From positions 1 to 64,000 of the forward strand of contig QJYK01000276.1 of the NCBI GenBank assembly GCA_003248075.1: a stretch of DNA of 64,000 nucleotides. Reading direction: 5' to 3'. The stretch is from Gemmatimonadota bacterium (lineage in GTDB: Bacteria; Gemmatimonadota; Gemmatimonadetes; Longimicrobiales; Gaopeijiaceae). Made by a program: the position numbers and the translations under genes. Below are positions 1 to 64,000 of the stretch, in pieces (the first letter of the stretch is position 1; every line of letters starts with the position of its first letter). Below the pieces are notes generated by a model. It ran no database searches. It was given only the letters and a program-made list of their open reading frames with translations, and was not told where the DNA came from.

Positions 1-792
1 GACGTGTTCATCGTGCAGCCGACGCCGGCACCGGCCGACAACATGATGGAGCTGCTCCTCCTCATCGATGCCGCGAAGAGAGCATCCGCGGCTCGCGTGA
101 CGGCGGTGGTCCCATACTTCGGCTACGGCAGGCAGGACCGGAAGGATCAGCCGCGGGTAGCGATCGGGGCCAAGCTGGTGGCGAACCTGATGGTGGCCGC
201 CGGTGCCGATCGCGTGGTGTCCATCGATTTCCACCAGCATCAGATCCAGGGGTTCTTCGACATCCCGGTCGACCATCTGTACGCCGCTCCCGTGTTGACC
301 AAGTACTTCCGCGACCTCGGTCTGCAGGATCTCGTGGTCGTGGCACCGGACGTGGGCTCGGCCAAGATGGCCCGCGGGTTCGCGAAACGGTTGGGCGCGT
401 CACTCGCCATCATCGACAAGCGGCGCCCGACAGCCAACGTGGCCGAGGTGTTGAACGTCGTGGGAGAAGTGGACGGAAAGACCGCGCTGCTCACCGACGA
501 CATGGTCGATACGGGTGGCACCCTGGCCAACGCCGTGTGCGCCTTGCGCGACCGGGGCGCCCGGGCGGTCTACGCCTGCGCCACCCACGCGCTCCTGTCC
601 GGTCAAGCTTCGGAGAAGCTGGCGGAGGCGCCATTGGAGGAGATGGTCGTCACCAACACGATCCATGTCCCCGACGAACGGCGCTTCGACAACCTGAAGA
701 TCCTGTCCGTCGCGGACCTGCTCGCGAAGGCCATCGACCACATCCACTCGAACGAATCGGTCAGTCAGCTGTTCGAGACCCCTCCCGACTGA
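1..792 (+). CDS. prs: Ribose-phosphate pyrophosphokinase, 5' end cut by window edge
   Basis: Makes PRPP from ribose 5-phosphate and ATP, feeding nucleotide, histidine and tryptophan synthesis in the cytosol. The frame is open from base 1, and 263 residues are visible against about 310-320 for the family, so roughly 50 N-terminal residues lie outside the window. Visible hallmarks are the flexible-loop sequence YFGYGRQDRKDQPR, the segment SIDFHQHQIQGFFDIPVDHL and the PRPP-binding loop DDMVDTGGT near base 500. The apparent GTG at base 4 is internal (the frame reads DVFIVQPT, a conserved interior segment). It is followed at 65 bases by rplY and pth, the prs-ctc-pth order common in bacteria. Confidence 0.95.
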   Translation, partial: DVFIVQPTPAPADNMMELLLLIDAAKRASAARVTAVVPYFGYGRQDRKDQPRVAIGAKLVANLMVAAGADRVVSIDFHQHQIQGFFDIPVDHLYAAPVLTKYFRDLGLQDLVVVAPDVGSAKMARGFAKRLGASLAIIDKRRPTANVAEVLNVVGEVDGKTALLTDDMVDTGGTLANAVCALRDRGARAVYACATHALLSGQASEKLAEAPLEEMVVTNTIHVPDERRFDNLKILSVADLLAKAIDHIHSNESVSQLFETPPD

Positions 793-856
793 GCCGAGCG
801 AGGGCTTCCGTGCCCGGAGTCGGTCCCGCGGGTCCCCCATCATCAGGCAGAAGACG

Positions 857-1516
857 ATGACGATCACGAAGAGCTTGAAGGCCACGAAGCGAGATGGCAC
901 CGGCAAGGGTGTCGCTCGCAAGCTCCGGCAGTCCGGCCGCGTGCCGGCGGTCCTCTATGGCTCGGGCCTGGACGCGCTGCACCTCACGCTGGACGCGATG
1001 GAGGTCGAGCACCTCTTCGCGGCGATCTCGGTGGAGAACACGATCGTCGAGCTCGACATCGAGGGTGAGAAGCAGACGCAGCAGACCCTCGTGCGTGAGA
1101 TCCAGGCGCACCCGGTGAAGAACAGCCTCGTCCACGTCGACTTCCTGCGCATCCAGAAGGGCGTCGCCGTGGACGTGGAGGTGCCGGTTCACCTCGTGGG
1201 CACCCCGATCGGCGTGAAGCAGCATGGGGGCGTCCTGGAGCAGATCATCCACGAGATCGAGGTTCGCTGCATCCCGTCCATGATCCCCGAGTCGTTCGAG
1301 GTCGATGTATCCGGTCTCGACATCGACGACGCGCTCCGGGTCTCGGACCTGGTGTTCGAGGAAGGGGTCACGCCGACCATCGAGAAGGAGCGCACCGTGT
1401 GTCAGGTGGCGCCGCCGCGGGCCGTGGCCGTCGAGGGCGAGGTTGCCGAGACACTCGAGCCCGGCGAGGCCGCAGAGCCGGAGGTGATCGGCGATTCGGA
1501 GCGGGACGAGGAATAG
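857..1516 (+). CDS. rplY: 50S ribosomal protein L25/general stress protein Ctc
   Basis: Binds 5S rRNA in the large subunit. At 219 residues it is the long (CTC/TL5) form: an N-terminal L25 beta-barrel (about residues 1-95, with the typical GKGVARKLRQSGRVPAVLYG segment) and the C-terminal TL5-type domain (about 100-190), followed by an acidic tail rich in Glu and Ala. The ATG at 857 is chosen because the basic L25 N-terminus starts there. It lies between prs and pth, probably in the same transcription unit. No oddities. Confidence 0.95.
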   Translation: MTITKSLKATKRDGTGKGVARKLRQSGRVPAVLYGSGLDALHLTLDAMEVEHLFAAISVENTIVELDIEGEKQTQQTLVREIQAHPVKNSLVHVDFLRIQKGVAVDVEVPVHLVGTPIGVKQHGGVLEQIIHEIEVRCIPSMIPESFEVDVSGLDIDDALRVSDLVFEEGVTPTIEKERTVCQVAPPRAVAVEGEVAETLEPGEAAEPEVIGDSERDEE

Positions 1517-1534
1517 CCCGGAGCCGACGCCGGC

Positions 1535-2098
1535 ATGAAGGTGATCGTCGGGCTGGGGAATCCCGGCCCGGAGTACGACGCCACCCGACACAACGTCGGA
1601 TGGTGGGCCGTCGACCGACTCGCGTACGATTGGGACTTCGGCCCCTTCGTCCGAGACGGACGCGCGGTCGTAAGCGAGGGAAGGGTGGGCGACGAGCCGG
1701 TTCGACTGGTGAAGCCGACCACCTACGTGAACAAGAGCGGCCAAGCGCTCCGCTCCTTCACCGGGTTGGATGTGTTCGACCCGTCGGAAGACCTGCTCGT
1801 GGTGGTGGACGACGCGGCCCTCGACGTGGGCCGCGTGCGCTTTCGTCCTCAGGGCAGCCCTGGAGGGCACAACGGGCTGAAGTCGGTCTCGGGCGCGCTG
1901 CGCTCGGACCACTACGCGCGCTTGAGGATCGGCGTGGGAACGAAGCCGGAAGGGATGGACCTCGCGGATTGGGTGCTGTCCCCGATGCCGGAGGAGGACG
2001 AGGAGGTCGTGGTGGGGCTCCTGCCGGAGCTCACCCGGGGGGTGGAGACCTGGATCCGCGAGGGAATCGAGGCGGCCATGAGCCGCTTCAACCGTTGA
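1535..2098 (+). CDS. pth: Peptidyl-tRNA hydrolase
   Basis: Releases tRNA from peptidyl-tRNA that drops off stalled ribosomes. The 187-residue protein has the family length and the N-terminal signature GLGNPGPEYDATRHNVGWW, which contains the catalytic His in RHNVG. The downstream substrate-binding segments VKPTTYVNKSGQA and GSPGGHNGLKS are also present. The ATG at 1535 follows 18 bases after rplY, so the two are likely co-transcribed. The next gene starts 40 bases later. Confidence 0.96.
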   Translation: MKVIVGLGNPGPEYDATRHNVGWWAVDRLAYDWDFGPFVRDGRAVVSEGRVGDEPVRLVKPTTYVNKSGQALRSFTGLDVFDPSEDLLVVVDDAALDVGRVRFRPQGSPGGHNGLKSVSGALRSDHYARLRIGVGTKPEGMDLADWVLSPMPEEDEEVVVGLLPELTRGVETWIREGIEAAMSRFNR

Positions 2099-2138
2099 AG
2101 CCGACTGAGCACCGAGGAAAGAAGGGGAAGACGACCCG

Positions 2139-4271
<2,133 letters not shown>

Positions 4272-4298
4272 CGCCGGACCGTAGCGTCAGGAAGTCGA

Positions 4299-4332
4299 CG
4301 GGGCCGGGCCTCCTCGGGGGGGTCTGGCCCCG
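4299..4332 (+). other. GC-rich hairpin between hppA and the M20 gene
   Basis: CGGGGCC at 4299-4305 pairs with GGCCCCG at 4326-4332, six bases before the start codon of the next gene. It could end hppA transcription or cover the translation start of the M20 gene. No T-run follows, so it is not a standard intrinsic terminator. Confidence 0.35.
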
Positions 4333-4338
4333 CGCCAC

Positions 4339-5526
4339 ATGGGAGCAAGCGTGAACGATCCAAAGAAGGCACCCACGTTCGAAAACGCGCTGGCCTTCGC
4401 CAGCGATCTGATCCGCATTCCTGGGCTCCCGGGACAGGAGGGCGACGTCGCCCGCCGCGTCCGGGAGGAGATGGAGTCACTGGGGCTCGTCGACGTCCGA
4501 ATCGACGAGGCTGGCAATGTGATCGGCATCGCTCGTGGACGCGGCGAGGCGCCTCCGGCCCTGCTGAACTCGGAGTGGGAGGTGCCCCCTTTCTCCGGCG
4601 AGGTCCGAGACGGCTTCCTGCACGGCCGCGGCGCGATGGACATCAAGGGCCCGCTGGCCTTGCAGACCTATGCGGCGGCTGCGCTGGCCGGCAAGGCCCC
4701 GGGCGACGTGATCGTGGCGCACACCGTGCTCGAAGAGCGTGGCGGGCTGGGGATGAAGACACTGCTGGAGTCGGGGTCCGTGGCTCCGGGGGTGGTGATC
4801 ATCGGGGAGGCGACGCACGGTGACGTCTGCATCGGGCACCGCGGGCGTGCGGAGCTCGAGGTCGTGATCGGTGGGGTAGCGGGGCACGCCAGCGCTCCCG
4901 CACGGGCTCACAATGCCCTCGACTTGCTGGGCGACGTTCTCGCCGCGATCCGTGACCTCGCTTCCCGGCAGGGCTCCGACCCTGTGCTCGGGCCGGCGAC
5001 CGTCGCCGCTACCATGGTCGATGTCTTGCCGGAGAGCCGCAACGTCATCCCCGACCGGGTCGTGGTGGTGCTCGATTGGAGGATCCTGCCCGGTGACCGC
5101 GACCAGGAGCTGGTGGGTCGGGTCCGGCAGGCGATCGAATCCCGCATCGGGACGACGCCGGAGGGCTACTCGATCGCCGCGCGCATGGGTGTGGAGCGTC
5201 AGACCACGTGGACCGGGTTGGCGGAGGACAAGGACCTCTTCACGCCCGGCTTCCTCATGGAACCCGACCACCGCGTGGTGCGGGCGGCGGCCGAGGCAGT
5301 CGGGCGTCGCGGCGACGAAGCGCGGCCCGCCGAGGTGAGGCCCTGGACCTTCGCCACCGACGGTGGTTGGTCGTGCGGGGTACACGGCATTCCCACCGTC
5401 GGCTTCGCCCCGGGCGAGGAGCGGTACGCGCACACGAACCGGGAGCGCCTCGACGTGGAGGAGGCCCGCTGGGTGTTCGAGCGGCACGGGCAGCTCATCC
5501 CTGCCGTGCAGTTGGCGGCCCGTTGA
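4339..5526 (+). CDS. M20/ArgE-type metallohydrolase with catalytic HxD segment missing
   Basis: M20 family members are di-zinc amidohydrolases (peptidases, deacetylases). The 395-residue protein retains the bridging-Asp region GRGAMDIKG (about residues 97-104), the catalytic/ligand Glu pair in VLEERGGLG, the ligand in IGEATHG, the dimerisation-domain segment [17 protein letters not shown], and the C-terminal His in YAHTNRERL. What is missing is the strand carrying H-x-D-T-V-P, which should sit between ALLN (residue 77) and [12 protein letters not shown]. The flanking residues read as if about a dozen residues had been removed in frame. As read, the protein lacks one metal ligand and the catalytic Asp, so it may be inactive, or the sequence may carry an assembly deletion. 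The stop overlaps the ychF start (TGATG). Substrate unknown. Confidence 0.8.
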
Positions 5527-6623
5527 TGCTGCGCATCGGGATCGTCGGGCTGCCCAACGTGGGCAAGTCCTCCCTGTTCAACGCGCTGACGGCAGCTGCC
5601 GCCCCTTCGGAGAACTACCCGTTTTGCACGGTGGATCCCAACGTCGGCACCGTGGAGGTCCCCGACCCCCGTCTCGACGACATCCACCGCCTGGCGGGTT
5701 CCGCGACCCGTGTCCCGACGGTCATCCAGTTCGTCGACATCGCGGGGCTGGTCGAGGGAGCGTCGGAAGGGGAAGGGCTGGGCAACAAGTTCCTGGCCAA
5801 CATTCGGGAGGTCGACGCGATCGCGCACGTGTTGCGATGCTTCGAGGACGATGACGTGGCGCACGTCTCGGGCAGCGTCGACCCCATGCGCGACCGCGAG
5901 ATCGTGGAGACCGAGCTCGCGTTGGCGGACCTGGAGCTCGTGGAGCGACGACTCGAGAAGGTCGAGAAGAAGGCGAAGTCGGGCGAGAAGGACGCGGTTC
6001 GCGAGGCGGCGGCCCTGCGCCGTGCCGCCGTGCCGCTCGCCGAGGGGAGGCCGGTCCGTTCCGCCACCCTGACCGACGAGGAGCGGCGGATCCTGACACA
6101 GTTCCAGCTGCTCACGCTCAAGCCGATCCTCTACGTGGCCAACGTCGGGGAGGAGGACCTTCCAGCTGGCGCGAACCGCTGGACGGACGCCCTCGACCGG
6201 GTCATCCGCGAGGAGGGCGACGCCGAGAGGGTCTCAGTGTGCTCCGCGATCGAGGCGGAGCTCGCGCAGCTGGACGACGAGCACCGGGACGAGTTTCTGC
6301 GAGAACTGGGGCTCGAGGAGCGTGGCCTCGACCGGCTCATCCATGCAGGGTACCACCTGCTGGGCCTGATCACGTTCTTCACCACGGGCGAGAACGAGTC
6401 GCGCGCGTGGACCGTCCACCGAGGTGTACGGGCGCCGCAGGCGGCAGGCGAGATCCACTCGGACTTCGAGCGCGGCTTCATCCGCGCCGAGACGATCGCG
6501 TACGAGACATTCCGGGAGGCCGGCTCCTGGAAGGCGGCCAGGGACCGGGGACTGATCCGCTCGGAGGGCAAGGACTACGTGGTCCAGGACGCCGACATCA
6601 TGCTCTTCCGCTTCAACGTGTAG
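5526..6623 (+). CDS. ychF: Ribosome-binding ATPase YchF (OLA1 family)
   Basis: Obg-family P-loop protein that binds ribosomes and prefers ATP over GTP. The 365-residue protein starts with GIVGLPNVGKSSLFNAL (Walker A), then FVDIAGLVEGAS (G3). Its G4 reads NVGE, in the NxxE form typical of YchF/OLA1, rather than NKxD. A coiled-coil insertion (about 130-175) and a C-terminal TGS domain (WTVHRGVRAPQAAGEIHSDF) complete the architecture. The ATG at 5526 overlaps the upstream stop by one base; longer in-frame starts would lie inside the M20 gene and add non-conserved sequence. Confidence 0.96.
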   Translation: MLRIGIVGLPNVGKSSLFNALTAAAAPSENYPFCTVDPNVGTVEVPDPRLDDIHRLAGSATRVPTVIQFVDIAGLVEGASEGEGLGNKFLANIREVDAIAHVLRCFEDDDVAHVSGSVDPMRDREIVETELALADLELVERRLEKVEKKAKSGEKDAVREAAALRRAAVPLAEGRPVRSATLTDEERRILTQFQLLTLKPILYVANVGEEDLPAGANRWTDALDRVIREEGDAERVSVCSAIEAELAQLDDEHRDEFLRELGLEERGLDRLIHAGYHLLGLITFFTTGENESRAWTVHRGVRAPQAAGEIHSDFERGFIRAETIAYETFREAGSWKAARDRGLIRSEGKDYVVQDADIMLFRFNV

Positions 6624-6673
6624 CGCCTCGAACGAGACCACACGAAGCAGCCGAACTTCTTCCCTGGAGGTCC

Positions 6674-7018
6674 GTGAGCGAGCTACAACTCACGACGCGG
6701 TTCGCGATTCACGATGGCAAGCTGGGCGAGTTCAAGAGCCTGGCCAGCCGGTGCATGGAGGTGGTGCGAGAGAAGGACTCCGGCACGCTGCAGTATGACT
6801 GGTTCTTGAACGCCGACGGAACGGAGTGTGTTCTCCGTGAACGTTACCGCGACTCCGACGCGGTGCTGGAGCACGCCGTCAACCTCGGAGATCTCATGGG
6901 ACGCTTCATGAGCATCAGCGATCCAGACGTCGAGATCTGCGGCGCTCCCACCGATGCTTTGCCCGAGGCGATGGCCGCGCTTCAACCTCGAGTCTACTCG
7001 GCGTACCCGTCGATCTAG
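6674..7018 (+). CDS. Antibiotic biosynthesis monooxygenase (ABM)-domain protein
   Basis: A 114-residue single-domain protein of the dimeric ferredoxin-like ABM fold (putative quinol monooxygenase type). It shows the usual strand-helix pattern: TRFAIHDGKLGEFKSLA, then DSGTLQYDWFLNADGTECVL, then RERYRDSDAVLEHAVN. The GTG start at 6674 is favoured by the CTGGAGG site just upstream; the longer frame reaching back to 6239 is antisense-like noise over ychF. Substrate unknown. It follows ychF by 50 bases and may be co-transcribed. Confidence 0.8.
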   Translation: MSELQLTTRFAIHDGKLGEFKSLASRCMEVVREKDSGTLQYDWFLNADGTECVLRERYRDSDAVLEHAVNLGDLMGRFMSISDPDVEICGAPTDALPEAMAALQPRVYSAYPSI

Positions 7019-7116
7019 GCAAGACGTGCGGCCCGCAGAATCCATCGGAATCCGCTCATCGAGCCGGCACCTCCGGGGGGGGCGGCACCACGAGGACAGT
7101 CCAGCTGGGTCGATCC

Positions 7117-8277
7117 GTGGTGCTCGCCGTGGCCGCGGCGAGCCTCAGCTGCAAGGGAGAGCCCGATCCTCCTGGATGGGTGGTCCGCGATAGCGCGGGC
7201 GTCCAGGTCGTCGAGTCCTCCTCACCGCAGTGGGGAGACGTGTCGCCGTGGACGGTGGATACGGTGCCCGTCGTCGACCTTGCGGCCTCCGGGAGCGGAT
7301 CACCGCACGACTTCATGAGCGTGCGAGACGTGCGCCGCCTGACCGACGGCCGCCTCGTGGTGCTCGACGAGGGGCTCGACGAGATCAGAGCCTTCGGTCC
7401 GGATGGGGAGTTCGTGACGTCACTGGGTCGCGAGGGTGACGGACCCGGTGAGTTTCGGCGTCCCCAGCGGATTCTACCGTTCCGAGGCGACTCGATCGTC
7501 GTTTGGGACTTCTGGCTGCTCCGCATCACGGTTCTCGGCCCCCAGCTCGAGCTCGGGCGCGTGGAGAGTGCGCGCGATGCCGGGGTGCGGCTGTCGCGGG
7601 ATCTGTTCTGGAGTGGCGACTCGACGTTCATCGGCACGGAGTACAGGATCGATCCCGACGATCAGCTGCTCGGCCACTACCGACGACCGATGCAGATAAG
7701 CCGGGTCTCGTTCGAATCCGGTCGCCGCGACTCGCTCGCCATGCTCGCGGGTTTCGAGGGGTACTCCTTCGAGCGCGGTGACGCCCGGCCGCCATTCGCC
7801 AAGTCCAGCGTCGCGGCGTTGAGAGGCACCCACGTGGTCGCTGGCGACGCTGATGCGATGGAGTTCCGGATACATGACTCGTCAGGTGCGCTGAGGCAGA
7901 TCGTCCGCGTTCCCGAGTACGACCTTTCCATCCCCCCGGGTCAGCGAGCGCGAGAGCTGGAGGCTCTGCTACAGCCCGGAGCTCCGCCGGTGCTCCGCTC
8001 CGTGAGGGACCAGATGGCGGTGCCGGACAAGAGGCCGGCGTACTCGACCCTGCGTGTGGACGCACTGGGTTATCTCTGGGCCTCCCGCTACCGCGCGGTC
8101 GGCAGCTTCGATGGGGGGGAGGTTTGGGAGGTCTTCTCACCCGAGGGCGCCTGGATGGGATCCGTCGGGACGCCACCACGCTTCGAGGTGTTCGACATCG
8201 GCTCCGATTATCTCACCGGCGTCTTCAGAGACGATCTCGATATCGAACACCCGCAGGTGCTGTCCCTGAGCCGGTAG
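7117..8277 (+). CDS. Six-bladed beta-propeller secreted or lipoprotein-like protein
   Basis: The 386-residue protein begins with a short hydrophobic stretch ending in Cys (AVAAASLSCKGE), which suggests a signal peptide, possibly lipidated, though the lipobox is imperfect. The rest resembles the 6-bladed beta-propeller proteins common in Gemmatimonadota: WVVRDSAGVQVVESSSPQW, repeated blades with LTDGRLVVLDEG, IRAFGPDGEFVTSLGREG, and GPGEF. No enzyme motif is visible; such proteins are usually of unknown or binding function. GTG at 7117 is the earliest in-frame start seen and no clear Shine-Dalgarno precedes it, so the true N-terminus is uncertain. Confidence 0.7.
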   Translation: MVLAVAAASLSCKGEPDPPGWVVRDSAGVQVVESSSPQWGDVSPWTVDTVPVVDLAASGSGSPHDFMSVRDVRRLTDGRLVVLDEGLDEIRAFGPDGEFVTSLGREGDGPGEFRRPQRILPFRGDSIVVWDFWLLRITVLGPQLELGRVESARDAGVRLSRDLFWSGDSTFIGTEYRIDPDDQLLGHYRRPMQISRVSFESGRRDSLAMLAGFEGYSFERGDARPPFAKSSVAALRGTHVVAGDADAMEFRIHDSSGALRQIVRVPEYDLSIPPGQRARELEALLQPGAPPVLRSVRDQMAVPDKRPAYSTLRVDALGYLWASRYRAVGSFDGGEVWEVFSPEGAWMGSVGTPPRFEVFDIGSDYLTGVFRDDLDIEHPQVLSLSR

Positions 8278-8292
8278 GGTAGGAGGGAAAGC

Positions 8293-8341
8293 ACGAGCCC
8301 GCCCGGCCAGCCTCTTGGGCATTCCCCCCGGACGGGCTCGT
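8293..8341 (+). terminator. Long hairpin after the propeller gene
   Basis: The 14-base arm ACGAGCCCGCCCGG (8293-8306) pairs with CCGGACGGGCTCGT (8328-8341) with one mismatch, around a 21-base loop, 16 bases after the stop codon. It probably ends the upstream transcript. No long T-run follows, so it may act as a Rho-independent-like or RNA-stabilising hairpin. Confidence 0.5.
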
Positions 8342-8763
8342 ATTCCTCACGGCATTGGGGGCCGCATTCCCACGTTTGTCTCCAGGTCGGCCGGCTCGCA
8401 AGGCTCTTGGGCCTCCGCTGGGGCACGGGACACCGCCGCGGGCACGGTGCTCGGGTGAGGTGGCCGCGCTCCCGGTGCGGTGCGGAGACGACACATCCTG
8501 GGTGGCGCGCACCGTGCCGGGACCGCGGTAGCACCGAATCGGCGAGCCTGGCTGCCGGGCTGGCCCGACACGGAAACGCGACACCCCGGTGGACCCGCCC
8601 CGAGGGCCGATCTGCTCGAACGGCGGCCTGAATGCGCCACCGGTAGGCGTACCGACCGGCAAGAAGTGCCTCCGGGGGGACCGCCGGTGCCGCTGGGGTC
8701 GGACAGGTGGCTGGAAAGCGCGAACCGGCCCGTCGTGTACGTGGCGGCGTCCGGGATCACGTA
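8342..8763. other. Non-coding stretch with an interrupted inverted repeat
   Basis: About 420 bases without a convincing gene; open frames here have shadow-like composition. The main structure is an interrupted inverted repeat: CCGCGG plus GCACGGTGC (8436-8450) facing GCACCGTGC plus CCGCGG (8509-8528). GCACGGTGC is itself a palindrome around its central base, so the same short dyad occurs twice, centres 67 bases apart and some 250-330 bases upstream of the sigma-54 site. This is compatible with paired activator sites or a folded RNA, but neither is shown. Confidence 0.35.
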
Positions 8764-8779
8764 TTGGCACCCCTATTGC
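8764..8779 (+). promoter_or_regulatory. Sigma-54 (-24/-12) promoter
   Basis: TTGGCAC at 8764-8770 followed by five bases and TTGC at 8776-8779 matches the sigma-54 consensus TGGCACG-N4-TTGC except for one base after TGGCAC. The spacing of ten bases between the GG and GC doublets is exactly right. Predicted transcription start is near 8791, giving about a 125-base leader to the small gene at 8915. The window also encodes an NtrC-type activator (54797-56158), though nothing proves that it acts here. No sigma-54 gene is in the window. Confidence 0.6.
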
Positions 8780-8914
8780 GTCAGGGGCCAGCGATCAATG
8801 CGGTATCCAGGTGCTCGTCTCCTCTCACCGCGTGTGATGAGGAGTGAATCAGGCCCCCGCACGGCCACTGCCGCGGTGCCGCTCGCGAGCAGGGCATTCG
8901 CCGAAGGGGGTAAC

Positions 8915-9151
8915 ATGATCGAGTACGCCGCAACGCTGTATACCGGCATCCTGTACGCCGGCCTGGTCATCGCCGTGATCTTCGCCACCTACCTCGTCGT
9001 GACCACGCGTGCGGACCGCAAGCGGGGCTTCGCGGCGGGCCTGGACATGGTGGAAGGGGGCGGTAAGGCCCTGTCGCGGGAGCGGACCGCGCCCGGCGCC
9101 GACCGCGAAGCGACGGCCGATGAGGAGAGGGCGCGGAGGGGCGCCGCCTAA
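8915..9151 (+). CDS. Small single-pass membrane protein, unknown function
   Basis: A 78-residue protein: short N-terminus, one long hydrophobic helix (YTGILYAGLVIAVIFATYLV, about residues 8-27), then a basic stop-transfer segment (TRADRKRG) and a polar, charged cytoplasmic tail. ATG at 8915 is chosen over longer upstream frames because of the GGGGG ribosome-binding stretch five bases before it and because only this part looks protein-like. It lies downstream of the sigma-54 promoter at 8764 and is bracketed by two strong hairpins. I do not recognise the family. Confidence 0.6.
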   Translation: MIEYAATLYTGILYAGLVIAVIFATYLVVTTRADRKRGFAAGLDMVEGGGKALSRERTAPGADREATADEERARRGAA

Positions 9152-9186
9152 GAACAGACGGGCTCGGTCTGCCTCTTTGACTTGCA

Positions 9187-9221
9187 GCGGCAGGCACTTC
9201 GATCGCTGAAGTGCTTGCCGC
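9187..9221 (+). terminator. Strong hairpin after the small membrane protein gene
   Basis: GCGGCAGGCACTTC (9187-9200) and GAAGTGCTTGCCGC (9208-9221) form a 14-pair stem with one mismatch (or G-U pair) and a seven-base loop. It sits 36 bases after the small gene and 58 before the M24 peptidase start. It likely separates the two units; no T-run follows. Confidence 0.5.
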
Positions 9222-9278
9222 TCCATGCGCCCGGCCGCCAGCTTGCCGTGCCCGGACCTCGGAGGAGGGAGAGCGGCG

Positions 9279-10691
9279 ATGTGGATGGCACAGCGGACGG
9301 GCGCCCCGGGAGCACCCGTCGTGGTCGGACTGGTGGCGACATGCCTGGCAGCCTGTGCTTCCCGGGACGAGCTGCCCTCAGGGCTCAGGAGCATCGACGG
9401 CCCCGCGCCGGCGATCGAGACCGCCGAGTATGCCGACAGGCGGTCCGCGATACTCGGGAAGCTCGACGACGGCATCCTCCTGGTGCATGCGCGCCCCGCC
9501 GAAAAAGGGATGGAGCAGTGGGGCTTCGTTCAGGACCCGACGTTCCTGTATTACAGCGGCCTTTCGGAAGTCCCGGGCGCCATCCTGGCGCTCGACGGAG
9601 TCACGGGACGCGTGACCCTCTTCCTGCCGCCAGCGCCCGAGTCCTTCGGCATGCGGGTAGAGGGGCTCATCCCGCTGCCGGAGCCCGAGACGGCCGCGGT
9701 CCTCGGGCTCGACTCGGCCGAGCCCTGGTCCGAGTTCGTGCCCTGGGTGGAGGGTCGGCTCGGTGAGGGTGTGTCGGCCCTGTATGTCGACGAACCCAGA
9801 CGACCCGAGGCCACGGGGGTGCCGCCAGGGATGGAGCCCGTCGCGGGCGATCGCACGCTGTGGCGGACGGCGCTTCACGAGGCCTTTCCACGGGCGCGGA
9901 TCATGAGCGCGAAGGAAGAGATCATGGTGCAGCGGGCGCGGAAGTCCGCCGCAGAGGTCCGCGTTCTCGAGCGTAATGCCCACATGACGGTGGCGAGTCT
10001 GCTCGCGGTGGCCCGGAGTCTGGAGCCCGGTGCGCGACAGCGGCAGACCGAAGGTGTGATGGTGGCGGCGTGCCTCGAGGAGGGCGGGCAGGGGCCGTCG
10101 TTCTGGCCGTGGACGATGTCGGGGCCGAACGCGCACGTGGGGCAGCTTCCAGGCGCCTTCTACCGTTACGACCAGGGTGACCGCGTGGCAGAGCCGGGCG
10201 AGCTCGTGCGGGTGGATGTCGGGTGCGCCGGGGGGCTTTACGGCGCCGATGTCGGCCGCACCCTTCCGGTGTCCGGCCGCTTCGCGCCGGGCCAGGCCGA
10301 AGCGTGGAACCTCCTGGTCGAGGGATATCGGGCCGGGCTGTCCGCCATCGCCGACGGGGTCCCCATTTCCGAGGTCCGGTCGGCGAGCATCGAGGCCGTT
10401 CGAGCGCGCCTCGTGACCACTGCCACCGAGAACAGCCGAGCCGCCGCGGAGGCGATCCTGGCCGGCGGAGAAGCCACCTGGCACATCCACGGTGTGGGGA
10501 TCGACAGCGGGGAAGATCTGCCGGACGTGCTACGCGCCGGCATGGTGCTGGCCTACGAGCCCGGCTTCTCGCTGGGCCCGGACGCCTACTACCTCGAGGA
10601 CATGATCCTGGTCACGGACGGTGGCCACCGGGTCCTCAGCGAGGGCCTTCCCTACACGGCCGACGAGATCGCCGCGGTCATGGGGCACTGA
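9279..10691 (+). CDS. Peptidase M24 (Xaa-Pro aminopeptidase-like) lipoprotein
   Basis: Probably removes N-terminal residues before proline, outside the cytoplasm. The start at ATG 9279 follows GGAGGAGGGA and gives an N-terminus with a signal peptide ending in the lipobox LAAC (residues about 20-23), so it is predicted to be lipid-anchored. An aminopeptidase-P-like N-terminal domain (DDGILLVHARPAEKG, FLYYSGLSEVPGAIL) precedes the pita-bread domain. All five metal ligands are visible: D in VRVDVGCAGG, D in YGADVGRT, H in WHIHGVGI, E in LAYEPGF and E in YYLEDMILV. Length 470. It stands as its own unit between two intergenic gaps. Confidence 0.87.
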   Translation: MWMAQRTGAPGAPVVVGLVATCLAACASRDELPSGLRSIDGPAPAIETAEYADRRSAILGKLDDGILLVHARPAEKGMEQWGFVQDPTFLYYSGLSEVPGAILALDGVTGRVTLFLPPAPESFGMRVEGLIPLPEPETAAVLGLDSAEPWSEFVPWVEGRLGEGVSALYVDEPRRPEATGVPPGMEPVAGDRTLWRTALHEAFPRARIMSAKEEIMVQRARKSAAEVRVLERNAHMTVASLLAVARSLEPGARQRQTEGVMVAACLEEGGQGPSFWPWTMSGPNAHVGQLPGAFYRYDQGDRVAEPGELVRVDVGCAGGLYGADVGRTLPVSGRFAPGQAEAWNLLVEGYRAGLSAIADGVPISEVRSASIEAVRARLVTTATENSRAAAEAILAGGEATWHIHGVGIDSGEDLPDVLRAGMVLAYEPGFSLGPDAYYLEDMILVTDGGHRVLSEGLPYTADEIAAVMGH

Positions 10692-10697
10692 GCATCC

Positions 10698-10726
10698 TTC
10701 CTACGCGTCACTCCGGTGACTACCTT
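10698..10726 (+). promoter_or_regulatory. Candidate promoter of the S6-S18 operon
   Basis: TTCCTA (10698-10703), 17-base spacer, TACCTT (10721-10726). The -35 is weak, but the -10 matches the TANCTT form seen at other gaps in this window. The predicted start near 10733 falls just before the first leader hairpin. Confidence 0.35.
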
Positions 10727-10734
10727 ACAAGGCT

Positions 10735-10828
10735 CACGACCTGGTCGTGACGACAATCATCCCGCTCCACCCCGGGGGCTCGCCGCAGCTGGGTCCCGCG
10801 CGTCGGTGGGGCCCGTGGACCACCGACG
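10735..10828 (+). promoter_or_regulatory. Structured leader of the S6-S18 gene
   Basis: Two hairpins lie in the 5' untranslated region. CACGACC-T-GGTCGTG (10735-10749) is a 15-base palindrome. CGTCGGTGG (10801-10809) pairs perfectly with CCACCGACG (10820-10828), ending just before the GAGGGA ribosome-binding site and followed by ACCGAGG. In many bacteria an rpsF leader RNA is bound by the S6:S18 complex to autoregulate; that motif uses a CCG near a hairpin. The position fits, but I cannot confirm the full consensus. Confidence 0.4.
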
Positions 10829-10843
10829 GACCGAGGGAGTCAC

Positions 10844-11467
10844 ATGCGGCTGTACGAGATCGTCTACATCCTCGATCCGGCGCTCGAAGAGGGCGCCGTG
10901 ACCTCGAAGCTGGAGAAGTTCCACGCGCTGGCCACTGCCAGCGGCGGTGAGGTCTCCGCGGTGGACCATTGGGGCAACAGACAGCTCGCCTACCCCATCG
11001 CCAGGCACAAGGCCGGCTACTACGTCGTCGCACAGTTCACGGCGGCAGCCGAGGCGCTTCCGGAGTTCGAGCGACTCCTGAAGCTCGACGACGAGGTTCT
11101 CCGATATCTGCTCGTGCTCAACGAGGGTGAACCCACCTCCGGGCAGTCGATCCTGGCCGAAATCACCCGCCCCGCCAGCGATCGCGAGGAGGACGAGGAC
11201 GAGGAGGAGGAAGAAGAAGAGGACGACGATTCGCCGCCCCAGTTCCAGGGGGGGCGCGGTCGGCGCCGTCGGATGGAGGGACCACCGATCCAGCTGCTCA
11301 ACTACAAGGACGTGAGCACGCTTTCTCGCTTCCTCACCGAGTCCGGGAAGATTCTCCCCAAGCGCACGACAAAGGTGTCTGCCGGGTTTCAGCGACAGCT
11401 CGGGTCGGCGGTGAAGAGGGCTCGATACCTGGCGTTGATCCCCTACACCAGGCGGTACGAGGGCTGA
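10844..11467 (+). CDS. rpsF-rpsR: Fused 30S ribosomal proteins S6 and S18
   Basis: One open frame encodes both proteins, which normally bind each other on the 30S platform. Residues 1-100 are S6 ([15 protein letters not shown], then [22 protein letters not shown]). Residues 115-129 are an almost pure Asp/Glu linker. Residues about 136-207 are S18: a basic lead ([11 protein letters not shown]), then [39 protein letters not shown]. The S18 part has no Cys, so it is the zinc-free type. Usual order is rpsF-ssb-rpsR-rplI; here ssb is absent and the two ends are joined. An internal ATG at 11273 (Met144), after a run of seven G, could give free S18 by internal initiation. The gene starts after GAGGGA-GTCAC. 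Confidence 0.9.
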
Positions 11468-11474
11468 AGCGTTC

Positions 11475-12428
11475 GTGAGCCTCGACGACGCCCGGGCCCC
11501 AGCGGCTCCCGCTCGTCCGAAGCGTGGTTGGCCGCGGGCCGCCGCGCTCTTCGGGCTGCTCCTCGTGACCTCGATCTTTCGGCCCGAGGTACTGGTGGGC
11601 GTTCCCTTCGTGTTTCTCGGAGGCGCTCTCGGCCTGCGACGCGTCAGCGTCTTCCTCCTGGCCGCCCTCGCCGTCGCCGTGGCCGCGGCCGGCGCAGCCC
11701 GTGACGGGCTTTGGTACATCGAGCGCGGTTGGGCCGTGCTGGTCGCGGGGTGCTTCGCGGCGCTGACCTTGAGGAGCCCGGCGACGGCCTTCAGCCGCCG
11801 AGCGCTGGGGGCCCTGGCAGCGGCAACCGCGTTGGTGGTACCGCTCTTCGTCACCCGACACGGCGCCTGGGGTGCGGTGGACGACGCGGTTCGGGATCAC
11901 ATGGTGGGGAGTGCTCGGTCGGCGCTCGACGCACTCACGCTGCTGCGGGGAGGTCAGGCGCTGCCCTCCACGGTCGTGACGGCCATCTACGAGACCGTGG
12001 AGACCCAGGCCTCGGTGTTCCCGGCGCTCCTCGGGATCTCGACCCTGTGTGGGCTCGGGGTCGCGTGGTGGCTCTATGTTCGTGTGGCCCTTGGAAGTGA
12101 CCAGGGCGTGGGCCCGCTCCGGGATTTCCGGTTCAACGACCACCTCGTCTGGCTCTTCATCGGCGGCGTTCTCCTGCTGGTGGGAGCATGGGGCGACGGG
12201 CTGCCCCGGGTGGGGGCGAACGCGGTGGTGTTCATGGGTGCCCTCTACGCCCTCCGCGGCGCGGCCGTCATCCTGTTCTTGAGCGGGGGCATGTCCCGTT
12301 TCGGCTACGCCCTGGTCGCGGTGGGGATGGTCTTCATGATGCCGTTCATCCTGGGAGGGGCTCTGGTGATCGGTCTCGGGGACACGTGGCTGGACGTTCG
12401 CGGCAAGGTCGGTTCCTTGGCCGCCTGA
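11475..12428 (+). CDS. YybS/DUF2232-like multi-pass membrane protein
   Basis: 317 residues with about eight hydrophobic segments, starting after a basic N-terminus (PARPKRGWPRAAALFGLLLV). Its place between the S18 coding region and rplI matches that of the YybS (DUF2232) family in Firmicutes and others, and the overall pattern agrees: a final block of TMs with LVAVGMVFMMPFILGGALVIGLGDTW. Function is unknown in the family. GTG at 11475 lies seven bases after the preceding stop, so it is in the ribosomal operon. Confidence 0.7.
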   Translation: MSLDDARAPAAPARPKRGWPRAAALFGLLLVTSIFRPEVLVGVPFVFLGGALGLRRVSVFLLAALAVAVAAAGAARDGLWYIERGWAVLVAGCFAALTLRSPATAFSRRALGALAAATALVVPLFVTRHGAWGAVDDAVRDHMVGSARSALDALTLLRGGQALPSTVVTAIYETVETQASVFPALLGISTLCGLGVAWWLYVRVALGSDQGVGPLRDFRFNDHLVWLFIGGVLLLVGAWGDGLPRVGANAVVFMGALYALRGAAVILFLSGGMSRFGYALVAVGMVFMMPFILGGALVIGLGDTWLDVRGKVGSLAA

Positions 12429-12444
12429 CGTAATCGGAGGAACG

Positions 12445-12900
12445 ATGAAGCTGATCCTTAAGAAGGCAGTGGAGAACCTGGGCGACGCCGGCGAGGTGGT
12501 GAACGTCAAGGCCGGGTACGGTCGGAACTACCTGATTCCCCAGGGCCTCGCCTACATCGCGAGTGAAGCGAACATTCGTCGGCTGGAGGAAGAGCGGAAG
12601 CGCGCTGAGGAACGTGCCCGCCGGGACTACCTCGAAGCCCGGCGGCGAGCGGCGCAGCTCGCGAACGCGGCCCTGACGTTCCATGCCCGAGCCGGCGAGG
12701 ACGGCAAGCTCTTCGGTTCGGTGACGAACGCGGACATCGCAGACCGCCTGAACCAGCAGGGTGGGCTGGACTTCGAGCTCGACAAGCGGGCGGTGGTCCT
12801 CGCCGAGCCCCTCAAGACGCTCGGCGACCACGAGGTGAGTGTGCACCTGCACGCCGAGGTGGACGTCGAGATCCGGGTCGCGATCGAGCGAGAGGATTAG
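12445..12900 (+). CDS. rplI: 50S ribosomal protein L9
   Basis: Binds 23S rRNA domain V and protrudes from the L1 side of the ribosome. The 151-residue protein has the N-terminal domain signature (MKLILKKAVENLGDAGEVV, GYGRNYLIPQGLA), the long connecting helix rich in Glu/Arg (about residues 45-75) and the C-terminal domain (GKLFGSVTNADIADRL). ATG at 12445 follows GGAGG. The stop codon overlaps the ribosome-binding site of rsfS. Confidence 0.97.
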   Translation: MKLILKKAVENLGDAGEVVNVKAGYGRNYLIPQGLAYIASEANIRRLEEERKRAEERARRDYLEARRRAAQLANAALTFHARAGEDGKLFGSVTNADIADRLNQQGGLDFELDKRAVVLAEPLKTLGDHEVSVHLHAEVDVEIRVAIERED

Positions 12901-12910
12901 GAGGACTGGC

Positions 12911-13288
12911 TTGTCGACGCGGAGTCTTTCGCCCGCCGAGGTTCCGGCTCCGGTGCTGGGCGCCGCACAGCTCTGCCTCGAGCGAAAGGCACACGGCGTC
13001 CTCGTCCTCGACCTCCGCGGTCTCTCGACCGCCACGGATTGGTTCGTGGTGGCCAGCGGGCGCTCCGACGTGCAGGTCAAGGCGATCGCCGATCACGTGC
13101 TCGAGATCTTGGCGAAGGACCAGGATCTGGAGCCTGGACACGTCGAGGGACAGCGTGGGGGGAGGTGGGTGCTGTTGGACTACATCGACTTCGTGGTGCA
13201 CGTGTTCCACCCGCACGCGCGGGATTTCTATCAGCTGGAGAACCTGTGGGGGGACGCGCCCCGCTGGGACCTGCCCGATGAAGAGTGA
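12911..13288 (+). CDS. rsfS: Ribosome silencing factor RsfS
   Basis: RsfS binds L14 and blocks subunit joining when nutrients are short. The 125-residue protein has the family core: DLRGLSTATDWFVVASGRSDVQVKAIADHV, GRWVLLDYIDFVVHVFHP and FYQLENLWGDAP. TTG at 12911 is taken as the start because AGGAGG (12899-12904) lies six bases before it and overlaps the rplI stop. The longer in-frame ATG at 12839 is inside rplI and adds unrelated sequence. Translation is probably coupled to rplI. Confidence 0.92.
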   Translation: MSTRSLSPAEVPAPVLGAAQLCLERKAHGVLVLDLRGLSTATDWFVVASGRSDVQVKAIADHVLEILAKDQDLEPGHVEGQRGGRWVLLDYIDFVVHVFHPHARDFYQLENLWGDAPRWDLPDEE

Positions 13289-13361
13289 CCCCACCTGCAC
13301 GCCCGCGCTGAATGGGCTCCGGACCCGCGGCGAAAGCGCCTCCTGGAGCCGCCGCCGAGGT

Positions 13362-13390
13362 TTGCTCCGGGGTGCCCGCTCGTCTAACTT
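13362..13390 (+). promoter_or_regulatory. Candidate promoter for the SPOR protein-smc unit
   Basis: TTGCTC (13362-13367), 17-base spacer, TAACTT (13385-13390). The -10 has the TANCTT shape seen elsewhere in the window. The predicted start near 13397 leaves a 100-base leader. The rest of the 208-base gap shows only short dyads. Confidence 0.4.
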
Positions 13391-13496
13391 GAAGCCCGAT
13401 CCGGCCGCCTGACTCGGGCGCGTTCCCGAGACGTCCGACCGGGGATGTCCGAGGACCGACGGCTCGGGTCGCACCGAATCCACCGACAGGACGTCC

Positions 13497-14969
13497 ATGA
13501 CCCTGCACATCCCTCCGTGGGCACCGTTCGACCCGGGCTCGCCGCCCGAGCCCCCGGGAGACGAGTCCGGGGCCGGAAGGGTGGTCGCGCTGGTGGCGTC
13601 GCGCAGCGCACTGGCGGCGGGGTGGACGGGCCACCTCGTTTCGGCGTTGGCCCGAGCCTGGAGCGCGTCGGGTCTGCGGATCGTGGTCGCCGACGCCGGG
13701 CTGGAGCACCCCACGCTCCAGGACGCCTTCGGCGTCGTGAACGAGGAAGGCCTCTCCGATGCGCTGCTGTGGGGGGCGTCGGTGCAGAAGGTGGCCCGTC
13801 CCCTCACGCAGGACGGGTTCTACGTGATCACGGCCGGAACCCCCGTACACGACCTCGCCCAACCCTTCACCTCCGACCGCTGGGTACAGCTCTGCTCGGG
13901 CTTCCGTGAGGCCGGCGTGACGCTGGTGACCCTGGTGCCCGAAAGTGCTCCGGGCTGGGACTCGGTCGTGTTCGCCGCCACGGATGTCTTCGTGCTCGCA
14001 GCGACGGGTGAGGACGTGGCGGTGCCGGCGACGTTGGCCGCCGGAAGGCTGAGGGGCGTGCTCGGAGTTGATGCCGCGTCGACGCCGACCTTAGCGGCGA
14101 CCCCCGACACGGACTCCTCGGAGGATCTGCAGAGCGGCGACGAATGGCCCAGCCAGAGCGAGGAGCCGCTGGTGTCGGACCCGCCGTCGAGCCCGTCGAG
14201 GCGTCCCGTTCCCGCACGGGTGGTGGACCGGGAGTTCGTGCCGTCGGCCAGGATGCGTCGGGGCGCCCCGCGACTGTTCGGGGGCAGGGTGCCGCGCTGG
14301 TGGCTGTGGGTCACGCTGGTCGTCCTGGCTGCCGCCGCCCTCGTGCTCGCTCGGTTCGGAGTCTTCAGTCGGAGCGTGCCCGAGGACCGGCAGCCGGCCT
14401 CGTCGGCGGAGCTGCAGGCCGCGCCCGCGACCGGCGGGGATTCGGAGGCCTCGTCACCAGCCGAATCGTCACCGGTACAGGGTTTTTCCATCGCGGTGGC
14501 GGCGTACGAGGGCGGGGCGGCGGCCATCCGGTTCGCGCAGAGGCTGGCGTCCCGCGTTCCGCCGCTGCAGGTGGAAGCTGTCCCGGTCGCTGTGGATGGC
14601 AAGGTCTTCCACAGGATCCTCGTCGGTCCGGCGACGGATATGGAGGACGCATCCCGCATCGCGGGGCGGGTGGCCCGGGTGCTGGGCGTCGACTCGACGG
14701 CCTGGGTCGTGCGGCCCACTGCCCGTGCCTTCCTTTTGGGCGAACGTGACGACCTCGAGGATGCCCGGCGAAGCGCGTCGACACTCGTCGACGCGGGATT
14801 TCCGGCGTACGTCCTCGCGGTGGACTTCAACGATGGGTCCACGCGCTATCGGGTCTACGTAGGCGCGTTCGCCGACGAGGCGGAAGCCGAACACCTCGCC
14901 GGCCTGCTCCGCGAGCGGGGCCTACCCACAGCAACTCTCACAGATAGAATCGGTCGCTTGCCCGAATGA
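13497..14969 (+). CDS. Degenerate MinD/CpsD-like domain, TM helix and two SPOR repeats
   Basis: 490 residues. Residues 28-190 follow the fold of MinD/CpsD P-loop ATPases: RIVVADAGLEHPTLQDAFGV mirrors the DADLRRP (Walker A') segment, EEGLSDALLWGAS and FYVITAGTPVHDLAQPF mirror the following strands. But the P-loop is lost: where GKTT should be, the sequence reads SRSALAAGWTGHLVSAL. A Ser/Pro/acidic linker leads to a TM helix (268-286), then two SPOR-type repeats (about 327-405 and 411-482). SPOR domains bind denuded peptidoglycan at division septa. The stop overlaps the smc ATG by four bases, so it is co-translated with SMC. I infer a septal, nucleotide-independent scaffold; no function is known. 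Confidence 0.75.
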   Translation: MTLHIPPWAPFDPGSPPEPPGDESGAGRVVALVASRSALAAGWTGHLVSALARAWSASGLRIVVADAGLEHPTLQDAFGVVNEEGLSDALLWGASVQKVARPLTQDGFYVITAGTPVHDLAQPFTSDRWVQLCSGFREAGVTLVTLVPESAPGWDSVVFAATDVFVLAATGEDVAVPATLAAGRLRGVLGVDAASTPTLAATPDTDSSEDLQSGDEWPSQSEEPLVSDPPSSPSRRPVPARVVDREFVPSARMRRGAPRLFGGRVPRWWLWVTLVVLAAAALVLARFGVFSRSVPEDRQPASSAELQAAPATGGDSEASSPAESSPVQGFSIAVAAYEGGAAAIRFAQRLASRVPPLQVEAVPVAVDGKVFHRILVGPATDMEDASRIAGRVARVLGVDSTAWVVRPTARAFLLGERDDLEDARRSASTLVDAGFPAYVLAVDFNDGSTRYRVYVGAFADEAEAEHLAGLLRERGLPTATLTDRIGRLPE

Positions 14970-17900
14970 AGCTCAGCGCCCTCCGCGTACACGGTTTCAA
15001 ATCCTTCGCCGACTCCACCACCATCGACTTCCACGACGGCATCACCGCCATCGTGGGTCCGAACGGGTGCGGCAAATCCAACATCGGGGACGCCATACGC
15101 TGGGTCCTCGGGGAACAGCGCCCCACCGCGATCCGTGGAGCCAAGATGGAGGAGGCCATCTTCCAGGGTACGGTGAACCGCCGACCGGTGAACCGGGGGT
15201 CCGTTTCGTTGCTCGTGAGCAACGAGGACGGCTCGCTACCGGTCCCGTTCGCGGAGGTCGAGATCGGACGGCAAGTGTTCCGGGACGGCGGCTCCGAGTA
15301 CACGATCAACCGGAGTCCGGTGCGGTTGAGGGACGTGGTGGACCTCTGCCGCGACACCGGGCTCGGCTCGAACGCCTACGCGATGATCGAAAACCGGATG
15401 ATCGACGCGATCCTGTCGGATCGGGCGGACGAGCGCCGGGGCCTGTTCGAGGAGGCCGCGGGCATCGGCAAGTACAAGGACCGACGCAAGGCGGCCACCC
15501 GGCGTCTCGAACGCGCCGAGCTCGACCTCCAGCGCCTCGAGGACGTCATCGCCGAGGTGCACACCAAGGTGCGCTCCCTCGCGCGGCAAAAGGGAAAAGC
15601 CGAGCGTTATCTCGAGTACCGCAAGCGACGTTTGGACCTCGAAGTCACGGTGGTTCGTCACCAGATCGAGACCCTTGCCGATCGGCTCGCGGGCGTGGAA
15701 CGACACCTGGAGGGCGATCAACGGAGCGGGGAGGGCATGCTGGCCGAGGTGGCCGCGGCGGAAGCCGCCTACGAAGCGCTTCGGCTGCAGCAGGTCGATG
15801 CCGAGAAGGAACGGGTCGCCGCCGCGGGAGCCCTGGACGCCGTGCGGGGCGAGCTGGTCCGCTGGGAGCGCGACCTGGCGGTCGCGGACGAGCGTGCCGC
15901 CTATGCCGAGCGTCGGTTGGCTCAGATCGAGGAGGAGCGGACCGAGGCCAGGGCACGAAGCGAGCGGTTGGGCAGGGATGCGGACGACCTCACCGCCGAT
16001 CGTGATCGTCTGGGCGCCGAGCTCGCCGAGCTGCGTTCGCTGTCCGAGGCCCGGCGCGCCGAGGTGCAGGCCGTTCGGGACCGATTGACCGCGGCGCGGG
16101 AGCGCCTCGAGCGCGCCGAAGCACGTGAGCGTGAGCTCGCTCGACGCGGGGCGCAGCTGGAGGGGGATGCCGACGCTTGCGACGCGCAGGCAGCGGAGCT
16201 CGAGCGTCGGCTCGATCGCCTGGCCGGCGAGGAGGACGAAGCGACCGAGCTTGTGTCGGACCTGACCGCACAGGGCGATCTGTTCTCCGGCCGGATCGAA
16301 GAGCTGACGCAGGCCGTGGAGCGTGCCAGGGCGGACGCCGCTCGTGCCGCGAACAAGATCAACGTCGTGCGCCGGGAGCTGGACGAGGTCCGCGCGAGGG
16401 AGTTGGAGGCGGTGGATCGGGCCTCCTCACTGGGGGCGCGTCGCTCGGCTCTGGAGCAGCTCGAGCGGGATCGTGAGGGAGTGGAGCCGGTGGTCCGGGC
16501 CGCCCTCGAGCTCGGGGACCGCGGCGTCCTGGGGACGCTATCCGATTTCGTGGTCGCCGCCGCCGAGGTGGCGCGCGCCGTGGAATCGTACCTCGGTCCC
16601 CTGGCCCGCGCATTGGTGGTGCGAGACGGAGATACGGTCGCTCGCCTGCGGGAGTGGTTCGACGGCTCGTGGTCGGGGGGCGGGGGACTGATCCTCCTGC
16701 CCCTGGACCGGGTTCCGGCGGGGTCGCCGGGTTCGACGGGCACGCTCCTGGATCAGGTGGAGGTGGCGGGGGAGGGGGCACCCTGGGTCCGCGCCCTGCT
16801 GCACGGCGTGGACCTGGTCGACGACGGCGCCCTCCAGTCCGGCGTGGGCGAACGGGTCGCCGTGTCCGGAGCGGTGGTTGAGCGCAGGGGCGTCGTGCGG
16901 CTGGGCAACCCGGTCGGCGCCACAGGGCTCCTGGAGCGGAGAGATTTCCTGCGCGAGGTCGTTCAGGCCCATGACGCCGCGCTCGAGGAGGCGAACGGAG
17001 TGCGCGAGCTCCGCGACGCCTCCTCCGCCGCTCTCCGCGCCGCCGAGGAGGTCGTCGAGCGGGCCAGGCTCGCGGTCCGCGAGGCGGAGGACAGCCATCG
17101 GCAGGCCATCGCAGAACTCCAGGCGCAGGTTGACCAGAGGACTCGTGCCGACCGGCACCGGGAGGAGCTGACGCGACAGGCCGAGGGAACGCGGGCCACG
17201 CGCGCACGCCTGATGAAGCGGGCCCGGGACGCGCGGCAGGAGCTCGCGGGGCTGCGCACCGAGGAAGACGGGCTGCACGAGGAGCGCAGCGCGGCCCGCG
17301 ATGCGGTGATGGCGGTCCAAGAGGAGTGGGAGACCGCGAGGGCGGAGGAGGCCCGCATGGCGGTGGACCTCGCGCGCATGGAGGGCGACGTGCGCCGTCT
17401 CGAGGAGCGCCTCGAGGGTCTGCTCAACGCGCGCGGCCAGGCGGGCGAGCGCCTGGCCCAGCTCGATGCGGAGCAAACGGAGCTTCTCGAAGGACGCGGG
17501 GAGGCGCGCCGCATCCGCGAAGAGGGGGAGCTGGCCACGGAGCGACTGTTCGAGGCGCGCACGGAAGCGGAGGTCGCCGTGCGGGCGAAGGACGAGGCCC
17601 TGAGCTCGATCGCCGAGCTGCTCGCCTCTGCGGAAAAGCGAGCGCGCGAGGCGCGCACCGCGGAGCGGGAGGCGTCCGATCACCGCCATGCCCTGGAGCT
17701 CGAGCGCCAGGAGCTCGCAGGGCGCATCGAGCGGATCCGTGAGCGGCTGGAAGGCGAGTGGGGACGACCGCTGGAGCGCCTTCTCCAGGACGCGGAGCCC
17801 GTGGAGGGAGACACGGAGACCCTCCAGGAGGAGCTGAAGGAGATCGTGATCGCGCTGGACCGCATCGGCCCGGTGAACATGCTGGCCGTGGAGGAGCACG

Positions 17901-18484
17901 AGGAAGAGAGCCAGCGACTCGAGTTCCTGTCTGCTCAGCGCGATGATCTGGTGACGGCGCGGAACGACCTGCGCAACGCGATCCGGGAGATCAACAAGAC
18001 CGCGACGGAGCTGTTCGAGTCCACGTTCGGCCGGATACGAGAGAACTTCCGCGCCACATTCCTGCGCCTCTTCGAGGGAGGTGAGGCGGACCTGTGGCTC
18101 CAGGACCCGGACGACCCGTTGGAGTCGCCCGTCGAGATCCACGCGTCGCCGCGCGGCAAGAAGACGCAGAGGATCGACCTGCTGTCCGGGGGAGAGCGGG
18201 CGCTGACCGCGCTGGCACTGCTGTTCGGGATCTACCTGGTGAAGCCCAGCCCGTTCTGCGTGCTCGACGAGGTGGATGCACCCCTCGACGAGAACAACAT
18301 CGGTCGGTTCATCAAGCTTCTTCAGGACTTCAAGAGCCAGACCCAATTCGTGGTGATCACGCACAACCCGCGCTCGATCGAGGCCGCCGACTGGATCTAC
18401 GGGGTCACGATGGAGGAGCCGGGGGTCAGCACGATCGTGGGTGTGCGCCTCGATGAGGCCCTGCAAGGCGCCGGCGCAGCCTGA
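14966..18484 (+). CDS. smc: Chromosome segregation protein SMC
   Basis: Condensin ATPase that organises and separates replicated chromosomes. The 1172-residue protein has the full layout: head with Walker A GPNGCGKSN (residues about 32-40), first coiled coil, hinge (about 510-660, starting VEPVVRAALELGDRGVLG), second coiled coil, and C-terminal head with the ABC signature LLSGGERALTALALLFGIYL and Walker B CVLDEVDAPLDENN. The coiled coils are very rich in Arg/Glu/Ala. ATG at 14966 overlaps the previous stop (ATGA). ScpA and ScpB are not in the window. Confidence 0.97.
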   Translation: MKLSALRVHGFKSFADSTTIDFHDGITAIVGPNGCGKSNIGDAIRWVLGEQRPTAIRGAKMEEAIFQGTVNRRPVNRGSVSLLVSNEDGSLPVPFAEVEIGRQVFRDGGSEYTINRSPVRLRDVVDLCRDTGLGSNAYAMIENRMIDAILSDRADERRGLFEEAAGIGKYKDRRKAATRRLERAELDLQRLEDVIAEVHTKVRSLARQKGKAERYLEYRKRRLDLEVTVVRHQIETLADRLAGVERHLEGDQRSGEGMLAEVAAAEAAYEALRLQQVDAEKERVAAAGALDAVRGELVRWERDLAVADERAAYAERRLAQIEEERTEARARSERLGRDADDLTADRDRLGAELAELRSLSEARRAEVQAVRDRLTAARERLERAEARERELARRGAQLEGDADACDAQAAELERRLDRLAGEEDEATELVSDLTAQGDLFSGRIEELTQAVERARADAARAANKINVVRRELDEVRARELEAVDRASSLGARRSALEQLERDREGVEPVVRAALELGDRGVLGTLSDFVVAAAEVARAVESYLGPLARALVVRDGDTVARLREWFDGSWSGGGGLILLPLDRVPAGSPGSTGTLLDQVEVAGEGAPWVRALLHGVDLVDDGALQSGVGERVAVSGAVVERRGVVRLGNPVGATGLLERRDFLREVVQAHDAALEEANGVRELRDASSAALRAAEEVVERARLAVREAEDSHRQAIAELQAQVDQRTRADRHREELTRQAEGTRATRARLMKRARDARQELAGLRTEEDGLHEERSAARDAVMAVQEEWETARAEEARMAVDLARMEGDVRRLEERLEGLLNARGQAGERLAQLDAEQTELLEGRGEARRIREEGELATERLFEARTEAEVAVRAKDEALSSIAELLASAEKRAREARTAEREASDHRHALELERQELAGRIERIRERLEGEWGRPLERLLQDAEPVEGDTETLQEELKEIVIALDRIGPVNMLAVEEHEEESQRLEFLSAQRDDLVTARNDLRNAIREINKTATELFESTFGRIRENFRATFLRLFEGGEADLWLQDPDDPLESPVEIHASPRGKKTQRIDLLSGGERALTALALLFGIYLVKPSPFCVLDEVDAPLDENNIGRFIKLLQDFKSQTQFVVITHNPRSIEAADWIYGVTMEEPGVSTIVGVRLDEALQGAGAA

Positions 18485-18522
18485 GGCAACGGGCGACCTC
18501 ACTCGTGGGGGCTTGGCGGGCG

Positions 18523-18551
18523 TGGCCGGTGATCGACGGCCTGCTTACAAT
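18523..18551 (+). promoter_or_regulatory. Weak candidate promoter before aroF
   Basis: TACAAT (18546-18551) is a good -10; the hexamer 17 bases upstream, TGGCCG, is a poor -35. Predicted start near 18558, 35 bases before the aroF ATG. Confidence 0.3.
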
Positions 18552-18592
18552 TACGGGCTGATCGGACTCCTGGAAGACGAGCCGCGGGACCC

Positions 18593-19639
18593 ATGCTCAT
18601 CGTCATGAAGCACAATGCCGCACCGGAGCAGATCGAGGTCGTGGTGCGCACGATTCGTGAGATGGGTTACGACGCTCGCCCCATTCCTGGGGGCCAACGG
18701 ACGGCGGTGGGCCTGATCGGCAACGACGGACGCGTCGATTCGGCCCGGATCGAGGGCCTCGAGGGGGTGCTCGAGGTGATTCCGGTCACGCAGCCCTACA
18801 AGCAGGTGTCACGGGAGTGGCGCGAGGACGATACGATCGTGCGTCTTCCCAACGGCACGACGGTGGGGGGCTCGGAGGTGGCCGTGATGGCCGGTCCTTG
18901 TGCAGTCGAGGGCGAGTCGCAGATCCTCGACATCGCCCACCAGCTCCGGGAGATGGGCGCCACCGTCCTCCGCGGGGGCGCCTTCAAGCCGCGCACGTCG
19001 CCCTACTCGTTCCAGGGACTCGGCCTCGAGGGGCTCGAGCTCCTGGCCCGCGCGCGGGAAGCGACCGGGCTGGCCGTGGTCACGGAGGCGTTGGATGCGG
19101 ACACCGCGACCGCGGTGGCCGAGTATGCGGACATCGTACAGATCGGCGCCCGGAACATGCAGAACTACCCCCTGCTCCGTCGCGCTGGCCAGCTGGGCAA
19201 GCCCGTGCTACTGAAGCGTGGCATGTCGGCCACCATCGACGAGCTCCTCCTGGCGGCCGAATACGTGCTGGCCGAAGGGAACGACGACGTGATCCTCTGC
19301 GAGCGTGGAGTACGTGGGTTCGACACCCACACACGCAACATCCTCGACCTGACGGCCATCCCGGTCGTGCAGGCGCTGTCCCACCTGCCCATCATCGCCG
19401 ACCCGAGCCACGGAACGGGGGTCCGCAGCAAGGTCACGCCCATGGCGCGGGCGGCGGTCGCGGCGGGTGCCGATGGCATCATCGTCGAGGTCCACCAGGA
19501 CCCGCCACGTGCCGCCTCGGACGGTGCTCAATCCCTGTATCCGGCGCAATTCGCCGAGCTCATGGCGCAGATCCGAACCATCGCGCGCTCGATCGGCCGC
19601 GAGCTCTCGGCACCCCTCTCCGAGGTGGGCATCCGCTGA
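18593..19639 (+). CDS. aroF: 3-deoxy-7-phosphoheptulonate synthase
   Basis: First step of the shikimate pathway: condenses phosphoenolpyruvate and erythrose 4-phosphate. The 348-residue protein is the type I-beta form with an N-terminal ferredoxin-like regulatory domain (residues 1-70, [18 protein letters not shown]) and the TIM-barrel catalytic domain. Motifs: [58 protein letters not shown], and DPSHGTGVR. Related enzymes are inhibited by aromatic amino acids or chorismate-derived ligands through the N-terminal domain. It stands alone rather than in an aro cluster. Confidence 0.95.
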
Positions 19640-19696
19640 CCCGCTGACGTCCCGGAGCGCAATCGCTCGGCCCGGGGCGAGGCCCCAACGTCCATC

Positions 19697-20086
19697 ATGG
19701 ATGCGGAGACGTGGCATGGCCCGCACCGGCTGGGACGATGGGGAGAGCAGACGGCCGAGCGGCTCCTGGTGGGGAAGGGGTGGCGCGTGATCGCGCGCAA
19801 CCACCGATTCGGGCGCCGGGAGATCGACCTGATCGTGGTTCGCGACGGGGTCCTGGCGTTCGTGGAAGTGAAGACCCGGGCGGGCGAGGGATTCGGGGCG
19901 CCGGCCGACGCGGTGACTGCCCTGAAGCGCCGCGAGATCGAGGCCGTGGCCACCCACTTCCTCGCCCGCCGACCCGAATCGTGGACCGGGGTCAGGTTCG
20001 ACGTCGTGTCCATCATTCGTGACCCCGATTCGGACGACGTGCGCGTCGAGCACATCGAGGACGCCTGGCGACCGGGCTGGCCCTGA
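19697..20086 (+). CDS. yraN: YraN family (UPF0102) endonuclease-like protein
   Basis: 129 residues with the restriction-endonuclease-like core of the UPF0102 family: GRWGEQTAERLLVGKGWRVI, then NHRFGRREIDLIVVRDGVLAFVEVKTR, which holds the D...ExK catalytic pattern. The true function is unclear; a nuclease or Holliday-junction-related role has been suggested from the fold. ATG at 19697 follows aroF by 57 bases. Confidence 0.9.
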   Translation: MDAETWHGPHRLGRWGEQTAERLLVGKGWRVIARNHRFGRREIDLIVVRDGVLAFVEVKTRAGEGFGAPADAVTALKRREIEAVATHFLARRPESWTGVRFDVVSIIRDPDSDDVRVEHIEDAWRPGWP

Positions 20087-20099
20087 CCCGCGCACGGCG

Positions 20100-20128
20100 T
20101 TGACCCCTCCTGCGACCGCCGGTAGCTT
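20100..20128 (+). promoter_or_regulatory. Promoter of the SRP RNA gene
   Basis: TTGACC (20100-20105), 17-base spacer, TAGCTT (20123-20128). The -10 ends six bases before the expected 5' end of the SRP RNA, so the RNA boundary independently supports it. Confidence 0.65.
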
Positions 20129-20133
20129 CGTTG

Positions 20134-20231
20134 TGCCCCAGGTCCGCAGGGCGAGAGCCCGCGAAACCCGTCAGGACCCCGCAGGTAGCAGCGGTAAGTG
20201 TGGTGATCGTCGCTGCGGGTCGCCTGGGGCA
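20134..20231 (+). ncRNA. ffs: Small bacterial signal recognition particle RNA (4.5S RNA)
   Basis: Scaffold RNA that with Ffh targets membrane proteins to the translocon. The ends pair: TGCCCCAGG (20134-20142) with CCTGGGGCA (20223-20231), followed by seven T (20232-20238), giving a terminator-like end. The conserved apical/core segment GTCAGGACCCCGCAGGTAGC resembles the SRP domain IV sequence GTCAGG...GGAAGGAAGCAGC; the symmetric and asymmetric loops (GTCAGGACC and AGGTAGCAGC) are recognisable, and a GCGAGAGC hairpin precedes them. About 98 bases, the short form lacking an Alu domain. It sits just before dnaX, a common order. Confidence 0.9.
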
Positions 20232-20296
20232 TTTTTTTCGTCCTCGGGCGCCCAGGCTCAGGAGCGTGGGGTGCCCGTCCATACACGCGCCGGCCT

Positions 20297-21940
20297 TTGT
20301 CCCACACCGCGTTAGCCCGCAAGCACAGGCCGCGACGGTTCGACGACGTCGCGACGCAGGAGCATGTCTCCGAGACCTTGCGAAGAGCGGTAGCTACGAG
20401 CCGCGTCGGCCACGCGTACCTCTTCTGCGGCCCTCGCGGGGTGGGAAAGACCACCCTCGCCCGCGTCCTCGCGATGGCTCTGAACTGTCCCGAGCGGAGC
20501 CCCGAGGGCGAGCCGTGCGGCACATGTGAGAGCTGCAGCCGCATCTGGGGAGGCCACACGGCGCTCGACGTGGTCGAGATCGACGCGGCGTCGAATCGCG
20601 GTGTGGACGACGCACGGGACCTCCGTGAGCGCGCGATGTACGCCCCCTCGGAAGAGGGCCGCTACAAGGTCTATATCGTGGACGAGGCGCACATGCTCAC
20701 CCGGGAGGCCTGGAACGCCCTCCTGAAGATCCTGGAAGAGCCGCCGCCGAGAGTGATCTTCGTCTTCGCCACGACGGAGCCGCAGAAGATCCAGCAGTCG
20801 GCCGCACCGATCCTGTCCCGCTGCCAGCGGTTCGACTTCCGCCGGATCGGCGTTTCCGAGATCGTCCTGCGGTTGCAGAAGGTCCTCGAGCGGGAGGGGC
20901 TTGGCGCGCCCGAGGAGGCCCTGCGGATCATCGCCAGGAAGGCGGACGGGGGGATGCGGGACGCGCTCTCGATTCTCGACCAGGTCCTCTCGCTCACCGG
21001 GGGCGAGGTCGATGCGGAAGCGGTCCGTCGCGTGCTCGGACTGGTCGAGGAAGAGCGCTACCTGGAGCTGCTCGACATCCTCGCCGAGGGTGGTCACGGA
21101 GAGGTATTCGGTCTGGTGGAGCGGCTCATGGACGAGGGATACGACCTCGTCGAGTTCTACCATGGCCTGATGGATGTACTGCGCGTGGCGCTACGGATGC
21201 GGCTCTCGCCCGGGACGCCCGTGGACCTGCGTGCGGATCTCAGGGCGGAGTTCGAGCGACGCGCCCAGCGCTTCGCTCCCGGCGACCTCGTCCGCATGCT
21301 GTCGGCGGCGGCCGAGCTCGAGGCCAACGGGAGCCTGCGGAGGAGCGCCAGTCCCCGGGTGATCATCGAGATGCTCCTGCTGCGCCTGAGCTACCTGGAT
21401 CGGACCGTGGACCTCGAGGAGCTCCTTCGCGCGCTCGGGGGGGCGCCGGCGCCGACGGGGGGGGCCGGTGTCCCGCCAGCAGGTGCCGCCAGGGAGACGG
21501 AAGCGGCCGTCCTGGAGCCGGACCCCGGGAAGCCGCATTCCGGCGGCCGGCCCACCGTCGCGCCCGCGGAAACCCTCCAGGACGCCTGGGTCCGCTGGCT
21601 GGGCGAGGGCGTGGGGGTACCGCGCGGGTTGTCGCCGCTGCTTCGCTCCGCGACCTTGCGTGAGCTGGAGGGCGGGAGGGTCGAGCTCGCTCTGGCGCCA
21701 GGTCCCATCCACGAGCGTCTGAGCGAGCCGGGAGTGCTGGCCGCGATCTCCGAAGGCCTCGCTCCACATGTGGGACGGCGGGTGGAGTTCGTGGTCGTGG
21801 AAGAGGGACACGGCCCCTCGGAGGCGACGCAGCGGATCGGGCACGGCGAGGTGCGGCGGGACACGCTTCAGGAGCTGGTTCGCAAGGAACCCCGCCTCCA
21901 GCGGGCGGTAGAAGAACTCGACCTGGAACTGATGGATTGA
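20297..21940 (+). CDS. dnaX: DNA polymerase III subunits gamma and tau
   Basis: Clamp-loader ATPase of the replisome. The 547-residue protein starts SHTALARKHRPRRFDDV, matching the usual LARKWRP N-terminus, so TTG at 20297 is accepted. Visible: Walker A GPRGVGKTTLARVLA, four-Cys zinc site (CPERSPEGEPCGTCESC), Walker B VYIVDEAHML, sensor motif and LSRCQRFDF. A Pro/Gly/Ala linker (about 395-430) leads to a C-terminal domain III/tau-like region. No slippery A-run like that of E. coli was noticed. Upstream of the TTG lie only the ffs terminator and 58 bases. Confidence 0.95.
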   Translation: MSHTALARKHRPRRFDDVATQEHVSETLRRAVATSRVGHAYLFCGPRGVGKTTLARVLAMALNCPERSPEGEPCGTCESCSRIWGGHTALDVVEIDAASNRGVDDARDLRERAMYAPSEEGRYKVYIVDEAHMLTREAWNALLKILEEPPPRVIFVFATTEPQKIQQSAAPILSRCQRFDFRRIGVSEIVLRLQKVLEREGLGAPEEALRIIARKADGGMRDALSILDQVLSLTGGEVDAEAVRRVLGLVEEERYLELLDILAEGGHGEVFGLVERLMDEGYDLVEFYHGLMDVLRVALRMRLSPGTPVDLRADLRAEFERRAQRFAPGDLVRMLSAAAELEANGSLRRSASPRVIIEMLLLRLSYLDRTVDLEELLRALGGAPAPTGGAGVPPAGAARETEAAVLEPDPGKPHSGGRPTVAPAETLQDAWVRWLGEGVGVPRGLSPLLRSATLRELEGGRVELALAPGPIHERLSEPGVLAAISEGLAPHVGRRVEFVVVEEGHGPSEATQRIGHGEVRRDTLQELVRKEPRLQRAVEELDLELMD

Positions 21941-22009
21941 CGGCCCCACGGGTGCCGCCGGCCGCCAGCTGAGCGTGGGCCGGGGCACCCGTCTCGATCT
22001 GGAACCAGA

Positions 22010-22339
22010 ATGAACCCGAACCTCCAGCAGATCATGCAGCTCGGACAGCAGCTGCAGGCGAAGATGATCAAGCTCCAGGAGTCGCTGGACGCGCAGAAGA
22101 TCAGCGCCACCTCGGGCGGGGGAATGGTCACCGCCACCGTCGACGGCAAGGGCTCCCTCAAGCGCGTCCAGATCGATCCGACGTGCGTGGATCCCCGGGA
22201 TGTGGAGATGCTCGAGGATCTGGTGCTGGCCGCGGTCTCGGAGGCCCAGGCCAAGGCGCACAAGCACTACGAGGAGGAGATGCGCAAAGCCACCGGGGGG
22301 CTGCCGATGTCGTTGCCTGGCCTCAGCGGTCTCTTCTGA
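22010..22339 (+). CDS. ebfC: YbaB/EbfC family nucleoid-associated protein
   Basis: Small dimeric DNA-binding protein of 109 residues: NLQQIMQLGQQLQAKMIKLQE helix, then ATSGGGMVTATVDGKGSLKRVQID strands, then the second helix with EDLVLAAVSEAQAKAHKHYEEEM. The dnaX-ebfC-recR order is conserved in many bacteria. ATG at 22010, 69 bases after dnaX. Confidence 0.95.
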   Translation: MNPNLQQIMQLGQQLQAKMIKLQESLDAQKISATSGGGMVTATVDGKGSLKRVQIDPTCVDPRDVEMLEDLVLAAVSEAQAKAHKHYEEEMRKATGGLPMSLPGLSGLF

Positions 22340-22364
22340 TCGGCTTCGAGGCCGGAGAACTCCG

Positions 22365-22958
22365 GTGTCCGTGATCGACCGAGTCACCGGGGAGCTTTCG
22401 CGACTTCCCGGCATCGGCCCCAAGACCGCCTTGCGACTGGTCCACCACCTGATGAAGGCCCCGAAGGAAGAGTCGCGCAGGTTGTCGCGTGCGGTCGCGG
22501 AGCTCGCGGACAAGATTCGCCCGTGCGCGCGATGTGGGAACTTCTCGGAGCACGATCTCTGCGACATCTGCTCCAACCCCCGCCGGGATGCGAGCGTCCT
22601 GTGCGTCGTCGAGGAGGCCTTCGAGGTCGGGGCGATCGAGCGGACCGGCCAGTTCAGGGGTCTGTTCCACGTTCTGGGTGGGCGGTTGTCGCCCCTCGAT
22701 GGCATCGGCCCCGAGGAGCTCAATGTCGCCTCGCTGCTCGAGCGGGTCCGGACTGCCCAGGGGGCCGTCGTCGAGATCATCATCGCCACCAACGCGTCGG
22801 TGGAAGGCGAGGCCACCGCGGTGTATCTGGAGCAACTCGTGAGGCCCCTGGGCGTACGGGTCACGAGGCTCGCCCGGGGCATCCCGGTAGGAAGCGACCT
22901 CGAATACGTAGACGGGACGACGATCGCCGAGGCGCTCGCCGGTCGAAGGGAGATGTGA
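22365..22958 (+). CDS. recR: Recombination protein RecR
   Basis: Works with RecO and RecF to load RecA at gaps. The 197-residue protein has the helix-hairpin-helix ELSRLPGIGPKTALRLVHHL, the C4 zinc finger CARCGNFSEHDLCDIC, a Toprim domain (SVLCVVEEAFEVGAIERTG, FHVLGGRLSPLDGIGPEEL) and a degenerate Walker B region. GTG at 22365 is chosen because the conserved N-terminus begins there; the longer frame reaches into ebfC. Confidence 0.96.
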   Translation: MSVIDRVTGELSRLPGIGPKTALRLVHHLMKAPKEESRRLSRAVAELADKIRPCARCGNFSEHDLCDICSNPRRDASVLCVVEEAFEVGAIERTGQFRGLFHVLGGRLSPLDGIGPEELNVASLLERVRTAQGAVVEIIIATNASVEGEATAVYLEQLVRPLGVRVTRLARGIPVGSDLEYVDGTTIAEALAGRREM

Positions 22959-22959
22959 G

Positions 22960-23268
22960 GTGAACAGGAACGTCAGGCTCGCGGGCCTCATGGTATTGGC
23001 GGCAGCGGCAGGAGGTGCCCTGGCCGCTCTCCTCGTGCGTGACCAGATCACGAGGCACCGCCGCGACCTGTTCAGCCCCAACGCCCTCCGTCGCCTGGCG
23101 GCGCTCGGCCATATGGGCCGCGAGGAGGCGAGCGTGGACCATATCCGCCTGCTGCGGGACTTCATCGCCTGGGAGCCACGTAGGCTCCTCCGGGACCGGG
23201 CGCGGGCCATCGTGGGGCGCATGGTCGGAGAGGTGCGTGCCACCGATCCCGAGCTGGATCCGGCGTGA
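22960..23268 (+). CDS. Small membrane-anchored protein of unknown function
   Basis: 102 residues: N-terminal TM helix (LAGLMVLAAAAGGALAALLV, residues 7-26), then a positively charged helical cytoplasmic part (RDQITRHRRDLFSPNALRRLAALGHMGREE) with many Arg residues. GTG at 22960 follows the recR stop by one base, so the genes are probably co-transcribed. I do not recognise a family. It is not an MglB/roadblock protein, despite preceding mglA. Confidence 0.65.
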   Translation: MNRNVRLAGLMVLAAAAGGALAALLVRDQITRHRRDLFSPNALRRLAALGHMGREEASVDHIRLLRDFIAWEPRRLLRDRARAIVGRMVGEVRATDPELDPA

Positions 23269-23426
23269 TTCCGAGCTCCGCGGGCCGCGCGCCCGATCTT
23301 GCCCCCGAACGCGCCCACGCCGACTTTAGGGCCCGACCGTCGGGCCTCCCTCTCGGGCTGGGGAGTGGGGCCGACAATCTCGATGCCGAGACGAGTCTCG
23401 CCGTCCGATTGGAGCCCAGGTGCCGC

Positions 23427-23455
23427 TTCGACCGCCGCATACCCGGAGGTAGCGT
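23427..23455 (+). promoter_or_regulatory. Candidate promoter of mglA (leaderless spacing)
   Basis: TTCGAC (23427-23432), 17-base spacer, TAGCGT (23450-23455), then six bases and the ATG at 23462, so transcription would start at or next to the A of the start codon. A GGAGG at 23445-23449 overlaps the promoter and lies 12 bases from the ATG, which would be long for a ribosome-binding site. The rest of the 193-base gap shows only a short palindrome (23387-23400). Confidence 0.45.
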
Positions 23456-23461
23456 CGACCC

Positions 23462-24040
23462 ATGTCGATGATCAACTACGCCTCCCGGGAGATCAACTGC
23501 AAGATCGTCTACTACGGCACCGGGCTCGGTGGAAAGACCACCAACCTCGAGTACATCTACTCGAGGGTGAATCCGGAGACGAAAGGCAAGATGATCTCGC
23601 TCGCCACCGAGACCGAACGCACCCTCTTCTTCGACTTCCTGCCGATCGATCTCGGCGAGATTCGTGGCTTCAAGACCCGTTTCCACCTCTACACGGTGCC
23701 AGGACAGGTCTACTACAACGCCAGCCGTCGGCTCATTCTCAAGGGCGTGGACGGCATCGTGTTCGTAGCGGATTCGCAGGCGGCGCGCGCGGAGGCCAAC
23801 ATCGAGTCCATGCACAATCTCTACGAAAACCTGGAGACGTACGGGTACGATCTCGAGACCATTCCTTTCGCCATCCAGTACAACAAGCGTGATCTCGAGG
23901 GCATCGTTCCCGTGGAGGACCTCCGCGCCCAGATCAATCCGCTCGGGGTGCCGGACTTCGAGGGAGTCGCGATCGAGGGCAGCGGGGTCTTCGAGACCCT
24001 CTCGGTCGTGAGCAAGATGGTCGTGAAGACTCTCTCCTAG
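23462..24040 (+). CDS. mglA: MglA-type small Ras-like GTPase
   Basis: MglA controls cell polarity and motility in Myxococcus and relatives; in non-gliding bacteria the role is unclear. The 192-residue protein has P-loop [15 protein letters not shown], the G3 region [20 protein letters not shown] with the Thr characteristic of MglA in place of Asp, and the G4 NKRD. C-terminal ends at [11 protein letters not shown]. No MglB (roadblock GAP) gene is adjacent. pgsA follows nine bases after the stop. Confidence 0.95.
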
Positions 24041-24049
24041 GGCATCGCC

Positions 24050-24697
24050 GTGCTCGGGAGCCGAATCACCCTCCCCAATCTCATCACGATCGCGCGGATC
24101 GGGGTGTGCCCCGCGATCTTCTTCCTGGCGCTCTCCGCCAGCGTTCCGGGGCGCCTCTGGGCGTTCGTGCTCTTCGTCGTGGCGGGCCTGTCCGACGTCT
24201 GGGACGGGTACCTCGCCCGGCGGTACGACTGGATCACGGACGTGGGCAAGCTGCTCGACCCACTCGCGGACAAGCTTCTCCTGGTCGCGACGTTTGTACC
24301 GTTCTATCTGCTGTCCCACTCCGACGACCCTGTCGGGCGGATCCCGTGGTGGGGGCCTCTGCCCGCCTGGGTGGTTCTGGTCATCTTCGGCCGAGAGCTG
24401 CTGATCACCCTGTTCAGGAGCTACGCCATGCGCCGCGGCGTGGTGATCGCGGCGGGCCTGACGGGGAAGAGAAAAGCTCTCCTGCAGGCGCTCTTCTCCG
24501 GCGGCCTCCTGCTCTGGTATCCCCTTCGGATGACCGCACGGACCCGCGGTTGGGAGGGAGCGGCGGCGTGGGAGGCGTGGGCGACCTTCCACGGAGGATG
24601 GGTGGCCGTCACGCTCGCGCTCGCCCTGCTGCTGACGATCTATTCGATGCTGGACTACCTGTGGCGCTACCGGTCGGTCCTCGGCTTCCGCAGCTGA
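24050..24697 (+). CDS. pgsA: CDP-diacylglycerol-glycerol-3-phosphate 3-phosphatidyltransferase
   Basis: Integral membrane enzyme making phosphatidylglycerol phosphate. 215 residues with several TM helices and the CDP-alcohol phosphotransferase motif D-G-x2-A-R-x8-G-x3-D-x3-D, seen as DGYLARRYDWITDVGKLLDP followed by LADK. N-terminal LPNLITIARIGVCP is typical of PgsA. GTG at 24050 is nine bases after mglA and cinA follows 13 bases after its stop: a mglA-pgsA-cinA unit. Confidence 0.92.
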   Translation: MLGSRITLPNLITIARIGVCPAIFFLALSASVPGRLWAFVLFVVAGLSDVWDGYLARRYDWITDVGKLLDPLADKLLLVATFVPFYLLSHSDDPVGRIPWWGPLPAWVVLVIFGRELLITLFRSYAMRRGVVIAAGLTGKRKALLQALFSGGLLLWYPLRMTARTRGWEGAAAWEAWATFHGGWVAVTLALALLLTIYSMLDYLWRYRSVLGFRS

Positions 24698-24710
24698 GCG
24701 CAGAGGGGTC

Positions 24711-26009
24711 GTGATCCCCCTGTCCGGGTCGGTGCGCGCCGCCATCGTCGCCGTCGGCGATGAGCTCCTCCTGGGCCACACCGTCGACACCAACGCGGCC
24801 TGGCTGGGCCTCGAGCTCGGAACCCGCGGGGTGCTCGTGGTCCGCCGCTACACGGTCTCGGACGAGAGCGAGGAGATCGCCTGGGCCGTGCGTGACGCCA
24901 TGCGCGTCGCCGAGCTGGTGGTCGTGTCCGGTGGCCTGGGGCCGACGCCAGACGACGTCACCCGGGATGCCGTGGCCGACCTCCTCGGTCGTCCGCTGCA
25001 AACGGATCCCGACGTCCTCGAGTCGATCCGGGTGCGCTTCCTCGAGGCAGGGATGCAGGAGCTCCCGGAGCCGAACAAGAGGGTGGCTCAGGTCCCGGAG
25101 GGCGCGCTCAAGCTTCCGAACCCGGTCGGGACCGCACCCGGGCTGGTCCTCGAGACCCCCGAGTCCCTGGTGGTTCTCCTGCCCGGGGTGCCCCGCGAAC
25201 TGCGATCGATCGTCGACGGGTCCTTCGACGAGCTCCTGGCCCGGCGCTTCTCGGAGCACCTACCGCCGACCTGCTCCCGGACGGTGCACACGAGTGGTAT
25301 CCCCGAGTCGCTCCTGGCTCAGCAGGTGCGAGGCCAGCTTCCCGAGGGCGCCGGAGTCGTGACTCTGGCCTTCCTGCCGGATGTGCGCGGTGTCGATCTG
25401 CGCTTCACGGTGACCAGCATGGAGCCCGCGGAGGCCGAGCGCCGCTTCGACGAGCTGGAACGACGGCTCGAGCCGGTGCTGGAGCCCTGGCGCTTCTACG
25501 CGAAGCGGGGCGACCTCGCTGAGGCCGTGGTGGAAGCGCTGCGTGCACGGTCGGCCGACCTGTCGGTGGCGGAGAGCTGTACGGGGGGTCTTGTCGCGAA
25601 GCGTCTCACCGACGTCCCGGGCGCGTCGGACGTCTTTCGGGGGGGCATCGTGGCGTATTCGAACGAAGCGAAGATCCGCCATCTGGGTGTGGATGCCGTC
25701 ACCCTCGAGGAGCATGGCGCCGTCTCGGCGCCCGTCGCCGAGGCGATGGCCGCAGGTGCGGCTCGCGTGTTCGAGACGGGGGCCGGGATCGGCGTCACCG
25801 GGGTGGCGGGTCCGGGTGGCGGAAGCGCGGAGAAGCCGGTGGGCACGGTATGGTACGCGGCGTGGTTCCAGGACCGGGTCGCCGTTCGCGGCGAGCGTTT
25901 CCCCGGTGACCGGGAGGCGGTCCGTGAGCGGTCGGCTCAGGCCGCTCTCCTGCTCCTGCTTCGGCTGCTCGAGGGTCGAGCCACGTATCAGGGCCCGCCT
26001 CGGGGCTGA
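24711..26009 (+). CDS. cinA: CinA: nicotinamide-nucleotide amidohydrolase/competence-damage protein
   Basis: 432 residues with both usual domains: N-terminal MoCF-binding-like domain (AAIVAVGDELLLGHTVDTNAAWL, VVSGGLGPTPDDVTRDAVAD) and the C-terminal amidohydrolase domain (LSVAESCTGGLVAKRLTDVPGAS, FRGGIVAYSNEAKI, GVTGVAGPGGG, VGTVWYA). The C-terminal domain of homologues removes the amide from NMN in pyridine nucleotide salvage. GTG at 24711 is the first plausible start; conserved sequence begins nine codons later. Confidence 0.93.
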   Translation: MIPLSGSVRAAIVAVGDELLLGHTVDTNAAWLGLELGTRGVLVVRRYTVSDESEEIAWAVRDAMRVAELVVVSGGLGPTPDDVTRDAVADLLGRPLQTDPDVLESIRVRFLEAGMQELPEPNKRVAQVPEGALKLPNPVGTAPGLVLETPESLVVLLPGVPRELRSIVDGSFDELLARRFSEHLPPTCSRTVHTSGIPESLLAQQVRGQLPEGAGVVTLAFLPDVRGVDLRFTVTSMEPAEAERRFDELERRLEPVLEPWRFYAKRGDLAEAVVEALRARSADLSVAESCTGGLVAKRLTDVPGASDVFRGGIVAYSNEAKIRHLGVDAVTLEEHGAVSAPVAEAMAAGAARVFETGAGIGVTGVAGPGGGSAEKPVGTVWYAAWFQDRVAVRGERFPGDREAVRERSAQAALLLLLRLLEGRATYQGPPRG

Positions 26010-26035
26010 ACGAACCGGTGCTTCCGTGGTATCTT
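26006..26035 (+). promoter_or_regulatory. Candidate promoter of grpE-dnaJ
   Basis: CTGAAC (26006-26011), 18-base spacer, TATCTT (26030-26035), with a predicted start near 26042 and a 54-base leader. No CIRCE inverted repeat was seen, so HrcA control is not indicated here. Confidence 0.4.
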
Positions 26036-26095
26036 GAGCGTTCGACGCCCGAACCGATGTGGGACACCGCCGCCCGCCCCTGACGAAACAGACCC

Positions 26096-26713
26096 ATGAG
26101 CGAATCAGCACCGAACGCCGAAGACGTGAGCACCGTCGGAGATACCTCAGAGGAGGGCGAGCCCGAAGCCTTCGGCGACGAGGGCACTCCGGGGGTCACC
26201 GACGTGGAGGACGAGGTCCTGGACGAGTTGGCCGAGGGACTGGAGGGGTCCCTTGATGCCGAGCTCGTGGCCCTGCGCGATGAGTTCGAGGCCCTCAACG
26301 ATCGGCACCTGCGGCTTGCCGCCGAGTTCAACAACTACCGACGTCGCGTGGAGGCGGAGCGACTCGAAAGCTGGTCGCGCGCTCAGGCCGACCTGGTGGG
26401 TCGGTTTCTGGACGTCCTCGACGATCTCCAGAGGGTCGCCGGACTGGACCTGACCAACGCCACGGTCGAGGGGATCATGGAGGGGATCGATCTGGTCGAG
26501 CGCAAGTTCGTGCGGGTGCTCTCCGACGCCGGGATCGAGATCATCGACCCGTCTGGCGAGGCGTTCGATCCCTCCCGCATGGAGGCGGTGATGCGCGTCG
26601 AGGCCGAAAGCGAGGCGGACGACGACAGGGTCGCGCAGGTACTCCAGAAGGGGTACGCCCTCAAGGGTCACCTGGTGCGCCCCGCGAGGGTGAGCGTCCA
26701 CAAGCACGGCTGA
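26096..26713 (+). CDS. grpE: Nucleotide exchange factor GrpE
   Basis: Releases ADP from DnaK. 205 residues: an acidic, poorly conserved N-terminal extension (1-60), the long dimerisation helix ([25 protein letters not shown]), then the beta-wing head ([43 protein letters not shown]). ATG at 26096 gives the complete acidic leader. dnaJ starts 17 bases after the stop. dnaK is not in the window. Confidence 0.95.
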
Positions 26714-26729
26714 CTCGAGCGCGACCACG

Positions 26730-27857
26730 ATGGCAGCCGCGAAGAAGGACTTCTACGAGACCCTCGGGGTGCCGGAGAAGGCGAGCCAGGAGGACATCAA
26801 GAAGGCCTACCGGAAGCTGGCGAAGCAGCATCACCCCGACGCCAACCCGGGAGATGGCGCGGCGGCCGAGCGGTTCAAGGAGATCGGCGAGGCGTATTCG
26901 GTCCTGTCGGATCCGGCGAAGCGCAAGCAGTACGACCAGATGCGCAAGCTCGGTGCCTTCGGGTTCGGCCGCGGGGGGCCCGAGCGGACCGCGCGTCCCG
27001 GTGGCGGCTTCCAGGCCGAGCCGGGAGTCTCCTTCGAGGATCTGCAGGGCGGCTTCGGCAGCTTCTCGGACCTCTTCAGCTCCCTCTTCGACCTGGGCAA
27101 GAAAGGGTCCGGTCCCCAGCGCAAGCGTGAGCCCGCCCGGGGCCAACACGTCGAGTACGTCGTGGAGGTTCCGTTCCTGACCGCAGCCCGCGGTGGGAAG
27201 CTGCCGATCGAGGTGGCGATCACGGAGGACTGTGCCACCTGCGGCGGGGACGGGGCGAAGCCGGGCACGCCCCTGCGGACGTGCAAGGAGTGCGGTGGCT
27301 CGGGGACGGTCTCCTTCGGCCAGGGAGGGTTCGCCGTGAAACGACCGTGCCCGGCCTGCTTCGGCCGCGGCAAGCTCCCCGAGACCCCCTGCGCCTCGTG
27401 CGAGGGACGTGGGACGGTGCGACAGCGTCGCAAGATCGTCATCAACGTCCAGCCCGGGGTGGAGACCGGGTCGCGCGTGCGGCTCTCCGGTCAGGGGGAG
27501 CGGGGGAAGGGAGGGGGGCCGGCCGGAGACCTGATCATCACCTTCAAGGCGATGCCGCACAGGTTCTTCCGCCGAGAGGGGCTGGACATCCACGTCACCG
27601 TCCCGATCAACATCGTCCAGGCGACGCTCGGCTCGAAGATCCGCGTGAGCACGATCCGGGGGAAGAAGGTCGTTCTGCGTATCCCGGCGGGCACCCAGAC
27701 CGGTACCAAGTTCCGTATCCGCGGTCAGGGCATCGAGAAGGGCGATCGGACCGGAGACCAATACGTCGAGGTCAGGGTCGAGGTGCCGGATCGGCTGTCC
27801 GACGAGGAGCAGAAGGCGATGGAAGAGTTTGCGGAGGCCTCCGGCCTGAAGCACTGA
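26730..27857 (+). CDS. dnaJ: Chaperone DnaJ
   Basis: Type I J-protein partner of DnaK, 375 residues. The J domain (1-70) carries HPD in [10 protein letters not shown], followed by a Gly/Phe-rich region (75-130). Four zinc-binding CxxC repeats follow: [22 protein letters not shown] and CASCEGRG. The C-terminal substrate-binding domains contain [19 protein letters not shown] and [11 protein letters not shown]. The last 86 bases overlap the convergent mnmA frame on the other strand. Confidence 0.97.
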
Positions 27858-28917
27858 GGATCCGTCCGCCGCCGAGGACCCGCTCTCCGTCGAAGACCAC
27901 CGCCGACTGGCCGGGTGTGACGGCCGCCACCGGGTGGGCGAGCTCCAGGGTCAACGACCCGCCCGCTTCGATCACCACGCCGTCGACCTCGGGTGCGCGG
28001 TGGCGGAGCTGCACGCCGACGCGGTCTCCCACCTTCGGCTCGGCCGAAAGCCAGTTCAACTCGCTGAGGGTCACACGATCGCGACCCAGGGCGTCGCGGG
28101 GGCCGACCACGACCTCGCGAGTTTCCGGCCGGATCTCGAGCACGAACATCGGCTCCACGAAACCGCCGCCGAGCCCCTTCCGTTGACCCACCGTGAAGCC
28201 GGCGTAGCCCCGGTGCTCCCCGAGGATATCGCCGTTCACGTCGACCAGCGGGCCCGACTCCAGGGCGGGGTGCCGGGGTCCGAGTCGCTTCACCAGGAGG
28301 TCCCGGTAGTCCCCGGTGGGGACGAAGCAGATCTCCTGGGACTCGGGCTTGTCCGCCGTGGCCAGCCGGAGCGCTCTGGCCCTGGCCCGCACCTCGGGCT
28401 TGGTCAACGCCCCCAATGGAAAGTGCAGTCGCGGAAGGAGCCCTGGCGGGAGGCCCCAGAGGAAGTAGCTCTGGTCCTTGTCCCGGTCGACTGCCCGCAG
28501 CAGGACCGACCCGTCCGGCTCGTGCAGGGCCCGGGCGTAGTGCCCGGACGCGATCGTGTCGCAGCCCAGGGCGCGCCCCCGGTCCAACAGGCCCCCGAAC
28601 TTCGTATACCCGTTGCAGCGCACGCACGGGTTGGGTGTTCGCCCGACGGCGTACTCGGCGACGAAGTCCTCGATGACGTCACGCTCGAAGTCCTCCTCGA
28701 CGTCGAACACGAAGTGGGGGATGCCCAGCGAGACGGCCACCCTGCGGGCGTCGGCGATCCCATCCAGCCCGCAGCACGTCTTCCCGTGGCCCGGCGTCGC
28801 CGAGTAGCAGAAGGTCTTCATGGTCACGCCGACCACGTCGTGCCCCTGCTCCACGAGGAGGGCCGCGGCAAGCGAGGAGTCCACGCCCCCGGACATGGCG
28901 ACGAGAACGCGACTCAT
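27772..28917 (-). CDS. mnmA: tRNA 2-thiouridylase MnmA
   Basis: Adds sulfur to U34 of Lys, Glu and Gln tRNAs. 381 residues: PP-loop [20 protein letters not shown], the first catalytic Cys in TPNPCVRCN, the second in SQEICFVP, and the family segments [16 protein letters not shown] and [11 protein letters not shown]. The conserved protein ends around GGGRILSAS; beyond it a 20-25-residue Pro/Arg-rich tail is translated from sequence complementary to the end of dnaJ. ATG at 28917 overlaps the iscS stop by four bases, so the sulfur donor and acceptor genes are co-translated. Confidence 0.95.
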
Positions 28918-30068
28918 GCAGATCCGCCTCGGAGGGACGCCACGGCCGCGGCCAACACGCCCGCGGCGCGCTCCACGTCCCCGGTCCCGGTGGCCCGACC
29001 CAACGAGAAGCGCACCGTGGCATAGGGGTCGTCGCTCCCGTACAGGGCCGCGATCACGTGGCTTCCCGCGGATGCCCCGCTGTTACAGGCCGACCCACCC
29101 GAGGCCGCGACGCCGTCGAGGTCGAGGCGCGCCACAAGGGCCGCCCCGTCCACCCCCGGGATCGCCACGGAGGACACATGCGGGGCTCTCGGAGCCGCGG
29201 CGCCGTTGATCCGGGCGTCGGCCACCGTGGCCCGGACACGGGCCTCCAGATCATCTCGGAGGGCTTGCAGGCGGATGGCCTCCTGGGCTTGCTCGCGCAC
29301 AGCGAGGTCGAGCGCCACCGCCAGGCCGACCGCGCCCGCGACGTCCTGCGTTCCGGGCCGCAATCCACGCTCCTGACCGCCACCGTGCAGGAGGGGCGAC
29401 AGGGCCGTCCCGGCGCGCACGTAGAGCAGCCCCGCACCCTTGGGCCCATAGATCTTGTGCCCCGTCACCGTGAGGAGGTCCACCCCGGGCTCGTCGACGC
29501 TCACCGGCACCTTGCCCAAGGCCTGGACCGCATCCGTGTGCAGGGTCCCACCCGCCTCGCGCACACGCTCGGCGACCCGCGCGAGCGGCAGCAGCATCCC
29601 GGTCTCGTTGTTGACCCACATGATCGACGCGAGCACGTGCCCCCGCTCGAAGGCGCGCCCGAGCCGGTCCAGGTCCACTTCTCCGCTGGCCGTGACGCCG
29701 AGGACCACGAGTGTTCCCGCGCCCCTGGCGCAGGCATGCTCCGCCGATTCCAGTACGGCCTTGTGCTCCACCGCGGAGATCACGACGGTGGGTTCGAGGC
29801 CGTCGGCTCGAAGGCGGGCGACCCGCCCCATCACCGCCAGGTTGTCGGATTCCGTCCCACCCCGGGTGAAGACGATCTCCCCGGGGCGGGCTCCCAGCGC
29901 CGCGGCACAGGTCGCCCGGGCCTCGTCGAGAGCGGCCGAGGCAGCGCGCCCCCAACGGTGCACCGACGACGGGTTCCCGAACGATTCGTGCAGGTAGGGC
30001 TGCATCGCCTCCCGCACTTCCGTCCGCAGCGGTGACGTCGCTGCATGGTCCAGGTAGATCGGGGTCAT
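28914..30068 (-). CDS. iscS: Cysteine desulfurase (IscS/NifS type)
   Basis: PLP enzyme taking sulfur from cysteine, here most likely supplying MnmA. 384 residues from ATG 30068 (MTPIYLDHAATSPLR, the standard N-terminus); the longer upstream frame adds unrelated sequence. PLP Lys lies in TGHKIYGPKGAG and the catalytic Cys in SGGSACNSGASAGSHV. Other landmarks: SSVHRWGRAA, GGTESDNLAV, SAVEHKAVLES and NNETGMLLP. The paired gene downstream is mnmA rather than iscU, pointing to tRNA thiolation. Confidence 0.95.
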   Translation of the reverse strand: MTPIYLDHAATSPLRTEVREAMQPYLHESFGNPSSVHRWGRAASAALDEARATCAAALGARPGEIVFTRGGTESDNLAVMGRVARLRADGLEPTVVISAVEHKAVLESAEHACARGAGTLVVLGVTASGEVDLDRLGRAFERGHVLASIMWVNNETGMLLPLARVAERVREAGGTLHTDAVQALGKVPVSVDEPGVDLLTVTGHKIYGPKGAGLLYVRAGTALSPLLHGGGQERGLRPGTQDVAGAVGLAVALDLAVREQAQEAIRLQALRDDLEARVRATVADARINGAAAPRAPHVSSVAIPGVDGAALVARLDLDGVAASGGSACNSGASAGSHVIAALYGSDDPYATVRFSLGRATGTGDVERAAGVLAAAVASLRGGSA

Positions 30069-30160
30069 GGGCTGGCGTACCCGTGAGGCCTGGTTCGTTT
30101 CCCCCGGCGAGAGCGGGGGGATAACTTCCGAGGATCCCGCTTCCCTAAGCCGCACTACGG

Positions 30161-30508
30161 ATGCTTCCCGAGCCCACCTTCCCCAAAGGCCGTCCTCCCT
30201 GCTTTCGCTCGACGGTCCACGGCACCGTCTTCGGCGGGCGGGACCGACTTCTGGACGACCTGGCGGAGGGCACACCGCTACGGCTCGTGCCCGACCTGCC
30301 GGGGCAGGACGCACCGGGGGTCTGGGTCCACCTGAGCTCGGGGGAGCCACTCGGACACCTGCCCCCGGAGATCGCGGAGTGGCTGTGGCCCTGGCTCTCC
30401 TCCGGTGGGCATGCCCGTGCGTCCGCTGTCCGGGTGCACGGGCAGGACGCCCCGTCGTGGCGTCGGCTCCTGGTCGAGGTCAGGTGCGGGGCCGTCGGCC
30501 CGACCTGA
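30161..30508 (+). CDS. Stand-alone HIRAN-domain protein
   Basis: 115 residues consisting of a single HIRAN-like domain: FRSTVHGTVFGGRDRLLDDL, GTPLRLVPDLPGQDAPGVWV, GEPLGHLPPEIAEWLWPWL. HIRAN domains are found on SNF2 helicases such as HLTF, where they bind 3' DNA ends, and in bacteria alone or with nucleases. No catalytic motif is visible. It lies between iscS (divergent) and bshB1 (convergent, seven bases apart). A TAACTT at 30122-30127 could be its -10, but no good -35 was found. Confidence 0.7.
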   Translation: MLPEPTFPKGRPPCFRSTVHGTVFGGRDRLLDDLAEGTPLRLVPDLPGQDAPGVWVHLSSGEPLGHLPPEIAEWLWPWLSSGGHARASAVRVHGQDAPSWRRLLVEVRCGAVGPT

Positions 30509-30515
30509 AGTCACT

Positions 30516-31241
30516 TCAGAAAGTCGATACTACAAGCTCCTGTAACGTATCGACTTCCATGACTTCATCGAACAGAAAAGGTTCGCCGTATTCGCGTCGG
30601 ATCAGGGATCCGTAGTGCGCCGATTTCGCACGCACCTGGTCGAGGAGCGGGCGGTCGCCCCCCGGGAAGACCTCTCCTGCCTGGCTGGCTCCGTCGAACT
30701 GCGAGGCATATGCGTCGATCGCCGCGAGCTTTCGCTCCAACGTCTGCGTGATGTCGACGACCACGGTCGGAGGGTCCGCATCCTCACGAAACGCGGTCGC
30801 GTAGACGAGCTTGAGCGGCCGGAACGGCTCCCCGGCGGCGTCGAGCTTGCGGAGCGCCGACAGGAAGCACGCATCCCGGACGAGCTCGGAGGCGATGCGA
30901 TGGTCGCGGTGCCGGCCCACCTTCCAGTGGGTCACCACGATCGTCGGCCGGAGCTCACGCAGGTGGGTCACCAGGGCGAGGCGGCTCTGCTCCGTGTTCT
31001 CCAGCCTCGAGTCCGGAAGCCCCACACAGCGTCGCAACGACAGGCCCATGATGCGCGCGGCCGCCTCGGCCTCCCGGGCGCGCACCGTCGGCGAGCCCCT
31101 GGACCCCATCTCGCCTGCCGTCAGATCCAGGACGCCGACCCGCTGTCCACGGTCCGCGCACTTGGTCAGCGTGCCCCCGCAGAGGAGCTCCGCGTCGTCG
31201 GGGTGCGCCATCACGGCCAGTACGTCGAGCGGCTCACTCAT
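30516..31241 (-). CDS. bshB1: Bacillithiol biosynthesis deacetylase BshB1-like
   Basis: LmbE/PIG-L family zinc deacetylase that converts GlcNAc-malate to GlcN-malate in bacillithiol synthesis. 241 residues, zinc motif AHPDDAEL (12-19), then GVLDLTAGEMGSRGSP, GLPDSRLENT, and the ligand HRDHRIAS. These match BshB1 closely, but paralogues act on other N-acetyl sugars. The stop codon side converges on the HIRAN gene. It is the last gene of the TolC-adaptor-permease operon, six bases after the last permease. Confidence 0.85.
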   Translation of the reverse strand: MSEPLDVLAVMAHPDDAELLCGGTLTKCADRGQRVGVLDLTAGEMGSRGSPTVRAREAEAAARIMGLSLRRCVGLPDSRLENTEQSRLALVTHLRELRPTIVVTHWKVGRHRDHRIASELVRDACFLSALRKLDAAGEPFRPLKLVYATAFREDADPPTVVVDITQTLERKLAAIDAYASQFDGASQAGEVFPGGDRPLLDQVRAKSAHYGSLIRREYGEPFLFDEVMEVDTLQELVVSTF

Positions 31242-31247
31242 CGTTTC

Positions 31248-32540
31248 CTACTCGAACCGGAGGGCGACGACCGGATCCAGGCGCGACGCGCGGTAGGCCG
31301 GGAGGAGCCCGAAGAGCATCCCGGTCAGCGCCGCCATGGCGAGGGCCGTCCCGACCGCCCAGACCGGAATGCGCGCGGGCAGGGGGGTCAAAGCGGCGAC
31401 CAGCGAAGCCAGGCCCCACCCGGCGAGCATGCCCCACGCCGCCCCCAGGGCGGTGAGGACCGATGCCTCCACCAAGAACTGCCACAAGATCTCCCGCCGC
31501 GTCGCTCCCACGGCCTTGCGGATGCCGATCTCCCGGGTCCGCTCGGTGACCGAGATCAACATGATGCCGATCACGCCGACTCCGCCCACGAGGAGCCCGG
31601 CCGAGGAAAGGGCCAGCATCACCAGGAAGATCACACTGGTGAAGCGGTCGAACAGCTCCAGGATCTGCGCAGACGCGACCACGGCGAAGTTGTTCTCCTC
31701 CCGGGGGCCGAGCCCACGGAGGCCCCGCATCAGCGCGATCACATCGTCTTGCGCCTGCTCGATGCTCACGCTGTCCTCGGGGACCACGAGGATCTGCGCC
31801 TGCCAGTCCGACTGGCGGAGTCGGCGGGTCGCCGCGGTGTACGGGAAGACCGCCCAGTGCTTCACCACCGACGTGAAGATGTTGGCTTCAGGTTCGAAAA
31901 CGCCGATGACGGTGAAGGGCTCCTGCGTCCCCCGGAAGACGTTCCCCACGCGGACGCGTCTCCCGATCGGGTCACGGCTGCCGAAGAGCTCCGTGGAAAG
32001 CTCGGAGGAGATCACGACCAGCGGTCGGTTCTGCCGGACCTCGGCGGGAGTGAAGTCCCGGCCGGCGGTGAAGTCGCCGGCGGTATAGGCGGCCCACCCG
32101 CTGGATAGCGCGCGCGAAGTCACGCTGCGCGCGCGCTGGCCCTCGTAGTCGAAGTCCGCGGAGAAGTTGAAGGCGAAGAGCGCCTGGTAGACCGAAGGGA
32201 GGGCCGCGATCCGCTCGGCCTCCCGGGGGTCGAGCTCGGGCTTGTCCCACCACGGTGGCCGGTTGTTGCCCTCGTCCGAGGAGCGGGCCGCCGTGAAGTC
32301 GAACCGGACCACCGAGAAGTTGTTCGGGCCCGCGGACTCGAAGCTGTCCGCGATGCTGGTGCGAAAGCCCGTGATCAGCGCGGCCATCGCCACGACGACC
32401 GCGACGCCCACCGCCACCCCGAGCACCGTCAGGGCCGCGCGGATCTTGTTCGCGCGAATGGCCTCCCATGCGACCAGGAGACCCTCCCGCAGCGTCACCC
32501 ATGCCGACGGGCGCGCGTCGGTCACCGCGGGTTCACTCAT
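31248..32540 (-). CDS. FtsX/MacB-type ABC transporter permease
   Basis: 430 residues: a cytoplasmic N-terminus, TM1 (IRAALTVLGVAVGVAVVVAMAAL), a large periplasmic MacB_PCD domain (about 60-290), then three TM helices of the FtsX fold (SSAGLLVGGVGVIGIMLISV, RTREIGIRKAVGATR, PVWAVGTALAMAALTGMLFGL) and the end LDPVVALRFE. There is no ATP-binding domain. ATG at 32540 is chosen because its N-terminus matches the family; the longer frame is shadow sequence. It overlaps the next permease by eight bases. Confidence 0.9.
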   Translation of the reverse strand: MSEPAVTDARPSAWVTLREGLLVAWEAIRANKIRAALTVLGVAVGVAVVVAMAALITGFRTSIADSFESAGPNNFSVVRFDFTAARSSDEGNNRPPWWDKPELDPREAERIAALPSVYQALFAFNFSADFDYEGQRARSVTSRALSSGWAAYTAGDFTAGRDFTPAEVRQNRPLVVISSELSTELFGSRDPIGRRVRVGNVFRGTQEPFTVIGVFEPEANIFTSVVKHWAVFPYTAATRRLRQSDWQAQILVVPEDSVSIEQAQDDVIALMRGLRGLGPREENNFAVVASAQILELFDRFTSVIFLVMLALSSAGLLVGGVGVIGIMLISVTERTREIGIRKAVGATRREILWQFLVEASVLTALGAAWGMLAGWGLASLVAALTPLPARIPVWAVGTALAMAALTGMLFGLLPAYRASRLDPVVALRFE

Positions 32541-33774
32541 ACCGGAGCGCATCCACCGGGTCGAGCCCGGCCGCCCTCCATGCCGGATACACACCCGCGG
32601 CGATTCCCACGGTGAGCCCGAGAGCCACGCCCACCGAAGCCCAGAACGGGCTGACGGCCGCCGGCATGGGCGACAACGCCGCGACGAGCAGCGCCAGGAG
32701 CACCCCGACGACGACGCCCAGGACGCCACCCACCGTGGCCAACGTGGCCGACTCGATGAGCACCTGCGTGAGGATGTCCTTGCGCCGCGCTCCGATCGCC
32801 TTGCGCACCCCGATCTCACGCGTCCGCTCCATGACGGACACGAGCATGATGTTCATGATCACGATCCCGCCGACCACGACCGAGATCGCCACGAACATCG
32901 GCAGGGCGAGGAAGAGGATCCGCGAGATCCTGTCCCAGAAGCTGATCGCCTCGTCGGCCGTCTCCAGCGCGAAGTCGTTGTCGTCCGAGGGGCGTAGCCC
33001 ATGGCGGGCCCGCATGATGCCCTCGACTTCCATCTGGGCCTCGCGCAGGCGGTCGGGGTCGACCGCCTGGATGAGCACCTGGTCCACGTTCCCGCGGGGC
33101 GCCGTGAACGACTGGATGGGTGAGCGCGCAGGCGCGATCGCGAAGTTGTCGAGGGACTGCCCGAAGAGGGATCCCCGCTCCTCGAGGACTCCGATCACGC
33201 GGTACGGGAAGCCCCGCAGCCGGACGGTGCGCCCAATCGGGTCGAGGCCCTCGAAGATCACCTCCGCGGTCTCGGAGCCGATGACGACGACCGGGAGGCC
33301 CGCTTCCGCTTCCTGCGGGGTGAAGGCCCGGCCCCGCTCGACCGTGAGGTCGCGGATCACGAACAGCTCCGGGGACGCTCCGGTCACCCGGACGCCGGTG
33401 GCCGTGCGTCCGTTGTCCCCCACCGCGTCCGCGCTGGAGCCGCTCTCGACCGCGATGCGCACGGGGACGGTGACGCGCCGGCGCAGGTCCGCCACGTCGT
33501 CGTAGGTGATGCGTGGCCTGCGGATGAGCGCCCGCCATTCCTCCGCGTCGGTGTTGATCTGGATCTCGGGGATCCGCCGGAGCGTCACGGTGTTCACCCC
33601 GAAGACCTGCGAGGTGAAGTCCTCCCGGATGTATCGATCCAGGCCCTCCACGATCGTCACGACCAGGAGCAGGAACATCACCCCAAGGATCACGCCCAAG
33701 AGGCTGAACAAGCTCTTCAGCTTCTGCGTTCTGAGCTGGTTCATCGCGAGGGCGACGCCTTCCCAGAGGTGCAT
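32533..33774 (-). CDS. FtsX/MacB-type ABC transporter permease
   Basis: 413 residues, same layout as its neighbour: HLWEGVALAMNQLRTQKLKSLFSLLGVILGVMF as N-terminus and TM1, a MacB_PCD periplasmic domain (about 45-280), and C-terminal TMs with MERTREIGVRKAIGARR and the end LDPVDALRYE. ATG at 33774 fits the family start. The two permeases may form a heterodimer. The ATPase subunit is not encoded nearby. Confidence 0.9.
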   Translation of the reverse strand: MHLWEGVALAMNQLRTQKLKSLFSLLGVILGVMFLLLVVTIVEGLDRYIREDFTSQVFGVNTVTLRRIPEIQINTDAEEWRALIRRPRITYDDVADLRRRVTVPVRIAVESGSSADAVGDNGRTATGVRVTGASPELFVIRDLTVERGRAFTPQEAEAGLPVVVIGSETAEVIFEGLDPIGRTVRLRGFPYRVIGVLEERGSLFGQSLDNFAIAPARSPIQSFTAPRGNVDQVLIQAVDPDRLREAQMEVEGIMRARHGLRPSDDNDFALETADEAISFWDRISRILFLALPMFVAISVVVGGIVIMNIMLVSVMERTREIGVRKAIGARRKDILTQVLIESATLATVGGVLGVVVGVLLALLVAALSPMPAAVSPFWASVGVALGLTVGIAAGVYPAWRAAGLDPVDALRYE

Positions 33775-33787
33775 GGCTCGGCCCCGC

Positions 33788-35041
33788 TCAGCCTTCGTCG
33801 CCGGGTTGCGGCGACTCGATGCGGCGCACCGAGGCCCCGTCCTCCAGCAGGCGGATGCGCTGGTAGGGCCCGGCGACCACCGTGTCTCCCTCCGCCAGCC
33901 CCGAAAGGACCTCGAAGTACTCCTGACCGGCGATCCCGATCTCGACCCTCGTGAACGACACGACGCCGTCGCCGACCACGAAGACGCCCTCGACGTCCGA
34001 GGGCGCGTTCCCCTGACGGGACGAGCCGTCGGTCGTGGAGTCCGCCTTCTCCTCACGCACGGTCAACGCGATGATCGGAACCGCCAGGACATCCGCTCGG
34101 GTCGCGGTCACGATGTCCGCGGTCGCCGAGAGGTCGGGGCGCAGCTCGGCCTCCGAGGGATCGAGCGTCACCACCACCTCGAAATCGATCGCCGCCTGCT
34201 GACCCGCGGTCTGCTGGGACGGTGGCCGGATGGCCGAGTTGCCGATCTCCGTCACGCGGCCCGTGAAGGAGGCGTTGGGGAAGGCGTCGATGTGGACGTC
34301 GACGCTGTCACCGAGCGAGATCTCGGGGACGTCGGTCTCGTCCACCTGGACCACGGCCTCGATCACCGACAGATCGGAGATGGTCAGGATGAGGCTGCCG
34401 GGGTTGTTCATCGTCCCGATGATGACCGTCTCTCCCTGCTCGACATTCAACCGGGTGATCTTTCCGTCCATCGGCGCCCGGATGATCGTTTTGGACAATC
34501 GGTCCTGGGCCTCTTCCAGGGCGGCCTGCGCCTGCGAGACCCCGAACTGCGCCGCGCGAAGCTGTGCCTCGGCGATCTCGAGCGCGGTCACGGCGTCGTC
34601 GCGCTGCTGACGGCTGACCAGGAGCGAGTCCCGCGCCCGCAGGTCCTCGATACGGTCTAGGTTGCGCTGGGCCTGGATGCGGTTGGCCGCTTGTTGGGAC
34701 TCGCTCGCCTGCGCCTGGAGGAGGGCGGCTTCGGAGCGGGACACGCCGGCCTGGTACTGGGCGGGGTCAAGTCGCAGCAGGACCTGTCCCTGGGCGACAT
34801 CGTCACCTTCCTCGACGAGGAGCTCGGAGACCTTGGCCGAGATGTCCGAGCTCATGTCCACGGCGCGGCGGGCACGGATGTTTCCGCTGGCGGTGACGAT
34901 CTCCACCAGGTCGCGACGCTGGATCGCCTCCATCCGCACCTCGACACCCTTGTTCCGTCCCTTGGCCACGCTCAGCGCAGCCGAGGATCCGAGCGCCGCG
35001 ACAACGACGATTCCGACCAGGACTTTGGTTTTCGTCTGCAT
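33788..35041 (-). CDS. HlyD/MacA-type periplasmic adaptor protein
   Basis: 417 residues: N-terminal TM anchor (TKVLVGIVVVAALGSSAALSV), lipoyl-like half-motifs (VEIVTASGNIRARRAVDMSS and APMDGKITRLNVEQGETV), a coiled-coil hairpin (about 95-190, rich in Gln, Ala and Arg), then beta-barrel and membrane-proximal domains. It links inner membrane permeases to TolC. It is translated between the TolC gene (11 bases upstream) and the permease (13 bases downstream). Confidence 0.92.
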   Translation of the reverse strand: MQTKTKVLVGIVVVAALGSSAALSVAKGRNKGVEVRMEAIQRRDLVEIVTASGNIRARRAVDMSSDISAKVSELLVEEGDDVAQGQVLLRLDPAQYQAGVSRSEAALLQAQASESQQAANRIQAQRNLDRIEDLRARDSLLVSRQQRDDAVTALEIAEAQLRAAQFGVSQAQAALEEAQDRLSKTIIRAPMDGKITRLNVEQGETVIIGTMNNPGSLILTISDLSVIEAVVQVDETDVPEISLGDSVDVHIDAFPNASFTGRVTEIGNSAIRPPSQQTAGQQAAIDFEVVVTLDPSEAELRPDLSATADIVTATRADVLAVPIIALTVREEKADSTTDGSSRQGNAPSDVEGVFVVGDGVVSFTRVEIGIAGQEYFEVLSGLAEGDTVVAGPYQRIRLLEDGASVRRIESPQPGDEG

Positions 35042-35052
35042 GGTTCTCGTGG

Positions 35053-36543
35053 TCAGCGGAGGGAAGCGCCGACGAGCGCCTCCAGGTTCGTCACGGCGTC
35101 GTGATAGGCGAAGATCGCCGCGATCCGATCGCGGTCGGCCAGGGCCAGGACGGTTTGCGCGTCGACGAGCTCGACGAAAGTGATGGCGCCCAGTTGGTAG
35201 CGCTCGCGCGCCAGACGAAGCTGTTGTTCGGCGAGATCACGGTTGCGCTGCTCGAGGAGTGCGCTCTGGTAGGCGGTGCGGACCGTGGACAGCGCGATCG
35301 ACAGGTCGGCGCGGAGCGCCAACTCCTGTTCGCGGACCTGCTGTGCGAGGTCGTCCCGCGCGAGCCGAGCCGCCTCGAGGTTGCGCTGCCTCGTGAATCC
35401 CTGGAAGATCGGCACGCTGAGGGAGACGCTGACGCTCAGGGGCGACTGCTGGAAGTTGAACGGGAACTGGTCGTTCGCATCGATGATCGCTTGCCGTTGC
35501 GAGTCGGTGAAAGCAAACCGGGTGCAGTCCAGCGCGGGCAGCGGATCGGCGAGACGCCTGAACAACTCATTCGTGGCGTTGCACTGGGAAACCTGGCCTG
35601 CGACCTGAGCCTGCGCCTGGGCGATCTGGAAGTCCGTGTTGCTCGCTTCGTTCGTGAAACCGCGAAGACCCGTGCTGACCGATAGGGACGGGTAGTACGC
35701 GGAGCGCGCCGAGCTCACTCCGATGTCCGCCGACTCCTTCGAGCGCCGACGGGCGTCCAGCGTAGGGTTGCCGCCGAGCGCCCTCGTGTAGAGCGTCTCG
35801 AAGTCCCAATTCGGCTCCGAGAGCTCGAATGTCGTGGCCACCTCGAAGCGCTGGTCGACCCGCACCCCCATCTGCTGCAGGAGTCGCATCTCGGCCGTCG
35901 CCACCGCGTTCTCCGCTTGCAGCACCGCGACCTCCGATCGACCCACCTGGACTTCGGCCTGCCCCACGTCGATGGGCGTGGCCTGGCCGACCTCGAGGCG
36001 CCCCTGGGCCAGGCGGAGGTTGAAGCCGCTGTTCTCGAGCTGCTGCTGGGCCAGGCGGAGCCCCTCCGATTGCCGGAGCACGTCGAGATAGGCTGCGGTG
36101 ACCTGCGTGTGGAGCGTGGCTTCCGCCAGGCGGATTCTCGCCCCCGTCGTGCGCTGGTCGGCCTTGGCACGTGCGGGGCCGAGCAGGGATGCCCAACTGA
36201 GGCTGTACCCCAGGGACAGGCTGTAGCTGGAGCCATAGTAGGACGGGAGGCCGCCAAACCCCAGATCACCGAGCGTGAGCGTTCCGAACTGCTGCTCTCC
36301 CGAGCCCTGCCACGAAAACGACGTGCTCACCGAAGCGGAGGGCAGGAGCTGGCCGTAGGCCTGTCGCACGTCCCAGTCGGCCTGCGAGCGATCGTTGACC
36401 GCCTGCAGGTAGGTCGGATTGTTGTCGCGCGCGACCGCGAGCGCCGCTTCCAGGGTGAGAGAGGCTGGGACTTCCTGCTGGGCACCCGTCGGGCTCCCGA
36501 CGACCAGAAAGGGGAGGGCCAACGCCACAGCGCGGATCCTCAT
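35053..36543 (-). CDS. TolC-family outer membrane efflux protein
   Basis: 496 residues with a signal peptide (RIRAVALALPFLVVGSPTGAQQ) and two repeated OEP halves, each with long helices: LTLEAALAVARDNNPTYLQAV at the first and a C-terminal repeat with LARERYQLGAITFVELVDAQ. It forms the outer membrane exit duct for the permeases and adaptor downstream. ATG at 36543 has an AGGAGG nine bases upstream. It is the first gene of the operon tolC-adaptor-permease-permease-bshB1. The 178 bases upstream hold no gene. Confidence 0.93.
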   Translation of the reverse strand: MRIRAVALALPFLVVGSPTGAQQEVPASLTLEAALAVARDNNPTYLQAVNDRSQADWDVRQAYGQLLPSASVSTSFSWQGSGEQQFGTLTLGDLGFGGLPSYYGSSYSLSLGYSLSWASLLGPARAKADQRTTGARIRLAEATLHTQVTAAYLDVLRQSEGLRLAQQQLENSGFNLRLAQGRLEVGQATPIDVGQAEVQVGRSEVAVLQAENAVATAEMRLLQQMGVRVDQRFEVATTFELSEPNWDFETLYTRALGGNPTLDARRRSKESADIGVSSARSAYYPSLSVSTGLRGFTNEASNTDFQIAQAQAQVAGQVSQCNATNELFRRLADPLPALDCTRFAFTDSQRQAIIDANDQFPFNFQQSPLSVSVSLSVPIFQGFTRQRNLEAARLARDDLAQQVREQELALRADLSIALSTVRTAYQSALLEQRNRDLAEQQLRLARERYQLGAITFVELVDAQTVLALADRDRIAAIFAYHDAVTNLEALVGASLR

Positions 36544-36721
36544 GCTCGCGACCTCCTGGGAATCTCGTTCCGGCTCACTGGTGGCCAGTGGGCCGTACGC
36601 CTCTCGCGCGAACCGGGTTTCGACGGTCCTCCGGCTCTACGCGCTGCCGGCCCGTGCCCTTCAACGTCGGAGGGAGAACCGCTGGAAAAGTAACCCCGGT
36701 CGGGACCGCACCAAGGGTGGA

Positions 36722-37414
36722 TCAGCCCACGAGATCCTTCCGGACGGCAACGTAGCCCCTGGCCGGCACCTCGACGCGGAGGACGCGACCCTGGCGATCG
36801 AACCACACGCGACGCTCTTCTCCGGACGCGGAAAACGTGACCTGCCTCGAAGGGACGCGGATCGATCCCAGCGCGACCTCGACCTCCACGGCAGTGGTTG
36901 CCGTCAGCTGGAGCTGGCGGCGCGTGCGAGGCTCGATGGCCGGAGTCGTCGATGATTCCCGCGCGCCACGGAGGAAATAGTAGTGGTGCGCGACCATGTC
37001 CTCGAGGATGCGCGTCTCCGCCCGCGCGAGGAACTCCCGCTCTTCCTCTCCGGCCTGCGTACGGATGCGGGAAACAAAGCGACGCCCGGCTAGATTGAGG
37101 CTCAGCTCCATCGGCTCGGCTCCGGTGGCCTCCAGCTGGTATTTCGACGCCGCGCCGTCGGGGAGGAGCGTTTCCAGCAGCGGGCGCAGCACGAGACGTC
37201 CGGCCTCGGTGTTGAGCTCCACCACGGCGTTGGAGATGACCGTCGCCTCACTTCCCAGCCCGGCACGGCGAATCGAGAAGGTCTCGGTCCCCGCGTCGCG
37301 ACCGCGCACGGAGACTGCGAACGAACCCTCGTCGATCACCACGCTCTGCGCCGAGGCGGCGACCGCCCCAATCGGCATGGCTGCCAGCATGACCGCGAGC
37401 GCGCGGAAGGTCAT
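36722..37414 (-). CDS. Secreted protein of unknown function
   Basis: 230 residues with a clear signal peptide (MTFRALAVMLAAMPIGAVAASAQS) and a beta-rich mature part: DEGSFAVSVRGRDAGTETFSI, repeated strands, an Asp/His-containing DMVAHHYYFL and a C-terminal VTFSASGEERRVWFDRQGRVLRVEVPARGYVAVRK. The pattern resembles secreted beta-strand families such as DUF3108/DUF6134, often periplasmic, but no function follows. It precedes the TolC operon by about 180 bases in the same direction. Confidence 0.65.
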   Translation of the reverse strand: MTFRALAVMLAAMPIGAVAASAQSVVIDEGSFAVSVRGRDAGTETFSIRRAGLGSEATVISNAVVELNTEAGRLVLRPLLETLLPDGAASKYQLEATGAEPMELSLNLAGRRFVSRIRTQAGEEEREFLARAETRILEDMVAHHYYFLRGARESSTTPAIEPRTRRQLQLTATTAVEVEVALGSIRVPSRQVTFSASGEERRVWFDRQGRVLRVEVPARGYVAVRKDLVG

Positions 37415-37461
37415 CCTCGGATCTCTCCGCTCCTGGGACCCGACTGAGTGAGCCCGTCACA

Positions 37462-37478
37462 CCTCCGAGACTCGGAGG
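37462..37478. other. 17-base palindrome between two minus-strand genes
   Basis: CCTCCGAG-A-CTCGGAGG, a perfect dyad 48 bases upstream of the secreted protein gene and 42 bases before the creatininase-like gene's stop in minus-strand order. It could be an operator or part of a terminator; the single-base loop argues against a simple RNA hairpin. Confidence 0.3.
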
Positions 37479-37520
37479 CCTCGCACGTTCCTACCCGGCG
37501 CCGCGGAGGGCGGTCCGCGA

Positions 37521-38201
37521 TCAGGGGCCCGCCACCGCGCCCGCCAGCGCCTCGACGTAGCGCTCGAAGACGGCGCGCCCCTTTTCGGCCGATGCGACCG
37601 TAGGCCGCCCAACGACCCCCGACGAGGGATGTGGGGGTGTGGGCACCCGGCCCCGGGTGTATCTTCGCAGCGACCGCTCGTCCGGAACGAAGTCCTCAAT
37701 CGCGGTCGTCCTGACACGTTCGGGCGCCAGGTGGAGGAGCAGAGAGGTCTCGAGCTCGCCCGAATGCTCCCGACGGGGGTCCTCCGTGAGGAGATCCGAG
37801 ACGTCGATCTGGCTGAGGTCGAAGACCGTCGTCGCGGAATTCGCGTTCAACGCCATCAGGATGGCTTCCAGGTGAGGATCGTAGCGGTGCGCCGAGATCA
37901 CGACGAACTCACGCACCCCGTGGTCCTCCCACCGCGCCATCAGCTCGTTGAGCACTCGGTGGAACGTCTTGCGTCGGAGCCCCGCCGTCCCCGGCCACCG
38001 ACCACCGGCGAGGGTCACACCGTACGCGAACGTCGGTGCTACCAGGATGCGCAGGCGCTGAGAGAGGGTGACGGCGACGGCTTCGGCGATGAGCGTGTTC
38101 GCGCCGAGGGGGAGGTGTGGACCGTGCTGCTCGAGGGCGCCCACCGGGACGATGAGGCGTGGATCGCGGACGAGCTCCCGGTCCACCTCCATCCAGGTCA
38201 T
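37521..38201 (-). CDS. Creatininase-family protein with altered metal site
   Basis: 226 residues from ATG 38201. The fold is recognisable: IVPVGALEQHGPHLPLGAN (E24, H26), FAYGVTLAGGRWPGTAGL, and the late metal-binding segment HSGELETSLLL. Two positions differ from active members: the Asp of the LPLGTD motif is Asn (LPLGAN, residue 35), and the NGHGGN/NGHEGN loop reads SAHRYD, keeping the His but losing the rest. A GTG at 38225 is an alternative start that would overlap the histidine kinase start. Members hydrolyse creatinine or act in cofactor synthesis (e.g. MftE); activity here is doubtful. Confidence 0.8.
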   Translation of the reverse strand: MTWMEVDRELVRDPRLIVPVGALEQHGPHLPLGANTLIAEAVAVTLSQRLRILVAPTFAYGVTLAGGRWPGTAGLRRKTFHRVLNELMARWEDHGVREFVVISAHRYDPHLEAILMALNANSATTVFDLSQIDVSDLLTEDPRREHSGELETSLLLHLAPERVRTTAIEDFVPDERSLRRYTRGRVPTPPHPSSGVVGRPTVASAEKGRAVFERYVEALAGAVAGP

Positions 38202-38215
38202 CCGATCGAGCGCGT

Positions 38216-41200
38216 ATGAGTTCACCGACCGATCTCCTCCGTCGCCGGCCGGAAGCCGCGCGCCTGGCCGGCGATCTGGGTCCGTGGCTCGCCCTGGCGG
38301 CGCTGGGATTGTGGGCGGCGACGCCTTCGGGTCCACCCCTCGCCGTGGCGGCGGTGGCCCTGGCCGTTTCGGCCATGGCGTCGTCCCCTCGGCCGAGGCC
38401 TTCCGCCCTGGGCTTCGTCGCCGTTGTCGTGGGCATCCTCGCCGGATTCGTCGCGCACCGCCAGGTGTCCGAGGTGACCCGTGACTTCGGCGCGTACTGG
38501 GATCGCCGAGAGGAGGAGGTCGGCTCACTCCTCCAAGCGCGTCTCGAGGCATTGTTGCAGGACGCAGAGACGGCCGCCGACGGCCTGGCACAGGAGGTGG
38601 CTCGCGGGGCCGGCGCGACCCAGGCGGAGCTGGTCCAGCTCCGGCGACGGAGCGGCGTCACGGCCTTGGCCCTCTACGGCCCGACCGGCGAGCTTCGCGT
38701 CTGGGACGGCATGCACCGAGGACGGGTGCCCGAGGAGGTTCAGCGAGGGGTCAGGCGCTACGCCTACGCCGGCCTCCCCCTCTTCGGGCACATCTACGTC
38801 ACAGCCCCGGCTGGGGACGCTGGGACGGCGGTGGCCGCGGTTCTCCTCAGGACGGGTCTTCCGGACCCCCTCGCCGCCGACGCCGGGGACTTCGCAAGCT
38901 CCTTCCGGACCCAGACCGGAGAGGAGATCCGCATCGTGGCGGCGGGTGCGGCGGGGGCCGCAGGAGGGTGGGATTTCCGGCTCGGGAACCGCGTCTTGTT
39001 CACCGTGGTGCTCCAGCCGCCGACGGTGGACGCCCGGGCTCGACGGCTCATGGCGCGGTGGCGCGTGCGTGTGTCGCTCATCGCGATCCTGGCGTGGTTG
39101 CTGCTCGCGGCGGGGTTGCCCGCTCACCGCGCTTCGGTGGTGGTAGGGGTGGGGGTGCTCGGCCTGCTGGCGGTGACCCTCCCCTTCGACGAGGTGCAGG
39201 GGCTTGGCGAGCTGTTCCGGCGGGCCCCCCACGAAGGGGCGTTCGTGACGCTGGGTCGTTGGGCGGCCCTCACGGCCGCCGCGGGGATCGTCGTACCCAC
39301 GCTCGTCGGGCGGAGGGGACGATTCGGCCTCCCGTGGGTGGCTGCGGTCACCGCAGCGCTCTACGTCCTGGTGGCGGCGCTGGCCGCGCGGTGGGCCTCG
39401 GCGGCCACGATCGGTGGCAGCGGCGGTCCCTGGGTTCTCTACCAGGCGGCGTTGGCGGGGACCTTCGCGGTCGCTACCGCGGGTGCGCTCGCGTCGGCGC
39501 GCCCCGGGCGAGATTCGCCGCGCTTGGCCCTGATCTCCGTCGCGACCGCTGTGGGCCTGGGCGGGCTGGCCGGGGCGTGGGTATGGTGGCGAGCGGACCT
39601 TCCCGTCTGGGCGCTCTCCGCATGGTCCGTCCCCACGGTCCTCGCCGCCCTGGCCATGGGGGAGGGCGCCCCGTGGTGGCGGAGACCGGTGACCTGGACG
39701 CTCGCGGTGTTGCTGGCTGGGTCGGCCGCCGTACCGCTGGCGTGGTCCCACCGGATCGAGGCTCGGATGGAGGTCGGCGAGCGGTACCTGGAGCGCGTGG
39801 CGGACCCCGCCGATCCCGAGGTGGTCGGTGCGCTCCAGCGCCTGGGGCTCAGCGCGAGGAGTCTTTTCGACGACGGAGAGCGGGGCGTCGCGCTCCTCTA
39901 CGACGCCTGGCACGACAGCGGGCTTGCCGATCTCGGCCAGCCCGTCTGGCTTACGGTGTGGTCTCCGGCCGGTATCCCCCAGCAGGAGCTCCGGGTCGGG
40001 GTGAAACAGCTTCCGGCGGCCGCGCGGGAAGCGCAGGCCGACGACACCTCACCCGACCCGGTCCGCGTGCTGCGGTTCGCACGGGACGACGCCCGATTCG
40101 TCGTCCGGGTGCGGCTTCCCGAGGGCGAGGTGCTCACCGGAACGGTGCCCCCGTTCGTCGACCCGGCGGCGCGGTTCCCACTCAGTCCCCTGCTGGCTGG
40201 CCGGAGGAGTGAGGATCAGCCCCTCACGCTGATCCCGTTGGATCCCGACGAGGCGCCCGGCCCGGCCGGGGTTCGATGGGTCCGAAGCGACGGTGCATTT
40301 GAGGGAGAGCACCCGCTCGTGTTTCCCGAGGACGTTCGCTACCACGCCCACTACCGCGTGGACCTCCCTGGTCCCCTGCTGACCTTGGCTCGTGCGACCC
40401 TGCTCTTGCTCCTCGATTCGATCCTGCTCCTCGTGCTGGCGGCGGGGGGGTGGTTGCTGAGGCACGAGGTGCTCCTTCGGGAGCTGCGATGGGGTAGCCT
40501 GGTGGTCTCGTTCCGGGCCCGCGTGACGTTGGCCCTCTTCGGGTTCTTCGTCCTGGCCAACGCGATCTTCGGGACCTTCGCGTACCGGGCGATCGCGGGT
40601 ACGTCCCACCGAGCCGCCCAGGTCCTCGCGGAGCGGGTCGTCGACGACGCCTCGGAGTGGTATTCCGAGTTGGGAGGACGCATGCAGGCGCTGGCCCGCC
40701 GAGTGGGCGTGGAGCTCCTGGAGTACCGGGGTGCGGAGCTCCGCGAGGGATCGGTGGAGGAGCTCGTGGAGCTCGGGCTGTACGAGGGATGGCTACCCTA
40801 TCGCGTCCACGCCCTCCTGGCGGGCCGGGAGGGCCTGCGCGAGTACTCGGAGGGCGCGCTCGGCCCCTGGTCCTATGTCACGGCTTTCCGGAGGCTGCCA
40901 GACGGCGACGTGCTCGCAGCCCAGGTACCGCTGCAGGCCGGTGCGACGGCGATCCGTTCGGCGGACGTGGCGGAGTTGCTGGGACTCGCGGTGTGCGTGG
41001 GGGCCGCGCTCTCGCTGGGGCTCGCCCTGCTCGTGGGGCGCGCTCTCACCCGCCCGATCCACGCGCTGCAGGTCGCCTCGGAGCGGGTGGGCGCCGGCAA
41101 CCTCGGGCTTCGGCTTCCCTCGGAGCGGTCGGACGAGTTCGGGTCGGTGTTCCGTGCCTTCAACCGGATGGTGGGGAGGCTCCGTCGCGCGAGGCGCCAG

Positions 41201-42223
41201 CTCGTGCGCACCAGTCGACGGACCCAGGCCATCATGGACGAGGCCGCGGTCGGCATGGTGGCGCTCGATGCCAGCGGGAGGGTGACACTCGTGAACCCGC
41301 GCGCGGTCGGTCTCCTCGAGATGCGCCTCGAGGTCGGGGAGCCTCTCGCGTCGGACGGTGACGTCGGTCGGGAGCTCCGTGAGTGGCTGGACACGTTTCT
41401 GGCTCGCGGTGCGCGTGAGGGGAGTCACGAGCTTTCGAGGGGCAGCCGGCGTATCCGCGTCCGTGCCCGCCGGCTGGGGGCCGATGCGGGGGACGGTGGT
41501 GCCGTGGTCGCGCTCGAGGACGTGACCGACGAGCTCAGGACCGAGCGGGTCCTGGCCTGGGGAGAGATGGCGCGGCAGGTCGCCCACGAGGTCAAGAACC
41601 CGCTGACGCCGATCAAGCTCAGCGTGCAGCACCTTCGGCGGGCGTGGGAGGACGGGGACCCGGACTTCGGCAACATCCTGGTGAGAAACGCCGATGCCAT
41701 GATGGCGGAGATCGATCGGCTTGCGGCGATCGCGAAGAGCTTCTCGCGGTTCGGAGCGCCCTCCGGCCCGGAGCAGGTCCCCCTCGAGCCGGTGGATGTC
41801 GGTCGGGTCGTGTCCGACATCCTCGCTCTCTATGCCGCTACCCCCGGTTCCGTGACCTTCGAGCAGCATGTCGAGCTCGGGCTCCCACCCGTTCGTGCAC
41901 GCGTCGCCGAGGTCAAGGAGGCGTTGGTGAACCTGCTCGAGAATGCCCGCGCCGCGGCCAGGGACGGGGGGAGGGTCCGCGTGGAGGCCCTGGCCGGCGA
42001 GGAGGGCGGAGTCTGGCTGCGGGTCGTCGACGACGGCTCGGGAATCCCCCCCGAGCTGGTCGGCCGGGTGTTCGAACCGCATTTCAGCAGCCGGACGACC
42101 GGTACGGGACTCGGACTCGCGATCGTTCGCCGTCTGGTGGAATCCTGGGGTGGCGAGGTGACGCTCGGCAGCGAGCCGGGAAGGGGGACCACTGTCGCGA
42201 TGAAGCTGGCGGCCTGGGGATGA
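38216..42223 (+). CDS. Large multi-pass sensor histidine kinase, NtrY-like
   Basis: 1335 residues. The N-terminal two thirds hold two TM helices at 15-80 and an extracytoplasmic region (about 80-270). A block of many TM helices follows (about 280-520), then a second extracytoplasmic region, further TMs (about 725-805), a third outer loop, and a last TM (about 925-945). Then come HAMP (ALTRPIHALQVASERVG), PAS (AIMDEAAVGMVALDASGRV), HisKA with His1124 in QVAHEVKNPLTPIK, and HATPase (NLLENARAAA, DDGSGIPPELVGRVFEPHFS, TGTGLGLAIVRRL). The HisKA sequence matches the NtrY/AtoS group. Its ATG faces the creatininase start 14 bases away. No response regulator is adjacent; an NtrX/NtrC-like one is at 54797. 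Confidence 0.9.
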   Translation: MSSPTDLLRRRPEAARLAGDLGPWLALAALGLWAATPSGPPLAVAAVALAVSAMASSPRPRPSALGFVAVVVGILAGFVAHRQVSEVTRDFGAYWDRREEEVGSLLQARLEALLQDAETAADGLAQEVARGAGATQAELVQLRRRSGVTALALYGPTGELRVWDGMHRGRVPEEVQRGVRRYAYAGLPLFGHIYVTAPAGDAGTAVAAVLLRTGLPDPLAADAGDFASSFRTQTGEEIRIVAAGAAGAAGGWDFRLGNRVLFTVVLQPPTVDARARRLMARWRVRVSLIAILAWLLLAAGLPAHRASVVVGVGVLGLLAVTLPFDEVQGLGELFRRAPHEGAFVTLGRWAALTAAAGIVVPTLVGRRGRFGLPWVAAVTAALYVLVAALAARWASAATIGGSGGPWVLYQAALAGTFAVATAGALASARPGRDSPRLALISVATAVGLGGLAGAWVWWRADLPVWALSAWSVPTVLAALAMGEGAPWWRRPVTWTLAVLLAGSAAVPLAWSHRIEARMEVGERYLERVADPADPEVVGALQRLGLSARSLFDDGERGVALLYDAWHDSGLADLGQPVWLTVWSPAGIPQQELRVGVKQLPAAAREAQADDTSPDPVRVLRFARDDARFVVRVRLPEGEVLTGTVPPFVDPAARFPLSPLLAGRRSEDQPLTLIPLDPDEAPGPAGVRWVRSDGAFEGEHPLVFPEDVRYHAHYRVDLPGPLLTLARATLLLLLDSILLLVLAAGGWLLRHEVLLRELRWGSLVVSFRARVTLALFGFFVLANAIFGTFAYRAIAGTSHRAAQVLAERVVDDASEWYSELGGRMQALARRVGVELLEYRGAELREGSVEELVELGLYEGWLPYRVHALLAGREGLREYSEGALGPWSYVTAFRRLPDGDVLAAQVPLQAGATAIRSADVAELLGLAVCVGAALSLGLALLVGRALTRPIHALQVASERVGAGNLGLRLPSERSDEFGSVFRAFNRMVGRLRRARRQLVRTSRRTQAIMDEAAVGMVALDASGRVTLVNPRAVGLLEMRLEVGEPLASDGDVGRELREWLDTFLARGAREGSHELSRGSRRIRVRARRLGADAGDGGAVVALEDVTDELRTERVLAWGEMARQVAHEVKNPLTPIKLSVQHLRRAWEDGDPDFGNILVRNADAMMAEIDRLAAIAKSFSRFGAPSGPEQVPLEPVDVGRVVSDILALYAATPGSVTFEQHVELGLPPVRARVAEVKEALVNLLENARAAARDGGRVRVEALAGEEGGVWLRVVDDGSGIPPELVGRVFEPHFSSRTTGTGLGLAIVRRLVESWGGEVTLGSEPGRGTTVAMKLAAWG

Positions 42224-42379
42224 GTGTCCCCGGGCGCTGAGACCCCCCGCCTGAAAAGGGGTGGCGTCGTCGCCGGTGCAGCGGCATCTTTAGAAACCGG
42301 GTCGACGTCCGAGCGACGTCGGCGCCAGTCCGGACGGCCCGCTGGGCATCGTCCGATCCCTACTCGAACCCTGGCGGAT

Positions 42380-43042
42380 ATGAGGCAGACCGCGGCCGCG
42401 TCATTGAATTCTCCGACCGCAGCGTCCCAGCCCACCGTCTCGAAAAGCTCTCCCCACGTCCGTTCGGAAGAGCTCTCCGATTGGATCGAGCGTCGCATTC
42501 CGTTTCTGAGACATCGGTGGCTCAGAGAGCTCGCTTCGCGCTACGACGGGGATCCGGCTGGCGTGAACCTGCTCCTGGACGACTTCATCGACACGGTGCT
42601 GGCCTTGCTTCCGGCGATGGTGGGGCCCCAACGGGAGCAGATCGAGACCGCTTGGCTGCGTTGCGCCGAGCTCTTCGGTGCCGTCGCGGCCAGGCGGGGG
42701 CTGGCAGCCGGCGAGGTGATCGACGAGTTCCAGCTTCTGAGGGAAGCCGTGATCCGGCTCCTGTACCAGGACCCGCCGCTCGGTGGGCAGGTGCTCTCCC
42801 TCCGGGACGTGCTTCGCCTGAACCGGACCATCGATTCGGCTGTGACGCACGCGAGCGTGGGGCATACGGACGCGCTCTTCTTCGCGCTCTTTCAGGGCTC
42901 CGGTATTCCCGACGCGCCTCGTGTATCCGAGTTCATGACCGAGGTCCGTGACGAGCTGGGGTCGCTGCGCCAGGAGGTGGTGTCGATGCTCGGCCGCCTC
43001 CCCGGCCAGGCCGAGTCACAGGAGGTCGGGGAGGAAGGTTGA
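42380..43042 (+). CDS. RsbRD N-terminal-like sensory domain protein
   Basis: 220 residues, helical. The central part (about 40-175: ELSDWIERRIPFLRHRWLREL, LLDDFIDTVLALLPAMVG, RGLAAGEVIDEFQLLREAVIRLLY) resembles the RsbRD_N (RsbT co-antagonist N-terminal) domain that senses stress in stressosome proteins or precedes kinases. There is no STAS or kinase domain after it; the C-terminus is a short coiled coil (TEVRDELGSLRQEVVSMLGRLPG). ATG at 42380 is taken because upstream in-frame sequence looks non-coding. It may act with the histidine kinase 157 bases upstream; that is inference. Confidence 0.65.
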   Translation: MRQTAAASLNSPTAASQPTVSKSSPHVRSEELSDWIERRIPFLRHRWLRELASRYDGDPAGVNLLLDDFIDTVLALLPAMVGPQREQIETAWLRCAELFGAVAARRGLAAGEVIDEFQLLREAVIRLLYQDPPLGGQVLSLRDVLRLNRTIDSAVTHASVGHTDALFFALFQGSGIPDAPRVSEFMTEVRDELGSLRQEVVSMLGRLPGQAESQEVGEEG

Positions 43043-43163
43043 GTCGGCCCGCCCGGGAGGTGCCCTCCCGGGAGATGGCGCCCGAGGCGCCCCCATGGGT
43101 CGCCGGAATCGACCACGTCGAACGCCTGTGGGCGCTCCTTGGAGGCGCTGCCCGTGAAATCGA

Positions 43164-43200
43164 GCACGCCCGCGGGGTGCGTCGACCCACGCGGGCGTGC
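43164..43200. terminator. Bidirectional hairpin between convergent genes
   Basis: GCACGCCCGCG (43164-43174) and CGCGGGCGTGC (43190-43200) form a perfect 11-pair stem with an inner GGGT/ACCC extension. It sits between the RsbRD-like gene (plus) and pntB (minus), where a two-way terminator would be expected. No T-run on either side. Confidence 0.6.
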
Positions 43201-43228
43201 GGGCTCGAGGGACGCCGCGCGCCCTACC

Positions 43229-44620
<1,392 letters not shown>

Positions 44621-44630
44621 GTCGTGGCTC

Positions 44631-44909
44631 CTAGCGCTTCTTGAACATGGCGAGCATGCGATCGGTGACCATGAAGCCACCGACCACGTTGATGGTGGCC
44701 ATCGCGATGGCCGCCACGCCCAGAACGACCTGGAGCGTCCCCTCGGCCCGTCCGGCGACGACCAGCGCACCGACGATCGAGATGCCGGAGATCGCGTTGG
44801 CTCCCGACATCAGCGGGGTGTGGAGCGTCGGGGGCACTTTGGTGATGACCTCGCGGCCGGCAAGGGTCGCGAGGACGAAGACATAGAGACCGATCATCAG
44901 CTCGCCCAT
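44631..44909 (-). CDS. pntAb: NAD(P) transhydrogenase subunit alpha, membrane part
   Basis: 92 residues with three to four TM helices (LMIGLYVFVLATLAGREVIT, HTPLMSGANAISGISIVGALVV, LQVVLGVAAIAMATINVVGGF). In the three-subunit transhydrogenase of many bacteria this piece is separate from the NAD-binding part. It lies ten bases from pntB and 51 bases from pntAa. Confidence 0.95.
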   Translation of the reverse strand: MGELMIGLYVFVLATLAGREVITKVPPTLHTPLMSGANAISGISIVGALVVAGRAEGTLQVVLGVAAIAMATINVVGGFMVTDRMLAMFKKR

Positions 44910-44960
44910 CGGAGCTCCTGGGAGTGGGGCGTCGGATTCAGGATTGGGGGGAGGTCAGGA

Positions 44961-46091
44961 TCAAAGGCCCAGGGCCTGCTTCACGCGCTCGTTCACGACT
45001 TGGCCCTGGTGGGTCACCGTCGACGGCCCGATCACGTCGTTGTCGAAATCGAGAGCCACGTTTCCTTCCTTGTCCACGAACTCGCCGATCAGGGTGACGA
45101 GATTCTTGGAGTACATCTGGCTGGCGTGGACGGGGATCTCGGCGGGGAGGTTCGCCGGTGCCAGGATCTGGACCCCGTGCACGACCGTAGTCTCCCCGGG
45201 ACGCGTCAGCTCGCAGTTTCCGCCGGTCTCACCGGCGAGGTCGATGATCACCGAGCCGGGCTTCATCGACCTCACCATGTCCGCCGTGATGAGGATGGGC
45301 GCCTTGCGACCCGGGATCTGAGCCGTGGTGACGACGATGTCCGCGTCGGCGATGTGCGCCGCGATGAGCTCGAGCTCGCGCTCGTGCTGCTCCTCGGACA
45401 GCTCCTTGGCGTACCCGCCCTCGCCCTCCGCGGTTACCTCGTGCTCCGTCTCCAGGAACTTCGCCCCGAGACTCTGCACCTGCTCCCTCACCGCGGGACG
45501 CACGTCGAATGCCTCGACGATGGCGCCGAGCCGTCGCGCCGTCGCGATCGCTTGAAGACCCGCGACGCCCGCCCCGAGGATCAACGCCTTGCCGGGACGA
45601 ATCGTGCCCGCTGCCGTCGTGAACATGGGCAGGAACTTCGGCAGGTGGTCGGCGGCCATGAGGACCGCCTTGTAGCCCGCCACCGTCGCCTGCGACGAGA
45701 GAGCGTCCATGGATTGCGCGCGCGTGATCCGCGGGACCAGCTCCATCGAGATCGCCGTCACCTTGCGGGTCGCCAGGGCCCTGACCAGCTCGGTGTTCGC
45801 CAGCGGATTCAGGAACGAGACCACGATCGCTCCCTCGGGGATCCGTCCCACATCCTCCTTGGACGGCGGGTTGATGGCCAGGACCATCCCCGCACCGGAA
45901 AGCGCCTCGCCATCGGTCCCGACGGCGGCGCCGGCCGAGCGGAAGTCCTGGTCCGAGACGCCGGCCGAGACGCCGGCTCCCGACTCGACCATGACCTCGA
46001 GACCGGCCTTCGCGAGCGCCTGCACGCCTTGCGGAACGAGGGCGACGCGGTTCTCCCCAGGGCGTGATTCCTTCAGGACGGCGACCTTCAT
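44961..46091 (-). CDS. pntAa: NAD(P) transhydrogenase subunit alpha, NAD-binding part
   Basis: 376 residues of domain I: MKVAVLKESRPGENRVALVPQGV at the start, the Rossmann motif KALILGAGVAGLQAIATARRLGA (within about 163-185), DADIVVTTAQIPGRKAPILI, GSVIIDLAGETGGN. Related to alanine dehydrogenase but with the transhydrogenase gene neighbours. ATG at 46091; first gene of the operon. A divergent gap of 224 bases separates it from comM. Confidence 0.96.
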   Translation of the reverse strand: MKVAVLKESRPGENRVALVPQGVQALAKAGLEVMVESGAGVSAGVSDQDFRSAGAAVGTDGEALSGAGMVLAINPPSKEDVGRIPEGAIVVSFLNPLANTELVRALATRKVTAISMELVPRITRAQSMDALSSQATVAGYKAVLMAADHLPKFLPMFTTAAGTIRPGKALILGAGVAGLQAIATARRLGAIVEAFDVRPAVREQVQSLGAKFLETEHEVTAEGEGGYAKELSEEQHERELELIAAHIADADIVVTTAQIPGRKAPILITADMVRSMKPGSVIIDLAGETGGNCELTRPGETTVVHGVQILAPANLPAEIPVHASQMYSKNLVTLIGEFVDKEGNVALDFDNDVIGPSTVTHQGQVVNERVKQALGL

Positions 46092-46167
46092 GGACGCGCT
46101 CCGTTGTAGGTTCGGACGTACGGAAAAAAGGGGATGCCGCCGGGGCCCCGGGCCGCGAAGGCAACGA

Positions 46168-46196
46168 AGGGTAGGGACGGTGGTAGGGTGACACAA
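46168..46196 (-). promoter_or_regulatory. Candidate promoter of the transhydrogenase operon
   Basis: On the minus strand TTGTGT (46196-46191), 17-base spacer, TACCCT (46173-46168), giving a start near 46161 and a 70-base leader. The -10 is only a fair match. Confidence 0.35.
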
Positions 46197-46315
46197 GCGG
46201 GAATCTCCCCACGTCCGCACGGGGGGTTCGCCCTCGTCGGTCGTCACGTCCGTCGGGCAGCGCGGCGGCCCACGGGACCATTCCGGGGCCCGCTGGGCGG
46301 GACGATGCTGCCCGT

Positions 46316-47851
46316 ATGGTCGCCGAGGTCCTGACCGCCGCCGTTCGGGGCGTCGACAGCTATCTGATCCGGGTGGAGGTGAACCTCGCCCCGGGCCTTC
46401 CGGCCTTCTCGGTCGTGGGTCTGGCCGAGGGGGCGGTGCGCGAAGGACGCGAGCGCGTGGGAGCCGCCTTGCGCAACTCGGGCTTTCCGCTCCCGCCCAG
46501 GCGGATCACCGTGAACCTCGCGCCCGCGGACGTGCCGAAGTCGGGCAGCGCCTTCGACCTTCCGGTCGCCCTGGGTTTGCTCGCGGCGGGCGGTCACCTC
46601 GGCCCCGACCGGTTGAGTGAGACCGCCTTCCTGGGCGAGCTGGGCCTCGATGGCTCGCTGCGCGCCGTCAGGGGCGTTCTTTCGGTTGCGGACCGCTGCC
46701 GGCGCTCCCGCGTCCGATCGCTGGTGGTTCCGGCCGGGAACGCGCGGGAGGCTAGCGTCGTCGACGGTCTCAGCGTCATCGGCGCGCGATCGCTCTCCGC
46801 GGTGCTGGCTCACCTGGACGGAAGCGCCGAGATCGAGCCGACTCGGGTCGACAGCGTGGCGCTGCTGAGCTGCGCGCCCCCGGCTTCAGGGCCCGATCTG
46901 GGCGACGTCCGGGGACAGGGGTCCGCGAAGAGGGCCCTTGAGATCGCGGCCGCGGGTGGTCACAACGCCCTCCTCATCGGCCCTCCCGGATCCGGCAAGA
47001 CGATGCTGGCTCGTCGACTCCCCGGGATCCTTCCCCCGCTCACGCTCCCGGAGGCCCTGGAAGTCACGAGGGTCCACTCGGTAGCGGGTCGCCTCGGAGA
47101 CGGTGAGGCCCTGGTCACACGCCGGCCGTTTCGGGCGCCCCACCACACGGTCAGCGACGCGGGTCTGGTCGGAGGAGGCTCACCGCTCCGCCCCGGGGAG
47201 GCGAGCCTCGCGCACTGCGGCGTCCTCTTCCTCGACGAGCTCCCCGAGTTCCGGCGCCCGGCTCTCGAGGCGCTGCGACAACCGCTCGAAGAAGGACGGG
47301 TCCGACTGTCCAGGGTCCGTTCTTCCGTGGACTTCCCCGCCCGCTTCCTGCTCGTCGGTGCGATGAACCCCTGCCCGTGCGGGTACCACGGCGACGGCAG
47401 CCAACGCTGCCTGTGTGACCCGGCCCAGGTGCATCGGTACCGCGCTCGGGTCTCGGGGCCCCTTCTCGATCGGATCGACCTGCACGTCGAGGTCCCGGCC
47501 GTGCCCTTCGGCCCACTCTCCACAGCGCGCCCCGGTGAGGCGTCCGCGGCGGTTCGAGGAAGGGTGTGCGCGGCACGCGCGCTCCAGGAAGTGCGGCTCG
47601 GACATCTGCCCGGCGTGTACGCGAACGCACAGATGGACTCCGCGCATCTTCGTCGGTTCGTGCGTCCCGGGCCTCGCGCCGCCCGCCTCATGGAGAGCGC
47701 CGTCGATCGGACCGGCCTCTCGGCGCGAGCCTACCACCGCGTGCTCCGGGTCTCCCGGACGCTCGCGGACCTCGCCGGCGACGAAGAGGTGCGTGAAGAC
47801 CACGTTCTGGAGGCCCTCCAATACCGCGTGCTCGACCGACGTCCGCGCTGA
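46316..47851 (+). CDS. comM: ComM/YifB-type Mg-chelatase-like AAA ATPase
   Basis: 511 residues: N-terminal ChlI-like domain (VEVNLAPGLPAFSVVGLAEGAVREGRERV), AAA core with Walker A IGPPGSGKTMLARRLPGILPP, Walker B CGVLFLDELPEFRRPALEALRQPLEEG, a Cys cluster (NPCPCGYHGDGSQRCLC) and the C-terminal domain (VDRTGLSARAYHRVLRVSRTLADL). ComM helps branch migration of DNA taken up in transformation. ATG at 46316. The order differs from the common dprA neighbour. Confidence 0.95.
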   Translation: MVAEVLTAAVRGVDSYLIRVEVNLAPGLPAFSVVGLAEGAVREGRERVGAALRNSGFPLPPRRITVNLAPADVPKSGSAFDLPVALGLLAAGGHLGPDRLSETAFLGELGLDGSLRAVRGVLSVADRCRRSRVRSLVVPAGNAREASVVDGLSVIGARSLSAVLAHLDGSAEIEPTRVDSVALLSCAPPASGPDLGDVRGQGSAKRALEIAAAGGHNALLIGPPGSGKTMLARRLPGILPPLTLPEALEVTRVHSVAGRLGDGEALVTRRPFRAPHHTVSDAGLVGGGSPLRPGEASLAHCGVLFLDELPEFRRPALEALRQPLEEGRVRLSRVRSSVDFPARFLLVGAMNPCPCGYHGDGSQRCLCDPAQVHRYRARVSGPLLDRIDLHVEVPAVPFGPLSTARPGEASAAVRGRVCAARALQEVRLGHLPGVYANAQMDSAHLRRFVRPGPRAARLMESAVDRTGLSARAYHRVLRVSRTLADLAGDEEVREDHVLEALQYRVLDRRPR

Positions 47852-47937
47852 AACGGCTCGGGGTTGCTCTGGCCGAAAGAGGGTAGGCCCGCCACCGTAT
47901 GGACGCCCGGTGTCGCGAGGGTCAACCCGGAGGTGCG

Positions 47938-48447
47938 ATGGAGCCCGGCTCCCGATCGGTTCGCGCGTTGTCGTGCCTGGCTCTATCGATGGCCGTGGGG
48001 GCCCATGGGGTGTGCGCCCAGGATGCACGCGGGGTTCCCGAGCTGAGACGGACCCTCGAGAGTCTTGAGGACTCGTCCCGCGTACGTCTGCTGGCTCCGG
48101 GGCTCGTGGTGACCGACGGGGTCTTCCTCGGCTTCCGGGACGATTCCCTGCTCGTATCCGAGGCCGACGCGTACCTCGTGGTCGGCGTCGACGAGATCGA
48201 GGGGCTTTCCGTGCGGGGAACTCGCTGGCTGGGAACGGCGATACAGGTGGCCGGAGTCGGTCTGGTCGGGGGGTTCATGGCCGGGTACATGGCGGGCTCC
48301 TACGTGTGCGGGGACGACCCCGACTGGTGCGATTCCCGCTCATGGCGGACCGGAGTGAACTGGAGCCTTACCGCGGCCCTCTCAGGTGCCCTCCTGGGCG
48401 CCGCCGTCGGATCGCGTCTGCTGCGTTGGCGACCCGTCTTCCCATGA
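47938..48447 (+). CDS. Exported protein of unknown function with C-terminal TM helices
   Basis: 169 residues: signal peptide (residues about 7-27, SVRALSCLALSMAVGAHGVCAQ), a beta-strand region (RLLAPGLVVTDGVFLGFRDDSLLVSEADAYLVVGVDEIEGLSVR), then two hydrophobic Gly/Ala-rich helices (IQVAGVGLVGGFMAGYMAGSY and LTAALSGALLGAAVGSRLL). ATG at 47938 follows GGAGG; the longer ATG at 47899 has no ribosome-binding site. The stop overlaps the next gene by four bases (ATGA). Small proteins of this shape are common in Gemmatimonadota; no function known. Confidence 0.65.
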   Translation: MEPGSRSVRALSCLALSMAVGAHGVCAQDARGVPELRRTLESLEDSSRVRLLAPGLVVTDGVFLGFRDDSLLVSEADAYLVVGVDEIEGLSVRGTRWLGTAIQVAGVGLVGGFMAGYMAGSYVCGDDPDWCDSRSWRTGVNWSLTAALSGALLGAAVGSRLLRWRPVFP

Positions 48448-49778
48448 CGCACGCCCGCCGTGCATGGGCACTCGTCGCTCTCCTCTGCTTCTACGGCGGG
48501 CCCGGCACCGCTCAGGAGATCACGAAGGGGCGCGTCACAGGGCTGGTCTTCGACAGCCTGTCGGGCCGGGCCCTTCCGAACGCGATCGTGTTGGCTCGCG
48601 GTGGCGAGGCCGTCGACACCACGGACGGGGAGGGACGGTACGCGTTGACGCTGCTCCCAGGTCCGGCGCGGCTGACCTTCGAGCACGAACGTGTCTCGGC
48701 GTGGTCCCTCCTGCGTCACGAGGCGATCGTGGACGTGGTCGCGGGCTCGGTCGTGGAGGAGCTTCTCGCGACCGCTTCGGCGGGGACCGTGCTGACGCGC
48801 GCGTGTGGGGCAGGCGCGGACGCGGTGGTAGGGGGGACCGTCCGCGACCTGCTGACGCTCATCCCCATACCCGGGGCGCGCGTGACGGCGCGACCCTCGG
48901 GGTCCGGGACAACGAGCCCGACGACGGTCCCGTCCGGCGAGAACGGGGAGTACTTCGTGTGCCTCTCCGACGGGGAACCGGTCGGGGTCGACGCACGCCT
49001 GGGCTCGGCTCGAAGCCGCACCGTCTCCGTTCGCCCCCCGGGCTCGGGTGTGGCCGTGCGGGACCTCTTCGTGCCGGCGTCGGAGCCGGCGGTCTTGAGC
49101 GGTCGCGTCTTGGACGCGGAGACGGGGCGTCCGCTGGAGGGCGTCACCGTGCAGGTCTCGGGCAGCCGTCTCAGGGCCGCGTCCCGCGCCGACGGCACCT
49201 TTTTGCTCCGCGGGCTGCCCCCCGGGTGGGTCGGCCTGAGGGTCGAGCGGATCGGCTACGGGAGCGGTGAGTCCCGCATCGAGGCTGCCGGAGGCGACAG
49301 CGTGGACATCACCGTGGAGCTGTTCGCCGAGGCCGTGGAGATGTCGCCCATGGTGGTCACCGTCCGGGGGGCCGCTCCCGAGCCCGTCCATACGGGGTCG
49401 AGGTTTGATGGGCTCGACCGACCCTCGATCGAAAAACTCCTGCCTCGATCGATCGGCTTTGACGACCTGCTTCGAAACGCCAACGTTCCGGGCCTCAAGG
49501 TGCGGAACGTGGCCTTCGTCAGCGGTCTCGGAGTGAAGACCTCCGGGATATGCGTGGAAACGTCCCGTCGCTCTACGTTCTCGTCCGACATCTGCGAGAT
49601 GGTGGAGGTCTACCTCAACGGCGTCCGCATCCCGGAGGCGGAGCTGTTCCTGGAAAACCTCGCGCCGGGCGACATCGACCGCTTCCAGCTCCTCGATCCG
49701 GCGGAGGCCGGCGTACGCTTCGCGGGCTCGCCCAGGGCGCGTAACGGGGTGCTGCTGATCTATACCCGGGGCCGCTGA
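48444..49778 (+). CDS. Carboxypeptidase-regulatory-like protein ending in a TonB-plug-like domain
   Basis: 444 residues with a signal peptide (WALVALLCFYGGPGTAQ). Three Ig-like carboxypeptidase-regulatory repeats follow: GRVTGLVFDSLSGRALPNAIV, GGTVRDLLTLIPIPGARVTA and SGRVLDAETGRPLEGVTVQV. A C-terminal section (about 310-444) resembles a TonB receptor plug (RFDGLDRPSIEKLLPRSIGFDDLL, VEVYLNGVRIPEAELFLENLAPGDIDRFQLL) and then stops where a barrel would begin (RNGVLLIYTRGR). Such plug-only proteins are frequent in Gemmatimonadota and Bacteroidota. It is probably an outer-membrane-associated protein of unknown role. Confidence 0.75.
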   Translation: MTHARRAWALVALLCFYGGPGTAQEITKGRVTGLVFDSLSGRALPNAIVLARGGEAVDTTDGEGRYALTLLPGPARLTFEHERVSAWSLLRHEAIVDVVAGSVVEELLATASAGTVLTRACGAGADAVVGGTVRDLLTLIPIPGARVTARPSGSGTTSPTTVPSGENGEYFVCLSDGEPVGVDARLGSARSRTVSVRPPGSGVAVRDLFVPASEPAVLSGRVLDAETGRPLEGVTVQVSGSRLRAASRADGTFLLRGLPPGWVGLRVERIGYGSGESRIEAAGGDSVDITVELFAEAVEMSPMVVTVRGAAPEPVHTGSRFDGLDRPSIEKLLPRSIGFDDLLRNANVPGLKVRNVAFVSGLGVKTSGICVETSRRSTFSSDICEMVEVYLNGVRIPEAELFLENLAPGDIDRFQLLDPAEAGVRFAGSPRARNGVLLIYTRGR

Positions 49779-49928
49779 GTCGTAGGCTTTCCCCACGTAG
49801 CCATGCGGGGATTTCCCGACTCCAGCCAAAGCTCCGTGAGTCGACCTTTCGTCGTGGCCCGGGCTCGTCCCGACCGCACAAGAAATTCCGCCTTCGGGCG
49901 TTCACATAGATAGATCGGTGATCGAATC

Positions 49929-50084
49929 ATGTCTTCTGCCATTCAGCTTCTTGCTGACCTCTGGGGCCACGTCGGCCCAGGGCTCGTCCTCGCGTTCGCG
50001 CTCCCTGGTTTCCTTCTCGCGCTCGGGCTCGTCTTCCTGACGGCTGTCCGTCAGCTCCGCGAGCGCGTCCAGGTGGAGGATTGA
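49929..50084 (+). CDS. 51-residue single-pass membrane protein
   Basis: ATG at 49929 to TGA at 50082-50084: SSAIQLLADLWGHVGPGLVL then a hydrophobic run (AFALPGFLLALGLVFLTAV) and a charged end (RQLRERVQVED). A single TM helix with a short polar C-terminus. No clear Shine-Dalgarno and no homologue recognised. Coding is supported by the continuous hydrophobic helix and charge pattern, but the frame is short. Confidence 0.45.
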   Translation: MSSAIQLLADLWGHVGPGLVLAFALPGFLLALGLVFLTAVRQLRERVQVED

Positions 50085-50160
50085 GACCGGCCGCTCGCAG
50101 CGGCTCCAGAAAGCCCGCGATTGGGACCTCGGCGGCAACCGCGCAGGGGCAACTTCCGGA

Positions 50161-50188
50161 TTGAAGTCAGGCGGGCGTCGCCTAGCTT
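50161..50188 (+). promoter_or_regulatory. Candidate promoter with leaderless spacing before the DMT transporter
   Basis: TTGAAG (50161-50166), 16-base spacer, TAGCTT (50183-50188), then six bases and the ATG at 50195. No ribosome-binding site lies between, so the mRNA would start at the start codon. Confidence 0.5.
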
Positions 50189-50194
50189 CGGTGC

Positions 50195-51181
50195 ATGTCG
50201 AGTCGAGCCCCGTCGATGCACAGCCGCCAGGAATGGCCGAGCGACCCCTCAACGGTGCAGCTGGCAGCCGCATTCGCGGCCGTCTACGTCATCTGGGGGA
50301 GCACCTACCTGGCCATCCGCTTCGCGATCGAGACCATGCCGCCGCTACTCATGGCCTCGGTGCGATTTCTTATCGCCGGAACCGCCCTCTACATATGGGG
50401 GCGCCGACGCGGGGCGCCGCGCCCGACCGGGGCGCAGTGGCGCGCAGCCGCCATCGTCGGGGGGCTCCTGCTCTTGGGCGGTAACGGTGCGGTCGTGGTG
50501 GCCGAGCAGTGGATTCCATCCGGTCTGGCGGCGCTGCTCATCGCCGCCGTGCCCCTGTGGATCGTCCTTGTCGACTGGCTGGCCGGGTCGGGTCGTAGGC
50601 CGACCCGACGGGTAGCCGGCGGACTATTCACGGGCTTTCTGGGCGTGGCGCTGCTCGGGGGGTCGCCGGGGGTCGGTGCCGGCGGCCCCATGGAGGTCTT
50701 CGGCGCGGTACTGCTGCTGCTCGGGGGGGCGTCCTGGGCGACGGGCTCGATCTACTCCCGACGCGCTCCGACGCCGCCGCGTCCGAGGGTGTGGGTCGGG
50801 ATGCAGATGCTCGCCGGGGGCGCGCTGCTCCTCCCGGCTTCAGCCCTCGCGGGGGAATGGGCTCGGGTGGACCCGTCCGGGGTCTCGGCTCGATCGGCGT
50901 TGGCCCTCCTCTACCTGATCGTCTTCGGTGCGATCATCGGGTACTCGGCCTACATCTGGCTCCTGGCTGCGACCGCGCCGGCTCGCGTAGCGACGTACGC
51001 CTATGTGAACCCCGTCGTGGCGCTCGTCCTCGGTTGGGCCGTCGCCGGCGAGCCACTGACGCCGCGCTCCCTCCTGGCCGCCGCGGTGATCGTCGGGGGC
51101 GTCGTGGTGATCACCACGGAGCGCGGTGCGTCCGGTGACGCGCCACCGCTCCGCCCTGCACCGGTCCGCGACGCAGCGTAG
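50195..51181 (+). CDS. EamA/DMT-superfamily transporter
   Basis: 328 residues with ten predicted TM helices in two EamA repeats: LAAAFAAVYVIWGSTYLAIRFA (typical first helix), ASVRFLIAGTALYIWG, and a second half with GAVLLLLGGASWATGSIYSRR and YLIVFGAIIGYSAYIWLL ... YAYVNPVVALVLGWAVAGEPL. Resembles YedA-type exporters; substrate unknown. ATG at 50195 fits the leaderless promoter. The stop overlaps a GTG that is not the real start of mscS. Confidence 0.9.
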   Translation: MSSRAPSMHSRQEWPSDPSTVQLAAAFAAVYVIWGSTYLAIRFAIETMPPLLMASVRFLIAGTALYIWGRRRGAPRPTGAQWRAAAIVGGLLLLGGNGAVVVAEQWIPSGLAALLIAAVPLWIVLVDWLAGSGRRPTRRVAGGLFTGFLGVALLGGSPGVGAGGPMEVFGAVLLLLGGASWATGSIYSRRAPTPPRPRVWVGMQMLAGGALLLPASALAGEWARVDPSGVSARSALALLYLIVFGAIIGYSAYIWLLAATAPARVATYAYVNPVVALVLGWAVAGEPLTPRSLLAAAVIVGGVVVITTERGASGDAPPLRPAPVRDAA

Positions 51182-51285
51182 TGACAGGAGGCGTTCGGCC
51201 TCCCATCATCCATCATCTCGAGCAGGGGCCGCCTTCCAGAGTCCGCCGGGGCGGGGCCCTCCGTCCCGGATCTCGGAGCAGCGAA

Positions 51286-52290
51286 ATGGTCGTCCCTCCG
51301 CCCGCCGCACCGTCGGCACTTCAGGTCGCCGACAGCGTGGCGGGAGGGGCCGGGAGCCTCCCGCTCGTCTTTCCGGGGCTCACGCCAGAGACCCAGACCA
51401 AGCTCGTCTTCACGCTGATCCTCGGCCTGGTGCTCGTCCTCCTCCGTCGGGCCGTGCTGCGGATCGTCGACAAGCGCGTCGAGGAGCCGGGGCTCCGCTA
51501 CCGGTGGTCGAAGGCGAGCGCGTACACGGCCTTCGTGTTCGGACTCCTGGTGGTGGTGCAGGTATGGTTCACCGCCATCCGATCCGTTGGGACCTTCCTC
51601 GGCCTGCTCTCGGCCGGGCTGGCCATTGCGCTCAAGGACCTGGTAGCCGACCTGGCGGGCTGGGTCTTCATCCTGTGGCGCAGGCCCTTCGATCTCGGCG
51701 ACCGGATCCAGCTCGGAGACCACGCCGGCGACGTCGTGGACATCCGCATCTTCGCGTTCACGATCCTGGAGATCGGAAACTGGGTGGAGGCCGACCAGAG
51801 CACCGGGCGCGTGATCCACCTGCCCAACGCCTCGGTCTTCACCCTTCCGTTGGCCAACTACACCGCCGGCTTCGCCTACCTGTGGAACGAGCTGCCGGTT
51901 CTGGTGACGTTCGAGAGCGACTGGAGGAAGACGAAAGCCCTCCTCGAGCGCATCGCCCAGGAGGAAACGGAGAGCGTCAGCCAGGAAGCGGAGCGGGCGC
52001 TCAAGCAGACAACGAAGCGCTTCCTGATCCACTATCGGAAGCTCACCCCTGCCGTCTATACGGCGGTGCGCGACAGTGGGGTGCAGCTCACCATCCGCTA
52101 CCTGTGCAGACCGCGGGAGCGGCGAGGCACGGCGCAGACGCTCTGGGAGCGCATCCTGGTCAGCTTCGCGGAGCACCCCGACATCGACTTCGCCTACCCG
52201 ACCCAACGCATGTTCCTGAATCCGGTGGAGGGCAAGGAACAGGCCCGCGCCGAGCTTCCGCCGTTGTCCTCCGGGGGGGACACCCCCTAG
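51286..52290 (+). CDS. MscS-family mechanosensitive channel
   Basis: 334 residues: three TM helices (LVFTLILGLVLVLLRRAVL, ASAYTAFVFGLLVVVQVWFTA, and the pore helix GTFLGLLSAGLAIALKDLVADL), then the beta-rich cytoplasmic domain with the signature RRPFDLGDRIQLGDHAGDVVDI and LPNASVFTLPLANY. ATG at 51286 with GGAG upstream is preferred; the GTG at 51181 would add a basic, proline-rich, non-conserved segment overlapping the previous gene. Opens on hypo-osmotic shock or, in relatives, carries small ions. Confidence 0.9.
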   Translation: MVVPPPAAPSALQVADSVAGGAGSLPLVFPGLTPETQTKLVFTLILGLVLVLLRRAVLRIVDKRVEEPGLRYRWSKASAYTAFVFGLLVVVQVWFTAIRSVGTFLGLLSAGLAIALKDLVADLAGWVFILWRRPFDLGDRIQLGDHAGDVVDIRIFAFTILEIGNWVEADQSTGRVIHLPNASVFTLPLANYTAGFAYLWNELPVLVTFESDWRKTKALLERIAQEETESVSQEAERALKQTTKRFLIHYRKLTPAVYTAVRDSGVQLTIRYLCRPRERRGTAQTLWERILVSFAEHPDIDFAYPTQRMFLNPVEGKEQARAELPPLSSGGDTP

Positions 52291-52293
52291 CTT
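52264..52293 (+). promoter_or_regulatory. Candidate promoter before the class V aminotransferase
   Basis: TTGTCC (52264-52269), 18-base spacer, TAGCTT (52288-52293), overlapping the end of the MscS gene. Predicted start near 52300, 82 bases before the next ATG. Confidence 0.4.
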
Positions 52294-52381
52294 CACGACG
52301 GAGGCTCGACGGTGCGAGCGGCTGGGGTCTGACCGCACGGAAGAGCTGCCCGTTCGCCGTCCCCGCGCCCGGCGGAAACCG

Positions 52382-53569
52382 ATGGCCCACTACCTCGATT
52401 ACGCTGCCACGTCGGCCGTCCGTCCCCGTAGCGTGGGTGACGCCGTAGCCCGCTTCCTGCACGAGTGCGGCGGAACGCCCGGAAGGGGCGCCCACGCGCC
52501 CGCCCTCGAAGCCGGTCGGCTGGCTTTGCGCACCCGACGGGCCGTGCAGGAGCTGCTGGGGTTGCCCGGCGACCCCGGTCGAGTCGCGTTCAGCTGCAAC
52601 GCGACGACGGCGATCAACACGGCGCTGATGGGCCTCCTGCAGCGGGGCGACGTGCTCGTGGTCACCCAGTACGACCACAACTCGGTGCTCCGGCCCGCGG
52701 CGTACCTCGCGTCCCGGCTCGGGGTGGAGGTGCGGATGCTCGCGGGAACCCCGGAGGGAGACATCGACTACCAGGGGGCCGAGGCTTCGCTCGAGGGGGC
52801 GAGACTCCTGACGGTCAACAGCGCGTCCAACGTGCTCGGCAACCGACTGCCGCTCGCGGACTTGGCGGCGAGGGCGCACGCGGCGGGAGCCCTGGTACTC
52901 CTGGACGTGGCCCAGGGGGCGGGGCACATCCCGATGCGATGCATGGAGGAAGGTGCGGACCTGGTTGCGTTCACGGGACACAAAGGGATGCTCGGTCCCC
53001 AGGGCACGGGTGGCCTGTGGGTGCGCGAGGGCGTGGACGTCGAGCCGCTCGTTCGCGGGGGAGCCGGTGGCGACTCTCGCCTCCGCACCATGCCGGAGGC
53101 CATGCCGGATCGGCTCGAGGCCGGGACCATGAACGCGCCCGGACTGGCGGGGCTCGAGGCAGGGCTCGCCGAGGTGTTGTCTCGGGGGGTGAGCGCCATT
53201 CACGCCGAGGAGGCACGTCTCAAGGTCCGGCTGCGCGACGGTCTCGCCTCGACCCGGGGTGTGCACGTCCTCTCGCCGCCGGCGCCGGATGGTGTCGGCA
53301 TCGTGACCTTCCAGATCCACGGCCTGGCTCCGGGGGAGGTCGCTCGACGACTCGAGTCGGACCACGGCGTCCAGGGGCGTGCCGGCCTGCACTGCGCACC
53401 CGAGTGCCACCGCCTTCTCGGGTCGCACGACACCGGGGCCGTTCGACTGTCGGTGGGTTGGGCCTCCACCGAGGAGGACGTGGACCGAGCGGTGGAGGGC
53501 GTCGCCGTCCTGGCGTCCTACAGCCAGTCAGCGCGCGTACCCGGCGTAGGGCGGGAGCAGACGGCCTGA
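52382..53569 (+). CDS. Class V aminotransferase, cysteine desulfurase-like
   Basis: 395 residues. PLP fold with SufS-type landmarks: YLDYAATSAVRPRSV, VAFSCNATTAINTAL, VTQYDHNSVLRP, LLTVNSASNVLG, VLLDVAQGAGHIPMRC, PLP Lys in FTGHKGMLGPQGTGGL, and catalytic Cys in RAGLHCAPECHRLLG. This belongs to the cysteine desulfurase/selenocysteine lyase branch, different from the IscS-like gene at 28914. No sufU/sufE or other Fe-S genes adjoin, so its sulfur acceptor is unknown. thpR follows, overlapping by one base. Confidence 0.88.
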   Translation: MAHYLDYAATSAVRPRSVGDAVARFLHECGGTPGRGAHAPALEAGRLALRTRRAVQELLGLPGDPGRVAFSCNATTAINTALMGLLQRGDVLVVTQYDHNSVLRPAAYLASRLGVEVRMLAGTPEGDIDYQGAEASLEGARLLTVNSASNVLGNRLPLADLAARAHAAGALVLLDVAQGAGHIPMRCMEEGADLVAFTGHKGMLGPQGTGGLWVREGVDVEPLVRGGAGGDSRLRTMPEAMPDRLEAGTMNAPGLAGLEAGLAEVLSRGVSAIHAEEARLKVRLRDGLASTRGVHVLSPPAPDGVGIVTFQIHGLAPGEVARRLESDHGVQGRAGLHCAPECHRLLGSHDTGAVRLSVGWASTEEDVDRAVEGVAVLASYSQSARVPGVGREQTA

Positions 53570-54132
53570 TGCGCGTCTTTGTGGCCCTCAACCTCCCCAA
53601 GAAGGAGCGTCAACGCATCCACCGTGCTGCGAGGCGCCTGCGGGACGAGGACCTACCGGTCCGCTGGGTGGATCCGGACGCCTTCCACGTGACCCTCAAG
53701 TTCCTGGGGGACCTTCGGCCCGACCTCATCCCCGACGTGGAGGACGCGCTCTTGCGTGTAGCCGGATCGACCGCGCCCTTCGCCATGGCGATGGGTGGCT
53801 TCGGTGCCTTCCCGACGATCCGGAAGCCCCGCGTGCTCTGGATGGGCGTACACGCGAGCCCGGAGCTGCGGTGCCTCAAGCAGGACCTCGAATGGGGCCT
53901 CTCGGAGTGCGGCTTTCCGGCCGAGACGCGCGCGTTCCACCCCCACCTGACCATCGGCCGGGCCCATCCGTCCCACAGCGCGGGCGCGTTCCGCGGCCTG
54001 GATGAGATCGTGGCGGAGATGGCCTTCGAGGGCACGGCGGGCGTGCGCACGATCGAGCTCATGCGCTCGCACGTGTCCCGCGAGGGCGCGCATTATTCGG
54101 TCTTGTCGAGCCTCAAGCTCCAGGGCTCCTGA
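53569..54132 (+). CDS. thpR: RNA 2',3'-cyclic phosphodiesterase (ThpR/LigT)
   Basis: 2H phosphoesterase, 187 residues, with both HxT motifs: FHVTLKFLG (about residue 42) and PHLTIGRA (about residue 125). N-terminal MRVFVALNLPKKERQRIHRA is typical. Hydrolyses 2',3'-cyclic ends or joins tRNA halves in vitro. ATG at 53569 overlaps the previous stop (TGATG). Confidence 0.94.
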   Translation: MRVFVALNLPKKERQRIHRAARRLRDEDLPVRWVDPDAFHVTLKFLGDLRPDLIPDVEDALLRVAGSTAPFAMAMGGFGAFPTIRKPRVLWMGVHASPELRCLKQDLEWGLSECGFPAETRAFHPHLTIGRAHPSHSAGAFRGLDEIVAEMAFEGTAGVRTIELMRSHVSREGAHYSVLSSLKLQGS

Positions 54133-54134
54133 CC

Positions 54135-54796
54135 ATGGTGGGGCGCATCAGACGGATCCTCCTCGTCCTCTCGCTCCTTGGAGCGGGCTACGTGGGCTTC
54201 CGGTGGGGCGGGAACGTGTTCCCCCCGATCGAGCGGGCGTTCGCTTGGGCGCGTGAGCGGGTCCCGGCTGCGGTCGCGAAGCTCGAGCCGCAGCCGACTC
54301 CGGAGCTGGCGGAGCGCGCTCTGGGCCGCTTCGAGCGCCTCCGGTCCGGCGAGGGCCCGGCGCGAGCGGCGTTCGGGGCGACCGAGCTCTCCGCCCTCGT
54401 GCGTCACTCGTTCCCCGGCATCATCCCTTCCGGTGTGGACGAACCGACGGTCGAGCTCGAGGACGGGCGCGTGAGGCTCAGCGCCAGCGTCGCGCTCGCC
54501 GCCTTTCCCCGGCTCCCCCGACTCGACGAAGTCGCAGGCTTGCTGAGCGACACGGTTCGGATACGCATGGACGGTTCCCTGATCAGCTTCGAGCCCCGCT
54601 ACCTCGCGTTCGTTGTCGACCGGGTCGAGGCATCGCGCATCCCGATCCCCAACCGGATGATCGACGAGGTGCTTGCGGGCTTCGGCCGCCGGGCTCCCGA
54701 GGGGGCCCCACCCCACGCGCTTGCGGTCCCCCTGCCGAGGGGCCTGCGCGGTGCGTTCGTACAGGGTGACAGCCTCATCGTCATGGCGGAGCGCTG

Positions 54797-54797
<1 letters not shown>
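54135..54797 (+). CDS. Membrane-anchored protein of unknown function
   Basis: 220 residues: N-terminal basic residues and TM helix (RIRRILLVLSLLGAGYVGFRWG), then a soluble part with alternating strands (ALVRHSFPGIIPSGVDEPTVELEDGRVRLSASVAL, IRMDGSLISFEPRYLAFVVDRVEASRIPIPNRMIDEVL). The latter vaguely recalls lipid-binding families such as DUF2993/AsmA-like proteins, but this is too weak to call. It overlaps the NtrC-type gene by one base (ends 54797), so it may be translationally coupled to it. Confidence 0.6.
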
Positions 54798-56158
<1,361 letters not shown>

Positions 56159-56186
56159 GGCGGACCTCCGCGCTACCCGGTAGGCC

Positions 56187-56215
56187 TTGCCGCCCCGTCC
56201 TCGGTGGCATAGGCT
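56187..56215 (+). promoter_or_regulatory. Promoter of the cobalamin-regulated receptor
   Basis: TTGCCG (56187-56192), 17-base spacer, TAGGCT (56210-56215). Predicted start near 56222, just before the riboswitch begins, which supports it. Confidence 0.55.
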
Positions 56216-56235
56216 GACAGCGACAATCCGATCGC

Positions 56236-56390
56236 GGGTGGGTCAATCCGGAAGCCGGTGAGAATCCGGCGCGGCCCCGCCACTGTGAGAGGTCCGAGCG
56301 AGTCTCGGAACGCACGCTCACCATGCCACTGGACCCTGGGTCCGGGAAGGCGAGCGTGACGGCCTCGAGCCAGGAGACCTGACCCAACCC
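56236..56390 (+). promoter_or_regulatory. Cobalamin riboswitch
   Basis: GGGTGGGTC at 56236-56244 can pair with GACCCAACCC at 56381-56390 to close the element. The core between contains the conserved run GAAGCCGGTGAGAATCCGGC followed by GCGGCCCCGCCACTGTGA, a GCCACTGG-like segment, GGGAAGGCGAGCGTGAC, and the B12-box end GAGCCAGGAGACCTG. These match the cobalamin (AdoCbl/MeCbl) riboswitch class. It controls the BtuB-like gene that follows, expected off when cobalamin is plentiful. The likely platform is TCCTCC (56453-56458) pairing with GGAGGA (56462-56467), which hides a ribosome-binding site. Confidence 0.92.
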
Positions 56391-56480
56391 GCCTGCCACT
56401 CATGTCTCCGCGGGGAGATCCGGGTCGTTCCGCTCCATCGCGGCTGCCCCGATCCTCCTTTGGAGGAAAGGGGCTTTTCC

Positions 56481-58574
56481 ATGTCAGAGGCTCGCGAGGG
56501 TCGAGCCCTGCGGTCGGCCGAGCGCGTCGGTCCGGCCCGGGGATTCGTGACTCCCACCGCCGAGGGCGCGTCACCGAAGACGTCGCCGCCAATGGCCTCG
56601 GCGCGAAGCTCGAAGCCACGCCGGGTCCCTGGGCTGGCTGACGTACGAACGTGCCGCTGGGTGCCTGCGCTGCTCATCGCCTTGGCCGGCCCGGCGGCGG
56701 GCCAGGAGGGGCCTATTCGCCTGGAGGGGCTCGTGGTGACGGGCAGCCCCACTCCACGACCGTTCACCTCCGTGTCGACGCACGTCACCGTCCTGGAGGG
56801 AGACGAGCTCCGCGCCCAGGGGGTTTCCCTGGTTCAGGACGCCCTACGAGCCGTTCCCGGTGTGGACGTCGTGCAGAACGGCTCGTTCGGCTCGGTCACG
56901 TCGGTGTTCATGAGGGGCGGGGAAAGCGACTACGTCCTGGTCCTGATCGACGGTGTGCAGGTGAATCAACCGGGGGGCGCGTTCGATTTCTCGGGGCTCA
57001 CGATGGCCGGGGTCGAGCGCATCGAGGTCGTGCGCGGGCCGTCCAGCGCCCTGTTCGGCTCGGACGCTGTCGCGGGGGTCATCCACGTGATCACGAGCCG
57101 GGGCGCGGGGGCGCCGACCGGCTCGGTGGAGGTCCTCAGTGGCTCCTTTTCGAGATTGGACGCGACCCTCACGGCGTCCGGTAGCTCGACCCGGTCGGGG
57201 TACTCCGTCTCGCTGACGCGGCGTGGGACGAGCGGGCTCCATGAGCTGAACAACTCCAGCCGTAACACGGTGTTCTCCGGAAGCATGCGTTTCCAGCCCG
57301 ACGGATCCACCGACGGGCGACTGACGCTGCGTCTGTCCGACCGCCGCTATCACTATCCGACCGAAGGGTCGGGCGTGGCAGGGGATCGAAACTCCTTCAA
57401 CTACGAGGACGGCTTGGTCGTCGGACTCTCCCTCGCCCGGGACGTCACCGACCGATTGCAGGTGCGAGGCACGATCGGTCTGAGCGGAAGCGACGGCGGA
57501 ACCGACGACGCCCCCGATGGCCCGGCCGATACCCTGGGCTTCTTCGGGTTCACGAGCCTCGATCACGTCCGGCGGGCCAGCGCGGACGTGAGGACGTCCT
57601 TTCGGCTGGGTGGCGGGATGGTGACGCTCGGCGGGGAGCTGGAGGAGGAGCGCCAGCGCTCGTTCACAGAGTCCCTGAGCGAGTACGGAACCTCGTCGGG
57701 GCGCAGCGAATATGCGCGGTGGAACCGGGCCGGGTTTCTGTCGGCTTCGCTCGACATGGACCGCGTGGCCCTGAACGCAGGAGCCCGTCTGGAGGACAAC
57801 GAGCGCTTCGGGCGCCTTGCGACCTGGGAGCTCGGCGGTGCGGTTCCTCTGTGGGGTGGCCAGACGCGACTGAGGGGCTCGCTGGGACGTGGCATCAAGG
57901 AGCCCACCTTCTTCGAGAACCACGCAACCGGCTTCGCGACCGGGAATCCGGACCTCAGACCGGAGCGGTCCCTGGGTTGGGAGATGGGGGTCGAGCGGGA
58001 TCTGGCTCGGGGGCGTCTTGCGGCGACCTACTTCGCGCAGACGTTTGAAGACCTGATCCAATACACCGCGACGCCGGCCGCGGAGGGTGATCCCAATTTC
58101 TACAACGTCGCCGAGGCCAGGAGCCGCGGCGTGGAGCTGGCGGCGGACGCGCGGCTCCGCGGCTGGACGCTGTCGGCGGCCTGGACGTGGCTCGACACCC
58201 GCGTCACGAATGCCGGCTTCGAGTCCGGACCCGGGGCCTCGTTCGTTGAGGGGGGAAGACTGTTGCGGCGCCCGGAGCGGTCCGGGTCGGCCCGGGTGGC
58301 GTACGCCTGGATGCGAGGCACCCTCTCGGTGAACCTGTTGCACGTGGGTAGCCGTGAGGATCGTGACTTCTCCCAATTTCCCGCAGGGGCCGTGCGGCTC
58401 CCTGCATACTCGATCATCTCGGTCGGGGGCCAGCTCCGGCTCACGGAGCGACTGGTGGTCACGGTGCGTGGGGAGAACCTGGGCAACCGGGACTATGAGG
58501 AGGTGTACGGCTTCAGCGCTCCCGGGCGAGGAGTGTACGCAGGCCTCCGCTTCGGCGTCGGGGGTGTGCGATGA
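56481..58574 (+). CDS. btuB: BtuB-like TonB-dependent vitamin B12 receptor
   Basis: Outer membrane receptor predicted to import cobalamin, based on the riboswitch upstream. 697 residues from ATG 56481: a 50-residue leader ending in a signal-like stretch (CRWVPALLIALAGPAAGQ), plug domain (SVSTHVTVLEGDELRAQGVSLVQDALRAVPGV, FMRGGESDYVLVLIDGVQVN, IEVVRGPSSALFGSDAVAGVIHVITS) and a 22-strand-type barrel ending in the C-terminal strand GVYAGLRFGVG. Alternative starts are TTG 56460 and ATG 56592; the last gives a more normal signal peptide length. Nothing else for B12 uptake (btuCDF) is in the window. Confidence 0.87.
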   Translation: MSEAREGRALRSAERVGPARGFVTPTAEGASPKTSPPMASARSSKPRRVPGLADVRTCRWVPALLIALAGPAAGQEGPIRLEGLVVTGSPTPRPFTSVSTHVTVLEGDELRAQGVSLVQDALRAVPGVDVVQNGSFGSVTSVFMRGGESDYVLVLIDGVQVNQPGGAFDFSGLTMAGVERIEVVRGPSSALFGSDAVAGVIHVITSRGAGAPTGSVEVLSGSFSRLDATLTASGSSTRSGYSVSLTRRGTSGLHELNNSSRNTVFSGSMRFQPDGSTDGRLTLRLSDRRYHYPTEGSGVAGDRNSFNYEDGLVVGLSLARDVTDRLQVRGTIGLSGSDGGTDDAPDGPADTLGFFGFTSLDHVRRASADVRTSFRLGGGMVTLGGELEEERQRSFTESLSEYGTSSGRSEYARWNRAGFLSASLDMDRVALNAGARLEDNERFGRLATWELGGAVPLWGGQTRLRGSLGRGIKEPTFFENHATGFATGNPDLRPERSLGWEMGVERDLARGRLAATYFAQTFEDLIQYTATPAAEGDPNFYNVAEARSRGVELAADARLRGWTLSAAWTWLDTRVTNAGFESGPGASFVEGGRLLRRPERSGSARVAYAWMRGTLSVNLLHVGSREDRDFSQFPAGAVRLPAYSIISVGGQLRLTERLVVTVRGENLGNRDYEEVYGFSAPGRGVYAGLRFGVGGVR

Positions 58575-58607
58575 ACCCACCGACCGCTCGGGGAGCCACC
58601 GGGCGAC

Positions 58608-59369
58608 CTAGCGGACGATGGTCGTCCCGTCCTCGAGCGCGTACAGCGCCTCCAGGGTGCGATAGTCCCGGGCGCTCAGCGCGGTCGCCGTGTTGGTCGG
58701 ATACATGACGTCTCGGGGCTGATCGCTGTGCGGGAGGCCCAGCGCGTGCCCCATCTCGTGGGCTGCGGTCAGGCGCACCTGCTGCGGATCGAGGTCACGG
58801 CTCGAGCGCGGCTCCTGGGTCGCGAGGGCAAGGCTGCGGACCCGGAGCCCTCGGTCCGCGCTCCACTCCGTCTGGGTGAGACCGAGCTGCGTTCCTCCGG
58901 GTGCGAGACCCCACTGCACGATCACGTGGGCCGGTCGCACGCCACGCTCATCCAGCAGGATCGGGAAGGGCTGGCCGTTCCAGAGTCGGATGCCAGCGGC
59001 GGCGGCCCGTTGGAGCGCACGGGCCGCCGCCGGGTCCGTAAGAGAGGGGAGGGGGACACGCACCACCAGCGGACCCCGGAGGTTCCGCCACCGGCGGACG
59101 TCGATGCGATCCGAGTCCGACAGTGGCGCACAAAGGTAGCCCACGTCACGGCACGCCTCGGCCGCTCGGAGAACCCGCGCGGGGTCGACCCCTCCCGAGC
59201 CGGGAGGTCCATCTTCGGAAACGTCCGCGCATTGGGGACCGGACGCGGCATCGCAGGGGTCGCCCCCCCCGCGCGGCCGCAGCAGGCCGAGAATCCCGGC
59301 GACGAGGAGGACCACCGCCGCCAGCGACATGGGGCTCAGGAGTCCCGGGCGGGGCGTCTGGCGAGGCAT
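58608..59369 (-). CDS. Membrane-anchored matrixin-like metzincin protease
   Basis: 253 residues: N-terminal TM helix (LLSPMSLAAVVLLVAGILGLL, about 10-30) and a Gly/Asp-rich linker, then a metzincin domain with the zinc motif HEMGHALGLPHS near residue 209 and the Met-turn DVMYP. This is the HExxHxxGxxH pattern of matrixins. Substrates unknown. ATG at 59369; TAGGTT lies six bases upstream. Convergent with btuB, divergent from lepB. Confidence 0.85.
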   Translation of the reverse strand: MPRQTPRPGLLSPMSLAAVVLLVAGILGLLRPRGGGDPCDAASGPQCADVSEDGPPGSGGVDPARVLRAAEACRDVGYLCAPLSDSDRIDVRRWRNLRGPLVVRVPLPSLTDPAAARALQRAAAAGIRLWNGQPFPILLDERGVRPAHVIVQWGLAPGGTQLGLTQTEWSADRGLRVRSLALATQEPRSSRDLDPQQVRLTAAHEMGHALGLPHSDQPRDVMYPTNTATALSARDYRTLEALYALEDGTTIVR

Positions 59370-59375
59370 GGCGGC

Positions 59376-59403
59376 AACCTACCCCGACCCCACGGATGTC
59401 GAA
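59376..59403 (-). promoter_or_regulatory. Candidate promoter with leaderless spacing before the metzincin
   Basis: On the minus strand TTCGAC (59403-59398), 16-base spacer, TAGGTT (59381-59376), then six bases (GCCGCC) and the ATG. The -35 equals that of mglA. No ribosome-binding site is present. Confidence 0.45.
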
Positions 59404-59518
59404 AGGCGGGAACGGTGGCGAAGGGAGGTGTGTAGAGGTCATCTTCTTCGAGTGGCGTGGGAAGCGGGCCGCCCGACCGGAGGCCGGGCGTGGATCTCTC
59501 GTGTGGGAGGGATGGCGC

Positions 59519-60271
59519 GTGCACGACGAAGGCGAGCAAGAACCCGGGGTCGTATCGAGGACACTGCGGGCGTCGGACCCCCCACGTTATGGGTGGCTCG
59601 CTGCGCTGTGGGACTGGACCAAGTCGATCGCGGTCGCGTTCGTGCTCTTCATCGCCATCCGGACGTTCGTCATCGAAGCGTTCAAGATCCCGACGTCGTC
59701 GATGGAAGGGACGCTCCTGGTGGGGGATTTCCTCCTCGTGAACAAGGTCGTCTACGGGGCGGAATTGCCCGGCACGTCCGTTCGCCTGCCGGCCTTCGCC
59801 GAGCCCCATCGGGGCGACGTCGTCGTCTTCACGCCGCCCCATGAGCCCACGAAGAACTACGTGAAGCGGGTGGTGGGAGAGCCAGGCGACACCCTGGAGA
59901 TGCACGACAAGGTGCTGTTCCGGAACGGGCGGCCGATCGAGGAGCCGTACGCCCGTCACCTGGACACGGAGGGCGACGCCGTTCATCCGGACATGCGATG
60001 GCAGTCGAACCACCTGATCGCGAGCACCGGGCGGGCCTATCGACCGACGCGGGACAACTGGGGCCCGATCGTGGTGCCGGACCACGACTATTTCGTCCTG
60101 GGGGACAACCGCGATAACAGTGAGGACTCGCGGTATTGGGGGTTCGTCCCCCGCGAGGCGATCCACGGGCGCCCCTGGCTCGTCTACTACTCCTTCGACG
60201 CCGACCACACCGGTCGACTCCCCTGGCTCCGACACGTTCGCTGGGCCAGGATCGGGGAGCGTATACGCTGA
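59519..60271 (+). CDS. lepB: Signal peptidase I
   Basis: Cleaves signal peptides at the outer face of the inner membrane. 250 residues: TM (SIAVAFVLFIAIRTFVIEAF), catalytic Ser61 in PTSSMEGTL, catalytic Lys116 in YVKRVVGEPGD, and the conserved FVLGDNRDNSEDSRYWGFVP. GTG at 59519 is chosen because GGGAGG lies eight bases upstream and the frame above it is not conserved; ATG starts of the longer frames overlap the divergent metzincin. Confidence 0.93.
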   Translation: MHDEGEQEPGVVSRTLRASDPPRYGWLAALWDWTKSIAVAFVLFIAIRTFVIEAFKIPTSSMEGTLLVGDFLLVNKVVYGAELPGTSVRLPAFAEPHRGDVVVFTPPHEPTKNYVKRVVGEPGDTLEMHDKVLFRNGRPIEEPYARHLDTEGDAVHPDMRWQSNHLIASTGRAYRPTRDNWGPIVVPDHDYFVLGDNRDNSEDSRYWGFVPREAIHGRPWLVYYSFDADHTGRLPWLRHVRWARIGERIR

Positions 60272-60443
60272 GACCGACCCCCGCGTGCCCCCGGAGATGC
60301 GGTGTACGTAGACCGGGTGGAGTTGCGCGAGGGGGGCGTTTGTCGCCAATGTCCCTCGCGACGGCCGTCAGGCCTCCGCCCGTTGGGGCGCCCGACGCCT
60401 GTACGACGACTCCCAACGTCACTCCCGCACCCGCCGCCGCCTG

Positions 60444-61295
60444 ATGAGCTTCTCCCCCCGACGCGCCACGTTCAGGGAAGGCTCCCTCGACCAGTACCTC
60501 AAGGAGATCAGCCAGTATCCACTGATCACCCGTGAGGAGGAGGCCGAGCTGGCGAGGCGCATTCGGAAGGACGACGAGGACGCCCTCAACAAGCTGGTGC
60601 GGTCGAACCTCAGGTTCGTGGTGTCGGTGGCGAAGAAGTACCAGAACCAGGGGGTCCCCCTGTCGGACCTCATCAACGAGGGCAACCTCGGCCTGATCCG
60701 GGCAGCCCACAAGTTCGATGAGACCAAGGGGATCAAGTTCATCAGCTACGCGGTCTGGTGGATCCGCCAGGCGATCCTTCAGGCCTTGGCGGAGCAGAGT
60801 CGCATCGTGAGGGTGCCGCTCAACCGCGCCGGAGCGCTGCACCGCATCGGACGTCGCAGCTCCGTGCTCCTCCAGGAGCTCGGGCGCGAGCCCACCGTCG
60901 ACGAGATCGCGGAAGGACTCGATATCTCGCAGGAGGAGGTCGAGCGCACGCTGGCGATCTCGCAGTCGCATCTGTCGCTGGATGCTCCACTGACGCCCGG
61001 GGAGGACAACCGACTCCTCGATTACCTCCCGGACCAACTCTCTCCAGGGCCCGAGGACGAGGCGTACGAACGCGCTCTCCGGAAGACCATCGAGGACGCC
61101 CTGTCGACGCTCAAGGAGCGAGAGGCCAAGATCCTCCGCCTCTATTTCGGGCTGGACGACCAGGACCCGATGACCCTCGAGGAGATCGGGGCCCTGCTGG
61201 GCATCACCCGTGAGCGCGTGCGCCAGATCAAGGAAAAGGCTCTGGTGCGGCTCCGTCACGCGTCCCGAGCGAGGTTTCTCGAGACGTTCATGTGA
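60444..61295 (+). CDS. RpoD-like sigma-70 factor (short primary type)
   Basis: 283 residues with regions 1.2 to 4.2: region 2 (LVRSNLRFVVSVAKKYQNQG, LINEGNLGLIRAAHKFD, ISYAVWWIRQAILQAL), region 3 (NRAGALHRIGRRSSVL) and region 4 (TLKEREAKILRLYFGLDD, TLEEIGALLGITRERVRQIKEKAL). No region 1.1 and no non-conserved insert, as in the short primary sigma factors of Bacteroidota and relatives. It may be the housekeeping sigma or a close alternative. ATG at 60444 has no clear ribosome-binding site. Confidence 0.9.
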   Translation: MSFSPRRATFREGSLDQYLKEISQYPLITREEEAELARRIRKDDEDALNKLVRSNLRFVVSVAKKYQNQGVPLSDLINEGNLGLIRAAHKFDETKGIKFISYAVWWIRQAILQALAEQSRIVRVPLNRAGALHRIGRRSSVLLQELGREPTVDEIAEGLDISQEEVERTLAISQSHLSLDAPLTPGEDNRLLDYLPDQLSPGPEDEAYERALRKTIEDALSTLKEREAKILRLYFGLDDQDPMTLEEIGALLGITRERVRQIKEKALVRLRHASRARFLETFM

Positions 61296-61391
61296 CCGAC
61301 CCGGGAGCCGCCTCCGGGTTCCTGCCGCGGCCTCCCTCGGCCCGCATCCGGAGACCCCCCGAAGGCCGACCGTCTGAGGCTCCCCGCGCCG

Positions 61392-61420
61392 TTGACACCC
61401 CCAGAAGCCCCGGATATCAT
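61392..61420 (+). promoter_or_regulatory. Promoter of rplM-rpsI
   Basis: TTGACA (61392-61397), 17-base spacer, TATCAT (61415-61420): the best sigma-70 match in the window. Predicted start near 61427, 34 bases before rplM. Confidence 0.75.
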
Positions 61421-61460
61421 TCAAAGCTCTGTATTCTAACGGCCCTTTGGGCGCATCCGA

Positions 61461-61889
61461 ATGAGAACGTTCACGCCGAAAGCGGACGACATCGACCATT
61501 CGTGGTGGGTGGTGGACGCGGCCGACAAGCCGCTAGGCCGCCTCGCCACCGAGGTTGCGCGGGTCATCCGTGGCAAGCACAAGCCGATCTTCACGCCGCA
61601 CCTCGACACCGGTGACCACGTCGTGGTCGTGAACGCGTCCAAGGTGAGGCTCACCGGCAAGAAGGCCGACCAGAAGACGTACTTCCGTCACTCTGGCTAC
61701 ATGGGCGGAGAGCGCGAGATCCCCTACCGGCGGATGCTCGAGACGCACCCCGAACGGGTCATCGAGCTGGCCGTCCGGGGCATGTTGCCGAAGAACGCGT
61801 TGGGACGGAGCCTGCGGAAGCGGCTGCGCGTGTACGGTGGTGCCCAGCACCCTCACCAGGGCCAACAGCCCCAGCCCCTGGAAATCTGA
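61461..61889 (+). CDS. rplM: 50S ribosomal protein L13
   Basis: 142 residues: MRTFTPKADDIDHSWWVVDAADKPLGRLAT at the start, GKHKPIFTPHLDTGDHVVVVNA, KTYFRHSGYMGG and AVRGMLPKNALGRSLRKRLRVYGG at the end. An early-assembling large-subunit protein. rpsI follows after 16 bases, the conserved L13-S9 pair. Confidence 0.98.
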   Translation: MRTFTPKADDIDHSWWVVDAADKPLGRLATEVARVIRGKHKPIFTPHLDTGDHVVVVNASKVRLTGKKADQKTYFRHSGYMGGEREIPYRRMLETHPERVIELAVRGMLPKNALGRSLRKRLRVYGGAQHPHQGQQPQPLEI

Positions 61890-61905
61890 CGAGGCATTCG
61901 AAGAG

Positions 61906-62301
61906 ATGGCCGCGAAGAACCAGATTCAAACGGTCGGTCGACGCAAGACCGCGACCGCTCGGGTGCTCCTTCGGCCGGGTAAGGGGGGGCTGAAGGTCAA
62001 CGGACGGGCGCTGGAGGACTACTTCCCGCGTGAGACCCACCGGATCCGTATCATGGAGCCGCTCAAGGCCTCGGGCCTGGAGGGGCAGTTCGACGTGCAG
62101 ATCCGGTGCGACGGGGGAGGGCTCACCGGTCAGGCGGACGCGGTCCGGATGGGCATCGCGCGCGCGGTGGTGTCGTACGACGAGGACGCACGTCCGACGA
62201 TGCGCGAGAAGGGAATGCTGACCCGGGATCCCCGGAAGGTCGAGCGAAAGAAGCCGGGTCGCCCGAAGGCGCGGAAGCGCTTCCAGTTCTCGAAGCGTTG
62301 A
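61906..62301 (+). CDS. rpsI: 30S ribosomal protein S9
   Basis: 131 residues: QTVGRRKTATARVLLRPGKG, the GGGLTGQADAVRMGIARAV core, and the basic tail ending FQFSKR, whose last residues reach the P-site tRNA. ATG at 61906 is used; the frame above it lies in rplM. Confidence 0.98.
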   Translation: MAAKNQIQTVGRRKTATARVLLRPGKGGLKVNGRALEDYFPRETHRIRIMEPLKASGLEGQFDVQIRCDGGGLTGQADAVRMGIARAVVSYDEDARPTMREKGMLTRDPRKVERKKPGRPKARKRFQFSKR

Positions 62302-62354
62302 TCGTTTCGAGCGAGGTATATCCTGATCGGGGCGTAATCGGCCCCAGTGAGTGA

Positions 62355-63362
62355 GTGGAAGAGATGCAGGAAGTCGGCCTGAGCCAGCTGCTCGAGGCTG
62401 GGGTCCATTTCGGACACCAGACCCGCCGTTGGAACCCGAAGATGAAGCCGTTCATCTTCACGGAGCGCAACGGCATCCACATCATCGACCTCCGCAAGAC
62501 GCTCGACCGCCTCGTCGCCGCTCAACAGGCGGTGCGTGAGCTGGTCTTGCGCGGCGAGCGGGTGCTCTTCGTTTGCACGAAGAAGCAGCTGCGGTCGATC
62601 ATCGAGCAGGAGGCCCAGCGGTGTGGGGCCTACTACGTCACCGAGCGCTGGCTCGGCGGCATGCTCACGAACTTCCAGACCATCCGCAAACAGATCCGTC
62701 GCCTCAAGGAGCTCGAGCGGGGTCAGGAGGAGAACGCCTTCGAGTTCTACACGAAGAAGGAGCGCCTCCTCCTGGAGCGGGAGCGGCAGAAGCTCGACAA
62801 GTACCTTGCGGGTGTGAAGGACATGGGCCGGCTTCCCGGCGCGGTCTTCGTGGTAGACGCGAAGCGGGAAACCATCGCAGTCCGCGAAGCGGCGCGCCTG
62901 AAAATCCCGGTCATCGCGATCACGGACACGAACGCCGATCCGGACCTGATCGACTTTCCGATCCCGGGCAACGACGACGCGATCCGCTCCGTGGGGCTGA
63001 TCTCCTCGGCCATCGCGTCCTCCATCGAGGCCGCCCGCCAGGAGGTTCCCGACGACCAGCGGCGGACCGAGGACGTCGAGGCGACGACGTACTCCACGGA
63101 GACCGGAGAGACCACGGAGCGTGATCGACCCTCCCGCAAGCGAGTCCGCCGCAAGCGGCGTCCGCGTCCGGAGGTGATCGCCCAGCACCTCAAGGGCGAC
63201 GAGGAGACGGGCGAGGCGGCGGCCGCGGCCACCGATGGCGTCGCCGGGGGCGAGTCCGCCGGCAAGGAGGCGCCCAAGGCCAAGAAGCCCCGCGCGAAGA
63301 AGGAGCCCGCGGCCGCGGCCGCGACGAACGGAGGAGAAGAAGTCGCCGAGGGCGCCGAGTAG
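62355..63362 (+). CDS. rpsB: 30S ribosomal protein S2 with long C-terminal extension
   Basis: 335 residues against about 240-260 for most S2. The core (1-235) is standard: LLEAGVHFGHQTRRWNPKMK, IDLRKTLDRL, GGMLTNFQTIRKQIRRL, LPGAVFVVDAKRETIAVREA, NDDAIRSVGLI. Beyond about 240 there is a tail of about 95 residues rich in Lys, Arg, Ala and Glu (RKRVRRKRRPRPEV, then AKKPRAKKEPAAAAA). GTG at 62355 or ATG at 62364 could be the start. It follows rpsI by 53 bases. Confidence 0.95.
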   Translation: MEEMQEVGLSQLLEAGVHFGHQTRRWNPKMKPFIFTERNGIHIIDLRKTLDRLVAAQQAVRELVLRGERVLFVCTKKQLRSIIEQEAQRCGAYYVTERWLGGMLTNFQTIRKQIRRLKELERGQEENAFEFYTKKERLLLERERQKLDKYLAGVKDMGRLPGAVFVVDAKRETIAVREAARLKIPVIAITDTNADPDLIDFPIPGNDDAIRSVGLISSAIASSIEAARQEVPDDQRRTEDVEATTYSTETGETTERDRPSRKRVRRKRRPRPEVIAQHLKGDEETGEAAAAATDGVAGGESAGKEAPKAKKPRAKKEPAAAAATNGGEEVAEGAE

Positions 63363-63424
63363 CGGCTCGGCGCCGCTGGTGCGGCTCTGGCAGGGGGTGC
63401 CCGGACGGTTTCCGGCGCCCGTGG

Positions 63425-63472
63425 GAGGCGGCAGCCGCAACGGGACTCGTCCCGTTTCGCTCCGCCTCTTTT
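63425..63472 (+). terminator. Nested hairpin between rpsB and tsf
   Basis: Outer stem GAGGCGG (63425-63431) with CCGCCTC (63462-63468), inner stem AACGGGAC (63439-63446) with GTCCCGTT (63449-63456), followed by four T. It lies in the 164-base gap and may lower the amount of tsf transcript relative to rpsB or mark an mRNA end. Confidence 0.55.
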
Positions 63473-63526
63473 CACAGCCCGAAGCGGACGAGCGCACGGG
63501 CCCAGTAACGAGATGATGGATCGACC

Positions 63527-64000
63527 ATGACCACGACGATCAGTGCCCAGGATGTGAAGAAGCTCCGCGACATGACGGGCGCGGGGATGATGGACTGCAA
63601 GAAAGCCCTCGGAGAGACCGATGGCGATCTGGAGAAGGCGATCGACCTCTTACGTGCCAAGGGCGCGGCGAAGGCCGCGAAGCGCGCCGAGAAGGCTGCC
63701 AACGAGGGCACGATCGGGAGTTACGTGCATTTCGACGGGCGCACCGCCGTCATCGTCGAGTTGAACTGCGAGACGGACTTCGTCGCCAACACGGACGACT
63801 TCAAGGCGCTGGCGAAGGATCTGGCCCTCCACATCGCGTCCTCCGCGCCCTTGGCGGTTTCGTCCGACGACATCCCTCCCGAGGTCGTGGAGCGCGAGCG
63901 GGCGGTCTACGTCGAGCAGGTGAAGGGTGAGGGCAAGCCCGAGCACATCGCCGCGAAGATCGTCGAGGGCCGTTTGCAGAAGTTTTTCAAGGAGAATACG
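63527..64000 (+). CDS. tsf: Elongation factor Ts, 3' end cut by window edge
   Basis: Exchanges GDP for GTP on EF-Tu. 158 codons visible from ATG 63527: TTTISAQDVKKLRDMTGAGM, MDCKKALGETDGDLEKAIDLL (N-terminal UBA-like domain), GSYVHFDGRTAVIVELNCETDFVA (core subdomain with the TDFVA motif), then the coiled-coil region. The rest lies beyond base 64000. It follows rpsB, as usual. Confidence 0.97.
   Translation, partial: MTTTISAQDVKKLRDMTGAGMMDCKKALGETDGDLEKAIDLLRAKGAAKAAKRAEKAANEGTIGSYVHFDGRTAVIVELNCETDFVANTDDFKALAKDLALHIASSAPLAVSSDDIPPEVVERERAVYVEQVKGEGKPEHIAAKIVEGRLQKFFKENT

Follow-up and report, generated by a model that had tools for sequence, protein, structure and literature searches.

In the stretch of Gemmatimonadota DNA analysed here (64,000 nucleotides, referred to as the window), a non-coding gap is bounded by a propeller-like gene that ends at 8277 and by a 78-codon gene at 8915-9151. 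A sequence resembling a sigma-54 promoter lies within this gap, and the distance from the motif (8765-8779) to the ATG of the small gene is 135 nt. Downstream, a strong hairpin and a gene encoding an M24 aminopeptidase follow on the same strand. The features of the locus are listed in Table 1.

Table 1. Features surrounding the putative sigma-54 promoter, with positions given in the window.
Feature	Position	Strand	Basis
Hairpin 3' of the upstream propeller gene, probable end of upstream transcription	8293..8341	+	fold of 8288-8360, z -1.66
Sigma-54 (-24/-12) promoter, high confidence	8764..8780	+	no second exact match in the window; preference in spacing and position across the genome
Predicted transcription start (~8791) and predicted 124-nt leader	8791..8914	+	projected from C(-12) at 8779
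Orphan 78-aa protein with one N-terminal predicted transmembrane helix (~residues 11-29), then a charged tail of 47 residues	8915..9151	+	codon score, hydropathy
16-bp hairpin with a 5-nt loop and no T-run, 5' of the downstream gene; may end or weakly attenuate the transcript or be a processing site	9186..9222	+	fold
M24/AMP_N aminopeptidase with a lipoprotein-like N-terminus (lipobox LAAC), possibly co-transcribed	9279..10691	+	Pfam; start and lipobox read from the sequence

The sequence at 8764-8780 on the + strand, TTGGCACCCCTATTGCG, contains an exact -24 element TGGCAC (8765-8770), preceded by a T at 8764, then five bases and an exact -12 element TTGC (8776-8779). Compared to the sigma-54 consensus, TGGCACnnnnnTTGCW, the site departs at a single position, the G at 8780, in agreement with the original prediction, which had described TTGGCAC-N5-TTGC with exact -24/-12 spacing and one consensus mismatch. 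The accompanying statement that this is the only such intergenic site in the window also held, as exact TGGCAC-N5-TTGC was found at 8765-8779 (+) only when both strands were searched. With up to one mismatch allowed, one other site was found (26944-26958, - strand), giving 2 matches in the window compared to 2.4 expected from shuffled sequences. The first-order Markov expectation for the exact pattern was 0.058 per window on both strands; since chance gives ~0.06 matches per window, a lone match is moderately unlikely and by itself constitutes little proof.

Across the whole genome (5.6 Mb), the motif occurred 15 times at the correct spacing of five bases, compared to 2, 3, 2 and 0 times at spacings of 3, 4, 6 and 7 bases, respectively (binomial p 1.3e-6). 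The wrong spacings totalled 7 matches, or ~1.75 per spacing, and the first-order Markov expectation for the exact motif was 5.1 per genome. A reversed-pattern control (9 vs 15; 107 vs 22) was dropped as background and the wrong spacings were used instead, because the reversed motif contains CpG and so differs in make-up. Two of the 15 matches are one site, counted twice where two contig ends overlap by 142 bases, leaving 14 physical sites, and all 14 lie 36-156 nt 5' of a correctly oriented gene. The gene caller placed 13 of these before genes, while the 14th was placed by hand reading, which showed a 487-codon exported-protein frame that lies 38 nt downstream and starts like a signal peptide. 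In contrast, only 1/7 wrong-spacing sites was in promoter position and 5/7 were inside genes (Fisher 1.8e-4, computed with 13/13 sites and the 14th excluded), and the chance rate of promoter position was 2.85% of window positions with both strands counted. These data show that, in this genome, a motif with exact -24/-12 elements can be relied on as a promoter. The hand-read frame (L019:1-1462, - strand) encodes an exported-type protein that is rich in W, Y and G and then in S, A, R and P, and it was missed by codon statistics.

The same preference was found in relatives, in a weaker form. When nine relatives were pooled, 48/141 sites were at spacing 5 (p 7e-5), and spacing 5 was not the leading one for five relatives (G003, G011, G013, G014 and G015). 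Among the listed spacing-5 sites of six relatives, 25/40 were in promoter position, 10/40 in called genes and 5/40 in gaps without a close gene, compared to 2/20, 15/20 and 3/20 (elsewhere) of wrong-spacing sites (Fisher 9e-5 for promoter position). The 40 sites comprise all listed spacing-5 sites of G005, G007, G009, G012 and G014 and five of G019 among the matches listed, leaving out G003, G011, G013 and G015 (13 sites), and the 20 controls were 9/14 from G012, 3/3 from G005, 5/16 from G007 and 3/19 from G014. Because some spacing-5 sites in relatives are not in promoter position and five relatives show no lead of spacing 5, a lone exact match can be due to chance. Among 40 promoter-positioned rows from the clade, in which two tandem sites of the genome itself (contig C126) were entered twice, C was the most frequent base at the position of 8771 (15) and G at that of 8780 (13), as in this site, and A/T was not clearly preferred after TTGC (19/40 rows). 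One target of this genome with carboxypeptidase-regulatory-like repeats (L008) resembles targets in three relatives (L126; L132, L135, L136 and L137; L155), and an outer-membrane-like target family likewise recurs (L141, L144 and L149). The promoter class therefore recurs across the family, though the 78-aa gene does not.

A lack of rpoN had been named among the findings that would refute the original prediction; the gene is present in this genome, on contig C224 (PF04552, 216.4 bits). It was found in 38/39 genomes when this genome and its relatives were searched; none was found in G013, a genome that is 77% complete. The genome also contains 18 sigma-54 activator-domain matches above 200 bits, and the G[AS]FTGA motif was present in 14/17 extracted activator frames. 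With rpoN, the genome-wide excess at spacing 5 and all 14 sites in promoter position, the reading of the site as a sigma-54 promoter is well supported. PspF was considered as the activator and rejected, as none of the 10 activators scanned (of the 18) reached any NCBIfam cut-off, including that of PspF. A strong activator domain is encoded within the window itself at 55211-55714 (250.8 bits), with its best NCBIfam scores to NtrX, NtrC and AtoC, all under cut-off. Within 200 bases upstream of the 8765-8779 site, there were 2 dyads compared to a shuffle mean of 4.1, that is, not above chance, and no activator site was recognisable there. A palindrome (CGGTA-GGCG-TACCG) at 8641-8654, ~110 nt 5' of the -24 element, is a candidate activator site, though such dyads do not exceed chance frequency.

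The 78-codon frame begins with an ATG that has a ribosome site, AAGGGGG, just 5' of it. Its codon score was 0.41 bits per codon, with a GC content by codon position of 0.68/0.54/0.90, and the in-frame stretch upstream (8480-8914) scored -0.06, so that the score rises sharply at the ATG at 8915. Only about 1/88 shadow ORFs of 60-110 codons matched this score. The best 19-residue hydropathy was 2.41 at residues 11-29, and of the 47 residues of the tail, 11 are basic and 9 acidic. Up to E 1 the protein matched nothing in Pfam or NCBIfam, a search of the order's 153 other genomes gave no relative at E<=1e-4, and there was no match among solved structures or in genome_contigs or viral_contigs, scans that detect close relatives only. 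Weak matches in a search of 97 relatives (G023, E 0.0028, with two internal stops; G006, E 0.0042) lay within longer frames and were rejected as chance, and a PHROGs match (E 0.23) was also rejected. The description of the product as an unknown 78-residue membrane protein was thus borne out: it has no family, one predicted transmembrane helix and a coding signal from 8915, and we consider the gene a genuine lineage-restricted small membrane-protein gene.

The script called 12 target genes of the promoter class in this genome, and a 13th was read by hand. Among them are genes for an NHL propeller, AsmA, a carboxypeptidase-regulatory-like lipoprotein, a transglycosylase/transpeptidase, Hsp20 and a PALP-CBS enzyme. 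Further ones match an outer-membrane barrel (below cut-off), DUF4402 (just below cut-off) and MbnP (weakly), and the others are a glycosyl-hydrolase-2-like gene with two tandem sites, a lipoprotein-like gene without a family and the 78-aa gene. The two exact sites of the glycosyl-hydrolase-2-like gene (L009/L010, G000:C126:26242-26315) are 59 nt apart, and an inverted repeat with 10-bp arms on the same contig starts 49 nt 5' of the first and 108 nt 5' of the second. An N-terminal hydrophobic stretch was found in 8/12 targets of this genome and 17/25 targets of relatives, compared to 22/58 window genes, corresponding to an enrichment of membrane or exported proteins with p 0.066 for this genome and 0.004 when pooled, and 0.09-0.14 when pooled under stricter thresholds. 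The regulon thus leans to exported and membrane proteins, with modest support. In published comparative work on sigma-54, the targets are described as leaning to lipoproteins and to outer-membrane, cell-wall and secreted proteins (PMC3162934). The envelope theme fits that description but, as the p value depends on the threshold, has only modest support here. The suggestion of a regulated envelope factor accordingly stands in part: the protein is predicted to be a membrane protein and the lean of the regulon is modest and threshold-dependent, while a role in the envelope is still an inference.

The surroundings of the small gene differ from those in relatives. In the relatives' segments, the flanking pyrophosphatase, M20 peptidase, YchF (8/20) and bS6-bS18 genes are consecutive without the 78-aa or the M24 gene; these two genes were absent at the locus from all 20 segments, and parts of the flanking order were kept in many. 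One of the 20 segments has a distant propeller at the locus. A stretch of ~4.2 kb containing the propeller, 78-aa and M24 genes is therefore extra in this genome and missing there in relatives. In a DNA comparison of 8270-9300, matches of 33-49 bp in six relatives (E 1e-5 to 7e-4) were scattered over the query and were taken as chance. At 10844-11467 of the window, a single 207-codon frame encodes ribosomal protein bS6 fused to bS18; the match also runs stop-free through both in many members of this family, while in two other families most genomes have separate matches or stops. Related bS6-bS18 sequences in named records come from Gemmatimonadota (two labelled Longimicrobiales or Longimicrobium) and one distant Archangium.

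From what was computed (the motif, rpoN and the activators, the preference in spacing and position across the genome, the coding character of the gene and its lack of relatives in the searched collections), we infer a transcription start, activator, signal, topology and role for the 78-aa protein as follows, with the promoter-opening steps taken from established sigma-54 biology. RNA polymerase carrying RpoN would bind the -24/-12 elements at 8765-8779, and an NtrC-type enhancer-binding protein would open the complex upon a signal. The transcript would start at ~8791 and either end at the 9186-9222 hairpin or continue into the M24 gene. Its 78-residue product would cross the inner membrane once, with the charged tail probably in the cytoplasm, and its most likely role would be that of a small envelope protein with an accessory or stress function. 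Overall, we assign a probability of roughly 0.8 to the reading that the site is a working sigma-54 promoter whose transcript from ~8791 encodes a 78-residue protein that crosses the inner membrane once; that the promoter at 8765-8779 is genuine is the part held with the greatest confidence.

It is quite improbable that the motif arose in this GC-rich gap by chance and that an unrecognised housekeeping promoter reads the gene. Such matches are expected (5.1 per genome under the Markov model), only 25/40 listed sites of relatives are in promoter position, and with no homologue of the 78-aa protein in the 153 genomes of the order, there is no footprint of the site to compare. However, the wrong-spacing background is ~1.75 per spacing against 15 matches at spacing 5, and the sites of this genome are in promoter position in 14/14 cases compared to ~3% of positions by chance. 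No sigma-70-like site was found in 8200-9400, in a scan that does not cover other Gemmatimonadota promoter types.

A possible, if somewhat less likely, arrangement is that the promoter is real and its main product is an operon of the 78-aa protein and the M24 aminopeptidase (9279-10691), with the small protein as an accessory. The two genes are on the same strand with 127 nt from the stop to the 9279 start, the hairpin between them lacks a T-run, and neither a sigma-70-like nor a sigma-54 site was found between them; however, other Gemmatimonadota promoter types are outside the scan, and the strong 16-bp hairpin (z -2.85 for the fold of 9150-9260, with equal stability in 0/200 shuffles) could end or cut the transcript. 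The same hairpin, at the 3' end, and the failure of every search to find a homologue would also suit a promoter whose product is a non-coding RNA made from 8791-9222, with the 78-codon frame being no gene. This is very improbable, as the codon signal starts with the ATG, GC reaches 0.90 at third codon positions, the frame has a ribosome site 5' of it, about 1/88 shadow ORFs score as high and no Rfam family reached its gathering score. The leader (8791-8914) folded no better than shuffles (z -0.67), and one Rfam candidate, M23 (E 0.072), was rejected with a score under the gathering threshold.

The promoter type is ordinary and the gene behind it lineage-restricted, but the genome-wide evidence is clean. 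The family uses this promoter type at many genes, often those of surface or envelope proteins, and the 78-aa gene is very probably switched on in the same way. Gemmatimonadota have few laboratory strains. The spacing and position test yields a ready list of sigma-54 targets for this little-studied phylum, and an orphan small protein gains a testable regulation. A further idea, which is speculative and rather doubtful, is that sigma-54 has a broad part in envelope upkeep in Gemmatimonadota and that this lineage put a new orphan membrane gene under it within a segment that relatives lack at this locus; if so, the 78-aa gene would be a membrane-stress effector of recent origin or fast evolution. 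As described for known sigma-54 promoters (PMC3162934), the system here has exact elements and spacing, rpoN, many activators and envelope-leaning targets, whereas the lack of a clear A/T after TTGC in the clade and the orphan target set it apart from that description. In the main text of that study (Francke et al. 2011), "Gemmatimonad-" occurs in the reference list only, and we found no sigma-54 regulon study in Gemmatimonadota in the accessible literature pairing "Gemmatimonad-" with sigma-54 or rpoN.

As described in E. coli, pspG is the gene of a small inner-membrane protein and needs sigma-54 polymerase and the activator PspF, and PspG is reported to have two predicted transmembrane helices with both ends cytoplasmic (PMC2763126). 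The 78-aa protein may work in the manner of such small sigma-54-driven membrane proteins, to which it is unrelated; unlike PspG with its two predicted helices, it has one hydrophobic segment and a charged tail, so the likeness is an analogy only. Small proteins with no similarity to it at E 0.01 were found in relatives, namely L130 (87 aa, with a weak Transgly_assoc match below the Pfam cut-off), L158 (51 aa) and L156 (121 aa, DUF2188), and these have a hydrophobic segment and an exact spacing-5 site 51-85 nt 5' of the gene.
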